In this document: positions 1 through 64,000 of the stretch, piece by piece
Layout: every line of letters starts with the position of its first letter
Numbering within the stretch: position 1 is the first letter of the stretch
Source of the DNA: Paenibacillus senegalimassiliensis
Lineage (GTDB): Bacteria; Bacillota; Bacilli; Paenibacillales; Paenibacillaceae
NCBI RefSeq assembly: GCF_001486585.1
Contig: NZ_LN909046.1
Coordinates: 1,860,001-1,924,000 of the forward strand
DNA: 64,000 bases
Direction: 5' to 3'
The notes under the pieces: model-generated
Seen by the model: only the letters and a program-made list of their open reading frames with translations
Database searches by the model: none
Told to the model about the DNA's origin: nothing
Position numbers and translations under genes: made by a program

Positions 1-625
1 GAGCTGCAGTTGCACCTGTTAAGTGAACCACCGTGGAACCCGCGTAATCCTGCATACCAAGGTTGCCAAGCCATCCGCCGCCCCATACCCAGTGAGCTAC
101 GATTGGATAAATAATAACGACGAAGATGATTCCGAATACGATATAAACGCTAAGCTTCGCCCGCTCAGCCATCCCCCCGCAGGCAATCGCCAGTGATACA
201 GCGGCAAAAGCCATTTGGAACAGGAACATCAGATTAAGCGGTACGCCAATTTCGGCAAAGACGCTGAACGAACCAATGTCGCCCTCTCCCCCGAAGAGGA
301 ATCCTGTTGTCCCCAGAAAGCTGTTACCGTCGCCAAAGGCGAAGCCGAAGCCAAACAGCCACCAAGCAAGAATTGAAATACCCAAGGTCAATACCGTTTT
401 ACCAGCTACATGACCCGCATTTTTCATCCGAACCGTCCCTGCCTCCAGCAAGGCGAACCCCGCTTGCATAAAGAAGACGAGCATTGCTGCTACGAACACG
501 AACAAGGAGTTAAGTCCCAGTTCCAGTACCGAGCTGCTGATCTCACCTTCAGCGGCAAAAGCCGATACCGGAAACGAGAATGTTGCTAGAAACACCACTA
601 AACCGTAGAGCCACTTTTTCTTCAT
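1..625 (-). CDS. amtB: Ammonium transporter AmtB, N-terminal part (runs off the left edge)
   Basis: Membrane channel for ammonium/ammonia uptake. The first 208 codons are present; the gene continues beyond position 1. The start is ATG at 625-623, preceded on the minus strand by AGGGGAG. The product begins MKKKWLYGLVVF and has an apparent signal peptide ending near AFAAEG, then hydrophobic segments typical of the Amt family. The conserved stretch DYAGSTVVHLTG near the truncated end corresponds to the family region holding the structural Asp and the first pore His. A perfect GlnR/TnrA operator lies between promoter and start, so nitrogen control is expected. A glnK/PII partner may lie outside the window. 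The identification is firm; only the C-terminal half is unseen. Confidence 0.93.
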   Translation of the reverse strand, partial: MKKKWLYGLVVFLATFSFPVSAFAAEGEISSSVLELGLNSLFVFVAAMLVFFMQAGFALLEAGTVRMKNAGHVAGKTVLTLGISILAWWLFGFGFAFGDGNSFLGTTGFLFGGEGDIGSFSVFAEIGVPLNLMFLFQMAFAAVSLAIACGGMAERAKLSVYIVFGIIFVVIIYPIVAHWVWGGGWLGNLGMQDYAGSTVVHLTGATAA

Positions 626-643
626 CCTTTAACACTCCCCTAA

Positions 644-660
644 TGTTAAGTTACCTAACA
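644..660 (-). promoter_or_regulatory. GlnR/TnrA box of amtB (perfect TGTNA-N7-TNACA)
   Basis: The sequence TGTTAAGTTACCTAACA matches the TGTNA-N7-TNACA consensus of GlnR/TnrA at every fixed position. It lies about 14 bp downstream of the predicted amtB transcription start and 19 bp upstream of the ATG. That position would suit repression by a bound regulator when nitrogen is in excess. Confidence 0.85.
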
Positions 661-680
661 CAAAATGAATTGTTAAGGTG

Positions 681-710
681 ATTATAAGACGAAAATAAGC
701 GATATGACAA
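681..710 (-). promoter_or_regulatory. Predicted amtB promoter
   Basis: On the minus strand a -35 TTGTCA (710-705) and a -10 TATAAT (686-681) are separated by 18 bp. The predicted start is near 674, immediately before the GlnR box. A degenerate second GlnR-like site (759-775, TGTAA-N7-ACACA, one mismatch) lies about 50 bp upstream of the -35. Confidence 0.7.
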
Positions 711-901
711 TACTTTTTTTGAAAAAAAGTGATTATTTGCACTTATTGTAACATTGTATGTAATATTTAAACACAAAACCTTTATAGTTACTAATAAAAG
801 TAAAGCGTAACGTTTGACTGTACACTTATTGTTCAGTATCATAAAAGAACAGAATATAAATATAAGTAATTGGACTCTTAGCAAGCAGGAGAGGTGATGT
901 C

Positions 902-1342
902 ATTGGAGTAACGAAACTGTACCGGATTGGAGAATTGGCCAAAGCCGCCGCCGTCAGTGAACGTACGATAGACTACTATACCAAGCTAGGGCTTGTCTCT
1001 CCCGAGAAGCGGACCCAGAAGAACTACCGTCTGTACAGCGCTGAAACCTTGAACCGGCTGCAACGTATTAATCAATGGAAACAAGAGAAATATACGTTGG
1101 ATGAGATCCGCGAGAAGTTAGACTTGTGGAAACGAGTGACGCCGGAGGAACAAGTCTCTGAAAGATTGAGTTCGCTAGAGCTCCACATGCAGCAACTAGA
1201 ACGGGAAGTGAAGGAGCTCGAGCCCCTTATTTCCAATATGCAGCCTAAGCAGGCCCAGCGGGCTTTTGCTCACTTGCTGCCCAAGAGCTTGGCTTGTGTG
1301 GAAGCGATCCGCGTGCTCATGAACAATAGTCCCTTCTCATAG
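902..1342 (+). CDS. MerR-family regulator with an abnormal start region
   Basis: One-component DNA-binding regulator of about 146 residues. The MerR winged-helix region begins LYRIGELAK and continues through RTIDYYTKLGL and NYRLYS, followed by a predicted coiled coil. The effector is unknown; no metal-binding cysteine cluster is visible. The first conventional start codon is TTG at 935, but that would cut away the first helix of the DNA-binding domain. The frame is open back to 866 with no ATG, GTG or TTG before 935. A strong Shine-Dalgarno (GAGGTGAT, 891-898) points to ATT at 902, used here as provisional start. Alternatively one G was lost from TTG-GAG-G-TA at 903-910 by mutation or sequencing error. 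It is divergent from amtB. Confidence 0.75.
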   Translation: MGVTKLYRIGELAKAAAVSERTIDYYTKLGLVSPEKRTQKNYRLYSAETLNRLQRINQWKQEKYTLDEIREKLDLWKRVTPEEQVSERLSSLELHMQQLEREVKELEPLISNMQPKQAQRAFAHLLPKSLACVEAIRVLMNNSPFS

Positions 1343-1429
1343 ACTGGCGTAACTGGCCTTTAGCTTGGTTGCTGTCGATCATAATGCAGGCACGATTTCA
1401 ATTCAATTGATAACTTGGAGGAATGATTC

Positions 1430-2110
1430 ATGTATTCAGACGTCATGTTAATCCCGATTTTACTGGCCTTCGGGCTTTCCCTGTGGGCTCAGTTCCGGGT
1501 CAAGGGTACTTTTAACAAATGGGCGAAAGTACAAAATATGTACGGCTTAACCGGCCACGATGCTGCACGGCGGATGCTGGATGCCCACGGCCTGTACGAT
1601 GTGCCGATTGAACCGGTACGCGGCACATTGTCGGACCACTACGACCCGATTCATCGCGTCGTCCGTTTATCAGAACCTGTTTATTATGAAAGCTCCATCT
1701 CTGCTGTAGCTGTAGCCTGCCATGAGGTTGGTCATGCCATTCAGCATAAGGAGAAATACCCGATGCTGGTCATGCGTCACCGGATGTTCCCGGTTGTCAA
1801 TTTCGCTTCCGGTATCGCCCCTTTCCTGTTGATTGCCGGCTTTATATTTAATGCGTTCAACCTGATTGGATTAGGTATTATCTTCTTCTCAGCCGCTGTG
1901 CTGTTCCAACTGGTTACTCTGCCGGTAGAGTTTAACGCCAGCAGCAGAGCCCGCAAAATTATGGTCTCCCAAGGATTTGTCACTCATGATGAATCCCGCG
2001 GGGTAGGTAAAGTGCTTAATGCGGCTGCATTAACTTATGTAGCGGCTGCTCTGATCTCCCTGCTGGAACTGCTTCGCTACATCCTGATTTTTGCAGGGAA
2101 TCGCGATTAA
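1430..2110 (+). CDS. YugP-type membrane zinc metallopeptidase
   Basis: 226-residue membrane protein of the putative zinc-dependent neutral protease family (YugP in Bacillus). It has an N-terminal membrane segment (about residues 4-22), the zinc motif HEVGH near residue 98 within ACHEVGHAIQ, and hydrophobic segments after the motif and at the C-terminus. Length and layout fit the family. The ribosome site is TTGGAGGA, 8 bases before ATG. The substrate is unknown. It follows the MerR gene by 87 bp, in the same direction, and ends before a strong terminator, so the two may be cotranscribed. Confidence 0.85.
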   Translation: MYSDVMLIPILLAFGLSLWAQFRVKGTFNKWAKVQNMYGLTGHDAARRMLDAHGLYDVPIEPVRGTLSDHYDPIHRVVRLSEPVYYESSISAVAVACHEVGHAIQHKEKYPMLVMRHRMFPVVNFASGIAPFLLIAGFIFNAFNLIGLGIIFFSAAVLFQLVTLPVEFNASSRARKIMVSQGFVTHDESRGVGKVLNAAALTYVAAALISLLELLRYILIFAGNRD

Positions 2111-2145
2111 TTAAGCTAAAATCACGTAAAGTCGGAAGAAACACA

Positions 2146-2189
2146 AAGCTGCCAGGCTCCCCGAATTCGAGGGCCTGGCAGCTTTTTTG
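2146..2189 (+). terminator. Rho-independent terminator after the YugP-type gene
   Basis: A 12-bp perfect stem (AAGCTGCCAGGC at 2146-2157 with its complement at 2173-2184) is followed by a T-run. It closes the plus-strand metallopeptidase unit. Confidence 0.85.
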
Positions 2190-2246
2190 TTACTCCAAAG
2201 ATACATCATCAAATGTAAGATAGCGTTTACAAAAAAGAATACTGAT

Positions 2247-3155
2247 CTAGTGCGGCGGCGTATCCACCTGAAGACCGAAATACTCCAGCAGGAACACCCG
2301 AAATGATTGCGCTACTAACGGTAACTTCTCATCCGAGCGGTGAATCAGACCGATCGTCCGCGTTACCTTCGGTTCATATACTCGCACTCGAACCGGCTGT
2401 AATGTAAAGCTCTGAAACAAAGCCATCTCCGGAAGAAGACTTACCCCCATTCCCGCAGCCACCAAGCCACGGATCGTATCCGTCTCCTCCCCTTCGAAGG
2501 CAATCTTGGGCGTGAAGCCCGCCTCAAGACAAGCCTGCCAAACAATGGGACGCAAGGAATACCCCTTGCTGAACAAAATGAATTTCTCATCCTTCAACTG
2601 GCTGAGCTTGATGCTCTGCTCTTCGGCCAAAGGATGGCCCGGCGGCAAGATCGCCACCAGATCCTCGGTCAGCATCACATTCCCCGTAACCTGATCATGA
2701 TTTTCCGGAAAAGGGGAAATAAAAGCCAAATCGATCTCTCCGGCCACAGTATCCCGAATCAGCGTAGGATAAGTGCCCTGCTTGAAGCGAAACTTCACAT
2801 TCGGATACAGCTTGCGGAACTCCGCCACTACACTAGGAATCATATGAATGCCAAGACTATTGGGGAACCCGAGCCTGATTTCTCCCCGCTCGGGGTCCAG
2901 AAATTCGTGCACCTCATTAACGGCCCGGTCCAAATCCTTCAGGACCGACTCTACTCGGCCGCAGAACAACTGTCCTACAGCAGTCAACTGAAGATTTCTG
3001 CCCTTCTGCATAAACAGGCTCACCCCCAGCTCCTGTTCAAGCTGGTGAATTTGCCGGCTCACCGCCGATTGCGCAACATGCAGCTCCTCGGCGGCCTGTG
3101 TGACATGCTCTTTCCTCGCCACTTTCACAAAGTATTGCAGTTGTCTCAATTCCAC
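2247..3155 (-). CDS. gltC: LysR-family regulator, GltC-like
   Basis: 302-residue LysR regulator. An N-terminal HTH (about residues 1-60, with HVAQSAVSRQIHQLEQELG) is followed by a substrate-binding domain from about residue 90. From recall, the sequence follows Bacillus GltC closely: MELRQLQYF at the start, VAQSA.SRQI, LDP.RG, GFP.SLG, and GLVAAGMGVSLLPE in the effector domain. GltC activates glutamate synthase (gltAB) genes, but no gltAB is adjacent here, so the target is inferred. The start codon is GTG. It lies downstream of the rhomboid gene on the same strand with a 92-bp gap that could hold its own promoter. Confidence 0.78.
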   Translation of the reverse strand: MELRQLQYFVKVARKEHVTQAAEELHVAQSAVSRQIHQLEQELGVSLFMQKGRNLQLTAVGQLFCGRVESVLKDLDRAVNEVHEFLDPERGEIRLGFPNSLGIHMIPSVVAEFRKLYPNVKFRFKQGTYPTLIRDTVAGEIDLAFISPFPENHDQVTGNVMLTEDLVAILPPGHPLAEEQSIKLSQLKDEKFILFSKGYSLRPIVWQACLEAGFTPKIAFEGEETDTIRGLVAAGMGVSLLPEMALFQSFTLQPVRVRVYEPKVTRTIGLIHRSDEKLPLVAQSFRVFLLEYFGLQVDTPPH

Positions 3156-3247
3156 GAGTCTGATCGCTCCATTTCGCTTTTGCTACGAGCCTTGGAATTA
3201 GGGCTGGCATTACTATAAATTTAATGTACCATTTACAATCTCTGGGT

Positions 3248-3862
3248 TCAACGCCGTTTTAACAAGCGAATGATTAAGCCGTAAATGAAGAACCCTCCGA
3301 CCAAGCCGCCAAGGTGGGCAGCGAGGTTAATTTGCGGGATGAGCAGAGAATAGACTCCACCGACCATCAGCAGGCTGTATAACGTCTTGCGCGAGCTCGT
3401 ATCCATGAGTTGACGCTGGAATAGAGCAATGTAGAGAAACGCTCCATAGACACCGTAGACAGCCCCTGAGGCTCCCACAGAGATATGTAAAGTCGAGTCA
3501 AGCCGATATACCCCCATGCTGATTGCGTTCCCCACCAGACCGCTACCCAAATAGAGCAGCGCATACCGCCAGTGACCAAGCATCCGCTCAAGCGGCGGAG
3601 CAAACACCAAAATGGCAAAAGAGTTGGAGAACAAATGGTTGAATCCGTTATGGAGGAACATCGCGGTGAATAACCGCCACTGCTCCGCGGCGAATGGACC
3701 AAAATCAACCATAGCTCCGTATTTCACTAAAGTCTCCGGGTTCGTGGACCCCCCATTCAGCCACAAGACGATAAACATGGCAATGTTTGCGGCCAGAATC
3801 AAACAGGTTACGGGATAATACCGGAGGTAACTCCTCCAATTCTCATATCGTAGAAAAATCAT
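3248..3862 (-). CDS. Rhomboid-family intramembrane serine protease
   Basis: 204-residue polytopic membrane protease. It has six or so hydrophobic segments, the family HxxxN-type motif (HLFSNSFA near residues 76-83), the catalytic serine in SVGASGAVYG (about 130-137), and the catalytic histidine in AAHLGGLVGG near residue 183. This is the standard bacterial core without an added cytosolic domain. A ribosome site AGGAAGGG precedes the ATG. It is divergent from tpx. The substrate is unknown. Confidence 0.92.
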   Translation of the reverse strand: MIFLRYENWRSYLRYYPVTCLILAANIAMFIVLWLNGGSTNPETLVKYGAMVDFGPFAAEQWRLFTAMFLHNGFNHLFSNSFAILVFAPPLERMLGHWRYALLYLGSGLVGNAISMGVYRLDSTLHISVGASGAVYGVYGAFLYIALFQRQLMDTSSRKTLYSLLMVGGVYSLLIPQINLAAHLGGLVGGFFIYGLIIRLLKRR

Positions 3863-3973
3863 TTTACCCTTCCTTTACCCACGTTTTTTCCTTGTATTGG
3901 ACATTTTCTTTTTAAAACGATTATAATTAATTTTGAACCAATAATAAATCTATCAAATTAGGAGGATATGTAC

Positions 3974-4495
3974 ATGTCGCAAGAACGCACAAATGTAGCT
4001 ACATTCAAAGGCAATCCGCTTACCCTGATTGGTCCGGAGCTTAAGGTTGGCGACACGGCACCCGAATTCCACCTGCATAAAAATCTGCTGGAAGAGGCAA
4101 CTCTCCAGGATTATAGTGACAAGATCAAATTGATCAGTGTAGTGCCTTCATTGGACACCGGGGTCTGCGATGCTCAGACCCGCCGCTTCAATCAAGAAGC
4201 CTCTGCTCTTGGCGAAGACGTCGTCGTGCTGACCGTCAGTGCTGATCTTCCATTCGCCCAGGCCCGCTGGTGTGGAGCCGCCGGTGTTGACCGGGTGATC
4301 ACCTTGTCCGATTATAAAGACAACGCCTTCGGCAAAGCCTACGGCGTCCTGATCAAGGAATTCGCCCTCGACATGCGAGCCGTCTTTGTTATTGATAAGG
4401 ACAACAAAATTCAATATGTCGAAGTGCTCAAGGAAATGACCGAGCATCCGGATTACGACAAGCCAGTTGCAGCCGTAAAAGCACTAATTGGCTAA
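3974..4495 (+). CDS. tpx: Thiol peroxidase Tpx
   Basis: Atypical 2-Cys peroxiredoxin that reduces hydroperoxides with thioredoxin. The product is 173 residues. The peroxidatic cysteine is in DTGVCDAQT (about residue 65) and the resolving cysteine in ARWCGA (about residue 100). An upstream in-frame ATG at 3968 is only two bases from the AGGAGG ribosome site. The second ATG at 3974, eight bases away, is therefore the better start and gives the usual MSQERTNV N-terminus. An AT-rich leader with a TATAAT-like element precedes it. A strong terminator follows, so it is probably monocistronic. Confidence 0.95.
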
Positions 4496-4515
4496 CAGTC
4501 ACAGCCTGAAAGCGA

Positions 4516-4555
4516 AAAGCGAGTGGGAGAATTTTCTCCCTGCTCGCTTTTTTTG
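4516..4555 (+). terminator. Terminator after tpx
   Basis: GC-rich stem (AAAGCGAGTGGGAGA pairing with TCTCCCTGCTCGCTTT, one small mismatch) followed by seven T residues. A-rich bases on the other side may let it also end transcription from the minus-strand gene at 4568. Confidence 0.85.
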
Positions 4556-4567
4556 TCGTTGCATTAC

Positions 4568-4993
4568 CTACATGTTGGACGATGTCTTGTGAGCGGCCAG
4601 CTTCTTGTCCAGAACCGCAAACAATTGCTGAATATTACGGTAATTGGCTCCCAGATCGCCCATAGAGCCCCGCGTGGCCGAGTAGATGTCCACTGCGCTG
4701 CGAACAGGTCCCGTAGATACAATGGACACCGTAATATCCATAACGCGTCCCAGGCTGGTCCGCTTCTCCAACGTAATCTCCCCTACCGAAGCCACCTCAT
4801 GCAGCACCTTGTAACCGGGAATTTTCTTCAAAGTAGAGGATACTTCCTCCCATAGCTTCTCACGGGATAATTGATAATACCTTGTCTTCAATTCGGGCAG
4901 CTTCGCACGGTCGCTGGTCCCCTCCTGGCTACGAAAAATGCCAGCTAACGTTCTCTTCAGTGACAACGATTCTTCCTCCTTCATGTCCTTCAA
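4568..4993 (-). CDS. DUF1499-like conserved protein
   Basis: 141-residue soluble protein without a signal peptide or membrane segment. The C-terminal half contains RSAVDIYSATRGSMGDLGANYRNI, which resembles the RS.SR.G..DLG.N..RI signature of DUF1499 proteins. The N-terminal 40 residues are charged. The molecular function of the family is not established. The start has GGAGGAA just upstream. It is convergent with tpx. The family assignment is by motif recall only. Confidence 0.6.
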   Translation of the reverse strand: MKDMKEEESLSLKRTLAGIFRSQEGTSDRAKLPELKTRYYQLSREKLWEEVSSTLKKIPGYKVLHEVASVGEITLEKRTSLGRVMDITVSIVSTGPVRSAVDIYSATRGSMGDLGANYRNIQQLFAVLDKKLAAHKTSSNM

Positions 4994-5078
4994 GCGTCAG
5001 TATAACGGTATGCGTTTTCCTAGTTCTAGTTTACCATTGTTATCACACAAACAAAAGCGAGCGTTAGTATACACATAA

Positions 5079-5129
5079 ACAAAAAGCGCCTTGTCCTTCC
5101 TTGGGGCTGCCAAAGAAATACAGGGCGCT
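5079..5129 (-). terminator. Terminator of the probable 6S RNA
   Basis: An outer stem AGCGCC/GGCGCT encloses an inner hairpin (TTCTTTGG with CCAAGGAA) and is followed by TTTTT on the minus strand. It isolates the RNA from the DUF1499-like gene downstream. Confidence 0.75.
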
Positions 5130-5333
5130 ACTTGAGAAACTTGGATAAAGACCCGCCTATGCCGTCCGGTTACATTGTCTCGAACCTGCATTAGCAGGTG
5201 GGTGACCGCAGCGACGCTTTTGAAGTCCCCACATCACTTGGATAGGGCAGTTCAGCTACGAGGCGATTAGGTCTCCCGAGACATCGTCATTGGTTCAAAA
5301 CAACATAGAACCGAAACGTACATCGCAGGACGT
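5080..5333 (-). ncRNA. ssrS: Structured stand-alone RNA, probable 6S RNA
   Basis: Non-coding transcript of up to about 254 nt with its own promoter (TTTACA-N17-TATAAT) and terminator. Visible pairings are: closing stem ACGTCC near the 5' end with GGACG at 5167-5163; CGGTT with AACCG; an inner stem GGGAGACC with GGTCACCC; and a local hairpin ACCTGC-TAAT-GCAGGT in the 3' strand. This gives the 6S layout of closing stem, large central bubble with a small 3'-side hairpin, and apical arm. GTTTTGAACC lies about 33-42 nt from the 5' end, close in position and sequence to the product-RNA template that I recall for Bacillus 6S-1. 6S RNA sequesters sigma-A RNA polymerase. The core fold would end near 5160, leaving a tail before the terminator. 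No coding frame is credible here. Confidence 0.6.
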
Positions 5334-5339
5334 AAACCC

Positions 5340-5368
5340 ATTATAAGACTTTGTTAAGTAAATGTAAA
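5340..5368 (-). promoter_or_regulatory. Promoter of the probable 6S RNA
   Basis: A -35 TTTACA (5368-5363) and a perfect -10 TATAAT (5345-5340) with 17-bp spacing face the RNA gene. The predicted start is near 5333. Confidence 0.75.
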
Positions 5369-5390
5369 CTTAGCTACACAGGTCAATTGG

Positions 5391-6194
5391 TCAATCTTTT
5401 TCTTTCTGTTCATCCGCTGGCAAATCCAGGGCCATATCCTCGTCTTCCTCGGCTTGGCTATTAGCCGAATCCTCTTCGGACTGACGCATTCTTTCCACTT
5501 TCTCCTGAATCTTGTTATAGGCGATGTAGAAGTTGTAGAAAGCTACCACCGATGTCAAGCTGCCGAACCCAAAGAAAATGAGCCAGCCGTAACGCATGGT
5601 CAGGAAGCCCAGAAACCCAGCGCATAGCAGCGTGGATATCGTCCGGAATGGACGAAGGATTGTGAACAGAATAGCATTCTTGATCAACTGAAACGCCCCC
5701 AGATGGTAGTGAGCCACAAGGGAGAAGAAATTGAACAAGGACAAGGACAGCAACAACAGGAAGAACAACATCACCATCCCGATGATTTGCAGATTATCCA
5801 TCTGCGTCATGTATACCCGGTAATCCACATACATAATGACAAATAGCAAGGTATAGAAGATACCGCCAATCATGCTTTGCTTGTAATTTTCCTTATAGCC
5901 CTTGAAATAAACCTTGATGATGCTAAGGTCACCTTCCCCCATCACCCATTTACGGGTTACAGAGAACAGCGCTGCCGTAGCAGGAAATAGTGTAAACGGT
6001 GCCAAAATGCCCATGATCCAGATGGACAACGTTTCTGGCGGAGGTGTTGGTGTCTGCAGCAACAAGAGCACCTTCATTGCCAGAACCAGCATAAATGGCG
6101 ACGAGCATAGCAGCCATAGTAAGTTGCTTCCGGAAATCCTCATAATCCATTCGGTAATTCTATAAAATCCGCCCATAAAACCTTTGTATTCCAA
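5391..6194 (-). CDS. DUF624 (YesL-like) membrane protein
   Basis: 267-residue polytopic membrane protein. The N-terminus FMGGFYRITEWIMRI is typical of DUF624/YesL proteins. Five or six hydrophobic segments occupy about residues 20-220, and a strongly acidic cytosolic tail (QSEEDSANSQAEEDEDM) ends the protein. The function of the family is unknown; many members lie near sugar transport genes, but none are next to this one. The start is TTG at 6194-6192, set by AGGAG eight bases upstream. The 6S RNA promoter begins about 20 bp past its stop codon, so this gene reads towards that RNA. Confidence 0.78.
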   Translation of the reverse strand: MEYKGFMGGFYRITEWIMRISGSNLLWLLCSSPFMLVLAMKVLLLLQTPTPPPETLSIWIMGILAPFTLFPATAALFSVTRKWVMGEGDLSIIKVYFKGYKENYKQSMIGGIFYTLLFVIMYVDYRVYMTQMDNLQIIGMVMLFFLLLLSLSLFNFFSLVAHYHLGAFQLIKNAILFTILRPFRTISTLLCAGFLGFLTMRYGWLIFFGFGSLTSVVAFYNFYIAYNKIQEKVERMRQSEEDSANSQAEEDEDMALDLPADEQKEKD

Positions 6195-6376
6195 GTAAAA
6201 ATCTCCTCTCGAGCAAAGTGATATTTCTGCCTATCTTTAACTATACATGATTCGTCCACCACGTTCCAGCGCCTAATTTGCAGCATCCTAGGTGTGTGTC
6301 TAATCTTCAAGGGCCGATGTGCCATAGTATATACCGTAACTCCAAAACCTTAACAACATTTAAAGGAGGTTATCTC

Positions 6377-6484
6377 ATGTCCGGTGTAGGTGTAGGATAT
6401 GGCGGAGGTTTCTGGACTTCCACAGGTACGATTCTGGTATTGTTCATTTTACTTGTTATCATTAGCCGCACAATTTTCGTGTAA
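6377..6484 (+). CDS. YjcZ-family tiny membrane protein (35 aa)
   Basis: 35-residue protein with a glycine-rich N-terminus (MSGVGVGYGGG) and one hydrophobic helix (FWTSTGTILVLFILLVIIS). This is the pattern of YjcZ-type sporulation-associated tiny transmembrane proteins. The start is fixed by AAAGGAGG eight bases before ATG. A strong terminator follows directly, so it is a stand-alone gene. A paralogue with nearly the same membrane segment is at 51299-51427. Expression during sporulation is inferred from the family. Confidence 0.85.
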   Translation: MSGVGVGYGGGFWTSTGTILVLFILLVIISRTIFV

Positions 6485-6495
6485 TGGACAAAAAC

Positions 6496-6526
6496 GAAGA
6501 AGACGGAGCAAGCTCCGTCTTCTTTT
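6496..6526 (+). terminator. Terminator between the YjcZ gene and cshA
   Basis: A 13-bp perfect stem (AAGAAGACGGAGC at 6497-6509 with its complement at 6512-6524) has a two-base loop, with T and A tracts on both sides. It can serve both convergent genes. Confidence 0.85.
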
Positions 6527-6552
6527 GGTTTCAGTCGCTATGTGCCCCTCGC

Positions 6553-8145
6553 TTATTTATCGAAAGACTGATTATCATTGAATTTGGAAGGTCTACGTTC
6601 CCCGCCGCCTGAACTAGAACGCGGTTTGCGATCGTAGGAAGAACGGTTGGAGTCGCGGCTTCCGCTATCCCGATTATATCCGCCCTTGTTACCACCATAG
6701 CTACCACCACGGCTACCACCTTGAGAATCACGACGGTATCCACTACCGCCTCTGTTGCCATAACCTGAAGGTTTACGTCCGCTGGAACGAATGTCCGGGT
6801 TGCGGCGTTTAACACGGATAGGTTCTTCCGGTGTCAATTCAATGTTAGTCTTGTCGTTCTTCTCGCCTGTAATCAGCTTGAATGCAGCAGCAAGCAGATT
6901 CACCGAGTCATATTGCTCCAGCATTTGAATGGCAATGCCTTTATACTCGTTCAATTCCCCGTTCTCCACAAGCTCAAGCAAACGCTCTGCAGTGATGCGT
7001 TGCTTGCCTTCGATCGCTTCAGCAATACTAGGCAGTGGCTTGCGAGCAATCTTATGACGAGTAATCCGTTCAATAAAATGCAAATGATCAATTTCACGAG
7101 GCGTTACGAAGGACCATGCCGCCCCTTCTTTCCCTGCACGACCCGTACGACCAATACGGTGTACATAACTTTCCGGGTCCTGTGGAAGGTCAAAGTTAAC
7201 TACATGCGTCACACCGGAAACGTCCAGACCCCGAGCAGCAACGTCTGTCGCTACAAGTACGTCGATACTGCCGTCACGGAATTTGCGCATAACATTATCG
7301 CGTTGGTTCTGCGACAAGTCTCCGTGCAAACCGTCCGCGGAATAACCACGTTTTTGCAATGCTTCGGACAGCTCGTCTACCCGGCGTTTCGTCCGGCCAA
7401 ATACGATAGCAAGTTCTGGAGATTCCATGTCCAGCAAGCGAGTCAACCCGTCAAATTTCTGGCGTTCGTGAATTTCAATATAAGCCTGATCAATCAATGG
7501 AGCGCTGACCTGCTTTGGAATCACAGACACATGCTCAGGATTTTTCAGGAACTGTTGGGCAAGACGCTGGATATTCCCTGGCATTGTAGCAGAAAATAAC
7601 ATCGTTTGGCGCTCTTCCGGCACCAGCTTCAAGATGGATTGAATATCCTCCATGAAGCCCATGTCAAGCATTTCATCCGCTTCATCCAATACAACAGTTT
7701 GTACATCGTCCAATTTGATCGTTTTCCGGTTGATGTGGTCAAGCAAGCGGCCCGGCGTACCGATGATAATTTGGGGTTTTTTCTTCAAGGCACGAATTTG
7801 GCGTACGATATCTTGTCCGCCGTAGATTGGAAGTGAGCGGGTTCCCTTGAAGCGAGACAATCTGCCGATCTCCTCAGCTACCTGAATGGCGAGTTCACGG
7901 GTTGGCGTCATGATCAATGCAACGATGCGATCTTCTTCCCGCGGTATTTTGTTGATTAGTGGAAGACCAAAGGCGGCGGTTTTCCCTGTACCTGTCTGGG
8001 CTTGTCCGATTAAATCTCGCCCTTCCAAAGCAATCGGAATGGATTTGGTTTGAATTGGAGTTGCCTCTTCAAAACCGAGCTCCGTAATGGCTTGTAGCAC
8101 TTTAGGCTCTAGGCCGAATTCTGTAAATGTGTTCAATATATTCAT
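6553..8145 (-). CDS. cshA: DEAD-box ATP-dependent RNA helicase CshA
   Basis: 530-residue RNA helicase of the CshA type, active in mRNA decay and cold adaptation. The motifs are in order: Q motif ([11 protein letters not shown], about 27-37), Walker A AQTGTGKT (49-56), [15 protein letters not shown] (about 150), SAT (FSATMP), ARGLDV, and [10 protein letters not shown] (about 325-335). The C-terminal 75 residues are rich in Gly, Arg and Ser (RGG-like: [14 protein letters not shown]) and probably bind RNA and the degradosome. AAGGAG precedes the ATG. The roughly 240-bp leader carries 11-bp-spaced direct repeats (see separate entry). Confidence 0.95.
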
Positions 8146-8202
8146 ACTCCTTCTATTTAGTGGACAATTCCACCAGCTTCACTGTATTCTTAAGTAGAAT
8201 TT

Positions 8203-8228
8203 TAGACGTTTTCTAGACGTTTATAGAC
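8203..8228 (-). repeat. Short direct repeats in the cshA leader
   Basis: The sequence TAGACGTTT occurs at 8203-8211 and again at 8214-8222, exactly 11 bp apart, followed by a third partial TAGAC at 8224-8228. One helical turn of spacing suits a regulator binding site, but no known motif was recognised. The rest of 8146-8383 holds AT-rich presumed promoter and leader sequence. Confidence 0.4.
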
Positions 8229-8383
8229 TGTCCCATAAGCCTGCAAATTTTACATAGGTTCTAGCGTTGAACCTGGAAATGAGTACCTACTCAAGAATAT
8301 CTCAAATAGTATAGCACAAAACTTAAATAGAATACCAGCCGCTCAAGGCCCCAATTCCTACTTTTAGCCCGAGGTGAATCACT

Positions 8384-9211
8384 ATGTACAAAGAAATTAG
8401 AAGAGGCGCAGTCATTTTGCTTGGAGCAGCCCTGATCGCCTCAGGCTTCAATTTGTTCCTCGTTCCACTCCAATTGCTCAGCGGCGGCGTCTCTGGTCTG
8501 GCCATGCTTACTGCCTACTTCTCCCCGCTTAGCATCAGTACCATGTATCTGGCCTATAACATCCCGCTTCTGATTGCGGGATTGTTTATGCTCGGCAAGC
8601 GATTTATCGGGCTCAGCATCCTGTCCGTTGTTGGCACAACCTGGTTTATCGCGATTATTCCTACGCCTGAGAAGCTCTTGTCGGCGGATACGCTCTTGTC
8701 TGCTGTATTCGGCGGAGTCCTGGTCGGCATTGGCAGCGGGATTTCCTTCCGGGTCGGCGGCTCCTCAGGCGGCTTTGATATCATCGGCTCCATCGTCACC
8801 CGCTTTCGCGACTTTCCTGTCGGCAACGTGCTGGTCGGGCTTAATGCCATCGTCATTCTCGCCATGGGTTACCTGAACGGCAACTGGGACCTGGTACTTG
8901 CATCCATGGTGTCCATTTATATTACAGGTAAAGTGGTGGACCTCATTCACATCAGCCACATCAAGGTCACGCTATTCATCATCACTAACCAGACAGAGGA
9001 CATGCTTGATCGTCTGCTCACCTTGCCTCGGGGCGTAACACTTATCAAGACGCAGGGCGCCTTCTCCCACAAGGAGAAGGACATGCTCATGACGGTCACC
9101 ACCCGCTATGAATTGGCTGAATTACGTGAAATTATTAAGAAGACGGATGCTAACGCGTTTGTCAATATTGTGGAAACCGTGGGCGTAATGGGTGCTTTCC
9201 GCCGCCGCTAG
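8384..9211 (+). CDS. YitT-family membrane protein
   Basis: 275-residue protein with five or six N-terminal membrane segments (about residues 10-190) and a C-terminal cytosolic DUF2179 domain (from about 195, HISHIKVTLFIITNQ...MTVTTRYELAEL). The conserved GGSSGGFDIIG motif is present near residue 125. Length and domain order match YitT proteins. Several paralogues are usual in Bacillota and the transported substrate is unknown. GAGGTGA precedes the ATG by seven bases. Confidence 0.88.
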   Translation: MYKEIRRGAVILLGAALIASGFNLFLVPLQLLSGGVSGLAMLTAYFSPLSISTMYLAYNIPLLIAGLFMLGKRFIGLSILSVVGTTWFIAIIPTPEKLLSADTLLSAVFGGVLVGIGSGISFRVGGSSGGFDIIGSIVTRFRDFPVGNVLVGLNAIVILAMGYLNGNWDLVLASMVSIYITGKVVDLIHISHIKVTLFIITNQTEDMLDRLLTLPRGVTLIKTQGAFSHKEKDMLMTVTTRYELAELREIIKKTDANAFVNIVETVGVMGAFRRR

Positions 9212-9385
9212 CCATTTTCCGCAGGAGCTGGCGTTTTCAAGCGGCTGCTTCTCTGTTATAATAATCACAGCGGTTCCTTAGCTTCATGACAATCTAATAG
9301 GGCTCAGCTTCCCGTATTTCACAGGCTTTATGCTTTTCCGATTTAGGATGGATTCGAAGGCGAATTATTCTGAAAGGAAAGGGTG

Positions 9386-9586
9386 ATGGATGTGGAGATG
9401 GAAACAGTAACACTAGAACAAATCGTACTCAAATGGTTCCCGGATATGCTGCCCTTCCTGAATCAAAAGGAGCTTGATTCAACAATCATCCTTCGGGATG
9501 GCTTTACCATCTTGGAACCGCAGGATGCGCTGGAGATTATCCATTACAGCATATGCGAGCATCAAGATTCCGCCTTTCTTCATTAA
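9386..9586 (+). CDS. Small conserved-looking protein, unknown function (66 aa)
   Basis: 66-residue acidic soluble protein beginning MDVEMETVTLEQIV, with no signal peptide or membrane helix. I do not recognise the family. An in-frame GTG at 9383 exists, but ATG at 9386 sits better behind AAAGGAAAGGG. It is followed by a strong terminator (9621-9661) and preceded by the YitT gene 174 bp away. The good ribosome site and terminator support a real gene. Confidence 0.55.
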   Translation: MDVEMETVTLEQIVLKWFPDMLPFLNQKELDSTIILRDGFTILEPQDALEIIHYSICEHQDSAFLH

Positions 9587-9620
9587 GAGGAGTAAGACGG
9601 TGGCGTGGTTTGCAGTACCC

Positions 9621-9662
9621 AGTCGTTTCTTTTACTTCACGTAAAAGGAACGACTTTTTTGC
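9621..9662 (+). terminator. Terminator downstream of the 66-aa gene
   Basis: A long stem (AGTCGTT..TTTAC pairing with GTAAA..AACGACT) around a short loop ends in six T residues. Confidence 0.8.
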
Positions 9663-9781
9663 TGCGTTTCTATGAAACTATGAAATGATGTCATTCTAGG
9701 ATAATTGTGACATTCCTGTTCTTTCTACATGCCTGTCTTTCGATATAATCAGTAGCGAATGCATACGAGGGAGCGGATAAC

Positions 9782-10969
9782 ATGAACATCGTTTGGACCT
9801 TACTTCTTCTGGCCTTGACTCTGGGCAATGGAACCCCGGCACAGGAGCCAGCGGCCCAAGAAGAATCGGCGGTTTCTATATGGCCTTCTATCTATCAGAC
9901 TATTACTGCCAATTTGGCCCAAGGAGATTCCGAGCATCCTATATTACCTACGGACCTGAAGGGCAGCTTGCAGCAAGACGCACCCAAGGTCAAAGGAATC
10001 TATGTCACGGCCTATAGCGCTGGCGGCTCACGTATGAACCAGCTCGTCGAGCTTATTGATCAAACAGAGCTTAATGCCATGGTCATTGATATTAAAGATG
10101 ATTTGGGTTATATCACCTACAAGACGGAAAATCCTACTCTGATAGAGCTTGGCAAACCTCAACCGTTCATCCGCGATATTCAGGCGTTGATGGCTCGACT
10201 AGAGAAACATGATATTTATCCTATTGCCCGGATCGTCGTCTTCAAGGATACCATCCTGGCCGAGAAGCATCCTGAATATTCCTTCCGCAAACAAGATGGT
10301 TCCGTATGGAGCAACAACAATGGAGACAAGTTCGTCAATCCCTATAGTCCAGAAGTGCGAGACTACAACATTGAACTGGCGAAGGAAGCCGCTAGCCTAG
10401 GTTTCAAGGAGATTCAATTTGACTATGTGCGTTTCCCTGAAGGCTTTGAGAAGCGGGCTGATTCGTTAAAATATACAAGCGATAATACGAGCCGAGTCGA
10501 TGCCGTTTCCGAGTTCGTGAAGATAGCCAAGGAAGAACTGGAGCCGCTGGGTGTTCGTATCTCCGTCGATATTTTTGGTTATGCGGCATCCGTTCCCGCT
10601 GCGGAAGGCATCGGCCAGGATTTCGTGAAGATCTCAGATCATGTTGATGTCATCTGTCCCATGATTTATCCCAGCCACTACACCACCGGATGGTTTGGGT
10701 CCAAGGTGCCGGACAAAACGCCTTACCAGACCATTAAGGGCGCCGTTCAGGACACTCAGACCAAGCTTGAAGAACTCGGTGAGGAGCAACCGATTATCCG
10801 GCCATGGATTCAGGATTTCACAGCAAGCTGGCTAGGCAAAGGCAATTATGTTAAATACGGCAAGCACGAGATTGAAGAGCAAATTCGGGCGCTCCGGGAC
10901 ATGCAGGTCGAAGAGTTTCTGCTATGGAACGCGACCAACCGCTATACTCCCGGCGTCTCTTACGAATAA
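9782..10969 (+). CDS. Putative secreted glycoside hydrolase (DUF4015 type)
   Basis: 395-residue protein with an N-terminal signal peptide (MNIVWTLLLLALTLG) and a TIM-barrel-like domain of the putative glycosyl hydrolase family DUF4015 (about residues 70-390). Supporting motifs are VKGIYVTAYSAG, MVIDIKDDLGYITY, IQFDYVRFPEG, VDIFGYAA and PMIYPSHY. Acidic residues in these strands would be the catalytic candidates. The substrate is unknown; a cell-wall or exopolysaccharide role is only an inference from export. It ends before a GC-rich hairpin, and the MATE gene follows 86 bp later. Confidence 0.8.
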   Translation: MNIVWTLLLLALTLGNGTPAQEPAAQEESAVSIWPSIYQTITANLAQGDSEHPILPTDLKGSLQQDAPKVKGIYVTAYSAGGSRMNQLVELIDQTELNAMVIDIKDDLGYITYKTENPTLIELGKPQPFIRDIQALMARLEKHDIYPIARIVVFKDTILAEKHPEYSFRKQDGSVWSNNNGDKFVNPYSPEVRDYNIELAKEAASLGFKEIQFDYVRFPEGFEKRADSLKYTSDNTSRVDAVSEFVKIAKEELEPLGVRISVDIFGYAASVPAAEGIGQDFVKISDHVDVICPMIYPSHYTTGWFGSKVPDKTPYQTIKGAVQDTQTKLEELGEEQPIIRPWIQDFTASWLGKGNYVKYGKHEIEEQIRALRDMQVEEFLLWNATNRYTPGVSYE

Positions 10970-10987
10970 TAGATCATACAGCCGTCC

Positions 10988-11013
10988 AACCCGGGCTATG
11001 AGGCCCGGGTTTG
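10988..11013 (+). terminator. GC-rich hairpin after the glycoside hydrolase gene
   Basis: AACCCGGGC at 10988-10996 pairs with its complement at 11003-11011. Only three T residues follow, so it may be a weak terminator or an mRNA 3'-end stabiliser before the MATE gene. Confidence 0.55.
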
Positions 11014-11055
11014 GTGTGTCATTAACTTTCAATTCAGGATCGGAGCTTAGTTATT

Positions 11056-12432
11056 ATGAAAGAAACCTATTCACGCAAGCAAAAATACGGACAATTTCTG
11101 CGCATCCTCATTCCTATACTAATTACACAGGTCACGATGTCATTAATGACCTTCTTCGATACCATGATGTCGGGCCACGCCAGCCCGGCCGATCTGGCTG
11201 GTGCAGCCATCGGGGCCAGCCTCTGGATTCCCGTGCAAACCGGGCTAAGCGGAATTCTTATGGGCATTACGCCCATTGTCTCTCAATTGGTCGGAGGAGG
11301 GCAGAAGGACAAGGTCCGCTACCATGTCGTTCAAGCGCTTTGGCTGTCTGTCGCCGTTAGCGTAGCTGTATTAATAATAGGAGCATTAACGATTACCCCT
11401 TTGCTGAATACCATGAGTCTGGAGCCCAAGGTGCATCACGTTGCTCACTATTTTCTTGTAGCCATTTCTACCGGCATCGTTCCCCTCTTTGGCTATATCG
11501 TGCTACGCTCCTTTATCGACGCGTTGGGACAAACCCGGATGTCCATGCTTATTACCTTAGTCTCGCTACCAGTGAACGTAGGCGTAGGGTATCTGCTGAT
11601 CTTTGGGCGTTTCGGCTTTCCAAGGCTGGGCGGCATCGGCTCGGGTATCGCCACTGCCTTTACCTACTGGGTCATCTTTCTGATTGCTTTATGGATTGTA
11701 CATCGCAGCGAGCCGTTTGCCTCCTACGGCATCTTCCACAAGTGGCATCGCATCTCTTGGACTAAATGGCGAGAACTGATGCATATTGGAGTGCCTATCG
11801 GCTTTGCCATCTTCTTCGAAACCGCCGTCTTCGCCGCCGTCACCTTGCTGATGAGCCGCTTTGATACGGTCACGATTGCCGCCCATCAGGCAGCCAATAA
11901 CTTCGCCTCAACCTTGTACATGATTCCCTTAAGCATCTGTCTGGCTTTGACTATTCTCGTTGGCTTCGAGACCGGGGCCGGACGACTGAAGGACGCCCGC
12001 CAATATGCTGTGATGGGCGTAAGTGGCGCAGCTATTCTATCGCTGGTCAGCGCTCTCTTGCTAATGGTGTTTCGGGAAGGCGTGGCAGGGTTATACTCCA
12101 GCGAGCCCGATGTTGTCGCCTTGATCAAGCATTTTCTGATCTACGCCATCTTCTTTCAAATTTCCGATGCCATCGCCACCCCGACGCAAGGCGTATTACG
12201 TGGCTATAAGGATGTGAATCCCGGCTTCTGGATATCTCTGCTAGCCTACTGGATTATTGGCCTTCCACTGGGGTTTGTTCTGGCTAACTATACCGATCAA
12301 GGTCCTTACGGCTACTGGATCGGACTCATCACAGGGCTCGCTATCGCTGCTGTACTGCTGCTGCACCGCCTGGTCATTATTCAACGCAGACTGGTCAAAT
12401 CACAGGACACATCAGCCCCGGCTTCTTCTTAA
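11056..12432 (+). CDS. MATE-family efflux transporter
   Basis: 458-residue protein with about 12 membrane segments, of the multidrug and toxin extrusion family (NorM-like), exporting cationic compounds in exchange for Na+ or H+. Family features include QVTMSLMTFFDTMMSGH in the first helix, an internal repeat of two six-helix halves, and HQAANNFAS at the start of helix 8. The length matches the family. The substrate cannot be deduced. GGAG precedes the ATG. It is convergent with the DUF3906 gene, overlapping it by 4 bp. A second MATE gene in this window (21845-23239) is only distantly similar. Confidence 0.92.
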   Translation: MKETYSRKQKYGQFLRILIPILITQVTMSLMTFFDTMMSGHASPADLAGAAIGASLWIPVQTGLSGILMGITPIVSQLVGGGQKDKVRYHVVQALWLSVAVSVAVLIIGALTITPLLNTMSLEPKVHHVAHYFLVAISTGIVPLFGYIVLRSFIDALGQTRMSMLITLVSLPVNVGVGYLLIFGRFGFPRLGGIGSGIATAFTYWVIFLIALWIVHRSEPFASYGIFHKWHRISWTKWRELMHIGVPIGFAIFFETAVFAAVTLLMSRFDTVTIAAHQAANNFASTLYMIPLSICLALTILVGFETGAGRLKDARQYAVMGVSGAAILSLVSALLLMVFREGVAGLYSSEPDVVALIKHFLIYAIFFQISDAIATPTQGVLRGYKDVNPGFWISLLAYWIIGLPLGFVLANYTDQGPYGYWIGLITGLAIAAVLLLHRLVIIQRRLVKSQDTSAPASS

Positions 12433-12635
12433 TTGCCGGGCTGAATGACATAACCCGCACCGGGAGTTATTCGCTTCTTCTCCACAATTATTAACTCCAG
12501 CACTTCAGGTGCGGGCAGGAAATGCCGCTGCATATGCTCCTCTGCTGCAGCGAAGGCCTGCTCCTCCCCTTCTGCAGCAATGACGATAGCCAGCAGCCCT
12601 GCCGATGTTTCCGCCTCAAGACGGTATAGATACAT
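12429..12635 (-). CDS. DUF3906-family small protein (68 aa)
   Basis: 68-residue soluble protein, MYLYRLEAETSAGLLAIVIAAE..., matching the short DUF3906 family of Bacillota (LYR.E, IAAE...AF, and EKK.I..G.GYVI near the end). The start is ATG at 12635, set by AAAGGGGGAAACC; a longer frame upstream lacks support. The function is unknown. The stop overlaps the end of the convergent MATE gene. Confidence 0.72.
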   Translation of the reverse strand: MYLYRLEAETSAGLLAIVIAAEGEEQAFAAAEEHMQRHFLPAPEVLELIIVEKKRITPGAGYVIQPGN

Positions 12636-12716
12636 ATGGTTTCCCCCTTTGTTTACTTTGTATTGAATTGTAGCAAATTCGAGCACACCCGGCCATATTC
12701 CTTCTGATATATCAAA

Positions 12717-12766
12717 ATAAAAACCGGATCAGGCAAGGGAAACCTCCCTTATCTGATCCGGTTCGT
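12717..12766 (-). terminator. Terminator of pfkA
   Basis: An 11-bp perfect outer stem (AACCGGATCAG with CTGATCCGGTT) encloses a second short stem (AAGGGAGG/CCTCCCTT type). On the minus strand it is followed by TTTTTATTTT. Confidence 0.85.
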
Positions 12767-12784
12767 TGTTGTTAGTGACAGCTT

Positions 12785-13756
12785 TTATTGAGATAAACGC
12801 AATGCCAGGTTGTACATATCCATATCAAACGTCTTTTTGGTGGATACAACCTGCTCAATATCGGTCAATACCATTTCTCCACCGATCATGCCGCATGCCT
12901 TGTTAGATTCCCCAGCAATCAAGCTGCGTACAGCGAAGTCGCCAAGACGGCTAGCCAAATTACGGTCAAATGGTGTTGGGGAACCACCACGTTGAATATG
13001 ACCCAATACCGTCGCGCGAGGCTCCAACGAAGGCTGGCGTTGCTTGATAGCCTGTACGACATCCTCACCACGGCCTACGCCTTCGGCTACAATGACGATG
13101 CTATGGCGTTTACCTTTATCAAAATTTTGACGCATCCGGTCAGCTACTTCGTTCAGGTCAAACGGAACTTCCGGAATCAGAATGGTCTCTGCTCCAGCAG
13201 CCAAACCGGCATGAAGGGCGATATCACCGGCATGGCGACCCATAACCTCTACAACCGAAGCCCGTTCATGGGAGGACATGGTATCCCGCAGTTTATTGAC
13301 GGCGTCGACAACAATGCCAACTGCCGTATCGAATCCAATGGTATAGTCGGTGAACGAAATATCGTTATCAATGGTTCCTGGCAAACCCATTGTCTTGATG
13401 CCCAGCTTGCTCAGCTTCTCAGCGCCTTGGTAGGAGCCGTCGCCACCAATAACGACCAGGCCATCGATACCGCGGTCACGCAATATTTGCGCTCCCTGCT
13501 GCTGGCCTTCCGGTGTCTTGAATTCCAAACAACGGGCGGATTGAAGAATCGTACCCCCACGTTGAATAATATCTCCTACACTACGAATGTCCATCGAGAA
13601 AATATCGTTATTAAGCAGCCCTTGATACCCCCGTTGAATACCGTAGACTTCTACGCCATAAAACAAACCGCTGCGCACAACCGCACGAACGGCGGCATTC
13701 ATGCCCTGGGAGTCTCCCCCACTTGTAAGAACTGCAATTTTTTTCACTGCTGACAT
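12785..13756 (-). CDS. pfkA: 6-phosphofructokinase
   Basis: 323-residue ATP-dependent PFK that phosphorylates fructose 6-phosphate to the 1,6-bisphosphate, the committed step of glycolysis. ATP site motifs GGDSQGMNAAVR (about 13-24) and GGDGSYQGA are present, as is the catalytic PGTIDNDI (about 127-134), MGRHAGDIAL, and GHIQRGGSPTPFDR. The usual Pro in GGDSPGMNA is Gln here. AGGAGGAATTATC precedes the ATG. The gene lies 19 bp downstream of the terpene synthase gene and probably shares its transcript. No pyk gene follows, unlike in Bacillus. Confidence 0.96.
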   Translation of the reverse strand: MSAVKKIAVLTSGGDSQGMNAAVRAVVRSGLFYGVEVYGIQRGYQGLLNNDIFSMDIRSVGDIIQRGGTILQSARCLEFKTPEGQQQGAQILRDRGIDGLVVIGGDGSYQGAEKLSKLGIKTMGLPGTIDNDISFTDYTIGFDTAVGIVVDAVNKLRDTMSSHERASVVEVMGRHAGDIALHAGLAAGAETILIPEVPFDLNEVADRMRQNFDKGKRHSIVIVAEGVGRGEDVVQAIKQRQPSLEPRATVLGHIQRGGSPTPFDRNLASRLGDFAVRSLIAGESNKACGMIGGEMVLTDIEQVVSTKKTFDMDMYNLALRLSQ

Positions 13757-13775
13757 GATAATTCCTCCTATAAAT

Positions 13776-14855
13776 TTAAAGATGCTTGCGAATCCAACGG
13801 CTGTTTGCGAAGAAGAATAACCGCATCAACGGGCTTCTCCGCATTAGCCGCTTGGATACCTCGCGAATTTCTTCCTGCTGACTGACCTTGGGGTCGGATA
13901 AATACAAAGCCAGCAAGCCCTCAATGATCATCCTATGAAATGAGGAGGCAGGCAGCTTTCGAATATCGCGCCGCGCTCCTTCGACAATCAACGTGATTCT
14001 TCCCAGCATCGTTTCCTTGCTGTCGTAGTAGCTGCAAAAGTTCAAATCCCCGCCTAATTCGTCTTCCTCTTGGTCGATCAAGTAATCCAGCATAATATGT
14101 AGTCCGCAGACATGAGGAAAATAGGCGCCATGGATAATCTTTGCGCTCTTTCCATCCAGATCAGCATGACTCGCAGCCAGAAATAACATGAACACGCCTA
14201 GCGTAGAGCCTGTTGCCGCTGCGAATTCATTCCATTTCAGATGAGGCGCACGGTGTTCATGGCGAGTCCACCATTCCAACAGCTTGGCTTCACGTTGTTT
14301 GGGATCAATATGCTTATACACTTGTAAGTCGGTATACAGCCCTACCAAATCAACGATGTGTGACATGGCCGCCGGGTAGCCCTGCAACCGTGTAATTTGA
14401 TGACGGCAGGTCATCACCAGGCGATGCAGATAACCTCCATCATCCTGCTCCTCACGCAGAGCGTAATAATTGCGCAATTCCGCTGAAGCATTCACCGCAT
14501 CCAGCATGCTTTGATGCAGCAAACGGAAATCCTCCGCATCCTTGGAGGTGCTCCGGTCACATAAATTGTCCAGATAATCGCTAATGGTTTGGAACGCAAC
14601 GATAAGGGGAATTAGAACGTGGCGCATTGGCAGATTCGCGGCTGCATAAACAGCCCCGCCCTGACAGTGGAATTCCTTCGTCGCAATGCTGGCAAGCGCC
14701 TGCTTTCGCAGCTCCGGATCGGGAATCGCCTCGGCATCCTTCCTCCAACCATTCAATGCCTGACGCACATCTGGCAATATAAATTTGTAAACCCGGCTCA
14801 TGAGCCTGATTGGCTCTTTCGGAAACTGGTTTCGGCTTTGCTCAAGTTCAATCAA
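13776..14855 (-). CDS. ytpB: Tetraprenyl-beta-curcumene synthase (YtpB/DUF2600)
   Basis: 359-residue class-I-like terpene synthase of the DUF2600 family, which in Bacillus converts tetraprenyl diphosphate to tetraprenyl-beta-curcumene, a precursor of C35 sesquarterpenes. The family pattern is clear: ISDYLDNLCDRS (about 90-101, an acidic helix motif), GYPAAMSHIVDLVGLYTDLQVYKH, and HIMLDYLIDQEEDELGGDLNF near residue 250. The start is TTG, fixed by GGAGG seven bases upstream. No squalene-cyclase-type partner (SqhC) is in this window. It is followed directly by pfkA. The upstream 279 bp (14856-15134) is AT-rich and holds the divergent promoters. Confidence 0.9.
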   Translation of the reverse strand: MIELEQSRNQFPKEPIRLMSRVYKFILPDVRQALNGWRKDAEAIPDPELRKQALASIATKEFHCQGGAVYAAANLPMRHVLIPLIVAFQTISDYLDNLCDRSTSKDAEDFRLLHQSMLDAVNASAELRNYYALREEQDDGGYLHRLVMTCRHQITRLQGYPAAMSHIVDLVGLYTDLQVYKHIDPKQREAKLLEWWTRHEHRAPHLKWNEFAAATGSTLGVFMLFLAASHADLDGKSAKIIHGAYFPHVCGLHIMLDYLIDQEEDELGGDLNFCSYYDSKETMLGRITLIVEGARRDIRKLPASSFHRMIIEGLLALYLSDPKVSQQEEIREVSKRLMRRSPLMRLFFFANSRWIRKHL

Positions 14856-15134
14856 TGGCTTGCCTCCACTACGTTGTTAAATATCCTTAACTGAAAACCA
14901 TTCTATATTATAATATGATCCAACTTTTTGTACAAATAAACAAAATCACAAAACCCGTTGAAATTCTCCTAACCTCAGTATAACGTCCATTCGTCAACAG
15001 ACCGTAAAACTCTGCCCCGCCCTGGCTGAAATTTCTGGTATACTAGCAATCATAGCTGACCTCTGCGTACCCATCAATTACTTAGGCCTTGGCAGCAAAG
15101 ACTTTCTACTTAAGAATGGAGTTATGGATTCTAC

Positions 15135-16331
15135 ATGAAATCAAAACCGACGATGAGCCGGGACGTTCAATGGCTCCGTGCCTTTACCTTCACTATATAC
15201 GGAACGATTGTCCTTGTAACGTCCTATTTTCCGCTCTACTACGCCCAGCTTGGTTTCTCCAACAGCCAGATCGGCTTGCTATACGCGCTGGGGCCGATGA
15301 TTTCTTTAATCTCCAATTTACTATGGAGCCTAGCCAGTGACCGGTTCCGCACCATTAAGAAGATTCTCCTTATTCTACTTATCGGTCAAATCAGCCTGAC
15401 GTTTATATTATCGGTCTCCACCACCTTTTCCGCAATCATGGCAGTCATTACTTTATTTTATTTTTTCTTCTACCCGGTCTTCCCTTTATCCGACACCATC
15501 GTTATTTCAACAGCAAAGAGGCAGAATCGGAACTTCATCTCTATCCGGGTGTTTGGCTCCTTCGGCTTCGCCGCCTTTGCCCTGCTGATTGGATATGTTC
15601 TCGCCTGGGTGGGAATCTCGAACATGATGTGGGTTTCTATTGCCGTTGCCACCTTGGCGCTGACGCTGGTGCTATTTGTGAAGGACGACCCTTCCGCCCC
15701 CGTAGCCAAAGTCGATTTATCCGGCATCTGGGCACTTTTGCGGCAGAAGGAGCTTCTATGGTTCCTGGGGTGCATCTTCTTCCTGGCCATTGGCATGAGG
15801 ATGAACGAACCCTTCCTGTCCATTACGCTAAAGGAACTGGGAGCGGAAGAGAGTATTATCGGCTGGGCCATGTTAGCTTCGGCATTGTCAGAGATTCCGA
15901 TTTTCATTTATCTCAGTTTCCATGGCGAGAAGTATAAGGAATTACCACTACTGCTGTTCTCCAGCCTGCTCTTCGCGGTCCGCTTCTTACTCATGGGCCT
16001 GACAGATTCGGTGTACGGCATTCTGGCGATTCAGGCGATGCACGGAATTACCTTTGGCATCTTCTATGTGACGGCGATCCGGATGTTGACCCGGTTGATT
16101 CCGGATCAATTCCGCGCCACTGGCATGGCTTTGTATACGATTATGTGGTCCAGTCTATCCGGACTGATTAGCGGCACCTTCGGCGGTTTCGTATTCGAAC
16201 AATTCGGCCGCACCACCTTCTATCTGGTAGCCATGGCCTCCGCGTTGTTCGCCTTTATTGGCTTTGCCAGCCGCTATTTCATCCGCCAGCCGGATGCAGC
16301 CAAATCTACGGGAATAACCCGCAAATCTTAG
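15135..16331 (+). CDS. MFS transporter (phenylpropionate/nucleoside permease-like)
   Basis: 398-residue, 12-segment major facilitator protein. The N-terminus (WLRAFTFTIYGTIVLVTSYFPLYYAQLGFSNSQ) and LWSLASDRF resemble the LacY/HcaT-like MFS_1 subgroup often labelled 3-phenylpropionic acid or nucleoside transporters. The substrate is unassigned. A -10-like TATACT lies about 95 bp upstream. The gene stands alone between ytpB (divergent) and the nitroreductase gene 101 bp downstream. Confidence 0.85.
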   Translation: MKSKPTMSRDVQWLRAFTFTIYGTIVLVTSYFPLYYAQLGFSNSQIGLLYALGPMISLISNLLWSLASDRFRTIKKILLILLIGQISLTFILSVSTTFSAIMAVITLFYFFFYPVFPLSDTIVISTAKRQNRNFISIRVFGSFGFAAFALLIGYVLAWVGISNMMWVSIAVATLALTLVLFVKDDPSAPVAKVDLSGIWALLRQKELLWFLGCIFFLAIGMRMNEPFLSITLKELGAEESIIGWAMLASALSEIPIFIYLSFHGEKYKELPLLLFSSLLFAVRFLLMGLTDSVYGILAIQAMHGITFGIFYVTAIRMLTRLIPDQFRATGMALYTIMWSSLSGLISGTFGGFVFEQFGRTTFYLVAMASALFAFIGFASRYFIRQPDAAKSTGITRKS

Positions 16332-16432
16332 TACATAGGCACTGCGGCTGTTCAAAGCACTACACATCCTTTATAATGATTAATATCAGATGATAGTACC
16401 TGGTAACAATAATAATGAAGCAGGTGAACTGG

Positions 16433-17080
16433 ATGGAATTTGCACGGTTTCGCGACATGCTGACAAGCCGTAGAAGTGTACGTGATTTTACGGAAGAGCC
16501 CGTTAGCCTCGCCGATATTGAGGAATTGATCGATTGTGCGCGGTATGCGCCAAGTGATACCAACTCGCAAACCTGGGAGTTTATTGTTGTCACAAACACC
16601 GCAAAGATTAAATATATTGAGGATTTCACCTGGGAGCAGTTGCATAAGAGAGCTGCACTCGCCACCGAACAGGGACTGGAACGGGAAGGCAAGTTACTGC
16701 TCAAGTCCTTCGGCCCATATGCTACTGCCTTCTCCAAAGCCCCTGCCTTGGTTATCTGCCTCTCTACCCCATACACTTCTAAATTCCGGGAGAGAATCTT
16801 TGATCCCCTCAACTTTGCCGCTCCGGAGGTTTGGGAGGAAGAAGGAATGAAGAGCAGTTGCCTGGCCGCTGAGAACCTGATGCTGGCCGCTCATGCCAAG
16901 GGTCTTGCTACTTGCCCCATGACCGGACCCGTACTGCTGGCTGAAGACCGGCTGCGTGAATATCTGGACATTCCCGCGGATCGGGGAGTTAACATGGTCA
17001 TCGCTCTGGGACATCCGGCCGTTACACCTAAGGCCCCTGCCCGGAAAGAAATTGCAGATATCTTAAGGGTCGTCGATTAA
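16433..17080 (+). CDS. Nitroreductase-family flavoprotein
   Basis: 215-residue FMN-dependent NAD(P)H oxidoreductase of the nitroreductase fold. It shows the N-terminal SRRSVRDFTEEPV motif (about 12-24) that contacts FMN phosphate, CARYAPSDTNSQTWEF, and a C-terminal VIALGHPA. The start was set at ATG 16433 because AGGTGA precedes it by six bases; the ATG at 16415 lacks a ribosome site. The physiological substrate is unknown. It is convergent with the cold-shock gene. Confidence 0.9.
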   Translation: MEFARFRDMLTSRRSVRDFTEEPVSLADIEELIDCARYAPSDTNSQTWEFIVVTNTAKIKYIEDFTWEQLHKRAALATEQGLEREGKLLLKSFGPYATAFSKAPALVICLSTPYTSKFRERIFDPLNFAAPEVWEEEGMKSSCLAAENLMLAAHAKGLATCPMTGPVLLAEDRLREYLDIPADRGVNMVIALGHPAVTPKAPARKEIADILRVVD

Positions 17081-17146
17081 GACGGCCCTTTGCTTCTATG
17101 TAGTAGAAGATAGGCCTGGGCACTAGTCAGTTACCCAGATTAACAC

Positions 17147-17175
17147 AAAAAAACACAGCCCTTGCAGGGCTGTGC
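17147..17175 (-). terminator. Terminator of the cold-shock gene
   Basis: A CACAGCCC/GGGCTGTG stem with a short loop is followed on the minus strand by seven T residues (17153-17147). It may also act for the nitroreductase gene on the other strand. Confidence 0.85.
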
Positions 17176-17232
17176 CTTTCAATATCGCGCCTGAAACCAA
17201 ACTTTATAAGTGATCCGTTACCGGAAGTGATC

Positions 17233-17430
17233 TTATAATTTGATTACGTTAGCAGCTTGAGGACCACGGTTGCCGTCAGTGATTTCGAATTCTACGGCTT
17301 GGCCTTCTTCTAATGTCTTGAAACCGTCGCCTTGGATTGCGGAGAAGTGTACAAATACATCTTCGCCACCTTCAACTTGGATAAAGCCATAGCCTTTTTC
17401 TGCGTTAAACCATTTAACTGTACCTTTCAA
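17233..17430 (-). CDS. Cold-shock protein (CspA/CspB family)
   Basis: 65-residue single-strand nucleic-acid-binding OB-fold protein acting as an RNA chaperone. RNP1 (KGYGFIQV, about 13-20) and RNP2 (VFVHFSAI, about 26-33) are intact, and length is standard. The start is TTG, eight bases behind a perfect AGGAGG; no ATG is available. A small inverted repeat (17451-17470) lies just upstream of the ribosome site in the leader. It has its own terminator, so it is monocistronic. Confidence 0.95.
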
Positions 17431-17450
17431 ATGAACAACCTCCTAAAAAT

Positions 17451-17470
17451 AATCGCCATCATTGGCGAAT
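17451..17470 (-). promoter_or_regulatory. Hairpin in the cold-shock gene leader
   Basis: The stretch AATCGCCA-TCAT-TGGCGAAT can form an 8-bp stem with one mismatch, ending about 10 bases upstream of the AGGAGG. Csp mRNAs are commonly controlled by leader structure; a role here is inferred only from position. Confidence 0.4.
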
Positions 17471-17664
17471 AACCATATTATACTCTATGCCTGCAGACAA
17501 TGCAACGTGACTTTAACCTAAAGATTTACTGGTTCGGAAGGCGCTTAAACGCACGGTTTCATTTGCTTTCCTGGGGGGTGTGAGTTATCATTTTACATAC
17601 AAATATGACCTATTATTCGGGTCCTCGCGCAAGTACGCGAAGTCAAAGATTGGAGCAATAAACG

Positions 17665-17898
17665 ATGATCAAAAAACACGAAATATACAAAAAAGACAAA
17701 TGGAACATGATGACCGTCGAGGTCCAGGGCAAATACATCGTTCTCCGCGAAATTTCCGACCAATGGGGAGAGGAAACGCACACGTTCCTCAGCCGTCCAG
17801 CCTTGATGGATTGGGTCAAGCGTCGCTTCCCCAAGGAGGAATATACGGATAACGAAGCCGAGTGGGAAGGCATCATGGCGGCGTTCAAGCAAGTATAA
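17665..17898 (+). CDS. Small protein of unknown function (77 aa)
   Basis: 77-residue soluble, charged and aromatic-rich protein (MIKKHEIYKKDKWNMMTVEVQGKY...), with no signal peptide, membrane helix or known motif that I recognise. TTGGAG lies 10 bases upstream of the ATG. A small membrane protein gene follows 62 bp later in the same direction. It is supported by reading frame, ribosome site and clean fit between neighbours. Confidence 0.55.
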   Translation: MIKKHEIYKKDKWNMMTVEVQGKYIVLREISDQWGEETHTFLSRPALMDWVKRRFPKEEYTDNEAEWEGIMAAFKQV

Positions 17899-17960
17899 CC
17901 GTGGACAGGGACCGCTTCTGTGGTCCATATCTACAATTAATTCGAAACGGAGCTATTTAT

Positions 17961-18131
17961 ATGTTCAATTCCAGCCTTCTTATCTTTGTTATCTGCGCTT
18001 TTGCCATGGGTGTGGTGCTTATTATGAGCAAAGACCGAATTGATCCCCGGTTCAGGCGCGGGCTTGCCATCACCAGCATCGTGATGATTACCTTAGCCTT
18101 TGGGCTGATCATTTATAGTTTCCTCGCCTAG
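17961..18131 (+). CDS. Small membrane protein (56 aa), unknown function
   Basis: 56-residue protein with two hydrophobic helices (LLIFVICAFAMGVVLIM and ITSIVMITLAFGLIIYSFL) joined by a short basic loop (SKDRIDPRFRRG). This gives an N-out/C-out or hairpin topology with the loop probably in the cytosol. The ATG follows ACGGAGC. A longer frame from 17862 has no ribosome site and overlaps the previous gene. The family is not recognised. Confidence 0.55.
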   Translation: MFNSSLLIFVICAFAMGVVLIMSKDRIDPRFRRGLAITSIVMITLAFGLIIYSFLA

Positions 18132-18201
18132 TTGCGGCCTGTTCGCGACAGCAGCAAGCGCACGTCAGCGGCAACAAATATTCCCTGTCGTCTGCGGCCA
18201 T

Positions 18202-18235
18202 ACTAGAGAAATGTCCGATCAGGAGGTTTTCTAGT
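18202..18235 (+). promoter_or_regulatory. Hairpin holding the upstream pepF ribosome site
   Basis: The segment ACTAGAGAAA (18202-18211) pairs with TTTTCTAGT (18227-18235), leaving AGGAGG (18221-18226) in the loop right before the upstream ATG. It could modulate the long pepF form. This is an inference from pairing alone. Confidence 0.35.
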
Positions 18236-20182
18236 ATGACAAGTGCGACAAGTAAACGAGCCAGCCTGCTCCTGCTATGCGGTTGCTTGCTGGTAGTTCC
18301 GCTCCCTCGCAGCGCGGCTGCGGAGCGGCCGATAATAACAGATTCCCATGAACCCCATTATTTGAATGAAGCAAATCAAAGGAGGATTCCCATGAGCAAA
18401 GTATTGAAACGTTCCGAAGTCCCTGAAGATAACACATGGAAGCTGCAGGACCTGTTTGCCGATCAGGCAGCGTGGGACAAATCATATGATGAGTTGAAGA
18501 AGTTAAAAGACAAGGCTGGCGAATTTGAGGGCAAACTAGATCAGGCGAGCAACATCAAAGCTGTTTTTGAACTTGAGGATGAGTTGTCTCTGAATATCGA
18601 GCGCCTGTACGTATATGCCCATCTGAATCATGATCAGGATACTACCAACCCTACATATCAAGCGCTAGTGCAGAAGGCACGGAAGTTAAGCGTTGAACTT
18701 AGCGAAGCCTTGTCCTTTATTACACCGGAAATTCTGGCGTTGCCGGATCAGCAATTAGATCAATTCATTGATGATCCCACTCTGGCGGCATACCGTTTCA
18801 CATTACAAGAGATCAAACGGGAAAAAGCCCATGTGCTGAGCAAGACGGAAGAAGCCTTACTCGCGCAGGTAGGCAATCTGTCTCAAGCACCACAACAAAT
18901 TTTTGGCATGATTAACAATGCCGATATGAAATTTCCCAAGATTAAGGATGAGAACGGCCAAGAGGTGGATTTGACTCACGGCAGCTACATCCAATTCCTT
19001 GAGAATCCAAACCGTGAAGTGCGTGAGCGGGCTTTCAAGGCTGTTTACGAGACATACGGTAAGCAAAAAAATACGATCGCCTCTACGTTAAGTGCCAACG
19101 TGAACAAAAACATGTTCTACTCACGGGTGCGCAAATACCCGTCCGTACTTGAAATGTCACTCTATGGCGATAACATTCCGAAGGAAGTCTACACCAATCT
19201 GATTGATACCATTCATGAAAGCCTGCCGCTCTTGCAACGTTATATGGAGCTGCGCAAGAAGCTGCTCAGCGTCGATGAGCTGCACATGTACGATTTGTTC
19301 GCTCCTCTGGTTGAGGAATATAAATGGGACATCACTTACGATGAGGCGAAGAAAATGGTCGTCGAAGGTCTGGAGCCTTTGGGCGAGAACTATTTAAACG
19401 TACTTCGTTCCGGCTTCGAGGATCGTTGGATTGACGTTTACGAGAACGAAGGCAAACGCACAGGAGCCTATAGCTGGGGCGCTTACGGCACCCATCCGTA
19501 TGTATTGCTGAACCATAACGATAATCTAAACAGTATGTTTACGCTCGCTCATGAGATGGGTCATGCCCTGCATTCCTATTTCTCCGACGAAGCACTGAAA
19601 TATCGGGATGCCCAGTACACTATCTTCCTGGCCGAGGTTGCCTCCACGACCAACGAAGCGCTGTTAATGGATTATTTGCTCAAAAAATCGACCGATCCGA
19701 AGCAGAAGCTGTACCTGCTCACCTACTATGCGGATCAATTCCGGACGACCGTGTTCCGGCAAACGATGTTCGCCGAATTTGAGAAGATCATTCATGAGCG
19801 GGCTGAAGCCGGCGAATCCTTAACCCCGCAGGAGCTTTCAAAGATTTATTATGATTTGAATGTGAAATATCACGGCAAGAGCATGGTCGTAGACCAGGAT
19901 ATTGAAATGGAATGGGCACGAATTCCTCACTTCTACACCAGCTTCTATGTCTACAAATATGCCACCGGCTTCTCTGCAGCAACCAGCTTCTCCAAGCAAA
20001 TTCTGGAGGAAGGCCAACCTGCCGTAGACCGCTACCTTGGCTTCTTGAAGAGCGGCGGCAGCGATTATTCGATCAACATTCTGAAGAAAGCCGGTGTTGA
20101 CATGTCCTCACCGGAACCGATTCGTGAAGCGATGAGTGTATTTGAAGACGTCATTAAGCAAATCGAAGAGCTGACCCAATAA
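18236..20182 (+). CDS. pepF: Oligoendopeptidase F, with two candidate starts
   Basis: M3-family zinc metallopeptidase that cleaves short peptides. The zinc site is LAHEMGHALHS, with the third ligand in FLAEVASTTNEALL. From ATG 18392 the protein is 596 residues, the usual cytosolic length, and an excellent site AAAGGAGG lies directly upstream. An in-frame ATG at 18236, also behind AGGAGG, adds 52 residues with a signal-peptide-like N-terminus (MTSATSKRASLLLLCGCLLV, then a small-residue stretch ending SAAA). Both starts look functional, so cytosolic and exported forms are possible. Coordinates give the long form. A hairpin terminator follows. Confidence 0.92.
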   Translation: MTSATSKRASLLLLCGCLLVVPLPRSAAAERPIITDSHEPHYLNEANQRRIPMSKVLKRSEVPEDNTWKLQDLFADQAAWDKSYDELKKLKDKAGEFEGKLDQASNIKAVFELEDELSLNIERLYVYAHLNHDQDTTNPTYQALVQKARKLSVELSEALSFITPEILALPDQQLDQFIDDPTLAAYRFTLQEIKREKAHVLSKTEEALLAQVGNLSQAPQQIFGMINNADMKFPKIKDENGQEVDLTHGSYIQFLENPNREVRERAFKAVYETYGKQKNTIASTLSANVNKNMFYSRVRKYPSVLEMSLYGDNIPKEVYTNLIDTIHESLPLLQRYMELRKKLLSVDELHMYDLFAPLVEEYKWDITYDEAKKMVVEGLEPLGENYLNVLRSGFEDRWIDVYENEGKRTGAYSWGAYGTHPYVLLNHNDNLNSMFTLAHEMGHALHSYFSDEALKYRDAQYTIFLAEVASTTNEALLMDYLLKKSTDPKQKLYLLTYYADQFRTTVFRQTMFAEFEKIIHERAEAGESLTPQELSKIYYDLNVKYHGKSMVVDQDIEMEWARIPHFYTSFYVYKYATGFSAATSFSKQILEEGQPAVDRYLGFLKSGGSDYSINILKKAGVDMSSPEPIREAMSVFEDVIKQIEELTQ

Positions 20183-20210
20183 GCTTAACGGGGCTTTGGA
20201 CCCGATTCCA

Positions 20211-20247
20211 TAAAATCCCTTGCTCCAAACGGACAAGGGATTTTATA
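20211..20247 (+). terminator. Terminator after pepF
   Basis: A 12-bp perfect stem (TAAAATCCCTTG with CAAGGGATTTTA) encloses an 11-base loop. The T residues form part of the stem, so efficiency is uncertain. Confidence 0.65.
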
Positions 20248-20271
20248 CTGTCCTAGAAGGAGGTGTTCCTC

Positions 20272-20670
20272 ATGAAAATTCAATGGTCCTTAATTATGAC
20301 CCTCGTATTCGCCCTGATTACGGCGGTGTTTGCTGTCATTAACGTAGACCCGGTTCAGGTCAATCTGTTGTTCGGATCGGTTAGCCTACCCTTGATTCTG
20401 CTCATCCTGGGCAGTACGCTGCTCGGCGGCATCATCGTTGGCTCCTTTGGCATTTACCGTGGATATCGGTTGCAGCGGGAAGTCAAGAGCCTGCAGGCCA
20501 AGCTTGTACATATTCAGGATGCCACCGGCTATGTGCTCCCGGAACCGGAGAAGCATGAACGCAAAAGGAAGAAAGCCGCAGACAACGACGCGACGGTTCA
20601 ACAAGGCGATGATGAAGCCGTGGCTGGCGAGAACGATGCTATGGCAGGCAGCGTTGAAGAAGATCGCTAA
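20272..20670 (+). CDS. LapA/DUF1049-domain membrane protein
   Basis: 132-residue protein with two membrane helices (about residues 7-27 and 39-62) of the lipopolysaccharide assembly protein A domain (DUF1049), a coiled-coil stretch (RLQREVKSLQAKL), and an acidic, low-complexity tail. In Gram-positives, which lack LPS, the role is unknown. AAGGAGG places the start at ATG 20272, not at the in-frame GTG before it. The M42 peptidase gene follows 41 bp later and may be cotranscribed. Confidence 0.8.
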   Translation: MKIQWSLIMTLVFALITAVFAVINVDPVQVNLLFGSVSLPLILLILGSTLLGGIIVGSFGIYRGYRLQREVKSLQAKLVHIQDATGYVLPEPEKHERKRKKAADNDATVQQGDDEAVAGENDAMAGSVEEDR

Positions 20671-20711
20671 CGTTGCACGAACGTGTTGCATGAACGTAAA
20701 GGAGAATAACG

Positions 20712-21752
20712 ATGAACTCTATACAACCCAATGAAGATTACATGTTGAATTTACTGAAAGAACTACTCGACACACCAAGCCCCAGCGGCTTTACGCGCCA
20801 TATCATGTCGCTGATTCAGCGGGAAGCTGATGCACTCGGGATTCCTTGCTCCTTCAACGAGAAGGGCGGCGCGATTCTCACCCTGGCAGGCAAGGATGCT
20901 TCTCGGCGTATCGCCTTGAGCGCCCATGTGGACACACTCGGAGCTATGGTACGTGCCATACGCCCGAACGGAACCCTGGCCTTGACCTCCGTTGGCGGCT
21001 TCATGATGAATGCCATCGAGAACGAATATTGTCAAATTCACACTCGCAGTGGCAAGGTCTATACCGGAACGATTCTGTCCATTCACCCTTCCGTGCATGT
21101 ATACAGCGATGCCCGCGACTTCAAGCGTGAGGAGAAGAATATGGAGGTTCGAATTGACGAGCTCGTGGAAAATAAAGACGATGTCCTCAAGCTCGGCATC
21201 TCGGTTGGGGACTTCATCTCCTTTGATGCCCGCCCTGTCATCACACCAAGCGGGTACATCAAATCTCGCCATCTCGATGATAAGGCCAGTGTGGCTGCTC
21301 TGTTCGGTGTGCTTGAGGCTAGCCGGCGAGAAGGCTGGGCGCCCAAGCATGATCTGGTATTCCTTATCTCCAACTATGAAGAAGTAGGTCATGGTACCGC
21401 CTGGATTCCGGAGGGTATCCATGAAATGATTGCCGTAGACATGGGCGCTCTCGGCGATGATCTAAGCTGCAAGGAGACAGAGGTATCGATTTGTGCCAAA
21501 GACTCCTCCGGTCCATACGATTATGAAATGACCAGTCGGTTGATTGAATTGGCCAAGCATCTTGATATTCCTCATGCCGTCGATATTTACCCCTACTACG
21601 GCTCGGATGCATCGGCTGCCTTACGAGGTGGTAACAATATCCGCGCCGCGTTGATCGGCCCAGGAGTCCATGCCTCCCACGCCATGGAACGGACGCACAA
21701 GCAAGCAGTGCTTAACACAGCCCGGTTGCTGGCTGCCTACGTTGCTGACTAG
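20712..21752 (+). CDS. M42-family metallopeptidase (aminopeptidase)
   Basis: 346-residue di-metal aminopeptidase of the M42 (FrvX/YsdC/TET) family. Metal-binding and catalytic motifs are in order: SAHVDTLGAMV (about 73-83), HLDDKAS (about 179-185), NYEEVGHG (about 221-228, catalytic Glu), AVDMGA, and the C-terminal GVHASHAMERTH. Such enzymes form large oligomers and trim peptides. An alternative internal ATG at 20742 is less likely because AAAGGAG sits before 20712. It sits next to pepF, so two peptide-degrading enzymes are neighbours. Confidence 0.92.
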   Translation: MNSIQPNEDYMLNLLKELLDTPSPSGFTRHIMSLIQREADALGIPCSFNEKGGAILTLAGKDASRRIALSAHVDTLGAMVRAIRPNGTLALTSVGGFMMNAIENEYCQIHTRSGKVYTGTILSIHPSVHVYSDARDFKREEKNMEVRIDELVENKDDVLKLGISVGDFISFDARPVITPSGYIKSRHLDDKASVAALFGVLEASRREGWAPKHDLVFLISNYEEVGHGTAWIPEGIHEMIAVDMGALGDDLSCKETEVSICAKDSSGPYDYEMTSRLIELAKHLDIPHAVDIYPYYGSDASAALRGGNNIRAALIGPGVHASHAMERTHKQAVLNTARLLAAYVAD

Positions 21753-21773
21753 CTCAAACCGTTCTCTAATCTA

Positions 21774-21831
21774 AAAAAACCTTGAAGTTCCTGCGTAACT
21801 TAGGCGCAAGGAGCCTCAAGGTTTTTTTAAT
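21774..21831. terminator. Bidirectional terminator between the M42 and MATE genes
   Basis: AAAAAACCTTGA pairs with TCAAGGTTTTTT, with additional inner pairing around GTTCCTGCG/CGCAAGGA. T-runs on both strands serve the two convergent genes. Confidence 0.85.
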
Positions 21832-21844
21832 ATCACAAGTCCAG

Positions 21845-23239
21845 TCAGTCCTCCACCAATCGATGACGGTACCATTTATGGCCGCGGAATCGCCTCAGGA
21901 AGATTAGCCCGCGGATTCCCCATTCAATATCCATAGCTAGCCATACCCCAATTACACCGAAAGGCAAGACAATTCCCAGAATATAACCAAGCACCACACG
22001 GAACAGCCACATGGATAACATGGAGACAACGGAGGTATATTTCGCATCCCCCGCTGCCCGCAGCGCCGATGGAGTGATGAAGCTGATCGACCACAGCGGA
22101 ATCTGCATCAGGGTGTTCATCAGTACAATGATAAAGATATCATCTACAATCTCAGCCGGTGGATGGAACAACGAGACCAGTGGCTTGAATAACGGCAATA
22201 CTATCAAGCCCATGAAGATGAAGGTTGAAGAAGATAACCAAATAAATGAACGCGTGAGCTTGCGAGCATCGTCGATGTTTTTACTGCCAATACATTGCCC
22301 TACCACGGTGACAATGGCAATGGATAAGGCGTTGGCTGGAATTTGAATGACCATAGCAAGCGAAGAACTGATAGCGTTGGCAGCAATAGCATAGGTGCCC
22401 AGACTGACGATGAAGATTTGCGTCAAGATTTTCCCACCGTTGAAGAACATCTGCTCGGCCGCAAATGGCATCCCGATGGACATAATTTTCTTGAGCATGG
22501 TCAGGTTGACCCGAACCATATCCCTTAGACGAATATGCAAGGAAGCATCCAATTTCACCAGATAATAGATCGCACAAGCCGCCGCCAAATAGCGCGAGAC
22601 ATTCACGGCAATGTTCATCCCCATGATGCCCAGATCGGCTAAATTAATCAGCAGAAAGTTAAGCAATACGTAGGTTAAGTTCATGATCAAGGATAACATC
22701 AGGGAAGCCCGTGATTTACCGATCCCACGCAGCACACCGCATACTGCTTCAACCACAGCAATTCCGCAGAAGGAAAGGCTGCTACCGATCAAGTAAGATC
22801 TGGCATTCTGAAATACGTCCGGTGCGGCCGAGCCAAATAACAAATTCAAGGCGGGATTGTGAAACACAATGATCAGCAAGCTGATAGCCAAAGCCAGCAG
22901 GAACACCGAGGCTACCGATCCCGATGAGGACTTGGATACCATCTCGGGATTGCGGCTGCCCTTATACTGCGCTACCACCACTGTCCCCCCGGTGGCTACC
23001 CCCACGAACACGTTAATCAGGAAAATATTAAGCGAATCTACCATATTGACGGCGCTCACTGCCGCTACTCCCGAGGAGCTAATCATCGCCGTGTTTACCA
23101 GATTCAGACCAATAATAAATGCCTGGTCAATCAGAATCGGGATGATAAGAGCAATAATTTGCCGATAATCAATGGACTTGCCAGAGAAATGCTTGTCCGC
23201 AAATTGATGCGTTCTAGTTCGAATAGCTGCACTAAGCAC
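21845..23239 (-). CDS. MATE-family efflux transporter (second copy)
   Basis: 464-residue, 12-segment MATE transporter (DinF/NorM-like), with IIALIIPILIDQAFIIGLNLVNTAMI at the start and two homologous halves. The predicted start GTG (23239) has only a weak ribosome site, and the first 20 residues are hydrophilic, so an internal start is possible. A dispersed repeat (23275-23442) lies 35 bp upstream. The substrate is unknown. Confidence 0.9.
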   Translation of the reverse strand: MLSAAIRTRTHQFADKHFSGKSIDYRQIIALIIPILIDQAFIIGLNLVNTAMISSSGVAAVSAVNMVDSLNIFLINVFVGVATGGTVVVAQYKGSRNPEMVSKSSSGSVASVFLLALAISLLIIVFHNPALNLLFGSAAPDVFQNARSYLIGSSLSFCGIAVVEAVCGVLRGIGKSRASLMLSLIMNLTYVLLNFLLINLADLGIMGMNIAVNVSRYLAAACAIYYLVKLDASLHIRLRDMVRVNLTMLKKIMSIGMPFAAEQMFFNGGKILTQIFIVSLGTYAIAANAISSSLAMVIQIPANALSIAIVTVVGQCIGSKNIDDARKLTRSFIWLSSSTFIFMGLIVLPLFKPLVSLFHPPAEIVDDIFIIVLMNTLMQIPLWSISFITPSALRAAGDAKYTSVVSMLSMWLFRVVLGYILGIVLPFGVIGVWLAMDIEWGIRGLIFLRRFRGHKWYRHRLVED

Positions 23240-23274
23240 GTAATCACATCTTTTTCATGAAGTTTATAGAGGTA

Positions 23275-23442
23275 GTTCAAAAAGTCATCTTTTGATCACG
23301 AAGTCATTCAGGAAGTAGTTTCGGCGTCGAATCTTGAATTCACCTGGGCCTTCCGATGCTCACGTACCCACTACGTACGCTCCGCTTCTCAGTCCCTAGC
23401 TTCATCCAACCTTCTCGGTGCTGAAAAGTTGACTTTTTGAAC
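23275..23442 (+). repeat. Dispersed TIR element, copy A (168 bp)
   Basis: The element is bounded by perfect inverted repeats GTTCAAAAAGTC and GACTTTTTGAAC. Its right two thirds (from TCGAATCTTGAATTCACC through TGCTCACGTACCCACTACG to TCATCCAACCTTCTCGG) are nearly identical to copy C at 49992-50159. No coding capacity is apparent. It lies 35 bp upstream of the MATE start codon. Confidence 0.85.
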
Positions 23443-23636
23443 TTTTATTGAAGCTCGATCTAAAAATTTTCTGCAATGCTACAACAAAGAAAAGACCCTT
23501 CGTTAACGAAGAGTTTACAAATTGTTGTGATATTTACACGCACACCACACAAGGCAGCAGTAGCTCCAACGTGTATTATACCACCTTGGCTGGCAGGTGG
23601 CTTGCTCTGAAAATAAGCATTTCACCGCTTATTGGG
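23443..23636. other. Non-coding stretch with small palindromes
   Basis: No gene is visible between repeat A and the yfmR terminator. It contains a 14-bp palindrome CTTCGTTAACGAAG (23498-23511) and two further inverted repeats (CCACCT..AGGTGG and AATAAGC..GCTTATT). No promoter-terminator pair could be assigned. Confidence 0.4.
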
Positions 23637-23684
23637 CAAAAAAGAAGAGGAAAGCCGAAGGGTTCCCGGCTTTCCTCTTTGCTG
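23637..23684 (-). terminator. Terminator of yfmR
   Basis: An 11-bp perfect stem GAGGAAAGCCG/CGGCTTTCCTC has a T-rich tail on the minus strand (CTTCTTTTTT). Confidence 0.85.
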
Positions 23685-23704
23685 CTCTGTTTTAGCTAGC
23701 CCGA

Positions 23705-25660
23705 TTAAGAATGGCGTCCCGCTTCTATCTTCTCAGCCAACTCATTCAGATAAGTCCAGCGCTCCATCAAACGCTCCAATTCAGCCTCGGCTTCCTGCTG
23801 AGCCTGCATCAGTTCCTGTAATCGCATGGCGTCGCTGGCCGAGGCCTCCATGTCTTCCGCGATAGAAGTCAAGCGCTGCTCTGCGGCTTCAATGGTAGCG
23901 TCAATGGTGTCATATTCTCGCTGCTCGTTATAGCTGAATTTCAGCTTCTCCCCACGCGAAACCTCACGACCTCCGGTATCCGGCTGACCTTGTGCCTTGC
24001 TCGCAGCAGGAGTAGCCCCATTAGCCCGGAGGCTGGAAGCCGTCGCTCCCTTGGCATTGCCCCCCGCCTGTACCCGTTCCTCATAATCGCTATAGTCGCC
24101 CACATGAACCGCAACGATTCCGTCGCCCTCAAAGGCCATAATTTTATCCACAGTCCGGTCCAGAAAATAACGATCATGAGATACAACGAATACCGCACCG
24201 GGAAATTCATCGAGATAGGCTTCCAATACGGACAACGTTTGAATATCCAGATCATTGGTAGGTTCATCCAGCAACAATACGTTTGGGGCACCCATCAGCA
24301 CTCGCAGCAAGTATAGCCGCCGCTTCTCTCCTCCCGACAACTTACTGATTGGCGTCCACTGCATATCTGACGAGAACAGGAAGCGCTCCAGCATCTGCGA
24401 TGCGGTGATACGCGAGCCATCTGCGGTAGTGACAACCTCGGCGGCTTCTTTCACATACTCAATAACCCGCTGAGCCCCATCCATCTCCTGATGTTCCTGG
24501 GTAAAATAACCCAGATTGACGGTTTGACCAATTGCAATCTCACCAGCATCAGGCTCTATACGCCCGGCAATCATGTTTAGCAATGTCGATTTGCCACTTC
24601 CGTTAGGCCCCACGATGCCTACGCGATCGCCTGGAACAGCCGTGTAGGTCAGCTCCTTGATCAGCACACGGTCTGGAATAGATTTACTCAAGCCTTCGAT
24701 TTCCACAATTTTGCGACCCAGTCTAGTAGATGCAACTGAGATATCCAAATGATCATTTCTGGACTCCGGCCCCGCTGCTTGCAGTTGCTCAAAGCGTTCG
24801 ATCCTGGCCTTCTGCTTGGTCGAGCGCGCTTGGGCTCCCCGGCGAATCCAGGCCAGCTCCGTACGCAGCAGATTTTTTCTCTTCTGCTCCGAGGCCGCCT
24901 CGCGCTCCTCGCGCTCACTCTTAAGCTCCAGGAATCGGCTATAGTTGGCCTCATAGCGGAACAAACGTCCATGATCAAGCTCCAGCATGACGTTGCAGAC
25001 CCGATCCAGAAAGTAGCGGTCATGCGTAATTAACAGCAATGCGCCACGCCGCTTCTGCAAGTACGTCTCCAGCCAAGCGACTGAATCATTATCAATATGG
25101 TTGGTAGGCTCGTCCAGAATCAGCAGCTCCGAAGGGATGATCAACGCCGAAGCTAATGCTACACGCTTGCGCTGCCCCCCGGATAGTTGGCCCATAGACT
25201 GGGTAAAATCCGCAATCCCCAAGCGGGACAACACGCTCTTGGCATCGCTGACCAAGGTCCAGGCTTGCAGGCGGTCCATCTCCTGAGATAAGCGTAAGAC
25301 TTCCGCTTGCCGTGCTTCATCATCGGGCTGCTGTTGAAGGGCTTCCTCCGCCTCCATATATGCCGACACCACCTGCAATTCGGGGCCTCCGCTCTGGAAT
25401 ACACCACGCAAGACCGTGATATCCGGTTCATATTGCGGATTTTGAGCCAGGAAAGTCACTCTCACATCCCGATTGATCGCCACCCTGCCCGCATCAGGCT
25501 GATCCAGGCCAGCGATGACTTTGAGGAAGGTTGATTTCCCCGTGCCATTCACGCCGATAATCCCGATTTTGTCGTTCTCGTCCATCCCGAAGGAAGCATC
25601 TTGGAACAATACTTTCTCCCCATATGTCTTCGTTAAGTTCTCTATCGTCAGTATATTCAT
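23705..25660 (-). CDS. yfmR: ABC-F protein YfmR (Uup-type)
   Basis: 651-residue soluble ABC-F ATPase with two nucleotide-binding domains. Walker A motifs are GVNGTGKST (about 36-44) and GPNGSGKST (about 350), signatures LSGGQRKR and LSGGEKRR, Walker B LLILDEPTN and LLLDEPTN. The linker (RTELAWIRRGAQARSTKQKARI) is the ribosome-binding P-site motif region, and the C-terminus is a coiled coil. From recall it follows Bacillus YfmR along its whole length. ABC-F proteins of this group relieve ribosome stalling. It ends the capA-FAH-DUF92-yfmR minus-strand run. Confidence 0.9.
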   Translation of the reverse strand: MNILTIENLTKTYGEKVLFQDASFGMDENDKIGIIGVNGTGKSTFLKVIAGLDQPDAGRVAINRDVRVTFLAQNPQYEPDITVLRGVFQSGGPELQVVSAYMEAEEALQQQPDDEARQAEVLRLSQEMDRLQAWTLVSDAKSVLSRLGIADFTQSMGQLSGGQRKRVALASALIIPSELLILDEPTNHIDNDSVAWLETYLQKRRGALLLITHDRYFLDRVCNVMLELDHGRLFRYEANYSRFLELKSEREEREAASEQKRKNLLRTELAWIRRGAQARSTKQKARIERFEQLQAAGPESRNDHLDISVASTRLGRKIVEIEGLSKSIPDRVLIKELTYTAVPGDRVGIVGPNGSGKSTLLNMIAGRIEPDAGEIAIGQTVNLGYFTQEHQEMDGAQRVIEYVKEAAEVVTTADGSRITASQMLERFLFSSDMQWTPISKLSGGEKRRLYLLRVLMGAPNVLLLDEPTNDLDIQTLSVLEAYLDEFPGAVFVVSHDRYFLDRTVDKIMAFEGDGIVAVHVGDYSDYEERVQAGGNAKGATASSLRANGATPAASKAQGQPDTGGREVSRGEKLKFSYNEQREYDTIDATIEAAEQRLTSIAEDMEASASDAMRLQELMQAQQEAEAELERLMERWTYLNELAEKIEAGRHS

Positions 25661-25676
25661 GTTAATCCCTACTTTA

Positions 25677-26507
25677 TCATATCATCCCGATTCCCCAGGC
25701 CAGCAATCCCGCCCCAAGAGAACTGAGTAAATTCACCATGTCATTGCTCATCCAGCTTAGGCCCCTGGAGGGTACTGTAGCTTGACCGCAGTGTGAGGCT
25801 ACCTCCACTTCCTTGCCGCAAACCGCGCAGCGGTGCATACGCTGGAGGGTCGCTCCCAGCCAGGAATCGGCGAAGGCGCCAAACATTCCGGAAAGTCCTC
25901 CAATGATAACCCATTTAACCAAGGCCAGCAAAATAACTCCGATGCTTCTCTCTGCTATACCGCCTGTCCATAGTAACAACAGCCAGGCAGCTCCGCCGAT
26001 ACACACAGCTCCGGCTAGAGCCGCCATACTCCCAAGCCATGTGACTCCGCCCGAGGTTCCTGGCGGTATAACCCGGCCGTTCCTGATGGAGCGGGGTGGC
26101 GTCTTGCTCAAGCCGCCCCACTCCGTGGCCCAGGTGTCCGCCGTAACCGCCGCCATCGTACCAACAAAGAAATATGCCCAGCCCGGCCACGGCCAGTAAA
26201 AGTTGCCCAAGCAAGCCAGCATCCCCAGCCCACCGTTAGCCAATACTTGTGCGGCATCCCGACGACCGCTCTTGGCATAGGACTTCTCCAGTTCCTGCTT
26301 ACGCTCGCCGCGAAGATGGGAAAATACAGACGAACTTACGAAGAAGAGCAGTAAAATACCGAACCAGAACAGGTTGCCTGCGCCATAATACACCGTCCCC
26401 ATAACCAGCGCCGCAAGCATCCCGGATAAGGAAAGCGACTTTCTGGCGTAAGCGGCACCCGAGACGATCAAAGCGCACACGGCCCCGATAATCCAATCCG
26501 TCATCAT
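25677..26507 (-). CDS. DUF92-family membrane protein
   Basis: 276-residue protein with about seven membrane segments, of the DUF92/TMEM19 family. Motifs include ADTWATEWGGLSK (about 150), IPPGTSGGVTWLG, and a C-terminal segment MSNDMVNLLSSL. A CxxC pair (HRCAVCGKEVEV) sits between the last helices. The function is unknown; eukaryotic relatives include a phytyl-phosphate kinase. The start ATG overlaps the upstream stop as ATGA, indicating translational coupling. Confidence 0.82.
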   Translation of the reverse strand: MMTDWIIGAVCALIVSGAAYARKSLSLSGMLAALVMGTVYYGAGNLFWFGILLLFFVSSSVFSHLRGERKQELEKSYAKSGRRDAAQVLANGGLGMLACLGNFYWPWPGWAYFFVGTMAAVTADTWATEWGGLSKTPPRSIRNGRVIPPGTSGGVTWLGSMAALAGAVCIGGAAWLLLLWTGGIAERSIGVILLALVKWVIIGGLSGMFGAFADSWLGATLQRMHRCAVCGKEVEVASHCGQATVPSRGLSWMSNDMVNLLSSLGAGLLAWGIGMI

Positions 26508-27148
26508 GAAGCAGACGGGCCGGACTCCACGATACAACTGCCGAGCACGCGGGAACCATACGAAATCTCCAGCTTGTCTCCCTGATAAACGGGACCCACG
26601 CCCTCCGGTGTACCAGTGAAGATCAGATCCCCTTCACCTAATCCGTAATTCGCTGCGATATAATCAACGATTTGCTGCAAAGGGAAAATCATTCGGTTAA
26701 TGTTGCCCTGCTGGACTGTCTCCCCGTTCTTGCGCAGCACAAAGTCGTCACCTGCTGTCTCCACGGCTCCAGGGAAAGCCAGAAAAGGAGTGATCGGCGC
26801 AGACTGAAGGAAGCCCTTCGCCGGGGTCCACGGGTTTCCTTGCTCCCTCACGATATTCTGCACATCCCGCAAGGTAAAGTCGATACCAAAAGCCATGACA
26901 TCCACCAATTCATCCACGGTCATCCCCGGCTTGTAATCTCTGGCAATACGCAAAACCAATTCCACCTCGTAGTGTACCGAGCCCCGGTTAGCCGGAAGCT
27001 GAACCCCGGTCTCATTCATCGTCGTGACCGCATGGGACGGCTTCAGAAATATCATCGGCTCAGTTGGCACGTCATTACCCAGTTCCTCAGCATGAGCCTT
27101 GTAGTTCCGGCCTACGCAATATACGTTCGCGATCATCTTGTTCATCAT
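26504..27148 (-). CDS. Fumarylacetoacetate hydrolase family protein
   Basis: 214-residue FAH-fold enzyme (YisK/YcgM type) of the group including acylpyruvases and oxaloacetate decarboxylases. The core motifs are VGRNYKAHAEELG (about 12-24), PMIFLKPSHAV, HYEVELVLRIA (metal-binding Glu residues), and IFTGTPEGVGP. The substrate is not determinable. GGGAGGA precedes the paired ATG-ATG start. The gene is coupled to DUF92 by a 4-bp overlap. Confidence 0.88.
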   Translation of the reverse strand: MMNKMIANVYCVGRNYKAHAEELGNDVPTEPMIFLKPSHAVTTMNETGVQLPANRGSVHYEVELVLRIARDYKPGMTVDELVDVMAFGIDFTLRDVQNIVREQGNPWTPAKGFLQSAPITPFLAFPGAVETAGDDFVLRKNGETVQQGNINRMIFPLQQIVDYIAANYGLGEGDLIFTGTPEGVGPVYQGDKLEISYGSRVLGSCIVESGPSAS

Positions 27149-27222
27149 CTTCTCGTCCTCCCTATGTACGTTGTTCCCGATTCTTCGGGAATCACCGCCA
27201 ATTGTATAAGTTAGTTGAAACG

Positions 27223-28554
27223 CTACCCGAATACTTCGCCGGTATCTGCAATTCTCACGCCGGGAGACATCTCCGCGATCTCCCGCAGCAGCTTGCCTCC
27301 ATCCTCCGCATTCATCAGCACGGGCTGGCCCAATTCAGTTCGGTACGGAATCAGGCGCAGGCTGCATTCTCCCTCCTTCGTGAACACTGCCGAGAATACG
27401 GCAGTCTCCCACGTCTTCGGGTCCTTGGATTTGGTGAAAATAAAATTGCCTGTACTGTAAACAATCCATTTACCCTGGTACTGCTCCAGCCCCTGCATCA
27501 CGTGAGGATGGCTGCCAATTACCAAATCCGCTCCGGCATCAATGTAGGCGTGGGCCAACTCCTGCTGATGGTCCTCCAGGACCGTTGTCCGCTCTTTGCC
27601 CCAATGGCTCATGACCAGCACAAGATCGGCATTCTCTTTAGCAGTACGGATCTCCTCCAACGCGCGCTTAGGCGTATATGCCGAGGCTACTCCTGCGTGA
27701 TTAGCCCCAGCAACCCAGGTGGATTCTGGCACAACCCGGCTAAATGACAGCAGCGCAACCTTGATTCCCTTACGCTCCAGATATACAGGCGCATAGGCAT
27801 CCTTGGCATCATGTCCTGCTCCGGCATAGGCTATATCGTGTTCCTTCAACGCCTTCAAAGTATCCTTAAGGCCCGAAATGCCTTGATCAAGAATATGGTT
27901 ATTAGCCAGGCCCACCGCATCTACGCCCGCCTTGGCCATGGGCGCGAGCGCCCTGGTTGGAGACTTGAATACATAGGTCTTGTTCTCAGCGGGCTGCCCC
28001 CCCTCCGTCACTGGCGTCTCCAGATTTAACAGGGTCAAATCATCCTGTTCAAACAGCTCCCGGATATATTCATAAGGGAAATCATACCCCTTCTTCTCCA
28101 AACGCTCCTGTACTTTACCTGAGAACATCGTATCCCCGACAAAATGAATCAGCAGATGCTCCCCGGCTTCTGCACTGTTCTTAGGTGCATCAGCAGGCGG
28201 CTCATAGGGAGCTACGGGCTCAGAGCCTTCCTCACCCTCGTTTCCAGCCGAAGCCTCTTCTTCCCTATTGGGCTCATTAGCCTTCTGCTCTTCTACGTGC
28301 CCCGTGCTCTCCTCTTCTCCGGTCTCTCCTCCAAGGTAGGCCAAGCCATCATCCACATATTCCAGGGGTGGCAAAGACTCGGTAGCTCCCGTCTCCACTC
28401 CTCTCTGCTGGGTACGCACCTCGACATAGAAATAGGCCCCAAGTACAAAAATCAAAGTGAGTAGAGTTAAATTAAGCAGGAGCCATATCCGGTTCTGAAT
28501 CCGCCGGTTCTCCTGCTGCTTTTGCTTGTTCTTCTGTGATCTTGGTGGATACAT
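27223..28554 (-). CDS. CapA-family protein (PGA_cap, metallophosphatase fold)
   Basis: 443-residue protein anchored by one N-terminal membrane segment (about 18-38, IWLLLNLTLLTLIFVLGAYF). A long acidic, low-complexity linker follows, then the CapA/YwtB domain (about 145-430; FVGDTMFSGKVQERLEKKG, NLETPVTEGG, GLANNHILDQG, SHWGKE, GSHPHVMQG), with a likely di-metal site. CapA proteins take part in poly-gamma-glutamate production, but no capB/capC is adjacent, so the substrate is open. AAAGGAG places the start at ATG 28554 rather than seven codons earlier. Confidence 0.87.
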   Translation of the reverse strand: MYPPRSQKNKQKQQENRRIQNRIWLLLNLTLLTLIFVLGAYFYVEVRTQQRGVETGATESLPPLEYVDDGLAYLGGETGEEESTGHVEEQKANEPNREEEASAGNEGEEGSEPVAPYEPPADAPKNSAEAGEHLLIHFVGDTMFSGKVQERLEKKGYDFPYEYIRELFEQDDLTLLNLETPVTEGGQPAENKTYVFKSPTRALAPMAKAGVDAVGLANNHILDQGISGLKDTLKALKEHDIAYAGAGHDAKDAYAPVYLERKGIKVALLSFSRVVPESTWVAGANHAGVASAYTPKRALEEIRTAKENADLVLVMSHWGKERTTVLEDHQQELAHAYIDAGADLVIGSHPHVMQGLEQYQGKWIVYSTGNFIFTKSKDPKTWETAVFSAVFTKEGECSLRLIPYRTELGQPVLMNAEDGGKLLREIAEMSPGVRIADTGEVFG

Positions 28555-28620
28555 TACGGACTCCTTTGAAACCATATTTCAAACCGTATTGATTTTATTA
28601 TATCAGGTATCGAGAAATAA

Positions 28621-28659
28621 ATAGAACCCCTCACCTAATTTGCAGGCAAGGGGTTCTAT
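28621..28659 (-). terminator. Terminator of the hem cluster
   Basis: An 11-bp perfect stem ATAGAACCCCT/AGGGGTTCTAT has an extended inner pairing, and TTTATTT follows on the minus strand. It lies downstream of hemY. Confidence 0.8.
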
Positions 28660-28693
28660 CGTCCCAGGACTCGACCCGGGACCTTTCCCAATG

Positions 28694-30127
28694 TTACGGT
28701 TGTGCTACCTTCAGCCCTGACGCCATGCGTTCGGCCAATTCCTTAGCCTGCTTGATGCAATCAGGCAAGCCAACCCCGTAGAAGGCCGCTCCTGTCGCAT
28801 ACACACCAGGCAATTGCCCTTCCAGCCGCTGGCGAAGATCATCCAACTGCTCCAAGTGACCTACGGGATATTGCGGCATTGATTTTGGCAGCCGGGTAAT
28901 CTCCGTGAACAGCGGGCGAGCCTTAAGCTCCATCAGCTTGTTCAAGTCGCTAAGCACAAGCTCTGTCAGCTCCTCGTCGGACAAGAACACCTTCTCTTCA
29001 TCCCCGGAGCGCCCGACATAACAACGCAGCAGGATTTTATCGTCCGGACTCGTATGCAACCATTTGACGCCGGTCCAGGTGCATGCGGTGATGTTCATGC
29101 CTTCCCTGCGAGGTACAAGGAAACCAGAGCCGTCGAATACCCCTGCAACATCCTTCTTGTCGAAGGCCATCACCACATTAGCAACAGAAACATAATTAAT
29201 TGCGTCCAGCGCGGTTACGTCCACATGGGGACGCAACAGCCCGGCTGCGGCAAAGGCCTGTACAGTCACGATGACCTCGTCAGCCTTCAGCGATTCTCCC
29301 GTATTCAGCAATACTTGATAACGGCCTTCTTCTTCCCCTGAGACACGGCGAATCTCCGTGACCTCGCTCTCAAGACGCAAATGAACATCTGATAGCGAAG
29401 CGGTTAAGCCATCGATCAGGGTTTGCAGACCCTTGCGAAACGTCAGGAAAGCACTGCGTTTAGTCCCCGTATGCGTCTCCGCCGGTTTCTTACCGCCCAT
29501 CATTCCCTTGATCAGGCTGCCACCAGCCCGCTCGGCTTCTCCGAACTGCGGGAAGGTTGACTGTAAGCTTAGCTTATAGGTGTCCCCGGCATAAATACCA
29601 GCTAGCAGTGGTTCAGTAATATTTTGCAGGACCTCCGCGCCCAGCCGCCGTTCAATGAAAGCTCCAAGCGATTCATCTTCCTTACTTTGTCTGGCCGGCA
29701 TCACCAGATCCAACATCGCTCTCGCCTTGCCACTCCAACTCAGGAGCCCGCTGCGTAGAAATGGACTTAGCTCCGTAGGAATTCCCAATACAAGGCCGGA
29801 CGGCATTGGATGCAGCTTGCCACCGCTAACGATATACGTCTTCTTGGCCTCTGGATTCATGGAGACAAGCTCCTGCTCCAGACCAAGCTCTCTCGCCAGA
29901 TCGATCATAGCCGTCTTTCGAGCAAGAAAAGAATCCGGCCCCTTCTCAATCACGAACTCGTCCTTACGCAACGTTTCGATTTTGCCACCCAAAACGCTTT
30001 CTTTCTCCACGATGGTGATCTGTGGCGTGATGCCCTGTTCTCTGTAAAATTTGCGGACATAAAACGCTGCGGACAGTCCGGTCAGTCCTCCACCGATAAT
30101 GACCACATTACAGGAAGCTTCACTCAT
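28694..30127 (-). CDS. hemY: Protoporphyrinogen/coproporphyrinogen III oxidase (HemY type)
   Basis: 477-residue FAD enzyme that oxidises coproporphyrinogen III to coproporphyrin III in the Gram-positive haem route (also named CgoX). The dinucleotide site is VVIIGGGLTGLSAAF (about 8-22), followed by VLGGKIET, EKGPDSFLARK and a C-terminal YATGAAFYGVGLPDCI. Its start overlaps the hemH stop by 4 bp (ATGA). It is the last gene of hemE-hemH-hemY. Confidence 0.94.
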   Translation of the reverse strand: MSEASCNVVIIGGGLTGLSAAFYVRKFYREQGITPQITIVEKESVLGGKIETLRKDEFVIEKGPDSFLARKTAMIDLARELGLEQELVSMNPEAKKTYIVSGGKLHPMPSGLVLGIPTELSPFLRSGLLSWSGKARAMLDLVMPARQSKEDESLGAFIERRLGAEVLQNITEPLLAGIYAGDTYKLSLQSTFPQFGEAERAGGSLIKGMMGGKKPAETHTGTKRSAFLTFRKGLQTLIDGLTASLSDVHLRLESEVTEIRRVSGEEEGRYQVLLNTGESLKADEVIVTVQAFAAAGLLRPHVDVTALDAINYVSVANVVMAFDKKDVAGVFDGSGFLVPRREGMNITACTWTGVKWLHTSPDDKILLRCYVGRSGDEEKVFLSDEELTELVLSDLNKLMELKARPLFTEITRLPKSMPQYPVGHLEQLDDLRQRLEGQLPGVYATGAAFYGVGLPDCIKQAKELAERMASGLKVAQP

Positions 30128-31080
30128 TCGTCTTCATCTCTTTCCCATTGCGAAGTTCTTATAACCATGTCGCTCAATGTCTCCATATATAGCGGCTCCG
30201 TATTTAAGGATTCGATACGCTCCAGGCGCATGTCCAGTTCCTTCGCCACTGTCTTCGCTTCAATGTCCAGATCGTAGAGTACCTCGAGATGATCGGAGAC
30301 AAAACCAACCGGAGCAACGAGCACATCCTCTACTTGCTTACGGCTTAGTTCCTTCAAGGTGTCGAGAATATCCGGGCCTAGCCATGGCTCAGCCGTTCTG
30401 CCCGCACTTTGCCATGTGAATTGCCAGGAGCCCACCTTGGCCTTACTGGCTACAGCCTCCGAAGTCTCTAGCAATTGGTCACGGTAGGGATCACCCATTT
30501 GCACTGTCCGTTCAGGCAAGCTATGTGCGCTGAACAATACCTGTACCTGATCACGCAGCGCACCCGCTTCCTCAAATTCATCCAATTTCTTCGCTACTCT
30601 CGCCGCAAGAGCGTCAATTAATTTCGGATGGAGGTGATAGCTCTCCACGAACTTCATGGCCACTCCGGCTTCTTGCGCCTGGGCCTCTGCCCGCTTGATA
30701 TAACCGCCGATGCTCATGACAGAGTAATGCGGGGCCAATACAATACCGACCCCCTCACGAATGCCGTCTGCTGCCATGGCGTTTACGCCGTCCTCAATGA
30801 ACGGATATGCATGCTTCAATCCTTGATAGCAGACAAATTCCACATCTTTGTCCGCGGTCAGTTGATTCAAGGTGTCCTGCAAGGCAGCCACCTGCTTGTC
30901 CGTATTCGCCCGCAAGGGGAACACCCCGCCCACGATGGCTTCATACCGGCCAACCAGCTCCTGAAGCTGCTCTGGGGTCGGTGGATGTCCGCGCCGGATA
31001 TGCGTATAGTAGGCCTCGACCTGATCCAAACTTTGTGGTGTGCCGTAGGACATCACCAATACTCCGATCTTTGCTTTCAC
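30124..31080 (-). CDS. hemH: Ferrochelatase (coproporphyrin ferrochelatase)
   Basis: 318-residue enzyme inserting Fe2+ into the porphyrin (also named CpfC). It has VLVMSYGTP at the start, the metal-site histidine in LFSAHSLPERT (about 190), and the conserved glutamate in QSAGRTAEPWLGPD. The length is that of soluble Gram-positive ferrochelatases. It is cotranscribed with hemE (53-bp gap) and hemY (overlap). Confidence 0.95.
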   Translation of the reverse strand: MKAKIGVLVMSYGTPQSLDQVEAYYTHIRRGHPPTPEQLQELVGRYEAIVGGVFPLRANTDKQVAALQDTLNQLTADKDVEFVCYQGLKHAYPFIEDGVNAMAADGIREGVGIVLAPHYSVMSIGGYIKRAEAQAQEAGVAMKFVESYHLHPKLIDALAARVAKKLDEFEEAGALRDQVQVLFSAHSLPERTVQMGDPYRDQLLETSEAVASKAKVGSWQFTWQSAGRTAEPWLGPDILDTLKELSRKQVEDVLVAPVGFVSDHLEVLYDLDIEAKTVAKELDMRLERIESLNTEPLYMETLSDMVIRTSQWERDEDE

Positions 31081-31133
31081 GATTCCTGTTCACCTCTGGT
31101 CGATAGTTGGTTTACTTCGTCCCACTTGATTGT

Positions 31134-32201
31134 TCAGCCTTGTTGGGCGGGTGCATTGTGCCGCATCAGCGCCTTCCGGGAATACTCATGTACGAACTCT
31201 GTCAGTTCTCGCAGCTTCTCAAGCGAAGCCTCAGGGAACAAGCCATGTCCAAGATTGAAGACATAACCTGGCTTCAATACTCCTTCATCAATAATCCGCG
31301 CAGCCTGTTCCTTGATCACATCCATTGGTGCAGTCAACAGATAAGGGTCCAGATTACCCTGTACGGCAAAGTTATGACCCAGGCGCCGACGTCCCTCCGT
31401 GATGGATACACGCCAATCAAGTCCGATCGCCTCCACCTCAAGTCCTGTCAGCGTTGGGAGCAGTTCCCCGGAGCTTACGCCTGGAAAATAAATTTTCGGT
31501 ACATCCAAATGGCGAAGTTCGGCAAAAATACGTGTAATCGTCGGAAGCACATAAGTCTCGAAGTCTCTTGGGGCCAAAGCGCCCACCCAGCTATCAAACA
31601 ACTGAAGCGCCTTGCCGCCATGCAAGACATGGGCCTGCAAATAGGTAATAACCATGTCGCCCAGTTTGTCCATCAGCTTGAACCACAGCTTTGGCTGACC
31701 ATACATCATAGCCTTGGTGTGAATATAGCTCTTGGAGGGACGACCTTCAATCAAGTAGGAGGCAATCGTAAATGGCGCTCCAGCAAAGGTAATCAGGGGA
31801 ACCTCAAGCTCCCGGTCCAAAATAGAGATGGTTTGCAAAATATGGGATAAGTCCTTCTCCACGTCAATCGGCTGCAGGCGTTCAACATCTGCCTCCGTAC
31901 GAATGGGCTGCTCGATCACCGGCCCTACATTCTTGACGATATCAAATTTAATGCCTAGCGAAGCAACCGGATTCATAATATCGGAATACAAAATAGCCGC
32001 GTCCACGCCAAGCTTGCGGACTGGCATCATCGTCACTTCGGCCGCCAATTCGGGTTGCCGGCAAATTTCAAGCAAACTGTACTTTTCTTTGATTTTTCGA
32101 TAATCGGGGTCATATCTTCCCGCCTGGCGCATGTACCAAACCGGAAGTTCATCCACTTCTTGCTGTCGCAAAGCCCGGATCAAGCGATCATTATAAACCA
32201 A
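31134..32201 (-). CDS. hemE: Uroporphyrinogen decarboxylase
   Basis: 355-residue enzyme decarboxylating uroporphyrinogen III to coproporphyrinogen III. The signature PVWYMRQAGRYDP (about 21-33) with the key Arg residues is intact, as are AGAPFTIASY and LGHGLFPEA near the end. AGGAGG lies 10 bases before the ATG. It is the first gene of the haem cluster. A TATAAT -10 element lies about 30 bp upstream in an AT-rich leader. Confidence 0.96.
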   Translation of the reverse strand: MVYNDRLIRALRQQEVDELPVWYMRQAGRYDPDYRKIKEKYSLLEICRQPELAAEVTMMPVRKLGVDAAILYSDIMNPVASLGIKFDIVKNVGPVIEQPIRTEADVERLQPIDVEKDLSHILQTISILDRELEVPLITFAGAPFTIASYLIEGRPSKSYIHTKAMMYGQPKLWFKLMDKLGDMVITYLQAHVLHGGKALQLFDSWVGALAPRDFETYVLPTITRIFAELRHLDVPKIYFPGVSSGELLPTLTGLEVEAIGLDWRVSITEGRRRLGHNFAVQGNLDPYLLTAPMDVIKEQAARIIDEGVLKPGYVFNLGHGLFPEASLEKLRELTEFVHEYSRKALMRHNAPAQQG

Positions 32202-32370
32202 ACCCTACGCCTCCTGAAACTTATCATTAAGATATTATAAAGTTGTTCATTACTATAAACATTCTAATTTACATTATGCCCTTTTTAAAAGTAAGTAACA
32301 ACTCTCACAACGGGAAAACGAGTGGCAAACCTTTGACAATCGGATGAAGAGCACATGAAGTTTGCCTCAG

Positions 32371-32397
32371 ACCGGGGCTTCCCGGTTGTGATATACT
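32371..32397 (+). promoter_or_regulatory. Palindrome and -10 element before the MFS gene
   Basis: The perfect inverted repeat ACCGGG-GCTT-CCCGGT (32371-32386) sits five bases upstream of a -10-like TATACT (32392-32397). A repressor or activator operator is plausible; no clear -35 was found. The regulator is not identified. Confidence 0.45.
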
Positions 32398-32449
32398 GGA
32401 AAGACTTTGTTTGGACGACCAGATCTCTGTGAAAGGAAGTGAGGGCACT

Positions 32450-33664
32450 TTGAAGACGTGGAAGGTCAATCTCATGGTGCTTTGGATCGGACAATTTTTT
32501 GCAAATGCGGGCATGACGATGATCACTCCCTTTCTCTCGCTATATCTGGCGAGAGATTTGCATGTTCAGGGGGAGCAAGCCATTGGAATATGGGCTGGAT
32601 CAATCTTTGCTGCCAATTTTGCTACTTCGTTCATCTTCCAGCCCCTTTGGGGCAAGCTGGCCGATAAATACGGACGCAAGATCATGCTGCTGCGCTCCGG
32701 CTTTGGAATGGCGATTGTCGTCACGCTGATGGGTTTTGCCACCGAGCCCTGGCATCTGCTGGCACTCCGGCTGCTGAACGGAACCATCTCGGGCTTCAAC
32801 CCAGCCTCCGTGGCTCTGGTGTCGGGAACGGCGCCGAAGGACAGGATGGGCTTTGCCATGGGCATTACGCAATCCGGACTTGTTGCCGGTACCATCCTGG
32901 GACCCTTAATCGGCGGATTACTGGCAGGATGGGTTGGATTTCGCCCCATCTTCTATATTACGGGCTCCCTGCTATTCTTCGCCTCCATGCTCGCGTTGTT
33001 GTTCGTACGCGAGAACTTCGACCGTGAAGAAGCAGCTCATACGCCGCAGCCTTCGGTATGGCAAGGATTGCTGGAGTTGAACAAAACCCCGCAATTGACC
33101 GCCTTGTTCGCCGTGACCTTCTTGCTGCAATTCGCCATGCTAAGCCCGATGTCGCTGCTGCCGTTATATGTTGAGAAGCTGCATGGACAGACTGCAGACG
33201 TAGCCTTCTGGGCGGGATTCGTTAGTGCCGCCACGGGAATCTCCAATATGATCACCTCACCGGTGCTCGGAAGGGTCAGCGACAGGCTTGGTGCACATCG
33301 TGTGCTCACCTTCTGTCTGGTGGGAGCGGCGGCTACACTCATCCCGCAAGCATTCGTTCAATCCGTCTGGCAGTTGATTACCATCCGCTTTATGATGGGT
33401 GTATTTATGGGCGGATTGCTGCCCAGCGTCAACGCCTTAATCCGTCACTATACCCCGGACGGCATGGAGAGCCGGGCTTTCGGCTTCAATAGCAGCACCC
33501 TGGCCCTTGGCAATATGCTCGGCTCGCTGATCGGCGGATTTCTTTCCGGTTATATCGGCATTGAAGGCCTGTTCATCATCTCCGGCGTCCTGTTGCTCAT
33601 GAATACGCTGTGGGTCCGCCTGAAGCTGTACGGCAAGGCCAAAGTGCATACCGGACGAGCTTAG
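32450..33664 (+). CDS. MFS drug-efflux-type transporter
   Basis: 404-residue, 12-segment MFS protein of the multidrug/TetA-like group, with WGKLADKYGRKIMLL (motif A, loop 2-3) and GTILGPLIGGLLAGWVGFR (motif C, helix 5, drug:H+ antiporters). The start is TTG 32450 behind GGAAGTGAGG; the TTG at 32411 lacks a ribosome site. The stop overlaps the convergent alaX-type gene by 4 bp. The substrate is unknown. Confidence 0.88.
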   Translation: MKTWKVNLMVLWIGQFFANAGMTMITPFLSLYLARDLHVQGEQAIGIWAGSIFAANFATSFIFQPLWGKLADKYGRKIMLLRSGFGMAIVVTLMGFATEPWHLLALRLLNGTISGFNPASVALVSGTAPKDRMGFAMGITQSGLVAGTILGPLIGGLLAGWVGFRPIFYITGSLLFFASMLALLFVRENFDREEAAHTPQPSVWQGLLELNKTPQLTALFAVTFLLQFAMLSPMSLLPLYVEKLHGQTADVAFWAGFVSAATGISNMITSPVLGRVSDRLGAHRVLTFCLVGAAATLIPQAFVQSVWQLITIRFMMGVFMGGLLPSVNALIRHYTPDGMESRAFGFNSSTLALGNMLGSLIGGFLSGYIGIEGLFIISGVLLLMNTLWVRLKLYGKAKVHTGRA

Positions 33665-34833
33665 CCTAAATGGGCTTGTCTGGTATGCTCGAAGAAGGCC
33701 AGCAAATCTTCCGTGTTCGCAAAGCCTGCCTGGGCTTGCTTGTTGCTTCCCCCACCTTTTCCCTGGTAAGCAGGAAGATGCTCCTTGAAGAACGCTCCGC
33801 AGGATACCGGGAAGCTGCCACTATGAGCGAATATGAGCTTGTTCTCAAGCTCGGACGCCAGCAGCACCATAACCTCACCTTGAGCGACTACCTCGTTCGC
33901 CAAATTTTGCAATTGCGTGAGGGACTTGTCCGTATAGCGTGCTGCGATCATCCCGCTCTCTTGCTTGGTGAGCAATTCTCTGGCTTCATGCCTATCTTCC
34001 CTCTGCTTCAATTCGGACACCTCGGCTTGCAGCCGCTTCTGTTCTTCCTCCCAGCGATCCAGACGATCGATGAGCTCATTTCTGCCTGTTTTCAGCCTGG
34101 CTGTAAGTTGGCTTAATACGCGCTGTTGCTCCTGAAACTCAGTTAAAGCACGGTAACCGCTCTTGAAGGTGATTCGAGTGCATCCCTTCTGCTTCTCGCT
34201 CTTCAGTAGCTTGATCATACCAATCGATCCGGTAGAAGCAACATGAGTCCCGCCGCACCCGTTGTATTCAACGTCTTCCATCTCCACAATACGAACATGC
34301 TCCGTCACTTTGGGTGGCTTGACCAGCGGTAATCGCTCTGCTTCCTCAGCGGACACGAAATAGCTGACAATCCGATGATTCAGATAGATGTGACAGTTCA
34401 CCTCCTGCTCAATAGCAGCAAGCTGTTCAGGCGACAGCTCCGGCTTATCCACATCAATCGTGCAATAATCGGCTCCCAGATGGAAGCTCGTCGTGGTGGC
34501 GTCATACAAATCGCGGCAAACCGCAGATAACAGATGTTGCCCGCTATGTTGCTGCATATGATCGAACCTGCGCGGCCAATTAATCTCGCAAGCAACCTCT
34601 TTCGTCTCTGGAAAGCGCTCCACACGATGCAATACCTCGTCTTCCTCGCTAATGACGTCCAGCACCTGAATTCCACCAAGCATACCCGTATCATGGGGTT
34701 GTCCCCCACCATCGGGATAAAAAGCACTCTCTTCCAGCACGACAAATTTACCTTCATCACGCTCCAGCTTATTCTTCACCTGCGTCACCCAGCAGGTCAG
34801 ATAGGCATCTTCAAAATACAGCCTTCTCGTCAT
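33661..34833 (-). CDS. AlaX-type alanyl-tRNA editing protein
   Basis: 390-residue stand-alone editing protein that hydrolyses mischarged Ser- or Gly-tRNA(Ala). It has the AlaRS second-domain fold: QHSGQHLLSA (HxxxH, about 92-101) and CGGTHVA (CxxxH, about 193-199) bind zinc. A coiled coil (about 230-280) and a C-terminal DHHA1-like domain (KGGGSNKQAQAG) follow. It thus corresponds to the longer AlaX class. GAGGAG precedes the ATG. Confidence 0.92.
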   Translation of the reverse strand: MTRRLYFEDAYLTCWVTQVKNKLERDEGKFVVLEESAFYPDGGGQPHDTGMLGGIQVLDVISEEDEVLHRVERFPETKEVACEINWPRRFDHMQQHSGQHLLSAVCRDLYDATTTSFHLGADYCTIDVDKPELSPEQLAAIEQEVNCHIYLNHRIVSYFVSAEEAERLPLVKPPKVTEHVRIVEMEDVEYNGCGGTHVASTGSIGMIKLLKSEKQKGCTRITFKSGYRALTEFQEQQRVLSQLTARLKTGRNELIDRLDRWEEEQKRLQAEVSELKQREDRHEARELLTKQESGMIAARYTDKSLTQLQNLANEVVAQGEVMVLLASELENKLIFAHSGSFPVSCGAFFKEHLPAYQGKGGGSNKQAQAGFANTEDLLAFFEHTRQAHLG

Positions 34834-34878
34834 CGTGATGCTCCTCTCATGAATTGATTCTCATGCTTCAAGTTGCCC

Positions 34879-36231
34879 CTAGCGGCGCTGCATATAGAAG
34901 TATACAGGCAGGCCAATGAGCGTAATTCCAATCCCCGTCAAGGACTGTAGCGGATTGCTGATGATTGTGCTGCCGAGGATGTAAATGCCGCCCAGAATAC
35001 CGATCAACGGAGTGATTGGATATAACGGCACACGGTATCTACCTCGCTCCCCTGAAGGTACAGGCTTTCTTCTCCGCAGCAGAAACACACCGAATACGCC
35101 CATCGTAAAGAAAATCCATAATACGAAAACAAGCAAATCGGTTAGCGTATTAAAGGTCCCTGAGAAAATGTAAATTACGGCGAGTAGACTTTGCAAAATT
35201 AAAGCATTCGCTGGCGTTCCGAATTTGACGTGCTGCTTGCGAAGCAAGCGGGAGAATGGAATCTGCCCTTTCTCGCCCATGACCTGCGGAACTCTGGCTG
35301 CCGTCATGAGGTAACCGTTAAGCGCCCCCAACACAGATACGATAATTCCCGCCGTAATCAACATCGCACCACCACTGCCAAGTAGAGCCTCTGCCGCATC
35401 CGCTCCAGGTGCCTTGGAGCTTACGATCGCCTCATAAGGCAAAATTTTAAAAATAGCTAAATTAAACAATACATATACAATAATGACAAAAACAACGCCA
35501 ATCGAGATCACCCTGGGCATCGTTCGAGCAGGATTAGGAATTTCACCAGCCATATTGGTCACGCCAATCCAGCCATCATAGGCCCATAATGTACCCAGCA
35601 CAGCCATGCCAAAGCCAGCCCCGGTTACGGCAGCAGGCATACCAGCCAATCCAGGGGCCGTACCGCTGAACAAACCAAAGCCAACAATACCCACCACCGG
35701 TACCAGCTTGCCAACCGTAGCCAGAGTCTGAATAATTCCGCCGTATTTCGTAGCTATAACGTTCATGACTAAGATAAAGGCGAGAATTCCGATCGCCACC
35801 AGCTTCTGAACCCAGCTGTTCATAGGAATGAAATAAGCGGAATACGAAGCAAAGGCAATGGCCAGGGCTGCTACCGAAGCGGGATAGGAGATGACCGTCT
35901 GCACCCAACCCAGCAGAAAACCAACAACATCGCCATATAGCTCACCCAAATAGGTGTATAACCCTCCGGATTTGGGAATGGCTGCGGCGATCTCCGCAAC
36001 TGATAAGGCCGAAGCCAAAGTAATGATACCTCCGAGCGTCCAGGCCATAATGCTCATCCAAGGTGATCCGGCATGGCTGAGGACAATCCCGGGCTTCAGA
36101 AATATACCCGATCCGATAATCATGCCAACCACAATCGACAGGGCTTGGACAAAAGTAATCTGCTTGGGAGTAGAGTGCGGTTCTTGCTGTACATGGGCAA
36201 TAGGCTTCATCGTTGTTCTCATATCCTTCAT
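34879..36231 (-). CDS. APC-family amino acid permease
   Basis: 450-residue, 12-segment amino acid/polyamine/organocation transporter similar to serine/threonine exchangers. The first helix has VVGMIIGSGIFLKPG, the family's unwound substrate-binding motif; AYDGWIGVTNMAGEIPNPART lies in helix 6-7. The N-terminal ATG choice is uncertain: three in-frame ATGs fall within 22 codons. Single-gene unit, divergent from the cupin gene. The substrate is not determinable. Confidence 0.9.
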   Translation of the reverse strand: MKDMRTTMKPIAHVQQEPHSTPKQITFVQALSIVVGMIIGSGIFLKPGIVLSHAGSPWMSIMAWTLGGIITLASALSVAEIAAAIPKSGGLYTYLGELYGDVVGFLLGWVQTVISYPASVAALAIAFASYSAYFIPMNSWVQKLVAIGILAFILVMNVIATKYGGIIQTLATVGKLVPVVGIVGFGLFSGTAPGLAGMPAAVTGAGFGMAVLGTLWAYDGWIGVTNMAGEIPNPARTMPRVISIGVVFVIIVYVLFNLAIFKILPYEAIVSSKAPGADAAEALLGSGGAMLITAGIIVSVLGALNGYLMTAARVPQVMGEKGQIPFSRLLRKQHVKFGTPANALILQSLLAVIYIFSGTFNTLTDLLVFVLWIFFTMGVFGVFLLRRRKPVPSGERGRYRVPLYPITPLIGILGGIYILGSTIISNPLQSLTGIGITLIGLPVYFYMQRR

Positions 36232-36411
36232 TAGTAAGATGTCTTCCGTAAATCGGATAGCTTATCCTGAATTACCGCACTATTATACTGTAGCCTGCTT
36301 TCCTTAAGCAATTAACATTTGCTAAAAAATAGCGTATTTATCACCCAATAGAATCATAAATATCTTAGGAAGAACGGCTCTGTAAGCCTAAGAGAAAGGT
36401 AGGGAAAAAGC

Positions 36412-37125
36412 ATGGCGGTTTCATACATGAATTTCGCCTCACCCTCAGCGCAATTCACGTTTGATGTGAATCGCAATACCACCTTCAAGAAAGACGATCG
36501 GAATTTTATCAATGAGGTGTCTATCCAGCAATTAAATACGTTAGGCAATGTATCGCTCCTTGATGTCTATCTCGATAAAAACAATATTGTTGAGCCTCAT
36601 ATCCATCAGAACGCCTCGGAGCTGGTCTACTGCATTTCCGGGGAAGTCGTTGTATCCATCATCAACCCGTTTACCAATGAGTTGCACAACTATCCTAACC
36701 GTCCGGGGCAAGTGACGAACGTTCCTCAAGGATGGTGGCACTATGATACCGCCACTGTGGACGGCACGCATTTCCTGGCCATCTTCGATGCTCCGATTCC
36801 TGAAGTGATTCTGGCCTCGAATATGCTGCGGCTGACCCCTCCTGAGGTATTGGCCTATGCCTATTGCCTCGACCCGGCTAAAGTCAAGGACACCTTCGCC
36901 CCACTCAATCAATCGGTGCTCATCGGTCCACCAAAAGGCTGCCATCAGGGCCAGCCAAACGCTCACTTGGCCAATCAAGGACCCCAAAGCCACCACGCCC
37001 ATCCTGCTCAACCGCCTTATAATCAAGGATACGGGCTAAGATCGAACGAGCAAAGCGACGGAAACCCCCGCCGGCCACAAGTCATCGGCAATGGCTGGGC
37101 ACATCTGTACCATAACGGACCTTGA
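36412..37125 (+). CDS. Cupin-domain protein with a His/Pro/Gln-rich tail
   Basis: 237-residue protein with one cupin barrel (about residues 30-130). Metal ligand candidates are in EPHIHQNASE and GWWHYD, as in oxalate-decarboxylase-like cupins. Residues from about 180 are low complexity (CHQGQPNAHLANQ, SHHAHPAQPPYNQ), reminiscent of spore-coat proteins. A spore-coat location is a guess from composition. AGAAAGG precedes the ATG. It has its own terminator. Confidence 0.75.
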   Translation: MAVSYMNFASPSAQFTFDVNRNTTFKKDDRNFINEVSIQQLNTLGNVSLLDVYLDKNNIVEPHIHQNASELVYCISGEVVVSIINPFTNELHNYPNRPGQVTNVPQGWWHYDTATVDGTHFLAIFDAPIPEVILASNMLRLTPPEVLAYAYCLDPAKVKDTFAPLNQSVLIGPPKGCHQGQPNAHLANQGPQSHHAHPAQPPYNQGYGLRSNEQSDGNPRRPQVIGNGWAHLYHNGP

Positions 37126-37160
37126 AGTCCGTGACTTTCGTTCTTCACCCTTTTAACCTG

Positions 37161-37211
37161 CACACAAACAAGCAGCGCCGCCTGAATGGGCCGCGCTGCT
37201 TGTTTGTGTGC
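37161..37211 (+). terminator. Large terminator hairpin after the cupin gene
   Basis: A long stem (CACACAAACAAGCAGCGC pairing with GCGCTGCTTGTTTGTGTG) lies between the convergent cupin and methyltransferase genes. Its T/A content sits within the stem. Confidence 0.7.
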
Positions 37212-37236
37212 CTTGCATTATTGATGATCTTTATGA

Positions 37237-37872
37237 TTATTTGACCATAGCCAATGCCAGACCATCATACGCCGGCAGCAAAGTGCTTATTAACCGATCA
37301 TCCCGGGCTATGGTTTCATTGAAACGGCGCATCGCCTGCACCGAGGGTCCGTTCTTGTCCGTATTGAGCGTACGGCCCCTTAACAAAATATTATCCCCGG
37401 CTATCAAAGCTCCCGGATTTGCCAGCTTGATGGCATACTCCAGGTAATTGGGATAATTCTCTTTGTCCGCGTCGATGAAGAAGAAATCGAACCGTTCCCC
37501 TTCCTCCACCAGCTCCTCCAGGCTGCTAAGCGCTGGAGCAATTCTATAGTCCGCCATATGCCCGAAGCCCGCCTCTTGCAAATTTCTGCGGGCCAACTCA
37601 GCATTCTCTTCCTTTAGCTCCAGCGACAGCAATTTTCCTCCTTGAGTCGGCAGGCCCCTGGCCAGACAGATGCCACTATAGCCACCCAGTGCACCGATCT
37701 CCAGCACCGATCTGGCCCCGGCCAGCTTCACCAGGAGCGTCAGAAGCCGTCCATATCCCGGCGCAATAGATACATCCTGAAGCCCGCTGTCGGCAATGGA
37801 CCGCGTTACACGCTCCAATACCTCATCCTTCGCATATAATTCATCCCCGTATTGTTCAGGCGTTAACATCAT
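37237..37872 (-). CDS. Class I SAM-dependent O-methyltransferase
   Basis: 211-residue methyltransferase of the catechol/caffeoyl-CoA O-methyltransferase type (YrrM-like). SAM motif I is VLEIGALGGYSGICLA (about 54-69); FFFIDADKENYPNYL (about 125-139) holds the metal-binding Asp. Length is standard. The acceptor is unknown; YrrM-type enzymes include tRNA 5-hydroxyuridine methyltransferases (TrmR). AAGGGAAG precedes ATG-ATG. A dispersed repeat (copy B) begins 32 bp upstream. Confidence 0.87.
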   Translation of the reverse strand: MMLTPEQYGDELYAKDEVLERVTRSIADSGLQDVSIAPGYGRLLTLLVKLAGARSVLEIGALGGYSGICLARGLPTQGGKLLSLELKEENAELARRNLQEAGFGHMADYRIAPALSSLEELVEEGERFDFFFIDADKENYPNYLEYAIKLANPGALIAGDNILLRGRTLNTDKNGPSVQAMRRFNETIARDDRLISTLLPAYDGLALAMVK

Positions 37873-37903
37873 AATCTTCCCTTCCTATCTACTTAAAGTG
37901 CGT

Positions 37904-38169
37904 GTTCAAAAAGTCGGGTTAGCAGGACCGAAGCTTATGCTTCCGATGTGCGTTTTTTCAAAACGCTTGAGTTGGATGAAGTCAGGGACTGAGTAGCGGA
38001 GCTACACGTTTTCAGAGAAAACGACTTCGTAAGCATAGGTACGTGAGCAACTGAAATGTTTCTGCAAGAAACATACTACGGAAGCCTACGCTTGGCCCGG
38101 CTGAATTCAAGATTCGATGTCGAATCTACTCCTTGATTAACTCCGTTCTGGGAAGACGACTTTTTGAAC
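37904..38169 (-). repeat. Dispersed TIR element, copy B (266 bp, with extra hairpins)
   Basis: Bounded by GTTCAAAAAGTCG and CGACTTTTTGAAC, in inverse orientation to copies A and C. Shared blocks include GTTGGATGAAG, GGGACTGAGTAGCGGAGC, GGTACGTGAGCAAC and TGAATTCAAGATTCGATGTCGA. Between these blocks are four extra short hairpins: GAAGC-TTAT-GCTTC, CGTTTT-TTC-AAAACG, CGTTTTC-AGA-GAAAACG and ATGTTTCT-GCA-AGAAACAT. It is non-coding. The rest of the gap to 38279 is AT-rich promoter sequence for the next gene. Confidence 0.85.
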
Positions 38170-38279
38170 AACCTCCTCAAGAAGCGTTTGTAACTTACAG
38201 GACATTAGCCTATACTAAATTGTATGGTTTTTCGTTTATTCTCACAAGTACAAAGCTGAAGTTGGAGTGATTATCTAGC

Positions 38280-39425
38280 ATGTCTGGACCTTTAAAATTA
38301 ATCGCAACCGCACCGATGGGCCTGGAGGCCGTAGTCGTACGCGAGTTGAAAGAATTGGGCTATCATGATACGTCTGTGGATAACGGACGCGTCCATTTTA
38401 CCGGAGATCTGATCGATATCTGCCACTGCAATTTGTGGCTGAGAACCTCTGACCGGGTTCTGATCAATATGGGCGAATTCAACGCCTTCACGTTTGACGA
38501 ACTGTTTGAAGGGACCAAGGCTTTGCCTTGGGAGGACTGGATTCCTGCAGATGGAGAATTCCCCGTTGAGGGCCGTTCGCACAAATCGCAGCTCAGCAGC
38601 GTTCCCGCCTGCCAGGGAATCGTGAAGAAGGCCATAGTTGAGAAGTTGAAGCAATCCTATGATATTGAATGGTTCGAGGAATACGGGCCGCGTTACGTGA
38701 TCGAGATTCATCTCCTGAATGATCGGGCTCTGCTCACCCTCGATACTACGGGGTCCGCTCTGCACAAGCGTGGCTACCGCAAGCAAGCCACAGAAGCACC
38801 GCTGAAGGAGACGATGGCCGCCGCCATGATTCTTCTTAGCCGCTGGAATCAGAATCCAACACGACCGTTCTACGATCCCTGCTGCGGCTCGGGAACGTTG
38901 CCGATTGAAGCCGCGATGATCGGCTGGAACATCGCGCCGGGACTACGCCGCACCTTTAATTCAGAGAGCTGGCCGGCTATACCTGAAGAGCTCTGGGCCC
39001 AGGCACGCGAGGAAGCCATCGATGCCGTACGAGACGATATTCCACTGAACATTGTGGGCAGTGATATCGATCCGGATGCCATCGAGATTGCCAAAGCCGC
39101 AGCCAAGAGCGCAGGACTAGCCGATGAGATTCGCTTCGAGTGCCTCCCGGCCGTCAAGATTGAGCCCCAGGGCGATTATGGCTGCATGATTACCAATCCC
39201 CCTTACGGGGAACGGATCGGTGAGGAGAAGGAAGTGCGCAAGCTGATATCGCAACTCGGCAGAGTTACCGCAGGCATGCCGACCTGGTCTTTCTTCGCTC
39301 TAACACCTACCAAGACGTTTGAGCGCGACTTTACGCGTAAAGCAGATAAGCGGCGCAAGCTGTTTAACGGACGCATTGAATGCCAATATTTGCAGTATCT
39401 CGGACCCCTTCCCCCACGTCATTAA
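38280..39425 (+). CDS. ypsC: THUMP-domain RNA methyltransferase (RlmL/YpsC-like)
   Basis: 381-residue methyltransferase with an N-terminal THUMP RNA-binding domain (about 1-160) and a C-terminal Rossmann methylase domain. DPCCGSGTLPIEAAMIG is the SAM motif (about 200) and NPPYGERIGEE (about 304-314) the N2-guanine-type catalytic motif. This is the group of RlmL N-terminal-half enzymes that modify 23S rRNA or tRNA guanine. GGAGTGAT precedes the ATG. The sulfatase gene follows 54 bp later. Confidence 0.9.
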   Translation: MSGPLKLIATAPMGLEAVVVRELKELGYHDTSVDNGRVHFTGDLIDICHCNLWLRTSDRVLINMGEFNAFTFDELFEGTKALPWEDWIPADGEFPVEGRSHKSQLSSVPACQGIVKKAIVEKLKQSYDIEWFEEYGPRYVIEIHLLNDRALLTLDTTGSALHKRGYRKQATEAPLKETMAAAMILLSRWNQNPTRPFYDPCCGSGTLPIEAAMIGWNIAPGLRRTFNSESWPAIPEELWAQAREEAIDAVRDDIPLNIVGSDIDPDAIEIAKAAAKSAGLADEIRFECLPAVKIEPQGDYGCMITNPPYGERIGEEKEVRKLISQLGRVTAGMPTWSFFALTPTKTFERDFTRKADKRRKLFNGRIECQYLQYLGPLPPRH

Positions 39426-39479
39426 CGTGGTGGGAGGGTTTCTCCCTTTTCGGAGCAAGAAAGGAGCTGGCTGATTGTC

Positions 39480-41438
39480 ATGCTAAGGAAGTCCCGATAT
39501 TTTGCCTATCTCCTATTTGTCATGGCTATCTTCATCAAGCTTGTGTTATTTCATGGGCAATTGAAGGCCCGTTATATTGACATGAGCCTGCTGGATAACC
39601 TTATTGCCATCGGCTCTATTATGCTGGCTTCATTCTGGACATTATGGCTTCCTGCCCGAGTGTTCAAATGGGGGCTGGGCAGTCTGAATGTACTGCTCAC
39701 CGCACTCATCTTCGCCGACCTGGTTTATTACCGGTATTTTGCCGATTTCATCACGGTACCGGTTCTGATGCAGGCGGGACAAGTTGGAGCCCTTGGGGAA
39801 AGCATCGAGGAACTTATTCATCCTCGTGATTTATGGCTTATCGCCGACTGGGCCCTCTGGCTGGCTGCTGCTCTCTTCGCTCAGGTGTGGCGCAGAAAGC
39901 TCCAGACGTCCTCTCACACCATTGGCAACCTTGGCCCGGTCTACCGGGCGAGCACCAACTACAAGGGAAAGGGACGTCGCGGACTGGGACGCCTATTCCC
40001 CGGCCTTGCCGTATTTATCCTGGGCTTCATGTTATCTGTAGGACCGATTCAGTTCTACGCCCGTACATGGGCCACCGAACTATTCGAGAACAATTGGTGG
40101 AATGTATCCCTCTACAATGTTACCGGTCTACTGGGCTTTCATTATTATGATGCCAACCGTTACGTGCAGGAGCATTTTGGAGCAGCCATGTCTGTCGAGT
40201 CCGAGGAACAAGAGGCTATTGAAAGTTGGTTTCGGGAAGCGAAACGGCGCCAAGTAGAGCCAAATGAAACCTTTGGCGCTTATGCGGGAAGCAATGTGGT
40301 AGTAATCCAGACGGAGGCCTTCATGAACTTTATGATTGGTCAGGAAATCGCCGGCCAGGAGATCACCCCACACTTCAATGAATTAATGAAAGAAAGCCTG
40401 TACTTCCCGAACTATTATCACCAGACGGGTCAAGGGCGAACCTCCGACGCGGACTTCTCCTCCAACAGCTCGCTTCATCCGTTACCTACAGGCTCGGTGG
40501 CAGTCCGTTACCCGGATCATCACTTTGATATGCTGCCGCAAATTCTGAAGACGCAGGCCGGTTATGCGACTTCCGCCTTCCATGCTTACGAAGGCAGCTT
40601 CTGGAATCGTAATCAAATGTATCCGAAGATGGGCTATGACCGCTTCTACAGCAAGAAAGATTACGTGATGGATGAGCCGCTGGGATGGTCGCTGGGTGAT
40701 AAGTCTTTCTTCCGCCAATCATTAGACTTTATGACGCAAACTCAAGAGCCCTTCTACTCCTTCATGATTACGTTATCCAGCCACCATCCCTATTCACTGC
40801 CTGCCGAAACGCGAACGCTCGATACCGGGGAGTTCGAAGGAACCATCTTCGGCAATTACCTGCAGTCCATTCACTATATGGATGAGGCATTAGGTCAATT
40901 GGTAGCAGGCTTGAAGCAGGAAGGCTTATGGGATCATACCATTTTGTATGTTTACGGCGACCATGATAATTCCGTTACGGTGCGGGAAGATTATGAACGG
41001 TTTCTAGGCCGCAAGCTGAGCGAACTGGATATGCATCAGATCATGAATCAGGTACCCCTGCTAATTCATTTGCCAGATAGCAAGTATGCCGGGGTCTATC
41101 CGGAACCATCCGGACAGTTAGATATGACCCCATCGCTGCTGCATCTACTCGGCATCTCCGCAGAGCCGTACTATTTTATGGGCAATAACTTGTTTAGCAG
41201 TGCAACAGATGAACGTTTAGTGGTGCTTCGCACGGGTGCCTTTACCGACGGACAAGTCTACTATATTCCATCGGCCAGCCATTTGTTCGAAGACGGACAA
41301 TGTTATGACCTCTCAAGTAGGGAGCGCACCGATATTGAACCCTGCCGCGTTCCGCAGGAGGAAGCGATGAACCGCTTGGACATATCTGATACGCTCATTA
41401 CCAACAACCTGCTCAATTCAATGGATAGTAATAAATAA
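39480..41438 (+). CDS. LTA synthase-family sulfatase (glycerol phosphotransferase)
   Basis: 652-residue membrane enzyme of the lipoteichoic acid synthase group. Five N-terminal helices (about 1-220) are followed by an extracellular sulfatase-like domain (about 260-630). Expected features are TEAFMNF near residue 280 (metal Glu), the nucleophile Thr in GQGRTSDADF (about 320), SSHHPYSLP, and YGDHDNS. It polymerises or transfers glycerol phosphate from phosphatidylglycerol on the outer face. A linker near residues 150-165 is basic. A terminator follows. Confidence 0.92.
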   Translation: MLRKSRYFAYLLFVMAIFIKLVLFHGQLKARYIDMSLLDNLIAIGSIMLASFWTLWLPARVFKWGLGSLNVLLTALIFADLVYYRYFADFITVPVLMQAGQVGALGESIEELIHPRDLWLIADWALWLAAALFAQVWRRKLQTSSHTIGNLGPVYRASTNYKGKGRRGLGRLFPGLAVFILGFMLSVGPIQFYARTWATELFENNWWNVSLYNVTGLLGFHYYDANRYVQEHFGAAMSVESEEQEAIESWFREAKRRQVEPNETFGAYAGSNVVVIQTEAFMNFMIGQEIAGQEITPHFNELMKESLYFPNYYHQTGQGRTSDADFSSNSSLHPLPTGSVAVRYPDHHFDMLPQILKTQAGYATSAFHAYEGSFWNRNQMYPKMGYDRFYSKKDYVMDEPLGWSLGDKSFFRQSLDFMTQTQEPFYSFMITLSSHHPYSLPAETRTLDTGEFEGTIFGNYLQSIHYMDEALGQLVAGLKQEGLWDHTILYVYGDHDNSVTVREDYERFLGRKLSELDMHQIMNQVPLLIHLPDSKYAGVYPEPSGQLDMTPSLLHLLGISAEPYYFMGNNLFSSATDERLVVLRTGAFTDGQVYYIPSASHLFEDGQCYDLSSRERTDIEPCRVPQEEAMNRLDISDTLITNNLLNSMDSNK

Positions 41439-41443
41439 AAAAT

Positions 41444-41480
41444 AAATCCCCCACTTCCTTCTCAGGAGCGGGGGATTTGC
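41444..41480. terminator. Bidirectional terminator
   Basis: AAATCCCCC pairs with GGGGGATTT around a 17-base loop that can itself pair (CTTCCT/AGGAG). It separates the convergent LTA synthase and DUF1450 genes. Confidence 0.75.
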
Positions 41481-41483
41481 TAT

Positions 41484-41723
41484 TTAAGCATCTGTCTTGG
41501 GTTTCTTGACGAATGGAGCAGCCTTGGCCAGTACCTCGTCTTCCGTTGGGGCACTGACGTACCGGCCGTTAATATATACGAACGCTCTTTTGCCGCACGG
41601 ACCGCAATAGGACTTGCAGCCGACTTTGATCTCGGCGTCCGGCGCGAGCTTTTGCAATTTCGGTATAAAAGTCTTCATTCGGATATGATTGCATTTGTCG
41701 CAAATGCGGATATCGTTAGCCAT
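41484..41723 (-). CDS. DUF1450 small cysteine protein
   Basis: 79-residue soluble protein with CDKCNHIR near the start and a CKSYCGPCGKRAFVYINGRYV block (about 37-57). This matches DUF1450 (YuzB-like), a short thioredoxin-like or ferredoxin-like fold. The four to five cysteines suggest a metal or redox role, not proven. The downstream stop lies next to a shared terminator. Confidence 0.82.
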   Translation of the reverse strand: MANDIRICDKCNHIRMKTFIPKLQKLAPDAEIKVGCKSYCGPCGKRAFVYINGRYVSAPTEDEVLAKAAPFVKKPKTDA

Positions 41724-41758
41724 GCGTGGGTCCCTTCTTTGTATGGTTCAGCTAAAAC

Positions 41759-42061
41759 TTAGTGGTCGCCATGATTTCCTTTGGACGGATTAGTAATGAC
41801 GAATCCTTCCTCCGGAAAATACAAATAATCGATCTTTACGCCATCCAGCAGCGGGTCGGTTCCTTCCACGATGACATCAATTTCCTTATCCGTCTTAATC
41901 ACTTGGGCATCGCTCTCTGGCTTGGCCAAATCCAGACCATAATGAGCGTGATCTCCATGGGAGTGCGTAATGAATACCTTCAGTGCAAACCCTTGGTTCT
42001 CTTCTTTCTCCAGTTCCTGCTTTATCACCTTCGCCGCATTGCGGGTAATTTTGACGTTCAT
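41759..42061 (-). CDS. HesB/IscA-like fold protein without cysteines
   Basis: 100-residue protein beginning MNVKITRNAAKVIKQELE, resembling the HesB/IscA (iron-sulfur biosynthesis) family in length and pattern, ending VITNPSKGNHGDH. It contains no cysteine at all, so it cannot use the usual Cys ligands of A-type carriers. The cluster THSHGDHAHYG and the terminal HGDH are histidine-rich instead. The start is ATG 42061 behind AGGAGAG; a longer frame to 42127 is unsupported. The family label is tentative. Confidence 0.65.
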   Translation of the reverse strand: MNVKITRNAAKVIKQELEKEENQGFALKVFITHSHGDHAHYGLDLAKPESDAQVIKTDKEIDVIVEGTDPLLDGVKIDYLYFPEEGFVITNPSKGNHGDH

Positions 42062-42150
42062 GAGATCTCTCCTATCTTCAATTGGCTTACCTAACATTCC
42101 TAATTGTAAAGAAACAATGTCAAACAAGCAAGAGCAAGGGGCAAATCCTG

Positions 42151-42390
42151 CTATACACCGGGGTATTTCCGCTCTGCCCGGGTCACGAACCAGTTCATGA
42201 GCAGCATCGTTACAGCCATATCGTCAATAGGAATCATCGGCATGACATCAGGTAGAACCCAATAAGCCAGTGCCGGTACAGTCAACAATAGCTTATCGAA
42301 CCACGGCACCTTGCGGGACCCCAGCAAAGGCCATGTACGGCGAAAAATATGGGACCAATGCCGAAACGACCAAATTCTTCTCCATTTCAT
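42151..42390 (-). CDS. DUF1232-like small membrane protein (79 aa)
   Basis: 79-residue protein with PWFDKLLLTVPALAYWVLPD followed by MIPIDDMAVTMLLMNWFV, the two-helix pattern of DUF1232/YkvA-type proteins (L.PID..PD motif partly kept). The N-terminus is basic and aromatic. The function is unknown. GAGGAG precedes the ATG. Confidence 0.65.
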   Translation of the reverse strand: MKWRRIWSFRHWSHIFRRTWPLLGSRKVPWFDKLLLTVPALAYWVLPDVMPMIPIDDMAVTMLLMNWFVTRAERKYPGV

Positions 42391-42451
42391 GACGTTTCCT
42401 CCTCTTTGATGTGTTCAGATGCACCTCGTCTGCTCTTGCCCATCCTGCTAA

Positions 42452-43078
42452 TCAACGCAGTGTATACGCCAGTATAACCAGCACAGCCAAGTGCAACGGA
42501 TAGAAGCTCCGCCATACCCAGCGCGGGAGTCGCCAGTTCTCCAGCCTTCTCCAGACCTGCGGGCCATAGGCGATCACCATCGTCGGGATGATGCTCGCTA
42601 ACTGGACGATCCAGCCGAAGGCGAACAAATAAACGATATTCAGCAGCATATGCATAAGCACCATGCTAGCCGCTCCCCCGTATCTAAAGATTAACACGAG
42701 CAGCAGTCCATAAGCTCCATAATCGAACGACACAACCTCCATCAGTACGCAAGCGACAACAACGATGATGCCGGACCCTACGCTATGCTTTACCTTCTCC
42801 AGCAACCGAAGGACGAGCGATGAAACTAACAGGGTAGCTACTACGTTCAAGCCTGTGGTGTTAAAGGCCAGTTGATAAGGAACTTGCGAGAGCAGGGCTA
42901 TGATCCCCAGCCTCACCGCATACCTTCGGTAATTCGAAGTGTGCACATGACCTTGAACCAGCGCATACGCATAGATGGGAAAGGCAATCCTCCCAATAAT
43001 TCTCCATCCCATTTCCCCTGGAAAAAATATAAGTCCAACATGATCAATTAGCATCGTCAGCATGGCAATCAGTTGCAT
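42452..43078 (-). CDS. TraX-family membrane protein
   Basis: 208-residue protein with about seven membrane segments, of the TraX family (named after an F-pilin acetylase). The characteristic start MQLIAMLTMLIDHVGLIFFP is followed by GRIAFPIYAYALVQG. GGGAGTG lies six bases before ATG 43078. The frame continues up to 43207 but would overlap murI and has no ribosome site. It is not evidence of conjugation: TraX proteins are common in Bacillota chromosomes. It lies 97 bp downstream of murI. Confidence 0.82.
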   Translation of the reverse strand: MQLIAMLTMLIDHVGLIFFPGEMGWRIIGRIAFPIYAYALVQGHVHTSNYRRYAVRLGIIALLSQVPYQLAFNTTGLNVVATLLVSSLVLRLLEKVKHSVGSGIIVVVACVLMEVVSFDYGAYGLLLVLIFRYGGAASMVLMHMLLNIVYLFAFGWIVQLASIIPTMVIAYGPQVWRRLENWRLPRWVWRSFYPLHLAVLVILAYTLR

Positions 43079-43175
43079 GAGCCGCACTCCCTTCTCCTTA
43101 AAAAGGTCATTTAAAGGCTTGTCCTTCTTTCTAAAAGAACCTTTGGCCAGGGATTTCCCTCCAAAGGTTCTCATG

Positions 43176-43994
43176 CTAGCCCACAGGGCTGGATACTTGC
43201 CAAACAATCGGGGTCAATTCGATCTGCTCCCCTAGCCATTGACGGGCAATCTTACGGAACATGTCCGCATCCCCGCTACAGAAAAATTGATGCACCGGAA
43301 TCGCGTTCCCCCGGGCCAAGCCCTCCTTCTGGTGCAGCACGGTGCTGATCTCCCGGGCCGTCTCATCGGCTGAGCTAATTAACGTAACCTGCTCCCCCAT
43401 CACCTGCTGAATTGAATTCTTCAGAAAGGGATAATGTGTACAGCCAAGAATCAGACAATCCATTGGATAATCCTTCAGTCCTTGCAGGCTATTCTGTACA
43501 ACGAATAAGGCTTCGTCGGTCTCATACAACCCCCGTTCTACTAACGGTACGAGTTCGGGGCATGCCTGGCTAACGATCTCGATTTGAGGATTCAGCTCGC
43601 GTAAAGCCGTAGTATAGGCTTCACTACGGATTGTACCAACCGTACCGATGACCCCTACTTTTCCACTCTTAGTGGTGCTGATCGCCGCCCTTGCCCCCGG
43701 ATGTATAACACCGATGACTGGAATATTCACTTTGTCCTTAATGTAATCCAGCGCTGCCGCAGTAGCTGTATTGCAGGCAATGACAATCAGTTTAGGGTCA
43801 AATTGAATCAAATAATCAACGATTTGCTCGGTAAACAAGCGAACCTCCTCAGGGGACCTTGGACCATAAGGAGCTCGGGCCGTATCTCCGAAATAAATAA
43901 TCTTCTCTCTGGGAAGCTGTCTCATCACTTCCTTGCAAACCGTGAGACCTCCCACTCCCGAGTCTAAGATGGCAATAGCTTGCTGCACGAACAT
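43176..43994 (-). CDS. murI: Glutamate racemase
   Basis: 272-residue cofactor-independent racemase supplying D-glutamate for peptidoglycan. The motifs are AILDSGVGGLTV (about 8-19), YFGDTARAPYG, the first catalytic Cys in ACNTATAAAL (about 73-82), and the second in LGCTHYPFL (about 184). GGAAGCG precedes the ATG. The sequence is intact throughout. Confidence 0.95.
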   Translation of the reverse strand: MFVQQAIAILDSGVGGLTVCKEVMRQLPREKIIYFGDTARAPYGPRSPEEVRLFTEQIVDYLIQFDPKLIVIACNTATAAALDYIKDKVNIPVIGVIHPGARAAISTTKSGKVGVIGTVGTIRSEAYTTALRELNPQIEIVSQACPELVPLVERGLYETDEALFVVQNSLQGLKDYPMDCLILGCTHYPFLKNSIQQVMGEQVTLISSADETAREISTVLHQKEGLARGNAIPVHQFFCSGDADMFRKIARQWLGEQIELTPIVWQVSSPVG

Positions 43995-44121
43995 ACCGCT
44001 TCCTTTATCATCAAATTTTAATTGGAGTCTCTCTCGTTACTGTATGACCTGGGATCATAAAGCGTACCTAAATATTAACTTAATTTGTAGCATCGGACAA
44101 GAAAGCCCGCCCTCTTATGCC

Positions 44122-44150
44122 ACGAAAAAGGACCCTGCTTCCAGGGTCCC
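44122..44150 (-). terminator. Terminator of the YtxH gene
   Basis: GGACCCTG-CTTC-CAGGGTCC hairpin with TTTTT on the minus strand. Confidence 0.85.
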
Positions 44151-44184
44151 CGTCAGGCAATGCCGTCTTGTCAGCAAGACTAAC

Positions 44185-44601
44185 TTATTTAGCGTCTTTG
44201 TCCTCTTCCGCAGTAACCGCAGCTTCAAGCGCAGCAGCTTCGGCATCCTTACCATCCACCTCAGAGTCGACTACACCCAGTACCACTGTCTTGACGTCCT
44301 TTACGGTTTCGACCGTGTCTTCCACGATCTCGGATACTTGCTCTACTTTTTCCTTAGTGACCTGGCGAATATCCGTAATAAGGTCCCCGGCTGTTTCTTT
44401 CACTTTATCCACCAGAATAGCACCCTGCTCCGTTACCTTCCCGGCAACCTCTTGGGTCTTCTCTCCAACCTGGCGAGCCCCGTCTGCGATGTCCTTACGA
44501 AGTGCCTTGCCTGGCTTCGGCGCAAACAACAATGCTGTCACCGAACCGACGATCGTACCAATTGCTGCACCTAACAACCAACCTTTATTCCCTTTACTCA
44601 T
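44185..44601 (-). CDS. YtxH-domain protein
   Basis: 138-residue protein with an N-terminal hydrophobic segment (WLLGAAIGTIVGSVTALLFAPKPGKALR, the YtxH/gas-vesicle-like signature). A long amphipathic alpha-helical region follows (VTEQGAILVDKVKETAGDL, VEQVSEIVEDTVETVKDV). YtxH proteins are general-stress proteins of unknown mechanism. The tail is acidic. An AGGAGAG ribosome site precedes the ATG. Confidence 0.87.
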   Translation of the reverse strand: MSKGNKGWLLGAAIGTIVGSVTALLFAPKPGKALRKDIADGARQVGEKTQEVAGKVTEQGAILVDKVKETAGDLITDIRQVTKEKVEQVSEIVEDTVETVKDVKTVVLGVVDSEVDGKDAEAAALEAAVTAEEDKDAK

Positions 44602-44704
44602 AGCTCATCTCTCCTTTTTAGCATCCCCGTATCAGGGCGAATGCCCATATCTTAATGTATTATAAGCAACAACAATCCGACTGGTCACACATGGACAGGC
44701 ATTT

Positions 44705-45139
44705 TTATTTAGCCAATGGGCTATAAACACCTTCCTGTTCCAAATACGTGAATACCTTTGTTGAGAAAGTCTTAAGTACCGCTGGTAAATTCTGCGCCCA
44801 CTCCTCAGGCTCTGGATGGCTCAGGAAATAATCCTGTACTAGCGGCTTCCGAAGCCGCACCAGCTTAACCAAGATAGCATGCATGTCACTGTCGATGACC
44901 TTCTCGTCCAGCATAATGTCCACGATATCCTCGTAACTGCTTGCATCACGCATAATGAAGCCATCAATGAGATAGCTGCCTACATCCGTCACGATCTCCA
45001 CAGCTAAATGCAACGCACGCTCCGCGGCATACCGTTCAACGAGGGGGCGTTCTCTCCGGGACGACTGACCAAGTACCTGAAGCAATTCCGGAATAATTTC
45101 GAGTCTGCGTTCGATTTGTTCCCGATTCACATAATACAT
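44705..45139 (-). CDS. HepT-like DUF86 protein (YutE type)
   Basis: 144-residue helical protein beginning MYYVNREQIERRLEII, matching DUF86 proteins such as YutE. RYAAERALHLAVEIVTDVGSYLID (about residues 34-57) contains the RX(n)H element of HepT nucleases. No MntA-type nucleotidyltransferase antitoxin is adjacent, so this is a solitary member and may not be a toxin. The start is ATG 45139 behind AGGAGGT. Confidence 0.78.
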   Translation of the reverse strand: MYYVNREQIERRLEIIPELLQVLGQSSRRERPLVERYAAERALHLAVEIVTDVGSYLIDGFIMRDASSYEDIVDIMLDEKVIDSDMHAILVKLVRLRKPLVQDYFLSHPEPEEWAQNLPAVLKTFSTKVFTYLEQEGVYSPLAK

Positions 45140-45227
45140 AGCAATTACCTCCTGAAAACGGTGAGGCATGTCCCTCTATGCCAATGTCCCTTACATGTAT
45201 AATACGCCAATTTATCAAAAGTGAATC

Positions 45228-45515
45228 TTAAAATTCAAAATCGACCGCAACTTGGCTTTCACGTACTTCGCTCATGTGCTCAATAACCTTCTTGTGTTCG
45301 GGATGAACCTGATACCCCTCAAGATCATCCAGGGAATCAAAAGTAGCAATCAATGCGATGTCATAAGAACGCTCAGAGCGTATGACATCGGTTCCTACCT
45401 CCAGGCTCCGCAATTGCTCTACCTTGCCTTCCAGTCCCCGTAGGACCTGAACCGTCCGCTCAATGCTTGACGGAGCAGCATCCTTCAGTTTAAACAATAC
45501 GATATGTTTGATCAT
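45228..45515 (-). CDS. Dabb (stress-responsive A/B barrel) protein
   Basis: 95-residue dimeric alpha/beta barrel protein starting MIKHIVLFKLKD, with the family pattern (HIVLFK, YDIALIATFDSLDDLEGYQVHPEHKKV). Activity is unknown. AGAGGAG precedes ATG 45515; a longer frame to 45608 has no ribosome site. Single-gene unit. Confidence 0.87.
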   Translation of the reverse strand: MIKHIVLFKLKDAAPSSIERTVQVLRGLEGKVEQLRSLEVGTDVIRSERSYDIALIATFDSLDDLEGYQVHPEHKKVIEHMSEVRESQVAVDFEF

Positions 45516-45705
45516 GTCATCAGCTCCTCTATGCTTTGATTCGTCGCTTGCTTCCAGCATAACATAACGAATAGCCCCAGAAAAGCGGACCCACCCGAAC
45601 TCTATCAATCTAGCAACATAAGATATAATGTCTTCTGCAATAGGAGGGTCGAGTAAGCAGGTCCTTCCTTCCAGAGATAACTATCTAGGGAAGGGGGTGT
45701 ACCTT

Positions 45706-46014
45706 ATGAGTGTTCTGCGCTTTCTGCTCAATGGTCCGCTGCGCAGGCGCATCCGGTTGCTACAGGCCAAGCTGGAGCTGTTAACAGGCCGTATAGAGCA
45801 ACTGGAGCAGGCCTTTGCAGCGACCTCTTTTCCCGATGCCGGCACCGTGGAACGCATGAATGCAACTGCCGGCCAATGCATCACCGTGGAGACCCAAGAG
45901 CATAGCCTACATGGCATCCTGGTCAACATGCATCAGGATTCTCTGGAATTGATGGATGAACAAGGCCAGCATGTCGTTGTACCCGCAGCAAGAATCTTGC
46001 TCATCCGGCAGTAA
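45706..46014 (+). CDS. DUF2642-like small protein (102 aa)
   Basis: 102-residue protein with a basic coiled-coil start (LRRRIRLLQAKLELLTGRIEQLEQAF) and a C-terminal beta-rich stretch (CITVETQEHSLHGILVNM...VVVPAARILLIRQ). The latter resembles the DUF2642 domain of YuzF and spore-coat-associated proteins. AAGGGGGTG sits six bases before ATG 45706. A terminator follows. The function is unknown. Confidence 0.6.
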   Translation: MSVLRFLLNGPLRRRIRLLQAKLELLTGRIEQLEQAFAATSFPDAGTVERMNATAGQCITVETQEHSLHGILVNMHQDSLELMDEQGQHVVVPAARILLIRQ

Positions 46015-46064
46015 GCTTTCTGACAGCCTTTCCCCGTGAAAACCAACTGGGGAGGGCAAGAAGT

Positions 46065-46104
46065 AGCCGTGTTGGGACAACTCCCTGGCACGGCTATTTC
46101 TCCT
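46065..46104 (+). terminator. Terminator after the DUF2642-like gene
   Basis: AAGTAGCCGTG pairs with CACGGCTATTT (one wobble), loop of about 17 bases with internal pairing, then a short T-rich tail. Confidence 0.6.
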
Positions 46105-46137
46105 TGATGGTACATTCATTCTGTTAGATAAGCTGAT

Positions 46138-46587
46138 TCATCCAGTAAACAACGGGGAGGCAAGTAATACGGCAGTGATAAAAATGAGCTGAATCCCGAT
46201 GCGAACTGGTAATTTCGGCACCGGCTTACCGCCGATGGTCAGCTTGTTACGAGCTGCATAGATATTGGCAGGAAGCATGGCGATAAGAAGTAAAACAAGG
46301 CACACTGAAGCAATAAGTGAGAGCGCAGGCACCAGGATACCCAAAGCTCCGGCAATTTCCAAAATTCCAGTAACCGTTATGATCCATTCTTTCTGTGGAA
46401 AAGCAGGGGGCACCATCTTTACCAGATCAGGCCGCCGCCTTCCCCAGTGTGCAGATGCGCTCAATAGCAACATTATGACTACTGCCCATTGCAGGGAGGT
46501 ATGCCAATCATTCAAATAATTCAAGCCCAGAAAACCAAGCCCCCGAAACAGCAAAAAGGATACGATAAGTGCAATAAAAGGAACCAT
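46138..46587 (-). CDS. DoxX-family membrane protein
   Basis: 149-residue, four-helix membrane protein of the DoxX family (quinone-related/thiol stress proteins). It carries a typical GALGILVPALS stretch near residues 85-98. It lies 24 bp downstream of the TetR gene on the same strand and is very probably the gene that this repressor controls. GGGAGGG precedes the ATG. Confidence 0.82.
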   Translation of the reverse strand: MVPFIALIVSFLLFRGLGFLGLNYLNDWHTSLQWAVVIMLLLSASAHWGRRRPDLVKMVPPAFPQKEWIITVTGILEIAGALGILVPALSLIASVCLVLLLIAMLPANIYAARNKLTIGGKPVPKLPVRIGIQLIFITAVLLASPLFTG

Positions 46588-46611
46588 GTTGAACCCTCCC
46601 TCAAATCTTAA

Positions 46612-47214
46612 TTATTGCTTTTTCAGGATTCCGGCCATAAAGTCCGATACACCTTTCGCTGAAAGAGCCCCAGGTGATGCGGTCAGGGATGCCCGTACAC
46701 GCAGACCCAACGATAGCAAAACGAACAACTCGGCCGTTTCATCAGGGTTTACGGTTTCCTGGATCACCCCGTACTTCTGACCCGTAATAATCCACTGTCT
46801 GGAGACAGAGACAGACCGCTCGTGAAAGTGTCCAAGCACTTTCGCTATCTCGGGTTCATTCTCCTTGCCCAGCATATATAGAAGAACTTTATTGGTCACC
46901 TCATGACTGTCCTCCAACCCCGCCATACTGTTGGAGATAGCCAGCATGGGCCCATCAAATGTTTTATCAAGGCTGCTGGCCACTTCTTCCTCGAAATGTT
47001 CATTAACAGCTTCAAGACGCTCCTCCAGCACCCAGGCAAAGATTTCATCCTTGCTCTTTACATAGTGGAATATCGCCCCCTTGGATAAGCGCGATTGTTC
47101 CATAATATCCTTTAAGGTGATAGCATGGCAGCTTTTGTCACGGAGCAACTCCTTGGTTGCATCCAATAGTTGCCGGATGGTATTCTTTCGACGATCTGAG
47201 TTCTTCATAGCCAC
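46612..47214 (-). CDS. TetR-family repressor
   Basis: 200-residue TetR regulator. The N-terminal HTH covers about residues 12-58 (IRQLLDATKELLRDK, then ITLKDIMEQSRLSKGAIFHYVKSKDEIFAWVL). The ligand domain resembles the TetR_C group often next to redox or drug genes. It heads an operon with doxX. A perfect 17-bp palindrome in its promoter spacer (47260-47276) is the expected operator, giving autorepression. The ligand is unknown. Confidence 0.9.
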   Translation of the reverse strand: MAMKNSDRRKNTIRQLLDATKELLRDKSCHAITLKDIMEQSRLSKGAIFHYVKSKDEIFAWVLEERLEAVNEHFEEEVASSLDKTFDGPMLAISNSMAGLEDSHEVTNKVLLYMLGKENEPEIAKVLGHFHERSVSVSRQWIITGQKYGVIQETVNPDETAELFVLLSLGLRVRASLTASPGALSAKGVSDFMAGILKKQ

Positions 47215-47252
47215 CCTCCTCTTCCACCAAGCTTTGAATATAAGTTATTATG

Positions 47253-47281
47253 ATTATATAAACCGACCATCGGTTTGTAAA
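47253..47281 (-). promoter_or_regulatory. tetR-doxX promoter with operator in the spacer
   Basis: The -35 TTTACA (47281-47276) and -10 TATAAT (47258-47253) are 17 bp apart. The perfect inverted repeat AAACCGA-CCA-TCGGTTT (47260-47276) fills the spacer, an ideal position for blocking RNA polymerase. It matches the general TetR-family operator style. Confidence 0.82.
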
Positions 47282-47362
47282 GTAGGTGGAACAACTAAAT
47301 TATTCAGGGATCGGGTGCTTAAGACAGCAAAAAAGAACGGTATCGCTACCGTTCCTCCTGGA

Positions 47363-47435
47363 TGGACCCTCAGGGACTCGAACCCTGGACAAATAGATTA
47401 AGAGTCTACTGCTCTACCAACTGAGCTAAGGGTCC
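47363..47435 (-). tRNA. tRNA-Lys (anticodon CTT)
   Basis: A 73-nt cloverleaf: acceptor GGACCCT/AGGGTCC with discriminator A, D-arm AGCTCAGTTGGTAGAGC, anticodon arm TAGAC-TCTTAAT-CTA giving CTT, and T-arm CAGGG-TTCGAGT-CCCTG. The CCA end is not encoded. Confidence 0.95.
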
Positions 47436-47444
47436 ATAATATGG

Positions 47445-47517
47445 TGGAGCCTAGGGGGATCGAACCCCTGACCTCATCGCTGCCAGCGATGCGCTCTCCC
47501 AGCTGAGCTAAGGCCCC
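47445..47517 (-). tRNA. tRNA-Ala (anticodon GGC)
   Basis: A 73-nt cloverleaf: acceptor GGGGCCT/AGGCTCC with the G3-U70 wobble that identifies tRNA-Ala, discriminator A, anticodon loop CTGGCAG giving GGC, and T-arm AGGGG-TTCGATC-CCCCT. It lies 9 bp upstream of the tRNA-Lys and probably shares its transcript. CCA is not encoded. Confidence 0.95.
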
Positions 47518-47743
47518 AAAAGGTATTTCAGTTGGTTTGAAAACTTGCTGACAAGAATAGATTATACATCGTTAGAAACATGATTGCAACACTTTTTTTG
47601 GTAACAACTTTAGCAAACATACTTGTCAGCCTCTGCCGTTCCTTCTGTACTTAGCTCTTGCCCTTGATCCTCCTGCTACGGGAGGTTTTATTGTTGATTT
47701 GCGGTAATTCTAATCTGTAGAAATAATTATTGGGGGTCAGAAT

Positions 47744-48985
47744 ATGAGATTTTCAGTTGCAAGAGATGCCAGAGGTGTTCGGCAAAGCAGTGAAGCAACC
47801 AAACCTCGCAGGCTTGCTCGTATGGTGATTTGGCTCGGACTGACAAGCTATGCAGCCATTAGTGTAGCTGTGCCGCTATTATTTCCTGTATTCACCTTTG
47901 CTAAGCCGGAAGGGGCCTTTGGTATAGGGACTGTAGCATTTTCTTGGATGGATGAAGACAGAGAGGAAACCTTTGTTGCCGGAAGAGGCACCAAGCGCGA
48001 GCTAAGAATACAAATCTGGTATCCTGCAGATAAGGAAGCTGGCGGTACAACTTCTGCCTATTTGCCTGACTCCGAGGTTTATACCAAGGCATTTCATGAG
48101 ATCCTGGGTCTGCCCCAAATGCTGTTCAGCAGCCTAAAGTATGTGCGGACGCATGCCGTAGAGCAAGCTGCATTATCCCCAGCGGAAGCTTCTTACCCTG
48201 TGCTTATTTTCTCTCATGGGCTACATGGATATGAGAGTCAAAATACGTTTCAGACAGAGCAACTGGTAAGCGAGGGCTACATCGTGGTGGGTATTAATCA
48301 CACCTACAGCAGCTTGGCATCAGTATTTCCTGATGGCCGAGTCGCTTTGTTCGATTCCCAAGGCAAGAAAGGATTTGAAGTGCTGCAGTTCGATTTTATG
48401 GACAAGCTTAATGAAATTTGGGTAGAGGATGTTAAATTTGTTCTTGATAAGCTGGAAGCTCTTAACGATAACGATACGGATGGCCGGTTCACGGGACATC
48501 TCGATCTGGAGCGCATGGGGATGTTCGGACATTCCTTTGGCGGTGCAACCACTCTACAAATGCTGCTCAGTGATTCCCGAATACAAGCAGGCTTAAATAT
48601 GGATGGCGTGCTGTTTGGGGAGAAGCGTATTCCCGCAGCAGGCGTAGGCAAGCCGTTTCTCATGCTAAGTGCGGACAGCACTACCGCCGGAACCAGCGTG
48701 ATGAGCGATGATCAGATTGCGGCAATGGGAACAACCCGTTCCGAGGCAGAAGCCTATTATAAGGAAGTATACGCCAGATATGAACCGGTAACAGCAGGAG
48801 GGAATTACTGGATTACGCTGGACAATACCACTCACCTTAGCTTCTCTGATCTGTATTTGTTTTCTCCCTTGCTAGAATGGATGGAGGGTGTGGATGCAAG
48901 AGAAACTCAACGATTGGTGAATGAGCTGACTCTTGAATTTTTCAATCATTATTTAAAGGGTCAGCCTCTACAGCGGTTGCTATGA
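47744..48985 (+). CDS. Alpha/beta hydrolase (PAF-acetylhydrolase/dienelactone hydrolase-like)
   Basis: 413-residue protein with one N-terminal membrane segment (about 28-50) that exports or anchors it, and an alpha/beta-hydrolase domain. LIFSHGLHGYES supplies the oxyanion region (about 152-163), MGMFGHSFGGATT the nucleophile Ser elbow (about 260-272), and TTHLSFSD a likely catalytic His. It resembles bacterial platelet-activating-factor acetylhydrolase-like esterases. GGGGG lies seven bases before the ATG. The end overlaps the convergent MerR gene by 6 bp. The substrate is unknown. Confidence 0.82.
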   Translation: MRFSVARDARGVRQSSEATKPRRLARMVIWLGLTSYAAISVAVPLLFPVFTFAKPEGAFGIGTVAFSWMDEDREETFVAGRGTKRELRIQIWYPADKEAGGTTSAYLPDSEVYTKAFHEILGLPQMLFSSLKYVRTHAVEQAALSPAEASYPVLIFSHGLHGYESQNTFQTEQLVSEGYIVVGINHTYSSLASVFPDGRVALFDSQGKKGFEVLQFDFMDKLNEIWVEDVKFVLDKLEALNDNDTDGRFTGHLDLERMGMFGHSFGGATTLQMLLSDSRIQAGLNMDGVLFGEKRIPAAGVGKPFLMLSADSTTAGTSVMSDDQIAAMGTTRSEAEAYYKEVYARYEPVTAGGNYWITLDNTTHLSFSDLYLFSPLLEWMEGVDARETQRLVNELTLEFFNHYLKGQPLQRLL

Positions 48986-49960
48986 CGAATTCCTGGCCAA
49001 TAATTCCTGCATGCCTTGCATAAGTAGTTCCATACCGCTGGAAATCTCCTGCCACTCCGGGTTTACCAGGGTACACAGCTTGTTGAACCGCAAGGTCCGT
49101 TCTGTTACGGAATCCAATAAATGCTGGGCCTGTCTTGGAAGAAACTCTTCAGGCTGTTCAAGTTCCTCCACATTGGCATACAGTAAAAGAAAGTCACGTG
49201 TGAGGGCCTGGACGGCCTGACTGCTTGCCGCCCATTGTTGTTGAATGGCTTCCTGGGTGCGAAGACGAATTTGCTCCATTTGCCTGATCCACTCCCCTGG
49301 CTCGTGCCCGGGATGAAGTGCCATCCGGAAGAATGGCAGCTCACTATGGGCCAGTTCCTTAATATAAGCCGGGTCGTTCAGTAATTTCTGCAGCTCAGTC
49401 CAGGCCTGGGTCTGGCGGGCGGTGAGCTTGGATGCCTTCATGATGTATTTATTGAAAAAATGCATAAACGATGCTTGCCAATCCTCTGGCAGCATCTCTA
49501 ACAGCCGCGTCTCCTCCATCTTGTGATCAATAAACTGCTGGCGATTTACAGTATGAACAGATCGTGAAGCAACCAGATCGGCAATATACTGCATGGAATC
49601 CTCGGAGCTAATATGCTTCGTAGGTTGTCTCGCTTGCTTTAAAATAGTGAGCATTGAGGAAATCGCACCAAGTTCTACCTCCAAGACATCAATCTGTAGA
49701 TTCAAAGCCTCTGTCATACTGAGATCTCCTGAAATCATTCTGCCAATATCCGCAAGGCTGAAATTAACGTAACGCAAAGTTCCGATCAGCTCTAATGTCC
49801 ATAAATCCGCAGCAGAGTATAACCGGTGCCCTCCCTCCGTTCGTTTGGATGGCCGCAACAGTCCAATATCATCGTAGTAATGGAGCGTCTTCACAGTTGT
49901 GTTAGCCATGGAGGCCGCTTGTCCAATTGTATAGGCTGGTTGATGCTTGTCAGTGGTCAT
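48980..49960 (-). CDS. MerR-family regulator with a long effector domain
   Basis: 326-residue regulator. The MerR HTH (about 10-80; YTIGQAASMANTTVKTLHYYDDIGLLRPS, GHRLYS) is followed by a dimerisation coiled coil and a helical C-terminal domain of about 180 residues resembling TipAS-type ligand domains. A convergent hydrolase shares its 3' end. GAGGTGAATCCCA precedes the ATG. A dispersed repeat (copy C) begins 32 bp upstream. Confidence 0.87.
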   Translation of the reverse strand: MTTDKHQPAYTIGQAASMANTTVKTLHYYDDIGLLRPSKRTEGGHRLYSAADLWTLELIGTLRYVNFSLADIGRMISGDLSMTEALNLQIDVLEVELGAISSMLTILKQARQPTKHISSEDSMQYIADLVASRSVHTVNRQQFIDHKMEETRLLEMLPEDWQASFMHFFNKYIMKASKLTARQTQAWTELQKLLNDPAYIKELAHSELPFFRMALHPGHEPGEWIRQMEQIRLRTQEAIQQQWAASSQAVQALTRDFLLLYANVEELEQPEEFLPRQAQHLLDSVTERTLRFNKLCTLVNPEWQEISSGMELLMQGMQELLARNSS

Positions 49961-49991
49961 TGGGATTCACCTCATTAGACTGTTAGAGGTT

Positions 49992-50159
49992 GTTCAAAAA
50001 GTCACCTTCCCAGAACGAAGTTGTTCAAGGAGTGAACTCGACATCGAATCTTGAATTCACCCGGGTCTTCCGTTGCTCACGTACCCACTACGTACGCTCC
50101 GCTACTCAGTCCCTAGCTTCATCCAACCTTCTCGGTCCTGAAAATTCGACTTTTTGAAC
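49992..50159 (+). repeat. Dispersed TIR element, copy C (168 bp)
   Basis: Same length and orientation as copy A, with GTTCAAAAAGTC/GACTTTTTGAAC ends. Flanks GAGGTT (left) and ACGCACT (right) are shared with copies B and D, so the true unit may extend a few bases outside the inverted repeats. Non-coding. Confidence 0.85.
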
Positions 50160-50273
50160 ACGCACTGTTATTATAACGTACGTTAAAAAAGTCATAAAGC
50201 TCCGCTATGCATAAGCCTTATAATCACTAAGGACCAAAAAGGATCTTTGGAAATAATCAGGAGGATTAAACGA

Positions 50274-51233
50274 ATGCAAAAGTATAAATTTCTTGAGTTG
50301 CAAAAGCCTGCTGTATACGGGCTGGAAGCCCTCGAGGTTGGCGTTACCTCAAGCTGTAATTTTAAGTGCGATTACTGCTGCGCGTACGAAAGAAATGATG
50401 GTAACAGTATCAGCGGCAAAGAAGTAACCCGTTTGTTAGAAGAAATCGGCACCATTCGCCGGGTTCGCCTTTCCGGTGGAGAGGTTACTTTAAAATTTCA
50501 GGATTGCCTGGAGATCGTTAACTACTGTTCAGAGAACGGCATAGAGACTCAATTGAACTCCAATGCCAGCCTGCTGAATCCTGCGCGTATTGATCAGTTA
50601 GAGGCAGCCGGACTCACTACGCTACATGTCTCATTCAACTTCACGGATGCTGCCAACTTCTCTCGCTATTACGGTATGCCGGAATCGGTGTATCACAAAA
50701 TCAGAGAGAATATCGCTTACTCAGCGGCCAGTTCAATTGATACGGTTCTGGAAACGCTGCTGTTTGAGGAAACTGAACATCACTTGGGTGAAATTGGGGA
50801 TCACGTTTATCAGCTTGGTGTCCGTACGCATGAAATTCAGAACAGCATCCGGATGGAACATACCGGATGGAAAGCCATTTCCGCTCGCGACCAGCTCAAA
50901 CGAGCCGTGCAAGAGCTGATCGACGCAAAACGCGAGGATGGCATCATCTACTTCACTTGTATGGATCGCTTTGCGGCCGAGCTTGGCTTCGCCGACCAGC
51001 CGGGCATTCATTTCTCCCATTGTATCGAAGGCAAGAAGCAACTGCACCTACACGGCAATGGCGACATCTTGATCTCCGAGCTTTGCTACCCGGTGATCAT
51101 CGGCAATATTTATCAGGGGACCTCGCTGAAGGATATTTTCAACAATATGCCGACAGCCTTGAAGCATTTCCTCGATACCGAGCCTTGTCCGGCGCTGGAT
51201 GCTTTATTCCCTCAAGGCAGCCAGGCAAGATAG
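50274..51233 (+). CDS. Radical SAM protein with a SPASM/twitch-like tail, unknown substrate
   Basis: 319-residue radical SAM enzyme. The [4Fe-4S] motif CNFKCDYC (about residues 28-35) is followed by RLSGGE (about 72-77, SAM-binding GGE) and QLNSNASLL. The C-terminal third holds further cysteines (HCIEGKKQ, SELCYPVIIGNIYQG, EPCPAL) in a SPASM/twitch-like arrangement that could bind an auxiliary cluster. The closest general group is MoaA/PqqE/SkfB-like. No peptide precursor or peptidase gene is adjacent. The start is ATG 50274, eight bases behind AGGAGG. A -10-like TATAAT lies about 57 bp upstream. Confidence 0.85.
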   Translation: MQKYKFLELQKPAVYGLEALEVGVTSSCNFKCDYCCAYERNDGNSISGKEVTRLLEEIGTIRRVRLSGGEVTLKFQDCLEIVNYCSENGIETQLNSNASLLNPARIDQLEAAGLTTLHVSFNFTDAANFSRYYGMPESVYHKIRENIAYSAASSIDTVLETLLFEETEHHLGEIGDHVYQLGVRTHEIQNSIRMEHTGWKAISARDQLKRAVQELIDAKREDGIIYFTCMDRFAAELGFADQPGIHFSHCIEGKKQLHLHGNGDILISELCYPVIIGNIYQGTSLKDIFNNMPTALKHFLDTEPCPALDALFPQGSQAR

Positions 51234-51249
51234 ACAATTCATCAAACGC

Positions 51250-51284
51250 AAGAAAGGCCCTGCTTCGGCAGGGCCTTTCTTATT
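51250..51284. terminator. Bidirectional terminator after the radical SAM gene
   Basis: AAAGGCCCTGC-TTCG-GCAGGGCCTTT, an 11-bp perfect stem with a stable TTCG tetraloop, followed by TCTTATT. It separates the gene from the convergent YjcZ gene. Confidence 0.9.
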
Positions 51285-51298
51285 ATCATTTCAATAAT

Positions 51299-51427
51299 TT
51301 ACAGTACGAACGCTTTGGAGATAATAACCAGCAAGATAAACAATACAAGGATTGTCCCCGTTGAAGTCCAAAATCCACCAACGCCGCCACAACCGATATT
51401 GCCTACGCCATTTTCATATCCCGACAT
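51299..51427 (-). CDS. YjcZ-family tiny membrane protein (42 aa), second copy
   Basis: 42-residue protein: MSGYENGVGNIGCGGVGG, then the same helix FWTSTGTILVLFILLVIIS as in the copy at 6377-6484, then KAFVL. The ATG at 51427-51425 follows AGGAGGGAAAAC. The extra Cys-containing glycine-rich segment is unique to this copy. A sporulation role is inferred from the family. Confidence 0.85.
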   Translation of the reverse strand: MSGYENGVGNIGCGGVGGFWTSTGTILVLFILLVIISKAFVL

Positions 51428-51622
51428 CGTTTTCCCTCCTTCTACGATTATAGAACATCATATTAAGAGCGGTTACCGAAAGACACGGCATATTCGCGGA
51501 GAAGGCAAAAAATAGCCCGTTATCCCCACCCGTCCCCAGGGAAGCTGTACCTATTGCCTAATCAACCGTGCATGGCCTTGCATATAATACAGCAAGTCAA
51601 TATTTAAAAGCAGGTGGTGCTC

Positions 51623-51850
51623 TTGGGAGGAAAAAAGAGACGCCAATATAAAAGGCGCATAAACAATGACATCTCTTCGGACGATCTGGCTATCATCGGC
51701 GCCGGTTTCACTGTCCTTGGAGACATATTCGATTTGCTTTCCCTAATGAAGCTGAGGGAAGAAACAGCGGAGAACGGCAAAGCCACTCCCGGAGAAGAAG
51801 CCGAAGAAACCTTGATCGATGAATTTTTGCTTTTACGAAACAAGAAGTAA
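51623..51850 (+). CDS. Small protein of unknown function (75 aa)
   Basis: 75-residue protein: basic start MGGKKRRQYKRR, one weakly hydrophobic stretch (LAIIGAGFTVLGDIFDLLSLM) and an acidic tail (EETAENGKATPGEEAEETLIDEF). TTG at 51623 follows AGGTGG by five bases and is the likeliest start; GTG at 51614 is possible. Family not recognised. A strong terminator follows. Confidence 0.6.
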   Translation: MGGKKRRQYKRRINNDISSDDLAIIGAGFTVLGDIFDLLSLMKLREETAENGKATPGEEAEETLIDEFLLLRNKK

Positions 51851-51861
51851 CCTCATATAGC

Positions 51862-51897
51862 AAAAAGGCGCGGAAGCAAGCCTTCGCGCCTTTTTCC
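51862..51897. terminator. Bidirectional terminator
   Basis: AAAAAGGCGCG and CGCGCCTTTTT form an 11-bp stem around an inner AAG..CTT pairing. It ends both the 75-aa gene and dedA. Confidence 0.9.
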
Positions 51898-51898
51898 A

Positions 51899-52522
51899 TC
51901 AGCGCGAGAGCTTGGCCACCTTCAGCCTCCACTTGCGCCACTTTACATAGATCAGCGTGGACGCTAATACCCCAACGCCGATAAAGAAATAGATCATGTA
52001 CTTCTCCACCCAATGGATGGCAACCTGCCATTGTTCACCGAATATGTAGCCGATACCTACAAACAAACTGACCCAAAGAGCCGCACCCACACTGGCATAC
52101 AGAGCGAATGTTCGGAACGGAACACGAATCATGCCCACGAAATAACCAAAGAATTGTCTTACCCCAGGGATGAAGAAGCTGATTAACAGCATCTTATTTC
52201 CATATTTCTCGTAGACCTTCCGCGTACGCTGCAGATAGGCGGGCCGTAGGAAAATCCATCTCCCATAGCGTTCAGCGAGCGGCGCCCCAACCCGGTAGCC
52301 GATAAAATAAGTCGCCGTTACACCGATAAAAGAGCCCGCATATGCGGCGAGCAAGGCCCACGGCAGGCTGAGAATCCTTTCGTAAGCCAAATAGCCCGTA
52401 TAGGTTAATGTCGTTTGCCCCGGAGGCAACGGCAAGGCAATAAAGTCGACAGGCAGTCCAAGCAACAGGACAAGATAGCCGTATTGCTCGAACATCCGCT
52501 CAATCCAATCCAGCACGTTCAT
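51899..52522 (-). CDS. DedA-family membrane protein
   Basis: 207-residue polytopic protein of the DedA/SNARE-associated family, whose members act in lipid-carrier flipping and proton-motive-force homeostasis. Characteristic elements are LPLPPGQTTLTYTGYLA, GSFIGVTATYFIGYRVG, and FFIPGVRQFFGYFVGMIRVPFRTF with the conserved Arg residues. AAAGGAG eight bases before ATG 52522 decides the start; ten extra codons upstream are rejected. Confidence 0.9.
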   Translation of the reverse strand: MNVLDWIERMFEQYGYLVLLLGLPVDFIALPLPPGQTTLTYTGYLAYERILSLPWALLAAYAGSFIGVTATYFIGYRVGAPLAERYGRWIFLRPAYLQRTRKVYEKYGNKMLLISFFIPGVRQFFGYFVGMIRVPFRTFALYASVGAALWVSLFVGIGYIFGEQWQVAIHWVEKYMIYFFIGVGVLASTLIYVKWRKWRLKVAKLSR

Positions 52523-52654
52523 GATTCGATCTCCTTTGATCATTCCAGGCACATCTGATGTCTTGTTTTTACCTATTATGTTACTAGTATATACGAGTTG
52601 CCCAAAACTTAAATAGCCCTTAGGTGGGGAAGTGCCGCTATGGCCTTATACGCA

Positions 52655-52694
52655 AAAGGCCGAGCGCAGAGATGAAATCTCCTGCCCGGCCTGG
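52655..52694 (-). terminator. Terminator of the pst operon
   Basis: AGGCCG/CGGCCT outer stem with an inner GAGATT..ATCTC pairing, followed by TTTT on the minus strand, downstream of pstB. Confidence 0.75.
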
Positions 52695-52743
52695 CGTGTC
52701 CAATTTGCAATTTGTTAATTTCCATTTCAACAAAAACGTAGGC

Positions 52744-53502
52744 TCAGCCAAATCTTCCGGATATATAGTCATCCGTACGTTTCTCCGATGGATTGGTGAA
52801 AATTTTGCTCGTATCATCAAACTCCACCACTTCCCCCATCAAGAAGAACGCCGTCTTCTCCGATACCCGGGCCGCTTGATGCATGTTGTGCGTAACGATG
52901 ATAATGCAGTAATCCTGCTTGAGTTCAGCAATCAGCTCTTCGATTTTGGCACTAGACACCGGGTCAAGGGCAGAAGCAGGTTCATCCATCAGAATGATAC
53001 CTGGATTGACGGCAATGGATCTGGCGATACATAGCCGCTGTTGCTGTCCCCCGGATAAGGCTAGCGCAGACTTATGCAACCGGTCCTTGGTTTCTTCCCA
53101 AAGCGCCGCCTTCGTCAAGGCCTCCTCCACGATTTGATCCAACTGTTTCTTGTTGCGGATACCGTGATAACGGGGACCAAATGCAATATTCTCATAAATC
53201 GATTTATGGAACGGATTGGGACGTTGCCAGACCATACCGATTTTTTGGCGTAACAGCACGACGTCGGTCTTGGGGTCCAGGATGTTGTCATCCCCGATCC
53301 AGACCTCACCCGTGATGCGTGCACCGCTGATTAGATCGTTCATGCGGTTCAAGCTTCGCAAGAAGGTCGATTTACCGCATCCGGAGGGTCCAATCAAAGC
53401 AGTTACCTGACGAGTAGCGAAATCAAGCGATATATTCTTAACGGCTTGCTTATCGCCGTAAAATACACTTAAGTCTTTTGTGGCCAATCCGATATTTTGC
53501 AC
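52744..53502 (-). CDS. pstB: Phosphate ABC transporter ATP-binding protein PstB (copy 1)
   Basis: 252-residue ATPase of the high-affinity phosphate importer PstSCAB. Walker [10 protein letters not shown] (about 37-45), signature [17 protein letters not shown], and Walker [13 protein letters not shown] are present. It is the last gene of pstS-pstC-pstA-pstB, 12 bp after pstA. A paralogue lies at 62984-63739; the two differ, for example, in the spacer after the Walker B (EPASALDP here, EATSALDP there). Confidence 0.96.
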
Positions 53503-53514
53503 TGCTTCGTCCTC

Positions 53515-54402
53515 CTATTTCGTAGCCGTAAATTTCTTGAACATCATGCGTCCAAGCCAGCGTGCCAGCAAGTTGAACAGCAGTACGGTGATGATCAGAA
53601 CGGCCGAAGCGCCGGCAGCAATTTCCGGAGCGTCCGGAGCCAGCCCCTCAGAATTGATCTTCCAAATATGCACGGCCAGCGTCTCTGCCGGACGGAACGG
53701 ATTAAGCGGTGACGTCGGGCTGAACGGGTTCCAGTTTCCGAAGTCAAGCCTTGGGCTACTCATACCCGCTGTGAACAACAGGGCGGCTGCTTCGCCGAAT
53801 ACACGGCCCGCTGCCAGAATCGTTCCCGTCAGGATGATCGGCATAGCAATTGGAAGCATAATTGAGTTGATCGTCTTCCACTTCGAGAGGCCAAGCGCCA
53901 GACTTGCTTCCTTCTGGGCCTGCGGCACACTGGCCAGCCCCTGTTCTGTAATCCGAACCATCAACGGTAGATTAAATACGGTCAATGCCAAGGCACCAGA
54001 GAACAAGGAGAAGCCAAATCCAAATAAGTTAACGATGACGAGCAAACCGAACAAGCCCACGACAATGGATGGGAAGGAGGACAACACTTCGACGATTAAT
54101 CGAATAAAGTCTGTTACTCTGCCCGGCTTGGCGTATTCACTCATATAAATTCCTGCGCCTAATCCAAGCGGAATGGTGATAATCAACGTAAGAACCAGCA
54201 GGAATAAGGAGTTAAATAATTGCGGACCAATCCCGCCGCCAGCCTTGATGGTTTGTGGCGGAGAAGTCAGGAACTCAAAGCTGATATGACCCAGTCCCCG
54301 GTACAGGATAAATCCGAGCAAGCCTGCCATAACGAGTACAATCACACTGGCTAACAGGACGATAACGGTCGTTGCGATTTTGTCTACTGTTCTTGCACTC
54401 AT
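53515..54402 (-). CDS. pstA: Phosphate ABC transporter permease PstA
   Basis: 295-residue permease with six membrane segments. The PstA motif GLGAGIYMSEYAKPGR and the EAA-type loop (EASLALGLSKWKTINSIMLP) that contacts PstB are present. Its start overlaps the pstC stop by 4 bp, showing translational coupling. Confidence 0.95.
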   Translation of the reverse strand: MSARTVDKIATTVIVLLASVIVLVMAGLLGFILYRGLGHISFEFLTSPPQTIKAGGGIGPQLFNSLFLLVLTLIITIPLGLGAGIYMSEYAKPGRVTDFIRLIVEVLSSFPSIVVGLFGLLVIVNLFGFGFSLFSGALALTVFNLPLMVRITEQGLASVPQAQKEASLALGLSKWKTINSIMLPIAMPIILTGTILAAGRVFGEAAALLFTAGMSSPRLDFGNWNPFSPTSPLNPFRPAETLAVHIWKINSEGLAPDAPEIAAGASAVLIITVLLFNLLARWLGRMMFKKFTATK

Positions 54403-55301
54403 GACTTCGCTCTCCTTTCAAGCCAACGGACGACAAAGACAAAGACAAATGTCATCATCATCAGAATCAACGCTAGTGTCCAGAGCACATTATTAGGCGT
54501 GGTGCCCATAACCGTGTTCCCCATGCTCAGCGTAATAACACTGGTCAGCGTCGAAGTGGATTCGAAGAGTGAGCTAGGAATGTGCGGAGCGTTACCGATG
54601 ACCATCTGTACCGCAAGGGCCTCGCCAAATGCGCGGGCCATGCCTAGCACAACGCCAGTCATCAATGCCGGCAAGGTTGTAGGAATTACTGTACGAGATA
54701 AAGTTTGCCAACGGGTGGCTCCCAAAGCGTAAGAGCCTTCTTTCAAACCGGGAGGCAATGCGGCAAGCGCATCCGTCGCGATCGATGTAATGGTCGGCAG
54801 AATCATGATTGACAATACAGTTGCCCCGGCCATGATACCCAAACCTTGTCCCGGGAAGATATCCCGGTAAAAAGGAACGATTACACTGAGGCCAACAAAG
54901 CCGTAAACAACCGAAGGAATACCTGCTAACAGTTCAATTACCGGTTGCAAATATTTCTTACCGAATTTCGGCATAATTTCAACCATGAACAAGGCTGCGC
55001 AAATGCCTAGCGGAGCAGCAATCAAGGCTGCAAGCAAGGAAGTGCTAAAGGAACCGATGATAAACGGCAAAGCCCCATAAATCGGCGGCTCTCCCCCCGG
55101 TTTCCAATTCGCGCTCCCAAAAATTTCACCAAATGCGATCCCGTCTTGAAAAAAGGTGCTTAACCCTTTGGTTGCGACAAAATAAACCATCGAGAAGATT
55201 GTCACAACCAGAAATACGATACATAATGAAGCGTATATTTTACCGGTCCATTCCTCTATGATATGCGGCTGTACTTTTTTTCTTCCGCCGGACTGAGCCA
55301 T
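54399..55301 (-). CDS. pstC: Phosphate ABC transporter permease PstC
   Basis: 300-residue permease with six membrane segments and the coupling loop GSYALGATRWQTLSRTVIP. The N-terminal basic stretch (GGRKKVQPHIIEEW) precedes the first helix. AGGGAGAGG precedes the ATG. It is separated from pstS by an 83-bp gap with a hairpin. Confidence 0.95.
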   Translation of the reverse strand: MAQSGGRKKVQPHIIEEWTGKIYASLCIVFLVVTIFSMVYFVATKGLSTFFQDGIAFGEIFGSANWKPGGEPPIYGALPFIIGSFSTSLLAALIAAPLGICAALFMVEIMPKFGKKYLQPVIELLAGIPSVVYGFVGLSVIVPFYRDIFPGQGLGIMAGATVLSIMILPTITSIATDALAALPPGLKEGSYALGATRWQTLSRTVIPTTLPALMTGVVLGMARAFGEALAVQMVIGNAPHIPSSLFESTSTLTSVITLSMGNTVMGTTPNNVLWTLALILMMMTFVFVFVVRWLERRAKS

Positions 55302-55328
55302 GAAACCTCTCCCTTTGCAGCAGCACAG

Positions 55329-55354
55329 AAAGAGGCAGAATGGTCCGCCTCTTA
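55329..55354 (-). promoter_or_regulatory. Hairpin between pstS and pstC
   Basis: AAGAGGC pairs with GCCTCTT around a 10-base loop, with a short T-rich tail. It probably reduces read-through or protects the pstS 3' end, so that the binding protein is made in excess over the permease. Confidence 0.6.
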
Positions 55355-55384
55355 TCCTGCTAATATGATGTTTATCGCGTAATT

Positions 55385-56338
55385 TTACTTCGTAATGTTG
55401 CCGTCCACATCACGTTGAACTTGCATTTTGCTAGCTGGAATGTAGCCGAGTTCTACTACATCGTTGTCTTGTACTTCAGGGGAGATCATGAACTCCAGGA
55501 ATGCCTTAGCTACTTCGTTCGGCTCACCCTTCGTGTACATATGCTGGTAAGCCCATACTGGATAGCTACCATTGGTTACATTCTCTTCGTTGGCTTCTAC
55601 GCCTTCGTATTTGACAACCTTAACGCTATCGTCCAAGTAGGACAAAGCAAGGTATCCAATAGCTCCTGGTGTTTCGCCAACGAGCTTCTTAACTGTACCG
55701 GATGAATCCTCTTGGATCGAACCAGGAAGGTCTTCTGTCTTAGTACCCAATGCGTATTTCTCAAATGTAGCGCGAGTACCGGAGCTAGAAGGACGGTTGA
55801 TGATTTGGATCGCTTGATCCGGGCCACCAAGATCTTTCCAGTTCGTTACTTTACCCGTGAAGATTTGTACCAATTGATCTTTAGTCAGGTCGTCAACCGT
55901 GATGTCCGGGTTGATAACAGCAGCCATAGCTACAACGGCAACTTGATGGTCAACCAGTTCAGCCGCAGCAGCTTCATCGAGCTTCTCTTCAGCAAATACG
56001 TCGGAGTTACCGATATCAGCTTGTCCGCCAGATACTTGCGTCAAGCCAGTACCGCTACCGCCGCCTTGGACTTGTATAGAAACGTTAGGGTTTGCATCCA
56101 TAAATTTCTTTGAAGCTTCATCTACCAATGGTTGAAGGGCCGAAGAGCCTACTGCCAGAAGAGATCCCGACAGATCAGATGATGTCTGTTCTTCACCGCC
56201 TGCGTTGTTTGGCGCAGCTTCATTCGTGGATCCGCCGTTTGATCCGGAAGTGTTGTTTGGTGCTGCAGTGTTTTGACCACATGCGGCCAGTGTCAAGCTC
56301 AGTACCAAAGTCAAAACCAAAAGCATACTCTTTTTCAT
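55385..56338 (-). CDS. pstS: Phosphate-binding lipoprotein PstS
   Basis: 317-residue substrate-binding protein of the Pst importer. Signal peptide MKKSMLLVLTLVLSLTLAAC carries the lipobox LAAC. A low-complexity Asn/Gly/Ser linker (about 22-50) follows, then the phosphate-binding domain (LLAVGSSALQPLVDEASKKF, GGGSGTGLTQVSGGQADIGNSD, RPSSSGTRATFEKYAL). ATG 56338 is chosen over an upstream frame because it begins the signal peptide. PhoP control is predicted from the direct repeats upstream. Confidence 0.95.
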   Translation of the reverse strand: MKKSMLLVLTLVLSLTLAACGQNTAAPNNTSGSNGGSTNEAAPNNAGGEEQTSSDLSGSLLAVGSSALQPLVDEASKKFMDANPNVSIQVQGGGSGTGLTQVSGGQADIGNSDVFAEEKLDEAAAAELVDHQVAVVAMAAVINPDITVDDLTKDQLVQIFTGKVTNWKDLGGPDQAIQIINRPSSSGTRATFEKYALGTKTEDLPGSIQEDSSGTVKKLVGETPGAIGYLALSYLDDSVKVVKYEGVEANEENVTNGSYPVWAYQHMYTKGEPNEVAKAFLEFMISPEVQDNDVVELGYIPASKMQVQRDVDGNITK

Positions 56339-56411
56339 TGTCTTAGGTATCCCCCTTATTTGTTTTACAACTTGATTATAGGGATCAAAGATCAATCCCG
56401 TGTTTTCGTTT

Positions 56412-56428
56412 TGTAAACTTTGTGTAAA
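56412..56428 (-). promoter_or_regulatory. Pho box of pstS
   Basis: Two direct TTTACA repeats (minus strand: TTTACA-N5-TTTACA) 11 bp apart match the PhoP-binding TT(A/T)ACA-N5 pattern. They lie about 32 bp upstream of a -10 TATAAT (56380-56375); no good -35 is present, as in activator-dependent promoters. Confidence 0.8.
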
Positions 56429-56469
56429 ATGATAAACAGATTTATATCATGTAACTTTCGCATTATCGC

Positions 56470-56511
56470 AAAAAAATAAACACTCCTTCGCATTTTCGCG
56501 AGAAGTGTTTA
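56470..56511 (-). terminator. Terminator of nrdR
   Basis: AAACACT/AGTGTTT with an inner CTTCGC-type stem, followed by ATTTTTTT on the minus strand. It separates nrdR from the pstS promoter. Confidence 0.8.
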
Positions 56512-56547
56512 CAGTTTGCTTCTATAACTACGGACAGATACGTTGTA

Positions 56548-57015
56548 CTAATTATCCGTCTCCGTGTTTTTGGACAATAACCCCTTAAGTTCCTTCATAA
56601 ACATGTTGATGTCTTTAAATTGCCGATATACTGAAGCAAAGCGGACATAAGCCACCTCGTCCACAGGGTATAGCTGTTCCATGACGAACTCACCAATCTC
56701 CCGGCTCTCCACCTCAGCATTGGCAGAATGCATTGAGCGCTCCACCTCGGATACGATGGATTCTAATTGCTCTACCGACACAGGACGCTTCTCACAAGCA
56801 CGGATTAAACCACGCAACATCTTCTCCCTGCTGAATTCCTCACGACTGCCATCCTTCTTGATGACGATCAAGGGCATCTCCTCGACCATTTCAAAGGTGG
56901 TAAAGCGGCGGCTACATTTCTCACATTCCCGACGGCGGCGAATGGAACGGTTCTCATTAGCGGGTCTTGAATCAAGAACCTTCGTGCCAAAATAGTCGCA
57001 ATACGGACATCTCAA
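56548..57015 (-). CDS. nrdR: Transcriptional repressor NrdR
   Basis: 155-residue repressor of ribonucleotide reductase genes. It has an N-terminal zinc ribbon (CPYC at about 3-6 and CEKC at about 31-34) and an ATP-cone (from about 48, [19 protein letters not shown]). The start is TTG 57015, nine bases behind AGGAGG, giving the usual MRCPYC N-terminus; the longer frame is not credible. No NrdR box was found in this window, so its targets lie elsewhere. Confidence 0.94.
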
Positions 57016-57151
57016 GCTACCCTTCCTCCTTTCAAAATGCAATGCTCACACCTATTATAAAATAATACCAATAAATTACTGCACAATTTCGTAATGAAGT
57101 TGATAGTCCAGGCACATAATACTGTTACCAACCGCAAGGAGGTGAACAATC

Positions 57152-57370
57152 GTGGCCCAAAACAACTCTTCGAACAATCTGGTGGTTAAACAAGCTTCCG
57201 GAGCGTTGGATCAAATGAAATATGAAATCGCTCAGGAACTGGGCATCTCCTTCCCACAAGACGGATATGCCGGCAACCTGACTTCTTACGAAAACGGTTC
57301 GATCGGTGGTTACATTACGAAACGTCTGGTAACTATCGCCGAACAACAACTGGCAGGTCAATACAAATAA
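57152..57370 (+). CDS. Alpha/beta-type small acid-soluble spore protein
   Basis: 72-residue DNA-binding spore protein that protects spore DNA. It has the two SASP motifs: KYEIAQELGI, the germination-protease cleavage region (about 23-32), and GGYITKRLVTIAEQQL (about 52-67). The start is GTG 57152 behind AGGAGGTGA. Sigma-G control is expected from the family. A terminator follows. Confidence 0.95.
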   Translation: MAQNNSSNNLVVKQASGALDQMKYEIAQELGISFPQDGYAGNLTSYENGSIGGYITKRLVTIAEQQLAGQYK

Positions 57371-57384
57371 TGCCGGTATGGGAA

Positions 57385-57424
57385 GAGCATCGATAGCGTT
57401 CATTCGCTGTTGATGCTTTTTTCT
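57385..57424 (+). terminator. Terminator of the SASP gene
   Basis: Imperfect stem AGAGCATCGATAGCG/CGCTGTTGATGCT followed by TTTTTT. Confidence 0.8.
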
Positions 57425-57437
57425 TATTCATGAAGTC

Positions 57438-58001
57438 TTAGAAATCGTCGTAGATATCAGAATACTGTTTGTAATAATGAGTAACCCGCTGCACGTAGTG
57501 CCTCGTCTCACCAAACGGAATATCCTTTGACGTCTCCAGCCGGCCATCCCATCTTCCGCTCTTCAGCCAGTTCTTCACATTGGTTGGTCCCGCATTGTAG
57601 GCTGCAATCATAGCAATCTGATTGCCCTCAAACTGATCAGACAGCGATCTCAAGTACCAACTGCCTATAGCTATGTTCGTCTCTGTCTCATTGCGTATTT
57701 CCTCCAGTGAAGCTTCCGGGAGCTTGGCCATTTCAATGACCCAGTTCGCCGTATCCGGCATGATTTGCATAATACCCAGCGCACCCTTCCGCGACTCGGC
57801 TCCCGGCTTATAGTTGCTCTCCACCTTGATGATAGCCGCCACAATGAAAGGGTCGAGCTCGTTCACCTGGGCATGTTGGCGAATTTCGCTCTTATAATAA
57901 ATCGGGTAAAACAGCGACAACCACGTAGAATTAAAAAACAGCAGAATGGTAAACCCGAGAAACAATAAAAGCAGCACCCTTTTCTTGCGAAGCCAACTCA
58001 T
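57438..58001 (-). CDS. Lytic transglycosylase (SLT domain)
   Basis: 187-residue membrane-anchored murein transglycosylase. One N-terminal helix (about 9-30) precedes an SLT/goose-lysozyme-like domain with catalytic Glu in IKVESNYKPGAESRKGALGIMQ (about 57-79) and AAYNAGPTNVKNWL. It cuts peptidoglycan, perhaps for division or spore development. Its start overlaps coaE by 4 bp (ATGA). Confidence 0.92.
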   Translation of the reverse strand: MSWLRKKRVLLLLFLGFTILLFFNSTWLSLFYPIYYKSEIRQHAQVNELDPFIVAAIIKVESNYKPGAESRKGALGIMQIMPDTANWVIEMAKLPEASLEEIRNETETNIAIGSWYLRSLSDQFEGNQIAMIAAYNAGPTNVKNWLKSGRWDGRLETSKDIPFGETRHYVQRVTHYYKQYSDIYDDF

Positions 58002-58594
58002 ATTTCAACCTTGTCCCGCCAAAAACGCTCAATCTGCTGCTCTGTTTCTGCTAACCCTTGACTATTATCAATCAAAATATGCGCCCTCTCCTTCTTCAAT
58101 TCGATATCCATCTGGGCGTTCAACCTTTGCTCGGCTTGCCATTCTGTCAGCCCATCTCTAGACATTAATCGAGACTTCTGTACTTCTCTGGGTACATACA
58201 CGACCATAATTTCTTCATATAAAGACTCCAGCCCCGATTCGTACAGTAGCGGTATATCGGCAACAACCAGTTGTCTTGGATCGGCAGCTTCGCATTCCGA
58301 TATCCGCCTCTTCATCTCGGCCCGAATGGCAGGATGAGTCAAGCCCTCCAGCGCTTTCCGTTCTTCTGGCTGTGAGAAAATAATCTCCCCCAGCTTCTTC
58401 CGGTGGAGTGTACCGTCCGGTTGCAGAATAGCTTGTCCGAACCGTTCAGCCACAGCAGCCAGCACCGGATGCCCGGGCTCCATAACTTCTCTGGCGATGA
58501 CATCAGCATCAATGATTACCGCGCCTCGCTGGGCCAGCATTCGGGACACCGTGCTTTTACCGGTAGCGATTCCTCCGGTCAATCCAATATTCAT
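57998..58594 (-). CDS. coaE: Dephospho-CoA kinase
   Basis: 198-residue kinase for the last step of coenzyme A synthesis. It has the P-loop GLTGGIATGKST (about 4-15), DADVIAREV and the lid region QKSRLMSRDGL. The position between mutM and a transglycosylase gene in the polA cluster is a common arrangement in Bacillota. Translationally coupled to the transglycosylase gene. Confidence 0.95.
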   Translation of the reverse strand: MNIGLTGGIATGKSTVSRMLAQRGAVIIDADVIAREVMEPGHPVLAAVAERFGQAILQPDGTLHRKKLGEIIFSQPEERKALEGLTHPAIRAEMKRRISECEAADPRQLVVADIPLLYESGLESLYEEIMVVYVPREVQKSRLMSRDGLTEWQAEQRLNAQMDIELKKERAHILIDNSQGLAETEQQIERFWRDKVEI

Positions 58595-58619
58595 CCCGGA
58601 TTACACCTCACACTTTGTA

Positions 58620-59462
58620 TTAGCTTGTCAGAGAAGCGAGGGTCTGGCATGCCGGACAATAATGAGTTCCCCGGCCTCCGACCACCGATTTCTCCACCGG
58701 ATGACCACAGCGCCGGCATTCCTCTCCCTTTCGTCCATAAATTTGCAGGGAATGCTGGAACATGCCCATCTCCCCTTGTCCATTGACATAGGACTTGATG
58801 GACGAGCCACCAGCCGCTACCGCTTCTTCCAGTGTGGACACAATAGCCGCATGGAGAACCTCCAGTTCTTCAGGGGTGAGCCCACTGGCTGGCCGCTCGG
58901 GATGAATCTTCGCCCGAAACAAGGCTTCGTCTACATAAATATTACCCAAACCAACGATATATTCTTGATTAAGTAGTGCAGGCTTGATCTTGGTAGTTCG
59001 CCGGGAGATAACTTGGCTAAATGCTTCTAAAGTGAAATCTCCGTCTAGCGGCTCCAGGCCAAGCTTGGACAGGGGCTTCTCCTTCAGCTCTTCTCCGCCC
59101 GCAAACAGATGCATGGTTCCAAATTGGCGGACATCCTTATAGCGAAGCTGAGTCCCATCCGTGAAGGTGAAGATAACATGAGTATGCTTCTCCACCTGTT
59201 CATCGGCCGGATACACGCCATAACGGCCCTCCATCCGCAGATGGGAGACAAGCACCACGCCATCCATAATAATGCGTAGGAACTTGCCTCTCCGTCCAAT
59301 CTCCGTAATGGTATGTCCGGTCAACTCGGTTTCGAAGCGCCGGATATCATCCGGACGCTGAATAATTCGCGGCAGCAATACCTGCACGGCTTCTATGGTT
59401 TTGCCGACCACTAACTGGGTCAGCGTTCTTCTGACTGTCTCGACTTCCGGCAATTCCGGCAT
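58620..59462 (-). CDS. mutM: Formamidopyrimidine-DNA glycosylase
   Basis: 280-residue base-excision enzyme removing 8-oxoguanine and related lesions. The catalytic N-terminal Pro and Glu are in MPELPEVETVRRTL, the central Lys near residue 57, the H2TH region, and the C-terminal zinc finger CRRCGHP...CPACQ (about 244-270). It sits directly downstream of polA and 25 bp upstream of coaE, matching the Bacillus polA-mutM order. Confidence 0.96.
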   Translation of the reverse strand: MPELPEVETVRRTLTQLVVGKTIEAVQVLLPRIIQRPDDIRRFETELTGHTITEIGRRGKFLRIIMDGVVLVSHLRMEGRYGVYPADEQVEKHTHVIFTFTDGTQLRYKDVRQFGTMHLFAGGEELKEKPLSKLGLEPLDGDFTLEAFSQVISRRTTKIKPALLNQEYIVGLGNIYVDEALFRAKIHPERPASGLTPEELEVLHAAIVSTLEEAVAAGGSSIKSYVNGQGEMGMFQHSLQIYGRKGEECRRCGHPVEKSVVGGRGTHYCPACQTLASLTS

Positions 59463-59505
59463 GGTTTGACACCTCTAATACTGTAATATTTATTGAAAGG
59501 AAAAT

Positions 59506-62163
59506 TTACTTGGCTTCGTACCAATTCAAGCCACAGGATACCTCAGCTTTGAGCGGGACGGATAGCGGCAAGGCTTTCTCCATCGTTTCCGGTACAAGTT
59601 GCTTCATTAAATCCAATTCCTCCGGTGGCACTTCAAATACCAATTCATCATGCACCTGAAGCAACATACGGCTCTTCAGGTTGTGCTTGCGCATCGTCTC
59701 GTCCATACGTACCATGGCCAGCTTGATGATATCAGCCGCACTACCCTGAATCGGCGTGTTCATCGCCGTACGTTCAGCGAAGGAACGCAGGTTAAAATTG
59801 GAGGCGTTAATCTCTGGCAAATAACGGCGGCGCTCCAGCAGCGTCTTGACGTATCCATCCCGTTTGGCTTCCTTCACGATCTCGTCCATATAGCGACGAA
59901 CCCCCTGGAAAGCATCAAAATACTGACCAATAAAGCGTGCAGCTTCCTTACGGGTAATGTTCAAATTCTGTGATAACCCATAATCACTAATGCCATACAC
60001 AATACCGAAGTTAACTGCCTTAGCGGAGCGACGCATGTTGCTATCGACCTCATCCGGACCTACCCCGAAGACGTCCATGGCTGTCTTCGTATGAATGTCC
60101 ATATCATGCAAGAACGCTTCCCTTAAACCCTCATCCCCTGAAATATGGGCGAGCACCCGCAGCTCAATTTGTGAATAGTCTGCTGCCAGAATGGACCAGC
60201 CTGACTCAGAAGGGACAAATACCTTGCGAATTTTACGGCCTTCTTCCAATCGAATCGGAATATTCTGCAGGTTAGGGAATTGGCTGCTTAAGCGACCGGT
60301 CGCGGCAATTGTCTGCCGGAAATAGGTATGCACCTTACCCGTCTTCGTCGAAATCTCCTTCAATAACCCCTCCACATAGGTGGACTGGAGCTTAGCCAGT
60401 TGGCGATATTCCAAAATAAATTGAACGATCTCATGATAAGGGGCAAGTTTGTCCAACACCTCGGCATCGGTCGAATACCCCGTTTTGGTCTTTTTGACTA
60501 CTGGCAGACCCAGCTTATCAAACAGGATTTCACCCAGCTGCTTGGTCGAATTGATGTTGAATTCCAGTCCCGCAATGTCATAAATTCGAGCAACGAGCTT
60601 GCCAATCTGCGCTTCAAATTCAACACCAAGCTCTTTGAGATCATCCCGATTGACAGCCACACCTTGCTTCTCCATATCGGCTAATATCCGGGATAACGGC
60701 ATTTCCATTTCATAGAATAGCCGATGCATCTCATTCTTCTCAAGCTCTTCTCGTTGAAGCGGCAAGATTCGCAGCAGCGCATCCCCTTTGCGGGCTAAAT
60801 GCCTGCTGAGTTCTTCCGTATCCGGCACCTTGAATTTTGCTCCCTTGCCATAGATCTCATCATCGGCAGGCACCGTGGGCAAGCGGTATTTGGTAGCCAA
60901 ACCATTAATCGTCTGATCGTTCTCCGTCGGATCAAGCAGATAAGCAGCAAGTTGGATATCATGCTCAGCGCCGCCGAAGGCAATGCCTTGCCAGAACAAT
61001 ACAAGATCTGCCCGGTGTAGATCGTATCCACGTTTGGGAATTTCTTCGTCCGCCAGCCAGGTCAGCACTTCCTTAGCTCCCTCAAGCTTAAGCACGTCAA
61101 ATGACAAGAAATATTGTTGATCCGCAGTAGACAATACGATTCCCATTAACTCGGCGTGATGTGGATTCTCTCCATGGGATTCCACAATCATCCCCTCAAC
61201 GTTCGGCAGGTTGACAATAAGCTCCGATAGGTTAGCTTCGTCTACCATGATCACGGAAATATCCGCCAGTTCCTGTGCCGTACCCTCCATCTCTCCCGCA
61301 CCGGCTGCAAAGGACAACCGATCCATCAGAGATTTGAATTCCAGCTTACGCAACAAGGGGACAGCCTTTTCTTCGGTAATCCCGGCAAAGATCATATCGT
61401 CCCACGAACGTTCAACGGGAACCTCACGGAAGATCGTCGCGAGTTGCTTACTCAGGCGCGCGTCTTCGGCATGATTGACCAGATTTTCCTTCATCTTGCC
61501 CTTGAGTTCATCCAGATGGGACAACACTTCCTCGACGGAGCCATATTGATGCAGCAGCTTAAGTGCTGTCTTCTCTCCAATTCCAGGTACGCCAGGAATA
61601 TTATCCGAAGTATCTCCCATCAAGCCCTTCAGGTCGATAATTTGCAGCGGCTTAAGCTGGTAACGATCTTCAATTTCCTTAGGACCGTAAGGTTCAATCT
61701 CACTAACCCCCTTACGGGTAAGGGCAACCTTGACCTTGTCGCTCACGACTTGCAGCATATCCTTATCCCCGGTGACAACCAGTACATCATATCCGGCTTC
61801 TTCCCCTTGCTTGCTCAGCGTCCCGATAATATCGTCCGCCTCATAACCGGCTAATTCAAACCAAGAGATCCCAAAGCTCTCCAGCAGTTCGCGCAGCATG
61901 GGAAATTGCTCTGCCAATTCGGGCGGAGTCTTGTCACGTCCACCTTTATAATCCTGATACGACTCATGTCGGAACGTTGCCTTGCCCGCATCAAAAGCGA
62001 CAAGGATATGTGTAGGCTGTTCCTCTTGAATCAGCCGCAGCAGCATGTTAGTAAACCCATATACGGCATTCGTATGCATTCCGCTTGAATTGGTCAGCGG
62101 CGGCATCGCAAAGAACGCCCGATAAATGATGCTGTTGCCATCTATAAGTATCAATTTTTCCAT
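59506..62163 (-). CDS. polA: DNA polymerase I
   Basis: 885-residue family A polymerase for Okazaki fragment maturation and repair. It has an N-terminal 5'-3' exonuclease (about 1-290; LIDGNSIIYRAFFAMPPL, GLMGDTSDNIPGVPGIGEKT), a central degenerate 3'-5' exonuclease-like domain as in Bacillus enzymes, and a polymerase domain with DYSQIELRVLAH, RRSAKAVNFGIVYG and VHDELVFE. ATG 62163 begins MEKLILIDG; upstream codons are excluded. It heads the polA-mutM-coaE run. Confidence 0.96.
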   Translation of the reverse strand: MEKLILIDGNSIIYRAFFAMPPLTNSSGMHTNAVYGFTNMLLRLIQEEQPTHILVAFDAGKATFRHESYQDYKGGRDKTPPELAEQFPMLRELLESFGISWFELAGYEADDIIGTLSKQGEEAGYDVLVVTGDKDMLQVVSDKVKVALTRKGVSEIEPYGPKEIEDRYQLKPLQIIDLKGLMGDTSDNIPGVPGIGEKTALKLLHQYGSVEEVLSHLDELKGKMKENLVNHAEDARLSKQLATIFREVPVERSWDDMIFAGITEEKAVPLLRKLEFKSLMDRLSFAAGAGEMEGTAQELADISVIMVDEANLSELIVNLPNVEGMIVESHGENPHHAELMGIVLSTADQQYFLSFDVLKLEGAKEVLTWLADEEIPKRGYDLHRADLVLFWQGIAFGGAEHDIQLAAYLLDPTENDQTINGLATKYRLPTVPADDEIYGKGAKFKVPDTEELSRHLARKGDALLRILPLQREELEKNEMHRLFYEMEMPLSRILADMEKQGVAVNRDDLKELGVEFEAQIGKLVARIYDIAGLEFNINSTKQLGEILFDKLGLPVVKKTKTGYSTDAEVLDKLAPYHEIVQFILEYRQLAKLQSTYVEGLLKEISTKTGKVHTYFRQTIAATGRLSSQFPNLQNIPIRLEEGRKIRKVFVPSESGWSILAADYSQIELRVLAHISGDEGLREAFLHDMDIHTKTAMDVFGVGPDEVDSNMRRSAKAVNFGIVYGISDYGLSQNLNITRKEAARFIGQYFDAFQGVRRYMDEIVKEAKRDGYVKTLLERRRYLPEINASNFNLRSFAERTAMNTPIQGSAADIIKLAMVRMDETMRKHNLKSRMLLQVHDELVFEVPPEELDLMKQLVPETMEKALPLSVPLKAEVSCGLNWYEAK

Positions 62164-62219
62164 ACGACACCTCGTCCACAAATTTGTACCTTGTCTTATG
62201 ATAACACAAAGCCCCCTGT

Positions 62220-62286
62220 CAAAAACACCGGATACGCTTCAGCACAAAAAACGGCCGCCGCTTGCAGTTTTGCAAGCGGCGGCCGT
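62220..62286 (-). other. GC-rich hairpin between phoU and polA
   Basis: CGGCCGCCGCTTGCA/TGCAAGCGGCGGCCG is a perfect 15-bp stem (around 62252-62285), a strong terminator for phoU on the minus strand with an A-rich loop side (AAAAAAC) giving the T-run. Confidence 0.75.
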
Positions 62287-62305
62287 TATGTAGCCCAAGT
62301 GGTAA

Positions 62306-62965
62306 CTATTGGTTCAAATCAGGACGATGTCCGGTTACCAAGTAAACAGCACACTCTCCAATATTGGTCGCATGATCGGCGATTCGTTCAATATAACGAC
62401 CCACTAAAGTAAGCAACATCGCCTGCTGCAAGGAATCCTTATTGCTGGACATGAACGAGTACAACTCATGAATCATCTGGCTGTACAAATGATCCACCTC
62501 ATCGTCGTCCTTCGCCATCTTATAAGCCAGATCGGTATTCTCATCCAGATAAGATTGTAAGGACTCGCGCAGCATCAGAATAACCAATTCGGTCATCTTG
62601 GGAATATCAATCAGCGGCTTGATCAAGGTTTCGCCTTGCAGGCGCGTGGTCACCTTGGCGATATCAATCGCCAGATCTCCCATACGCTCCAAATCACTGG
62701 AAATCTTGAAAGCCACGATAATTCGGCGCAAATCCTTGGCTACAGGTTGCTGCGTCACAATCAGACGTGAACCGATATCCATTACTTGCTCCTCCAACCG
62801 GTTCAGTTCAATGTCACGGGCCGTAATTTCCTTGGCCTTGGTCGAATCCAGCGTCTGCAAAGCCTCAATGGCCCCCGTCAAAGCTTCCTCGACATGCGTT
62901 CCCATTTGTCTGAGCAAACGGCGAAGTTCTTCCAGATTATCATCAAATTCCTTACGTTGAATCAT
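62306..62965 (-). CDS. phoU: Phosphate regulator PhoU
   Basis: 219-residue all-helical protein with two PhoU domains (about 7-95 and 110-205), each with the metal-binding acidic helix (for example EITARDIELNRLEEQV). It links Pst transport to PhoPR signalling. GAGGTTGC precedes the ATG. It lies 18 bp downstream of the second pstB and is presumably cotranscribed with it. Confidence 0.94.
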   Translation of the reverse strand: MIQRKEFDDNLEELRRLLRQMGTHVEEALTGAIEALQTLDSTKAKEITARDIELNRLEEQVMDIGSRLIVTQQPVAKDLRRIIVAFKISSDLERMGDLAIDIAKVTTRLQGETLIKPLIDIPKMTELVILMLRESLQSYLDENTDLAYKMAKDDDEVDHLYSQMIHELYSFMSSNKDSLQQAMLLTLVGRYIERIADHATNIGECAVYLVTGHRPDLNQ

Positions 62966-62983
62966 ACAACAGCAACCTCCTCG

Positions 62984-63739
62984 TTATCCGAAACGACCGG
63001 AAATGTAATCTTCAGTGCGTGAATCCCGCGGCGTAGAGAACAGCCTTTGCGTATGATCAGCCTCCACGATCTCCCCGTTGAGGAAGAAAACGGTCCGTCC
63101 CGAAATACGAGCCGCCTGATGCATGTTATGCGTAACCATGACGATCGTATAACTATCTTTTAATTGCTGCACCAATTCTTCAATTTTCAAGGTGGAGATA
63201 GGGTCCAGCGCTGAAGTTGCTTCATCCATCAGCAAAATATCCGGTTGCACCGCAATAGCACGTGCGATACATAGGCGTTGTTGCTGTCCGCCCGACAAGC
63301 TAAGTGCCGAACGTTTCAGAAAATCCTTGACTTCGTCCCATAATACCGCCTGACGAAGGCTTTTCTCAACGAGCTCATCCAGGACCGCTTTATTCTTGAC
63401 TCCATGCAAGCGAGGACCATAAGCCACATTATCATAGATGGACTTCGGAAAAGGATTCGGCTGTTGAAATACCATGCCAACGCGCTTGCGCAACGATTCG
63501 ACTTGTACTTCCTCGCCATAAATATCCGAACCGGCAATTTCTACAGATCCATCGATCTGTGTACCCGGAATCATATCGTTCATCCGGTTCAAGGTACGCA
63601 GGAGTGTAGACTTCCCACAGCCGGAGGGACCGATAAATGCCGTGATTTCCTTCTCCGGAATATCCAAAAAAACATCCTTTAACGCATGGAATTGTCCATA
63701 ATACAAATTCAGCTTCTTAATCTGGATAATGTTGCTCAT
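62984..63739 (-). CDS. pstB: Phosphate ABC transporter ATP-binding protein PstB (copy 2)
   Basis: 251-residue ATPase, full length, with Walker [10 protein letters not shown], signature [17 protein letters not shown], and [13 protein letters not shown]. Strongly similar to copy 1 but clearly divergent in the middle ([13 protein letters not shown] here at the C-terminus; [12 protein letters not shown] there). It forms a pstB-phoU pair without pstSCA nearby. Bacillus has two pstB genes, but there they are adjacent. Confidence 0.94.
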
Positions 63740-63883
63740 CTCAGTTCTCCTTCACAAATAAGCATCCTTGGCGTGCTTCAATTCTTGAGGCGCATGAAGT
63801 GACATGGAGAGCGCTAACAAACTTCAAGCACGGTACTCGCTATTCCAAGCGAGCCCGTGCCAGCGCTTCAGCTATAAGAGGTT
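63740..63883. other. Leader of pstB copy 2
   Basis: No gene is visible. No TTTACA-N5-TTTACA Pho box was seen, unlike at pstS. Beyond it lies repeat copy D, and the window ends at 64000. Confidence 0.4.
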
Positions 63884-63943
63884 GTTCAAAAAGTAGTCTT
63901 CCCAGAACGTAGCTGTTCGAGGAGTAAATTCAACTTTTTGAAC
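63884..63943 (+). repeat. Dispersed TIR element, copy D (60-bp deletion form)
   Basis: Begins GTTCAAAAAGTAGTCTTCCCAG and ends CAACTTTTTGAAC, with the same outer flanks (GAGGTT and TCGCACTTTA). The central 100 bp found in copies A and C is missing. Confidence 0.75.
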
Positions 63944-64000
63944 TCGCACTTTAAAATTAGTATGCTCCAAAACAGCCACTCAAAAGAAGAAATATAATGT

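Follow-up and report, generated by a model that had tools for sequence, protein, structure and literature searches.

The window analysed here is a 64,000 nt stretch of DNA from Paenibacillus senegalimassiliensis, and within it a 6S RNA gene lies between a DUF624 gene and a DUF1499 gene, with all three genes on one strand. 6S RNA holds RNA polymerase idle as growth slows, and a gene for this small RNA is expected in most bacteria. The features of the locus, in the direction of transcription, are as follows:

5391-6194, minus strand: upstream neighbour, DUF624 gene (Pfam PF04854)
5363-5368, minus strand: -35 element of the 6S promoter, TTTACA (promoter scan; conserved in Paenibacillaceae loci)
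5340-5345, minus strand: -10 element of the 6S promoter, TATAAT (promoter scan; conserved in Paenibacillaceae loci)
5146-5334, minus strand: 6S RNA core, model positions 1-187 (Rfam RF00013, 77.4 bits)
5289-5301, minus strand: predicted template of the product RNA (pRNA), with the pRNA start opposite U5289 (alignment to the B. subtilis 6S-1 pRNA)
5278-5291, minus strand: 5' side of the central bubble, without pairs in the consensus structure (fold of a 34-sequence alignment)
5184-5199, minus strand: 3' central-bubble hairpin ACCUGC-UAAU-GCAGGU (ACCTGY-n-GYRGGT in 34/34 aligned rows)
5081-5129, minus strand: intrinsic terminator, with hairpin 5129-5085 and T-run 5085-5081 (folding, -23.3 kcal/mol)
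4568-4993, minus strand: downstream neighbour, DUF1499 gene (Pfam PF07386)

The original prediction had described a stand-alone structured RNA, probably 6S, and had proposed a scan with the Rfam 6S covariance model as a check. In Rfam release 15, RF00013 (6S RNA, SsrS) matches 5334-5146 over its full length with an E-value of 1.6e-13 and a score well over the family's cut-off of 46.4 bits, and it is the sole family above cut-off at the locus. Together with the covarying pairs found in relatives (see below), this match bears out the 6S identity and rules out a chance resemblance or a non-6S identity. The gene belongs to a known family and is within reach of a standard Rfam scan, and we hold it to be nearly certain that 5334-5146 is an ssrS-type 6S RNA gene working by the general 6S mechanism. 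It shares with the RF00013 family the full-length covariance match, the closing stem, the central bubble, the apical stem and the template site, and we found no defining difference, although the window transcript adds a separate terminator hairpin. A title search of the literature, conducted without most subscription journals, returned no work devoted to Paenibacillus 6S RNA.

A whole-genome search found no second RF00013 copy in the window's genome at an E-value of 0.001 or better. Exactly one match per genome was likewise found in 40/40 genomes of the same genus, in 98/98 genomes of the family, and in 149/149 genomes sampled from the order, these samples being overlapping and each including the window's genome. 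The family and order searches used stricter filters that can miss weak matches, so a weak second 6S copy in the order may have been overlooked; 6S-1-type copies elsewhere were detected with those same filters at scores of up to 113.8 bits.

Promoter, terminator and transcript

The sequence TTTACA-17-TATAAT at 5368-5340 on the minus strand scores 11/12 against a sigma-A-type promoter. Since only one promoter-like site was found near the 6S locus while shuffled sequences give a mean of 2.3, the motif by itself is no proof of a promoter, and its support comes from conservation: the -10 element TATAAT is present in 76/76 Paenibacillaceae 6S loci, the spacer is 17 nt in 73/76, and the -35 element reads TTTACA or TTTACT in 69/76. 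The near-perfect sigma-A promoter of the original prediction holds for the score and for TATAAT, whereas the -35 element reads TTTACA and not TTGACA. This departure from TTGACA is conserved alongside the invariant TATAAT and might have a regulatory role. A TTT directly follows the -35 element in 62 of the 69 TTTACA/TTTACT loci.

From the position of the -10 element, the 5' end of the RNA is likely A5333, which gives an inferred transcript of 253 nt (5333-5081, minus strand). No ORF of at least 80 aa overlaps it, in agreement with the non-coding transcript of about 250 nt framed by promoter and terminator that had been predicted, and the strand and coordinates given at that time were also essentially correct. 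The primary transcript is probably trimmed to a rod of about 190 nt.

The same prediction had called a 3' tail of about 80 nt unusual, which is a point that did not survive. Only 65 nt (5145-5081) lie 3' of the Rfam core, made up of a 16-nt linker, the terminator hairpin and the T-run. The hairpin is absent from the list of a simple scan restricted to loops of 3-8 nt and is revealed by folding. In 30/30 same-genus loci, the window's included and all drawn from the 40 genomes searched, a terminator hairpin begins 10-20 nt past the core, and we accordingly discarded the idea of an unusual tail or new domain in favour of an ordinary intrinsic terminator. Across the family, 57 of 76 loci pass the hairpin scan and 19 fail it. 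As a count of loci with a terminator hairpin, 57 is a minimum, since visual inspection shows a clear hairpin and T-run in some of those that fail (e.g., L048). In several of the loci that fail (L033-L035, L038, L044, L056, L058, L219, L220 and L223), a T-run comes directly after the 6S closing stem, which raises the possibility that the rod itself terminates transcription or that the RNA is cut from the DUF1499 mRNA.

The order DUF624-6S-DUF1499 is kept, on the same strand, in 80/80 loci of named relatives, which were picked on DUF624; the nearest named relative among those fetched is P. sanguinis, whose DUF624 protein is 91% identical. This constant position upstream of DUF1499, along with the 19/76 loci without a separate terminator by a scan that missed some visible hairpins, would suit a different reading in which the RNA is not 6S at all and belongs to the DUF1499 gene as a structured leader or small RNA of another kind. 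We consider that reading very improbable, given the full-length Rfam 6S match, the 6S-type covarying fold described next, and the RNA's own promoter and terminator in the window. The 6S RNA may be co-transcribed with DUF1499 in some relatives.

Conserved fold and product-RNA template

The fold was examined in an alignment of 34 relatives, hand-chosen from the fetched loci, which yields a consensus structure of 50 pairs. Across this alignment 96.9% of cells are paired, compared with only 38.5-52.2% in a slid-partner control, a figure that is favoured by the consensus structure having been built from the very alignment on which it was scored. The double changes are strong independently of this: both partners have changed in 16 of the 50 pairs, in 111 cells, a level reached in 0/500 shuffles. 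The folding energy of core plus terminator is -94.3 kcal/mol, whereas shuffled versions average -75.5 (z -3.87), with 1/200 shuffles at least equal. The closing stem, the helix GUUUUGAACC/GGUUC..GAGAC, the central bubble and the apical stem match the 6S plan, and the long-range pairings of the 6S layout that had been proposed from the window sequence are thereby upheld. Within this plan, the helix GAACC/GGUUC is invariant in 34/34 aligned rows. The consensus fold retains three pairs of the 3' bubble hairpin plus GGUUC/GAACC, and the GGU of that hairpin also takes part in the helix formed with the template.

The putative template GTTTTGAACC is found at 5301-5292 on the minus strand, where it had originally been placed. 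Its proposed likeness to the 6S-1 template holds to the extent that it resembles 6S templates generally, but the trees described below favour the 6S-2 side, though not decisively. The pRNA start had been put at 5292, and alignment to B. subtilis 6S-1 moves it to 5289, three bases earlier. According to the available text of PMC12005410, the B. subtilis 6S-1 pRNA reads 5'-GUUCGGUCAAAACUA; aligned on its CAAAAC block, the pRNA of the window RNA is predicted to read 5'-AUUGGUUCAAAAC over 5289-5301. An identical 13-mer is predicted in 68/76 Paenibacillaceae loci, and TTTTGAACC is present in 75/76 of their 6S cores. The first letter of the predicted pRNA is A in 74 of the 76 loci and G in the other 2. 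With the start set three bases after AACC via the 6S-1 alignment, GG falls at pRNA positions 4/5 in all 76 loci, which fits the rule, as worded in the accessible part of PMC8414754, that 6S product RNAs carry GG at positions 4/5 or 5/6.

We compared the template start base across 111 aligned 6S RNAs. It is C, so that the pRNA would start with G, in 31/33 rows of 6S-1 type and in 28/28 rows from other classes, and it is T in 23/24 Paenibacillaceae rows and in 19/26 rows of 6S-2 type, where the alignment is less sure. A change of the initiating nucleotide from G to A is thus predicted for the Paenibacillaceae pRNA. The B. subtilis 6S-2 pRNA reportedly also starts with A, and the start base is said to affect pRNA yield in B. 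subtilis. 6S-1 and 6S-2 template pRNA at different efficiencies, per the portion of PMC4211561 available. The template motif was dropped as a lineage marker, since GAACCAAC is also read in some 6S RNAs from other classes and the motif alone is not diagnostic.

The gene, its fold, the covariation, and the conservation of promoter and template are all observed here, and on these a mechanism can be proposed by analogy with the 6S family. The rod would mimic an open promoter, its central bubble would bind sigma-A RNA polymerase, and the bound enzyme would be kept from sigma-A promoters. On the return of nutrients, the polymerase would take as its template the bubble's 5' side together with the helix next to it, and the short product RNA, with the predicted start given above, would open the template helix. 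The freed GGU may then complete the ACCUGC/GCAGGU hairpin, whereupon the RNA would refold and release the polymerase. We infer this last switch, and polymerase binding, pRNA synthesis and release are expected from membership of the family. In B. subtilis 6S-1, the 3' bubble hairpin is described as stabilised in the pRNA hybrid (PMC8876501, available text). Going by the predicted start base, release of the polymerase from the window 6S RNA would be initiated with ATP.

Lineage of the single 6S copy

At least two 6S matches were found in 37 of 151 genomes sampled from the class, and both copies were fetched from 21 of the 37. In an earlier tree, 20 of these 21 genomes contributed one copy to a group A and one to a group B, and in the remaining genome (G161; L182 and L183) both fetched copies were B-type. 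The groups were named after seeing a first tree. The exact B. subtilis 6S-1 (bsrA) template occurs in 5 fetched loci, all A (they represent three distinct genes, as two were fetched twice), and the letters that we take to be the B. subtilis 6S-2 (bsrB) template occur in 7 fetched loci, all B-type. We refer to A as the 6S-1 type and to B as the 6S-2 type.

The Paenibacillaceae are represented in the trees by 24 of the 76 loci. Four rows (L158, L164, L167 and L289) were left out of the counts because the slicing of the sequences presumed loci of full length. From the tree without an outgroup onward, L228 (place unclear), L171, and the single-copy rows L257-L260, L262, L263, L265 and L268 were also left out. 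The thinned tree further omits L142, L166, L169, L210, L211, L256 and L266 (thinning), L195 and L177 (long branches), L298 (identical in sequence to L296), and L284 and L286, whose templates appeared 6S-2-like. L195, L177, L284 and L286 were put back in the restored-row trees.

Three placements of the window RNA can be considered: on the 6S-2 side, as an orthologue of 6S-1, or as a lineage older than the duplication that produced both. The thinned tree separates A and the other-class rows from B and the Paenibacillaceae at 100/100. In the restored-row tree the B side again holds the Paenibacillaceae, now with the other-class row L286, at 91/97, and the same side is recovered at 86/89 once the template columns are removed. 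In the tree without other-class rows, A forms one side at 100/99. Supports in the thinned and restored-row trees are rough, because the bootstrap was unsettled there. The Paenibacillaceae lie inside B in the earlier tree and beside B in the thinned tree; their rows are split, by two changes, in the no-outgroup, thinned and all-column restored-row trees and form one clade, at 98/94, in the template-free tree. A clade joining the Paenibacillaceae with seven B rows is neither demonstrated nor rejected in the thinned set (p-AU 0.581), and the same is true of a clade of B, Paenibacillaceae, L284 and L286 with the rows restored (p-AU 0.408). Seven alignment columns unite the Paenibacillaceae with B against A, and one column unites them with A against B. 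The position of L286 (G428, from another class) on the 6S-2 side hints that both lineages may predate the class.

If the window RNA were instead the orthologue of B. subtilis 6S-1, i.e., the same gene moved away from rarA and drifted, acting as a canonical stationary-phase 6S RNA, it should sit with A. Trees joining the Paenibacillaceae with A are 26-29 log units worse, but with p-AU values of 0.148 (thinned) and 0.0896 (restored rows) they are not rejected; the corresponding AU test without an outgroup gave no information, because both splits fit one unrooted tree. Raw identity was discarded as a lineage test, as the mean identity of the window RNA is nearly equal to A (0.542), to other-class RNAs (0.541) and to B (0.550), and does not separate the lineages. 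The template A after CC (column 52) is common to most A-type and not to most B-type rows, which also speaks for 6S-1. Against it stand the splits described above, the template start T shared with most B rows in place of the C of most A rows, and the genomic position. In the accessible part of PMC8414754, 6S is reported to adjoin rarA in lactic acid bacteria; rarA lies within about 2 kb of 3/4 A-type loci tested, the fourth having no rarA in the stretch fetched, whereas rarA (C15:49560) and the window 6S gene (C15:1865146) are about 1.8 Mb apart. We consider orthology to 6S-1 unlikely, though still to be taken seriously. Also unlikely, and a shade more so, is that the order's RNA diverged ahead of the 6S-1/6S-2 duplication and has been retained as one ancestral copy. 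The AU test does not reject trees in which B makes up one side by itself (p-AU 0.585 without outgroup; 0.301 with restored rows), and B alone, with the Paenibacillaceae beside it, is the best thinned topology (22/88). Such an early split is opposed by the joint separation of B and Paenibacillaceae from A and other-class 6S RNAs, with the exception of L286, and by the start base, which is C in A and other-class rows alike and is something other than C in 23/24 Paenibacillaceae rows.

Overall there is good, if not decisive, support for the window RNA lying on the 6S-2 rather than the 6S-1 side, and this placement, made from sequence comparisons, is probably correct. Less certain is the fuller reading that the RNA descends from the 6S-2 branch, that the 6S-1 branch is absent from the order, and that release is keyed to ATP. 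We would give even chances to the proposition that the whole order (Paenibacillales) is without a canonical 6S-1 and has its polymerase controlled by a single RNA of 6S-2 lineage, with release set by ATP and not GTP. Relative to B. subtilis 6S-2, the window RNA shares the tree position on the side of the B-type copies, and its predicted pRNA shares the A start and GGUU..AAAAC; it differs in a template reading GAACCAAU where 6S-2 presumably reads AACCUUU, in being the single detected 6S RNA of its genome instead of one of two, and in its neighbours. It has the same overall layout as B. subtilis 6S-1, as well as the CAAAAC block of the published pRNA (PMC12005410, available text), but its pRNA is predicted to begin with A and not G, and its locus is away from rarA.

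An attempt to link the paralogues by gene neighbours, using tblastn of ten window proteins and rarA against 24 long loci, failed. The DUF624 and DUF1499 neighbours are absent at an E-value of 1e-5 from 20/20 B-type or single-copy comparison loci; among A loci the search returned rarA in three, and among B loci it returned weak DEAD-box matches in two and a weak rarA-like match in one.

A deletion of 6S-2 has reportedly been given a biofilm phenotype in a later paper than the 2020 review (PMC7430163), whose available text describes B. subtilis 6S-2 as still without a known function. In view of that review, the lineage result would matter if true: members of the order would be naturally occurring organisms with 6S-2 alone, allowing its role to be observed directly. 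They would show whether the 6S-2 type, which is less enriched than 6S-1 on sigma-A polymerase according to the accessible part of PMC11077062, can act as an organism's principal 6S RNA, and whether ATP has replaced GTP as the release signal, the latter affecting 6S-1 pRNA synthesis in B. subtilis (PMC8876501, available text). It is a mild surprise that the order's single detected copy looks closer to the minor Bacillus 6S-2 than to the well-studied 6S-1, and the lineage and start-base results add modest extra interest to an otherwise ordinary 6S gene.

Elsewhere in the window, the AT-rich sequence ATTATAATTAATTTTGAACCAATAATAAA at 3919-3950, just upstream of a redoxin gene (3968), repeats letters of the 6S template; the likeness is probably due to chance, though the sequence might belong to a promoter or operator. 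Genes for tRNA-Lys (ctt) and tRNA-Ala (ggc) are adjacent at 47359-47517 on the minus strand.
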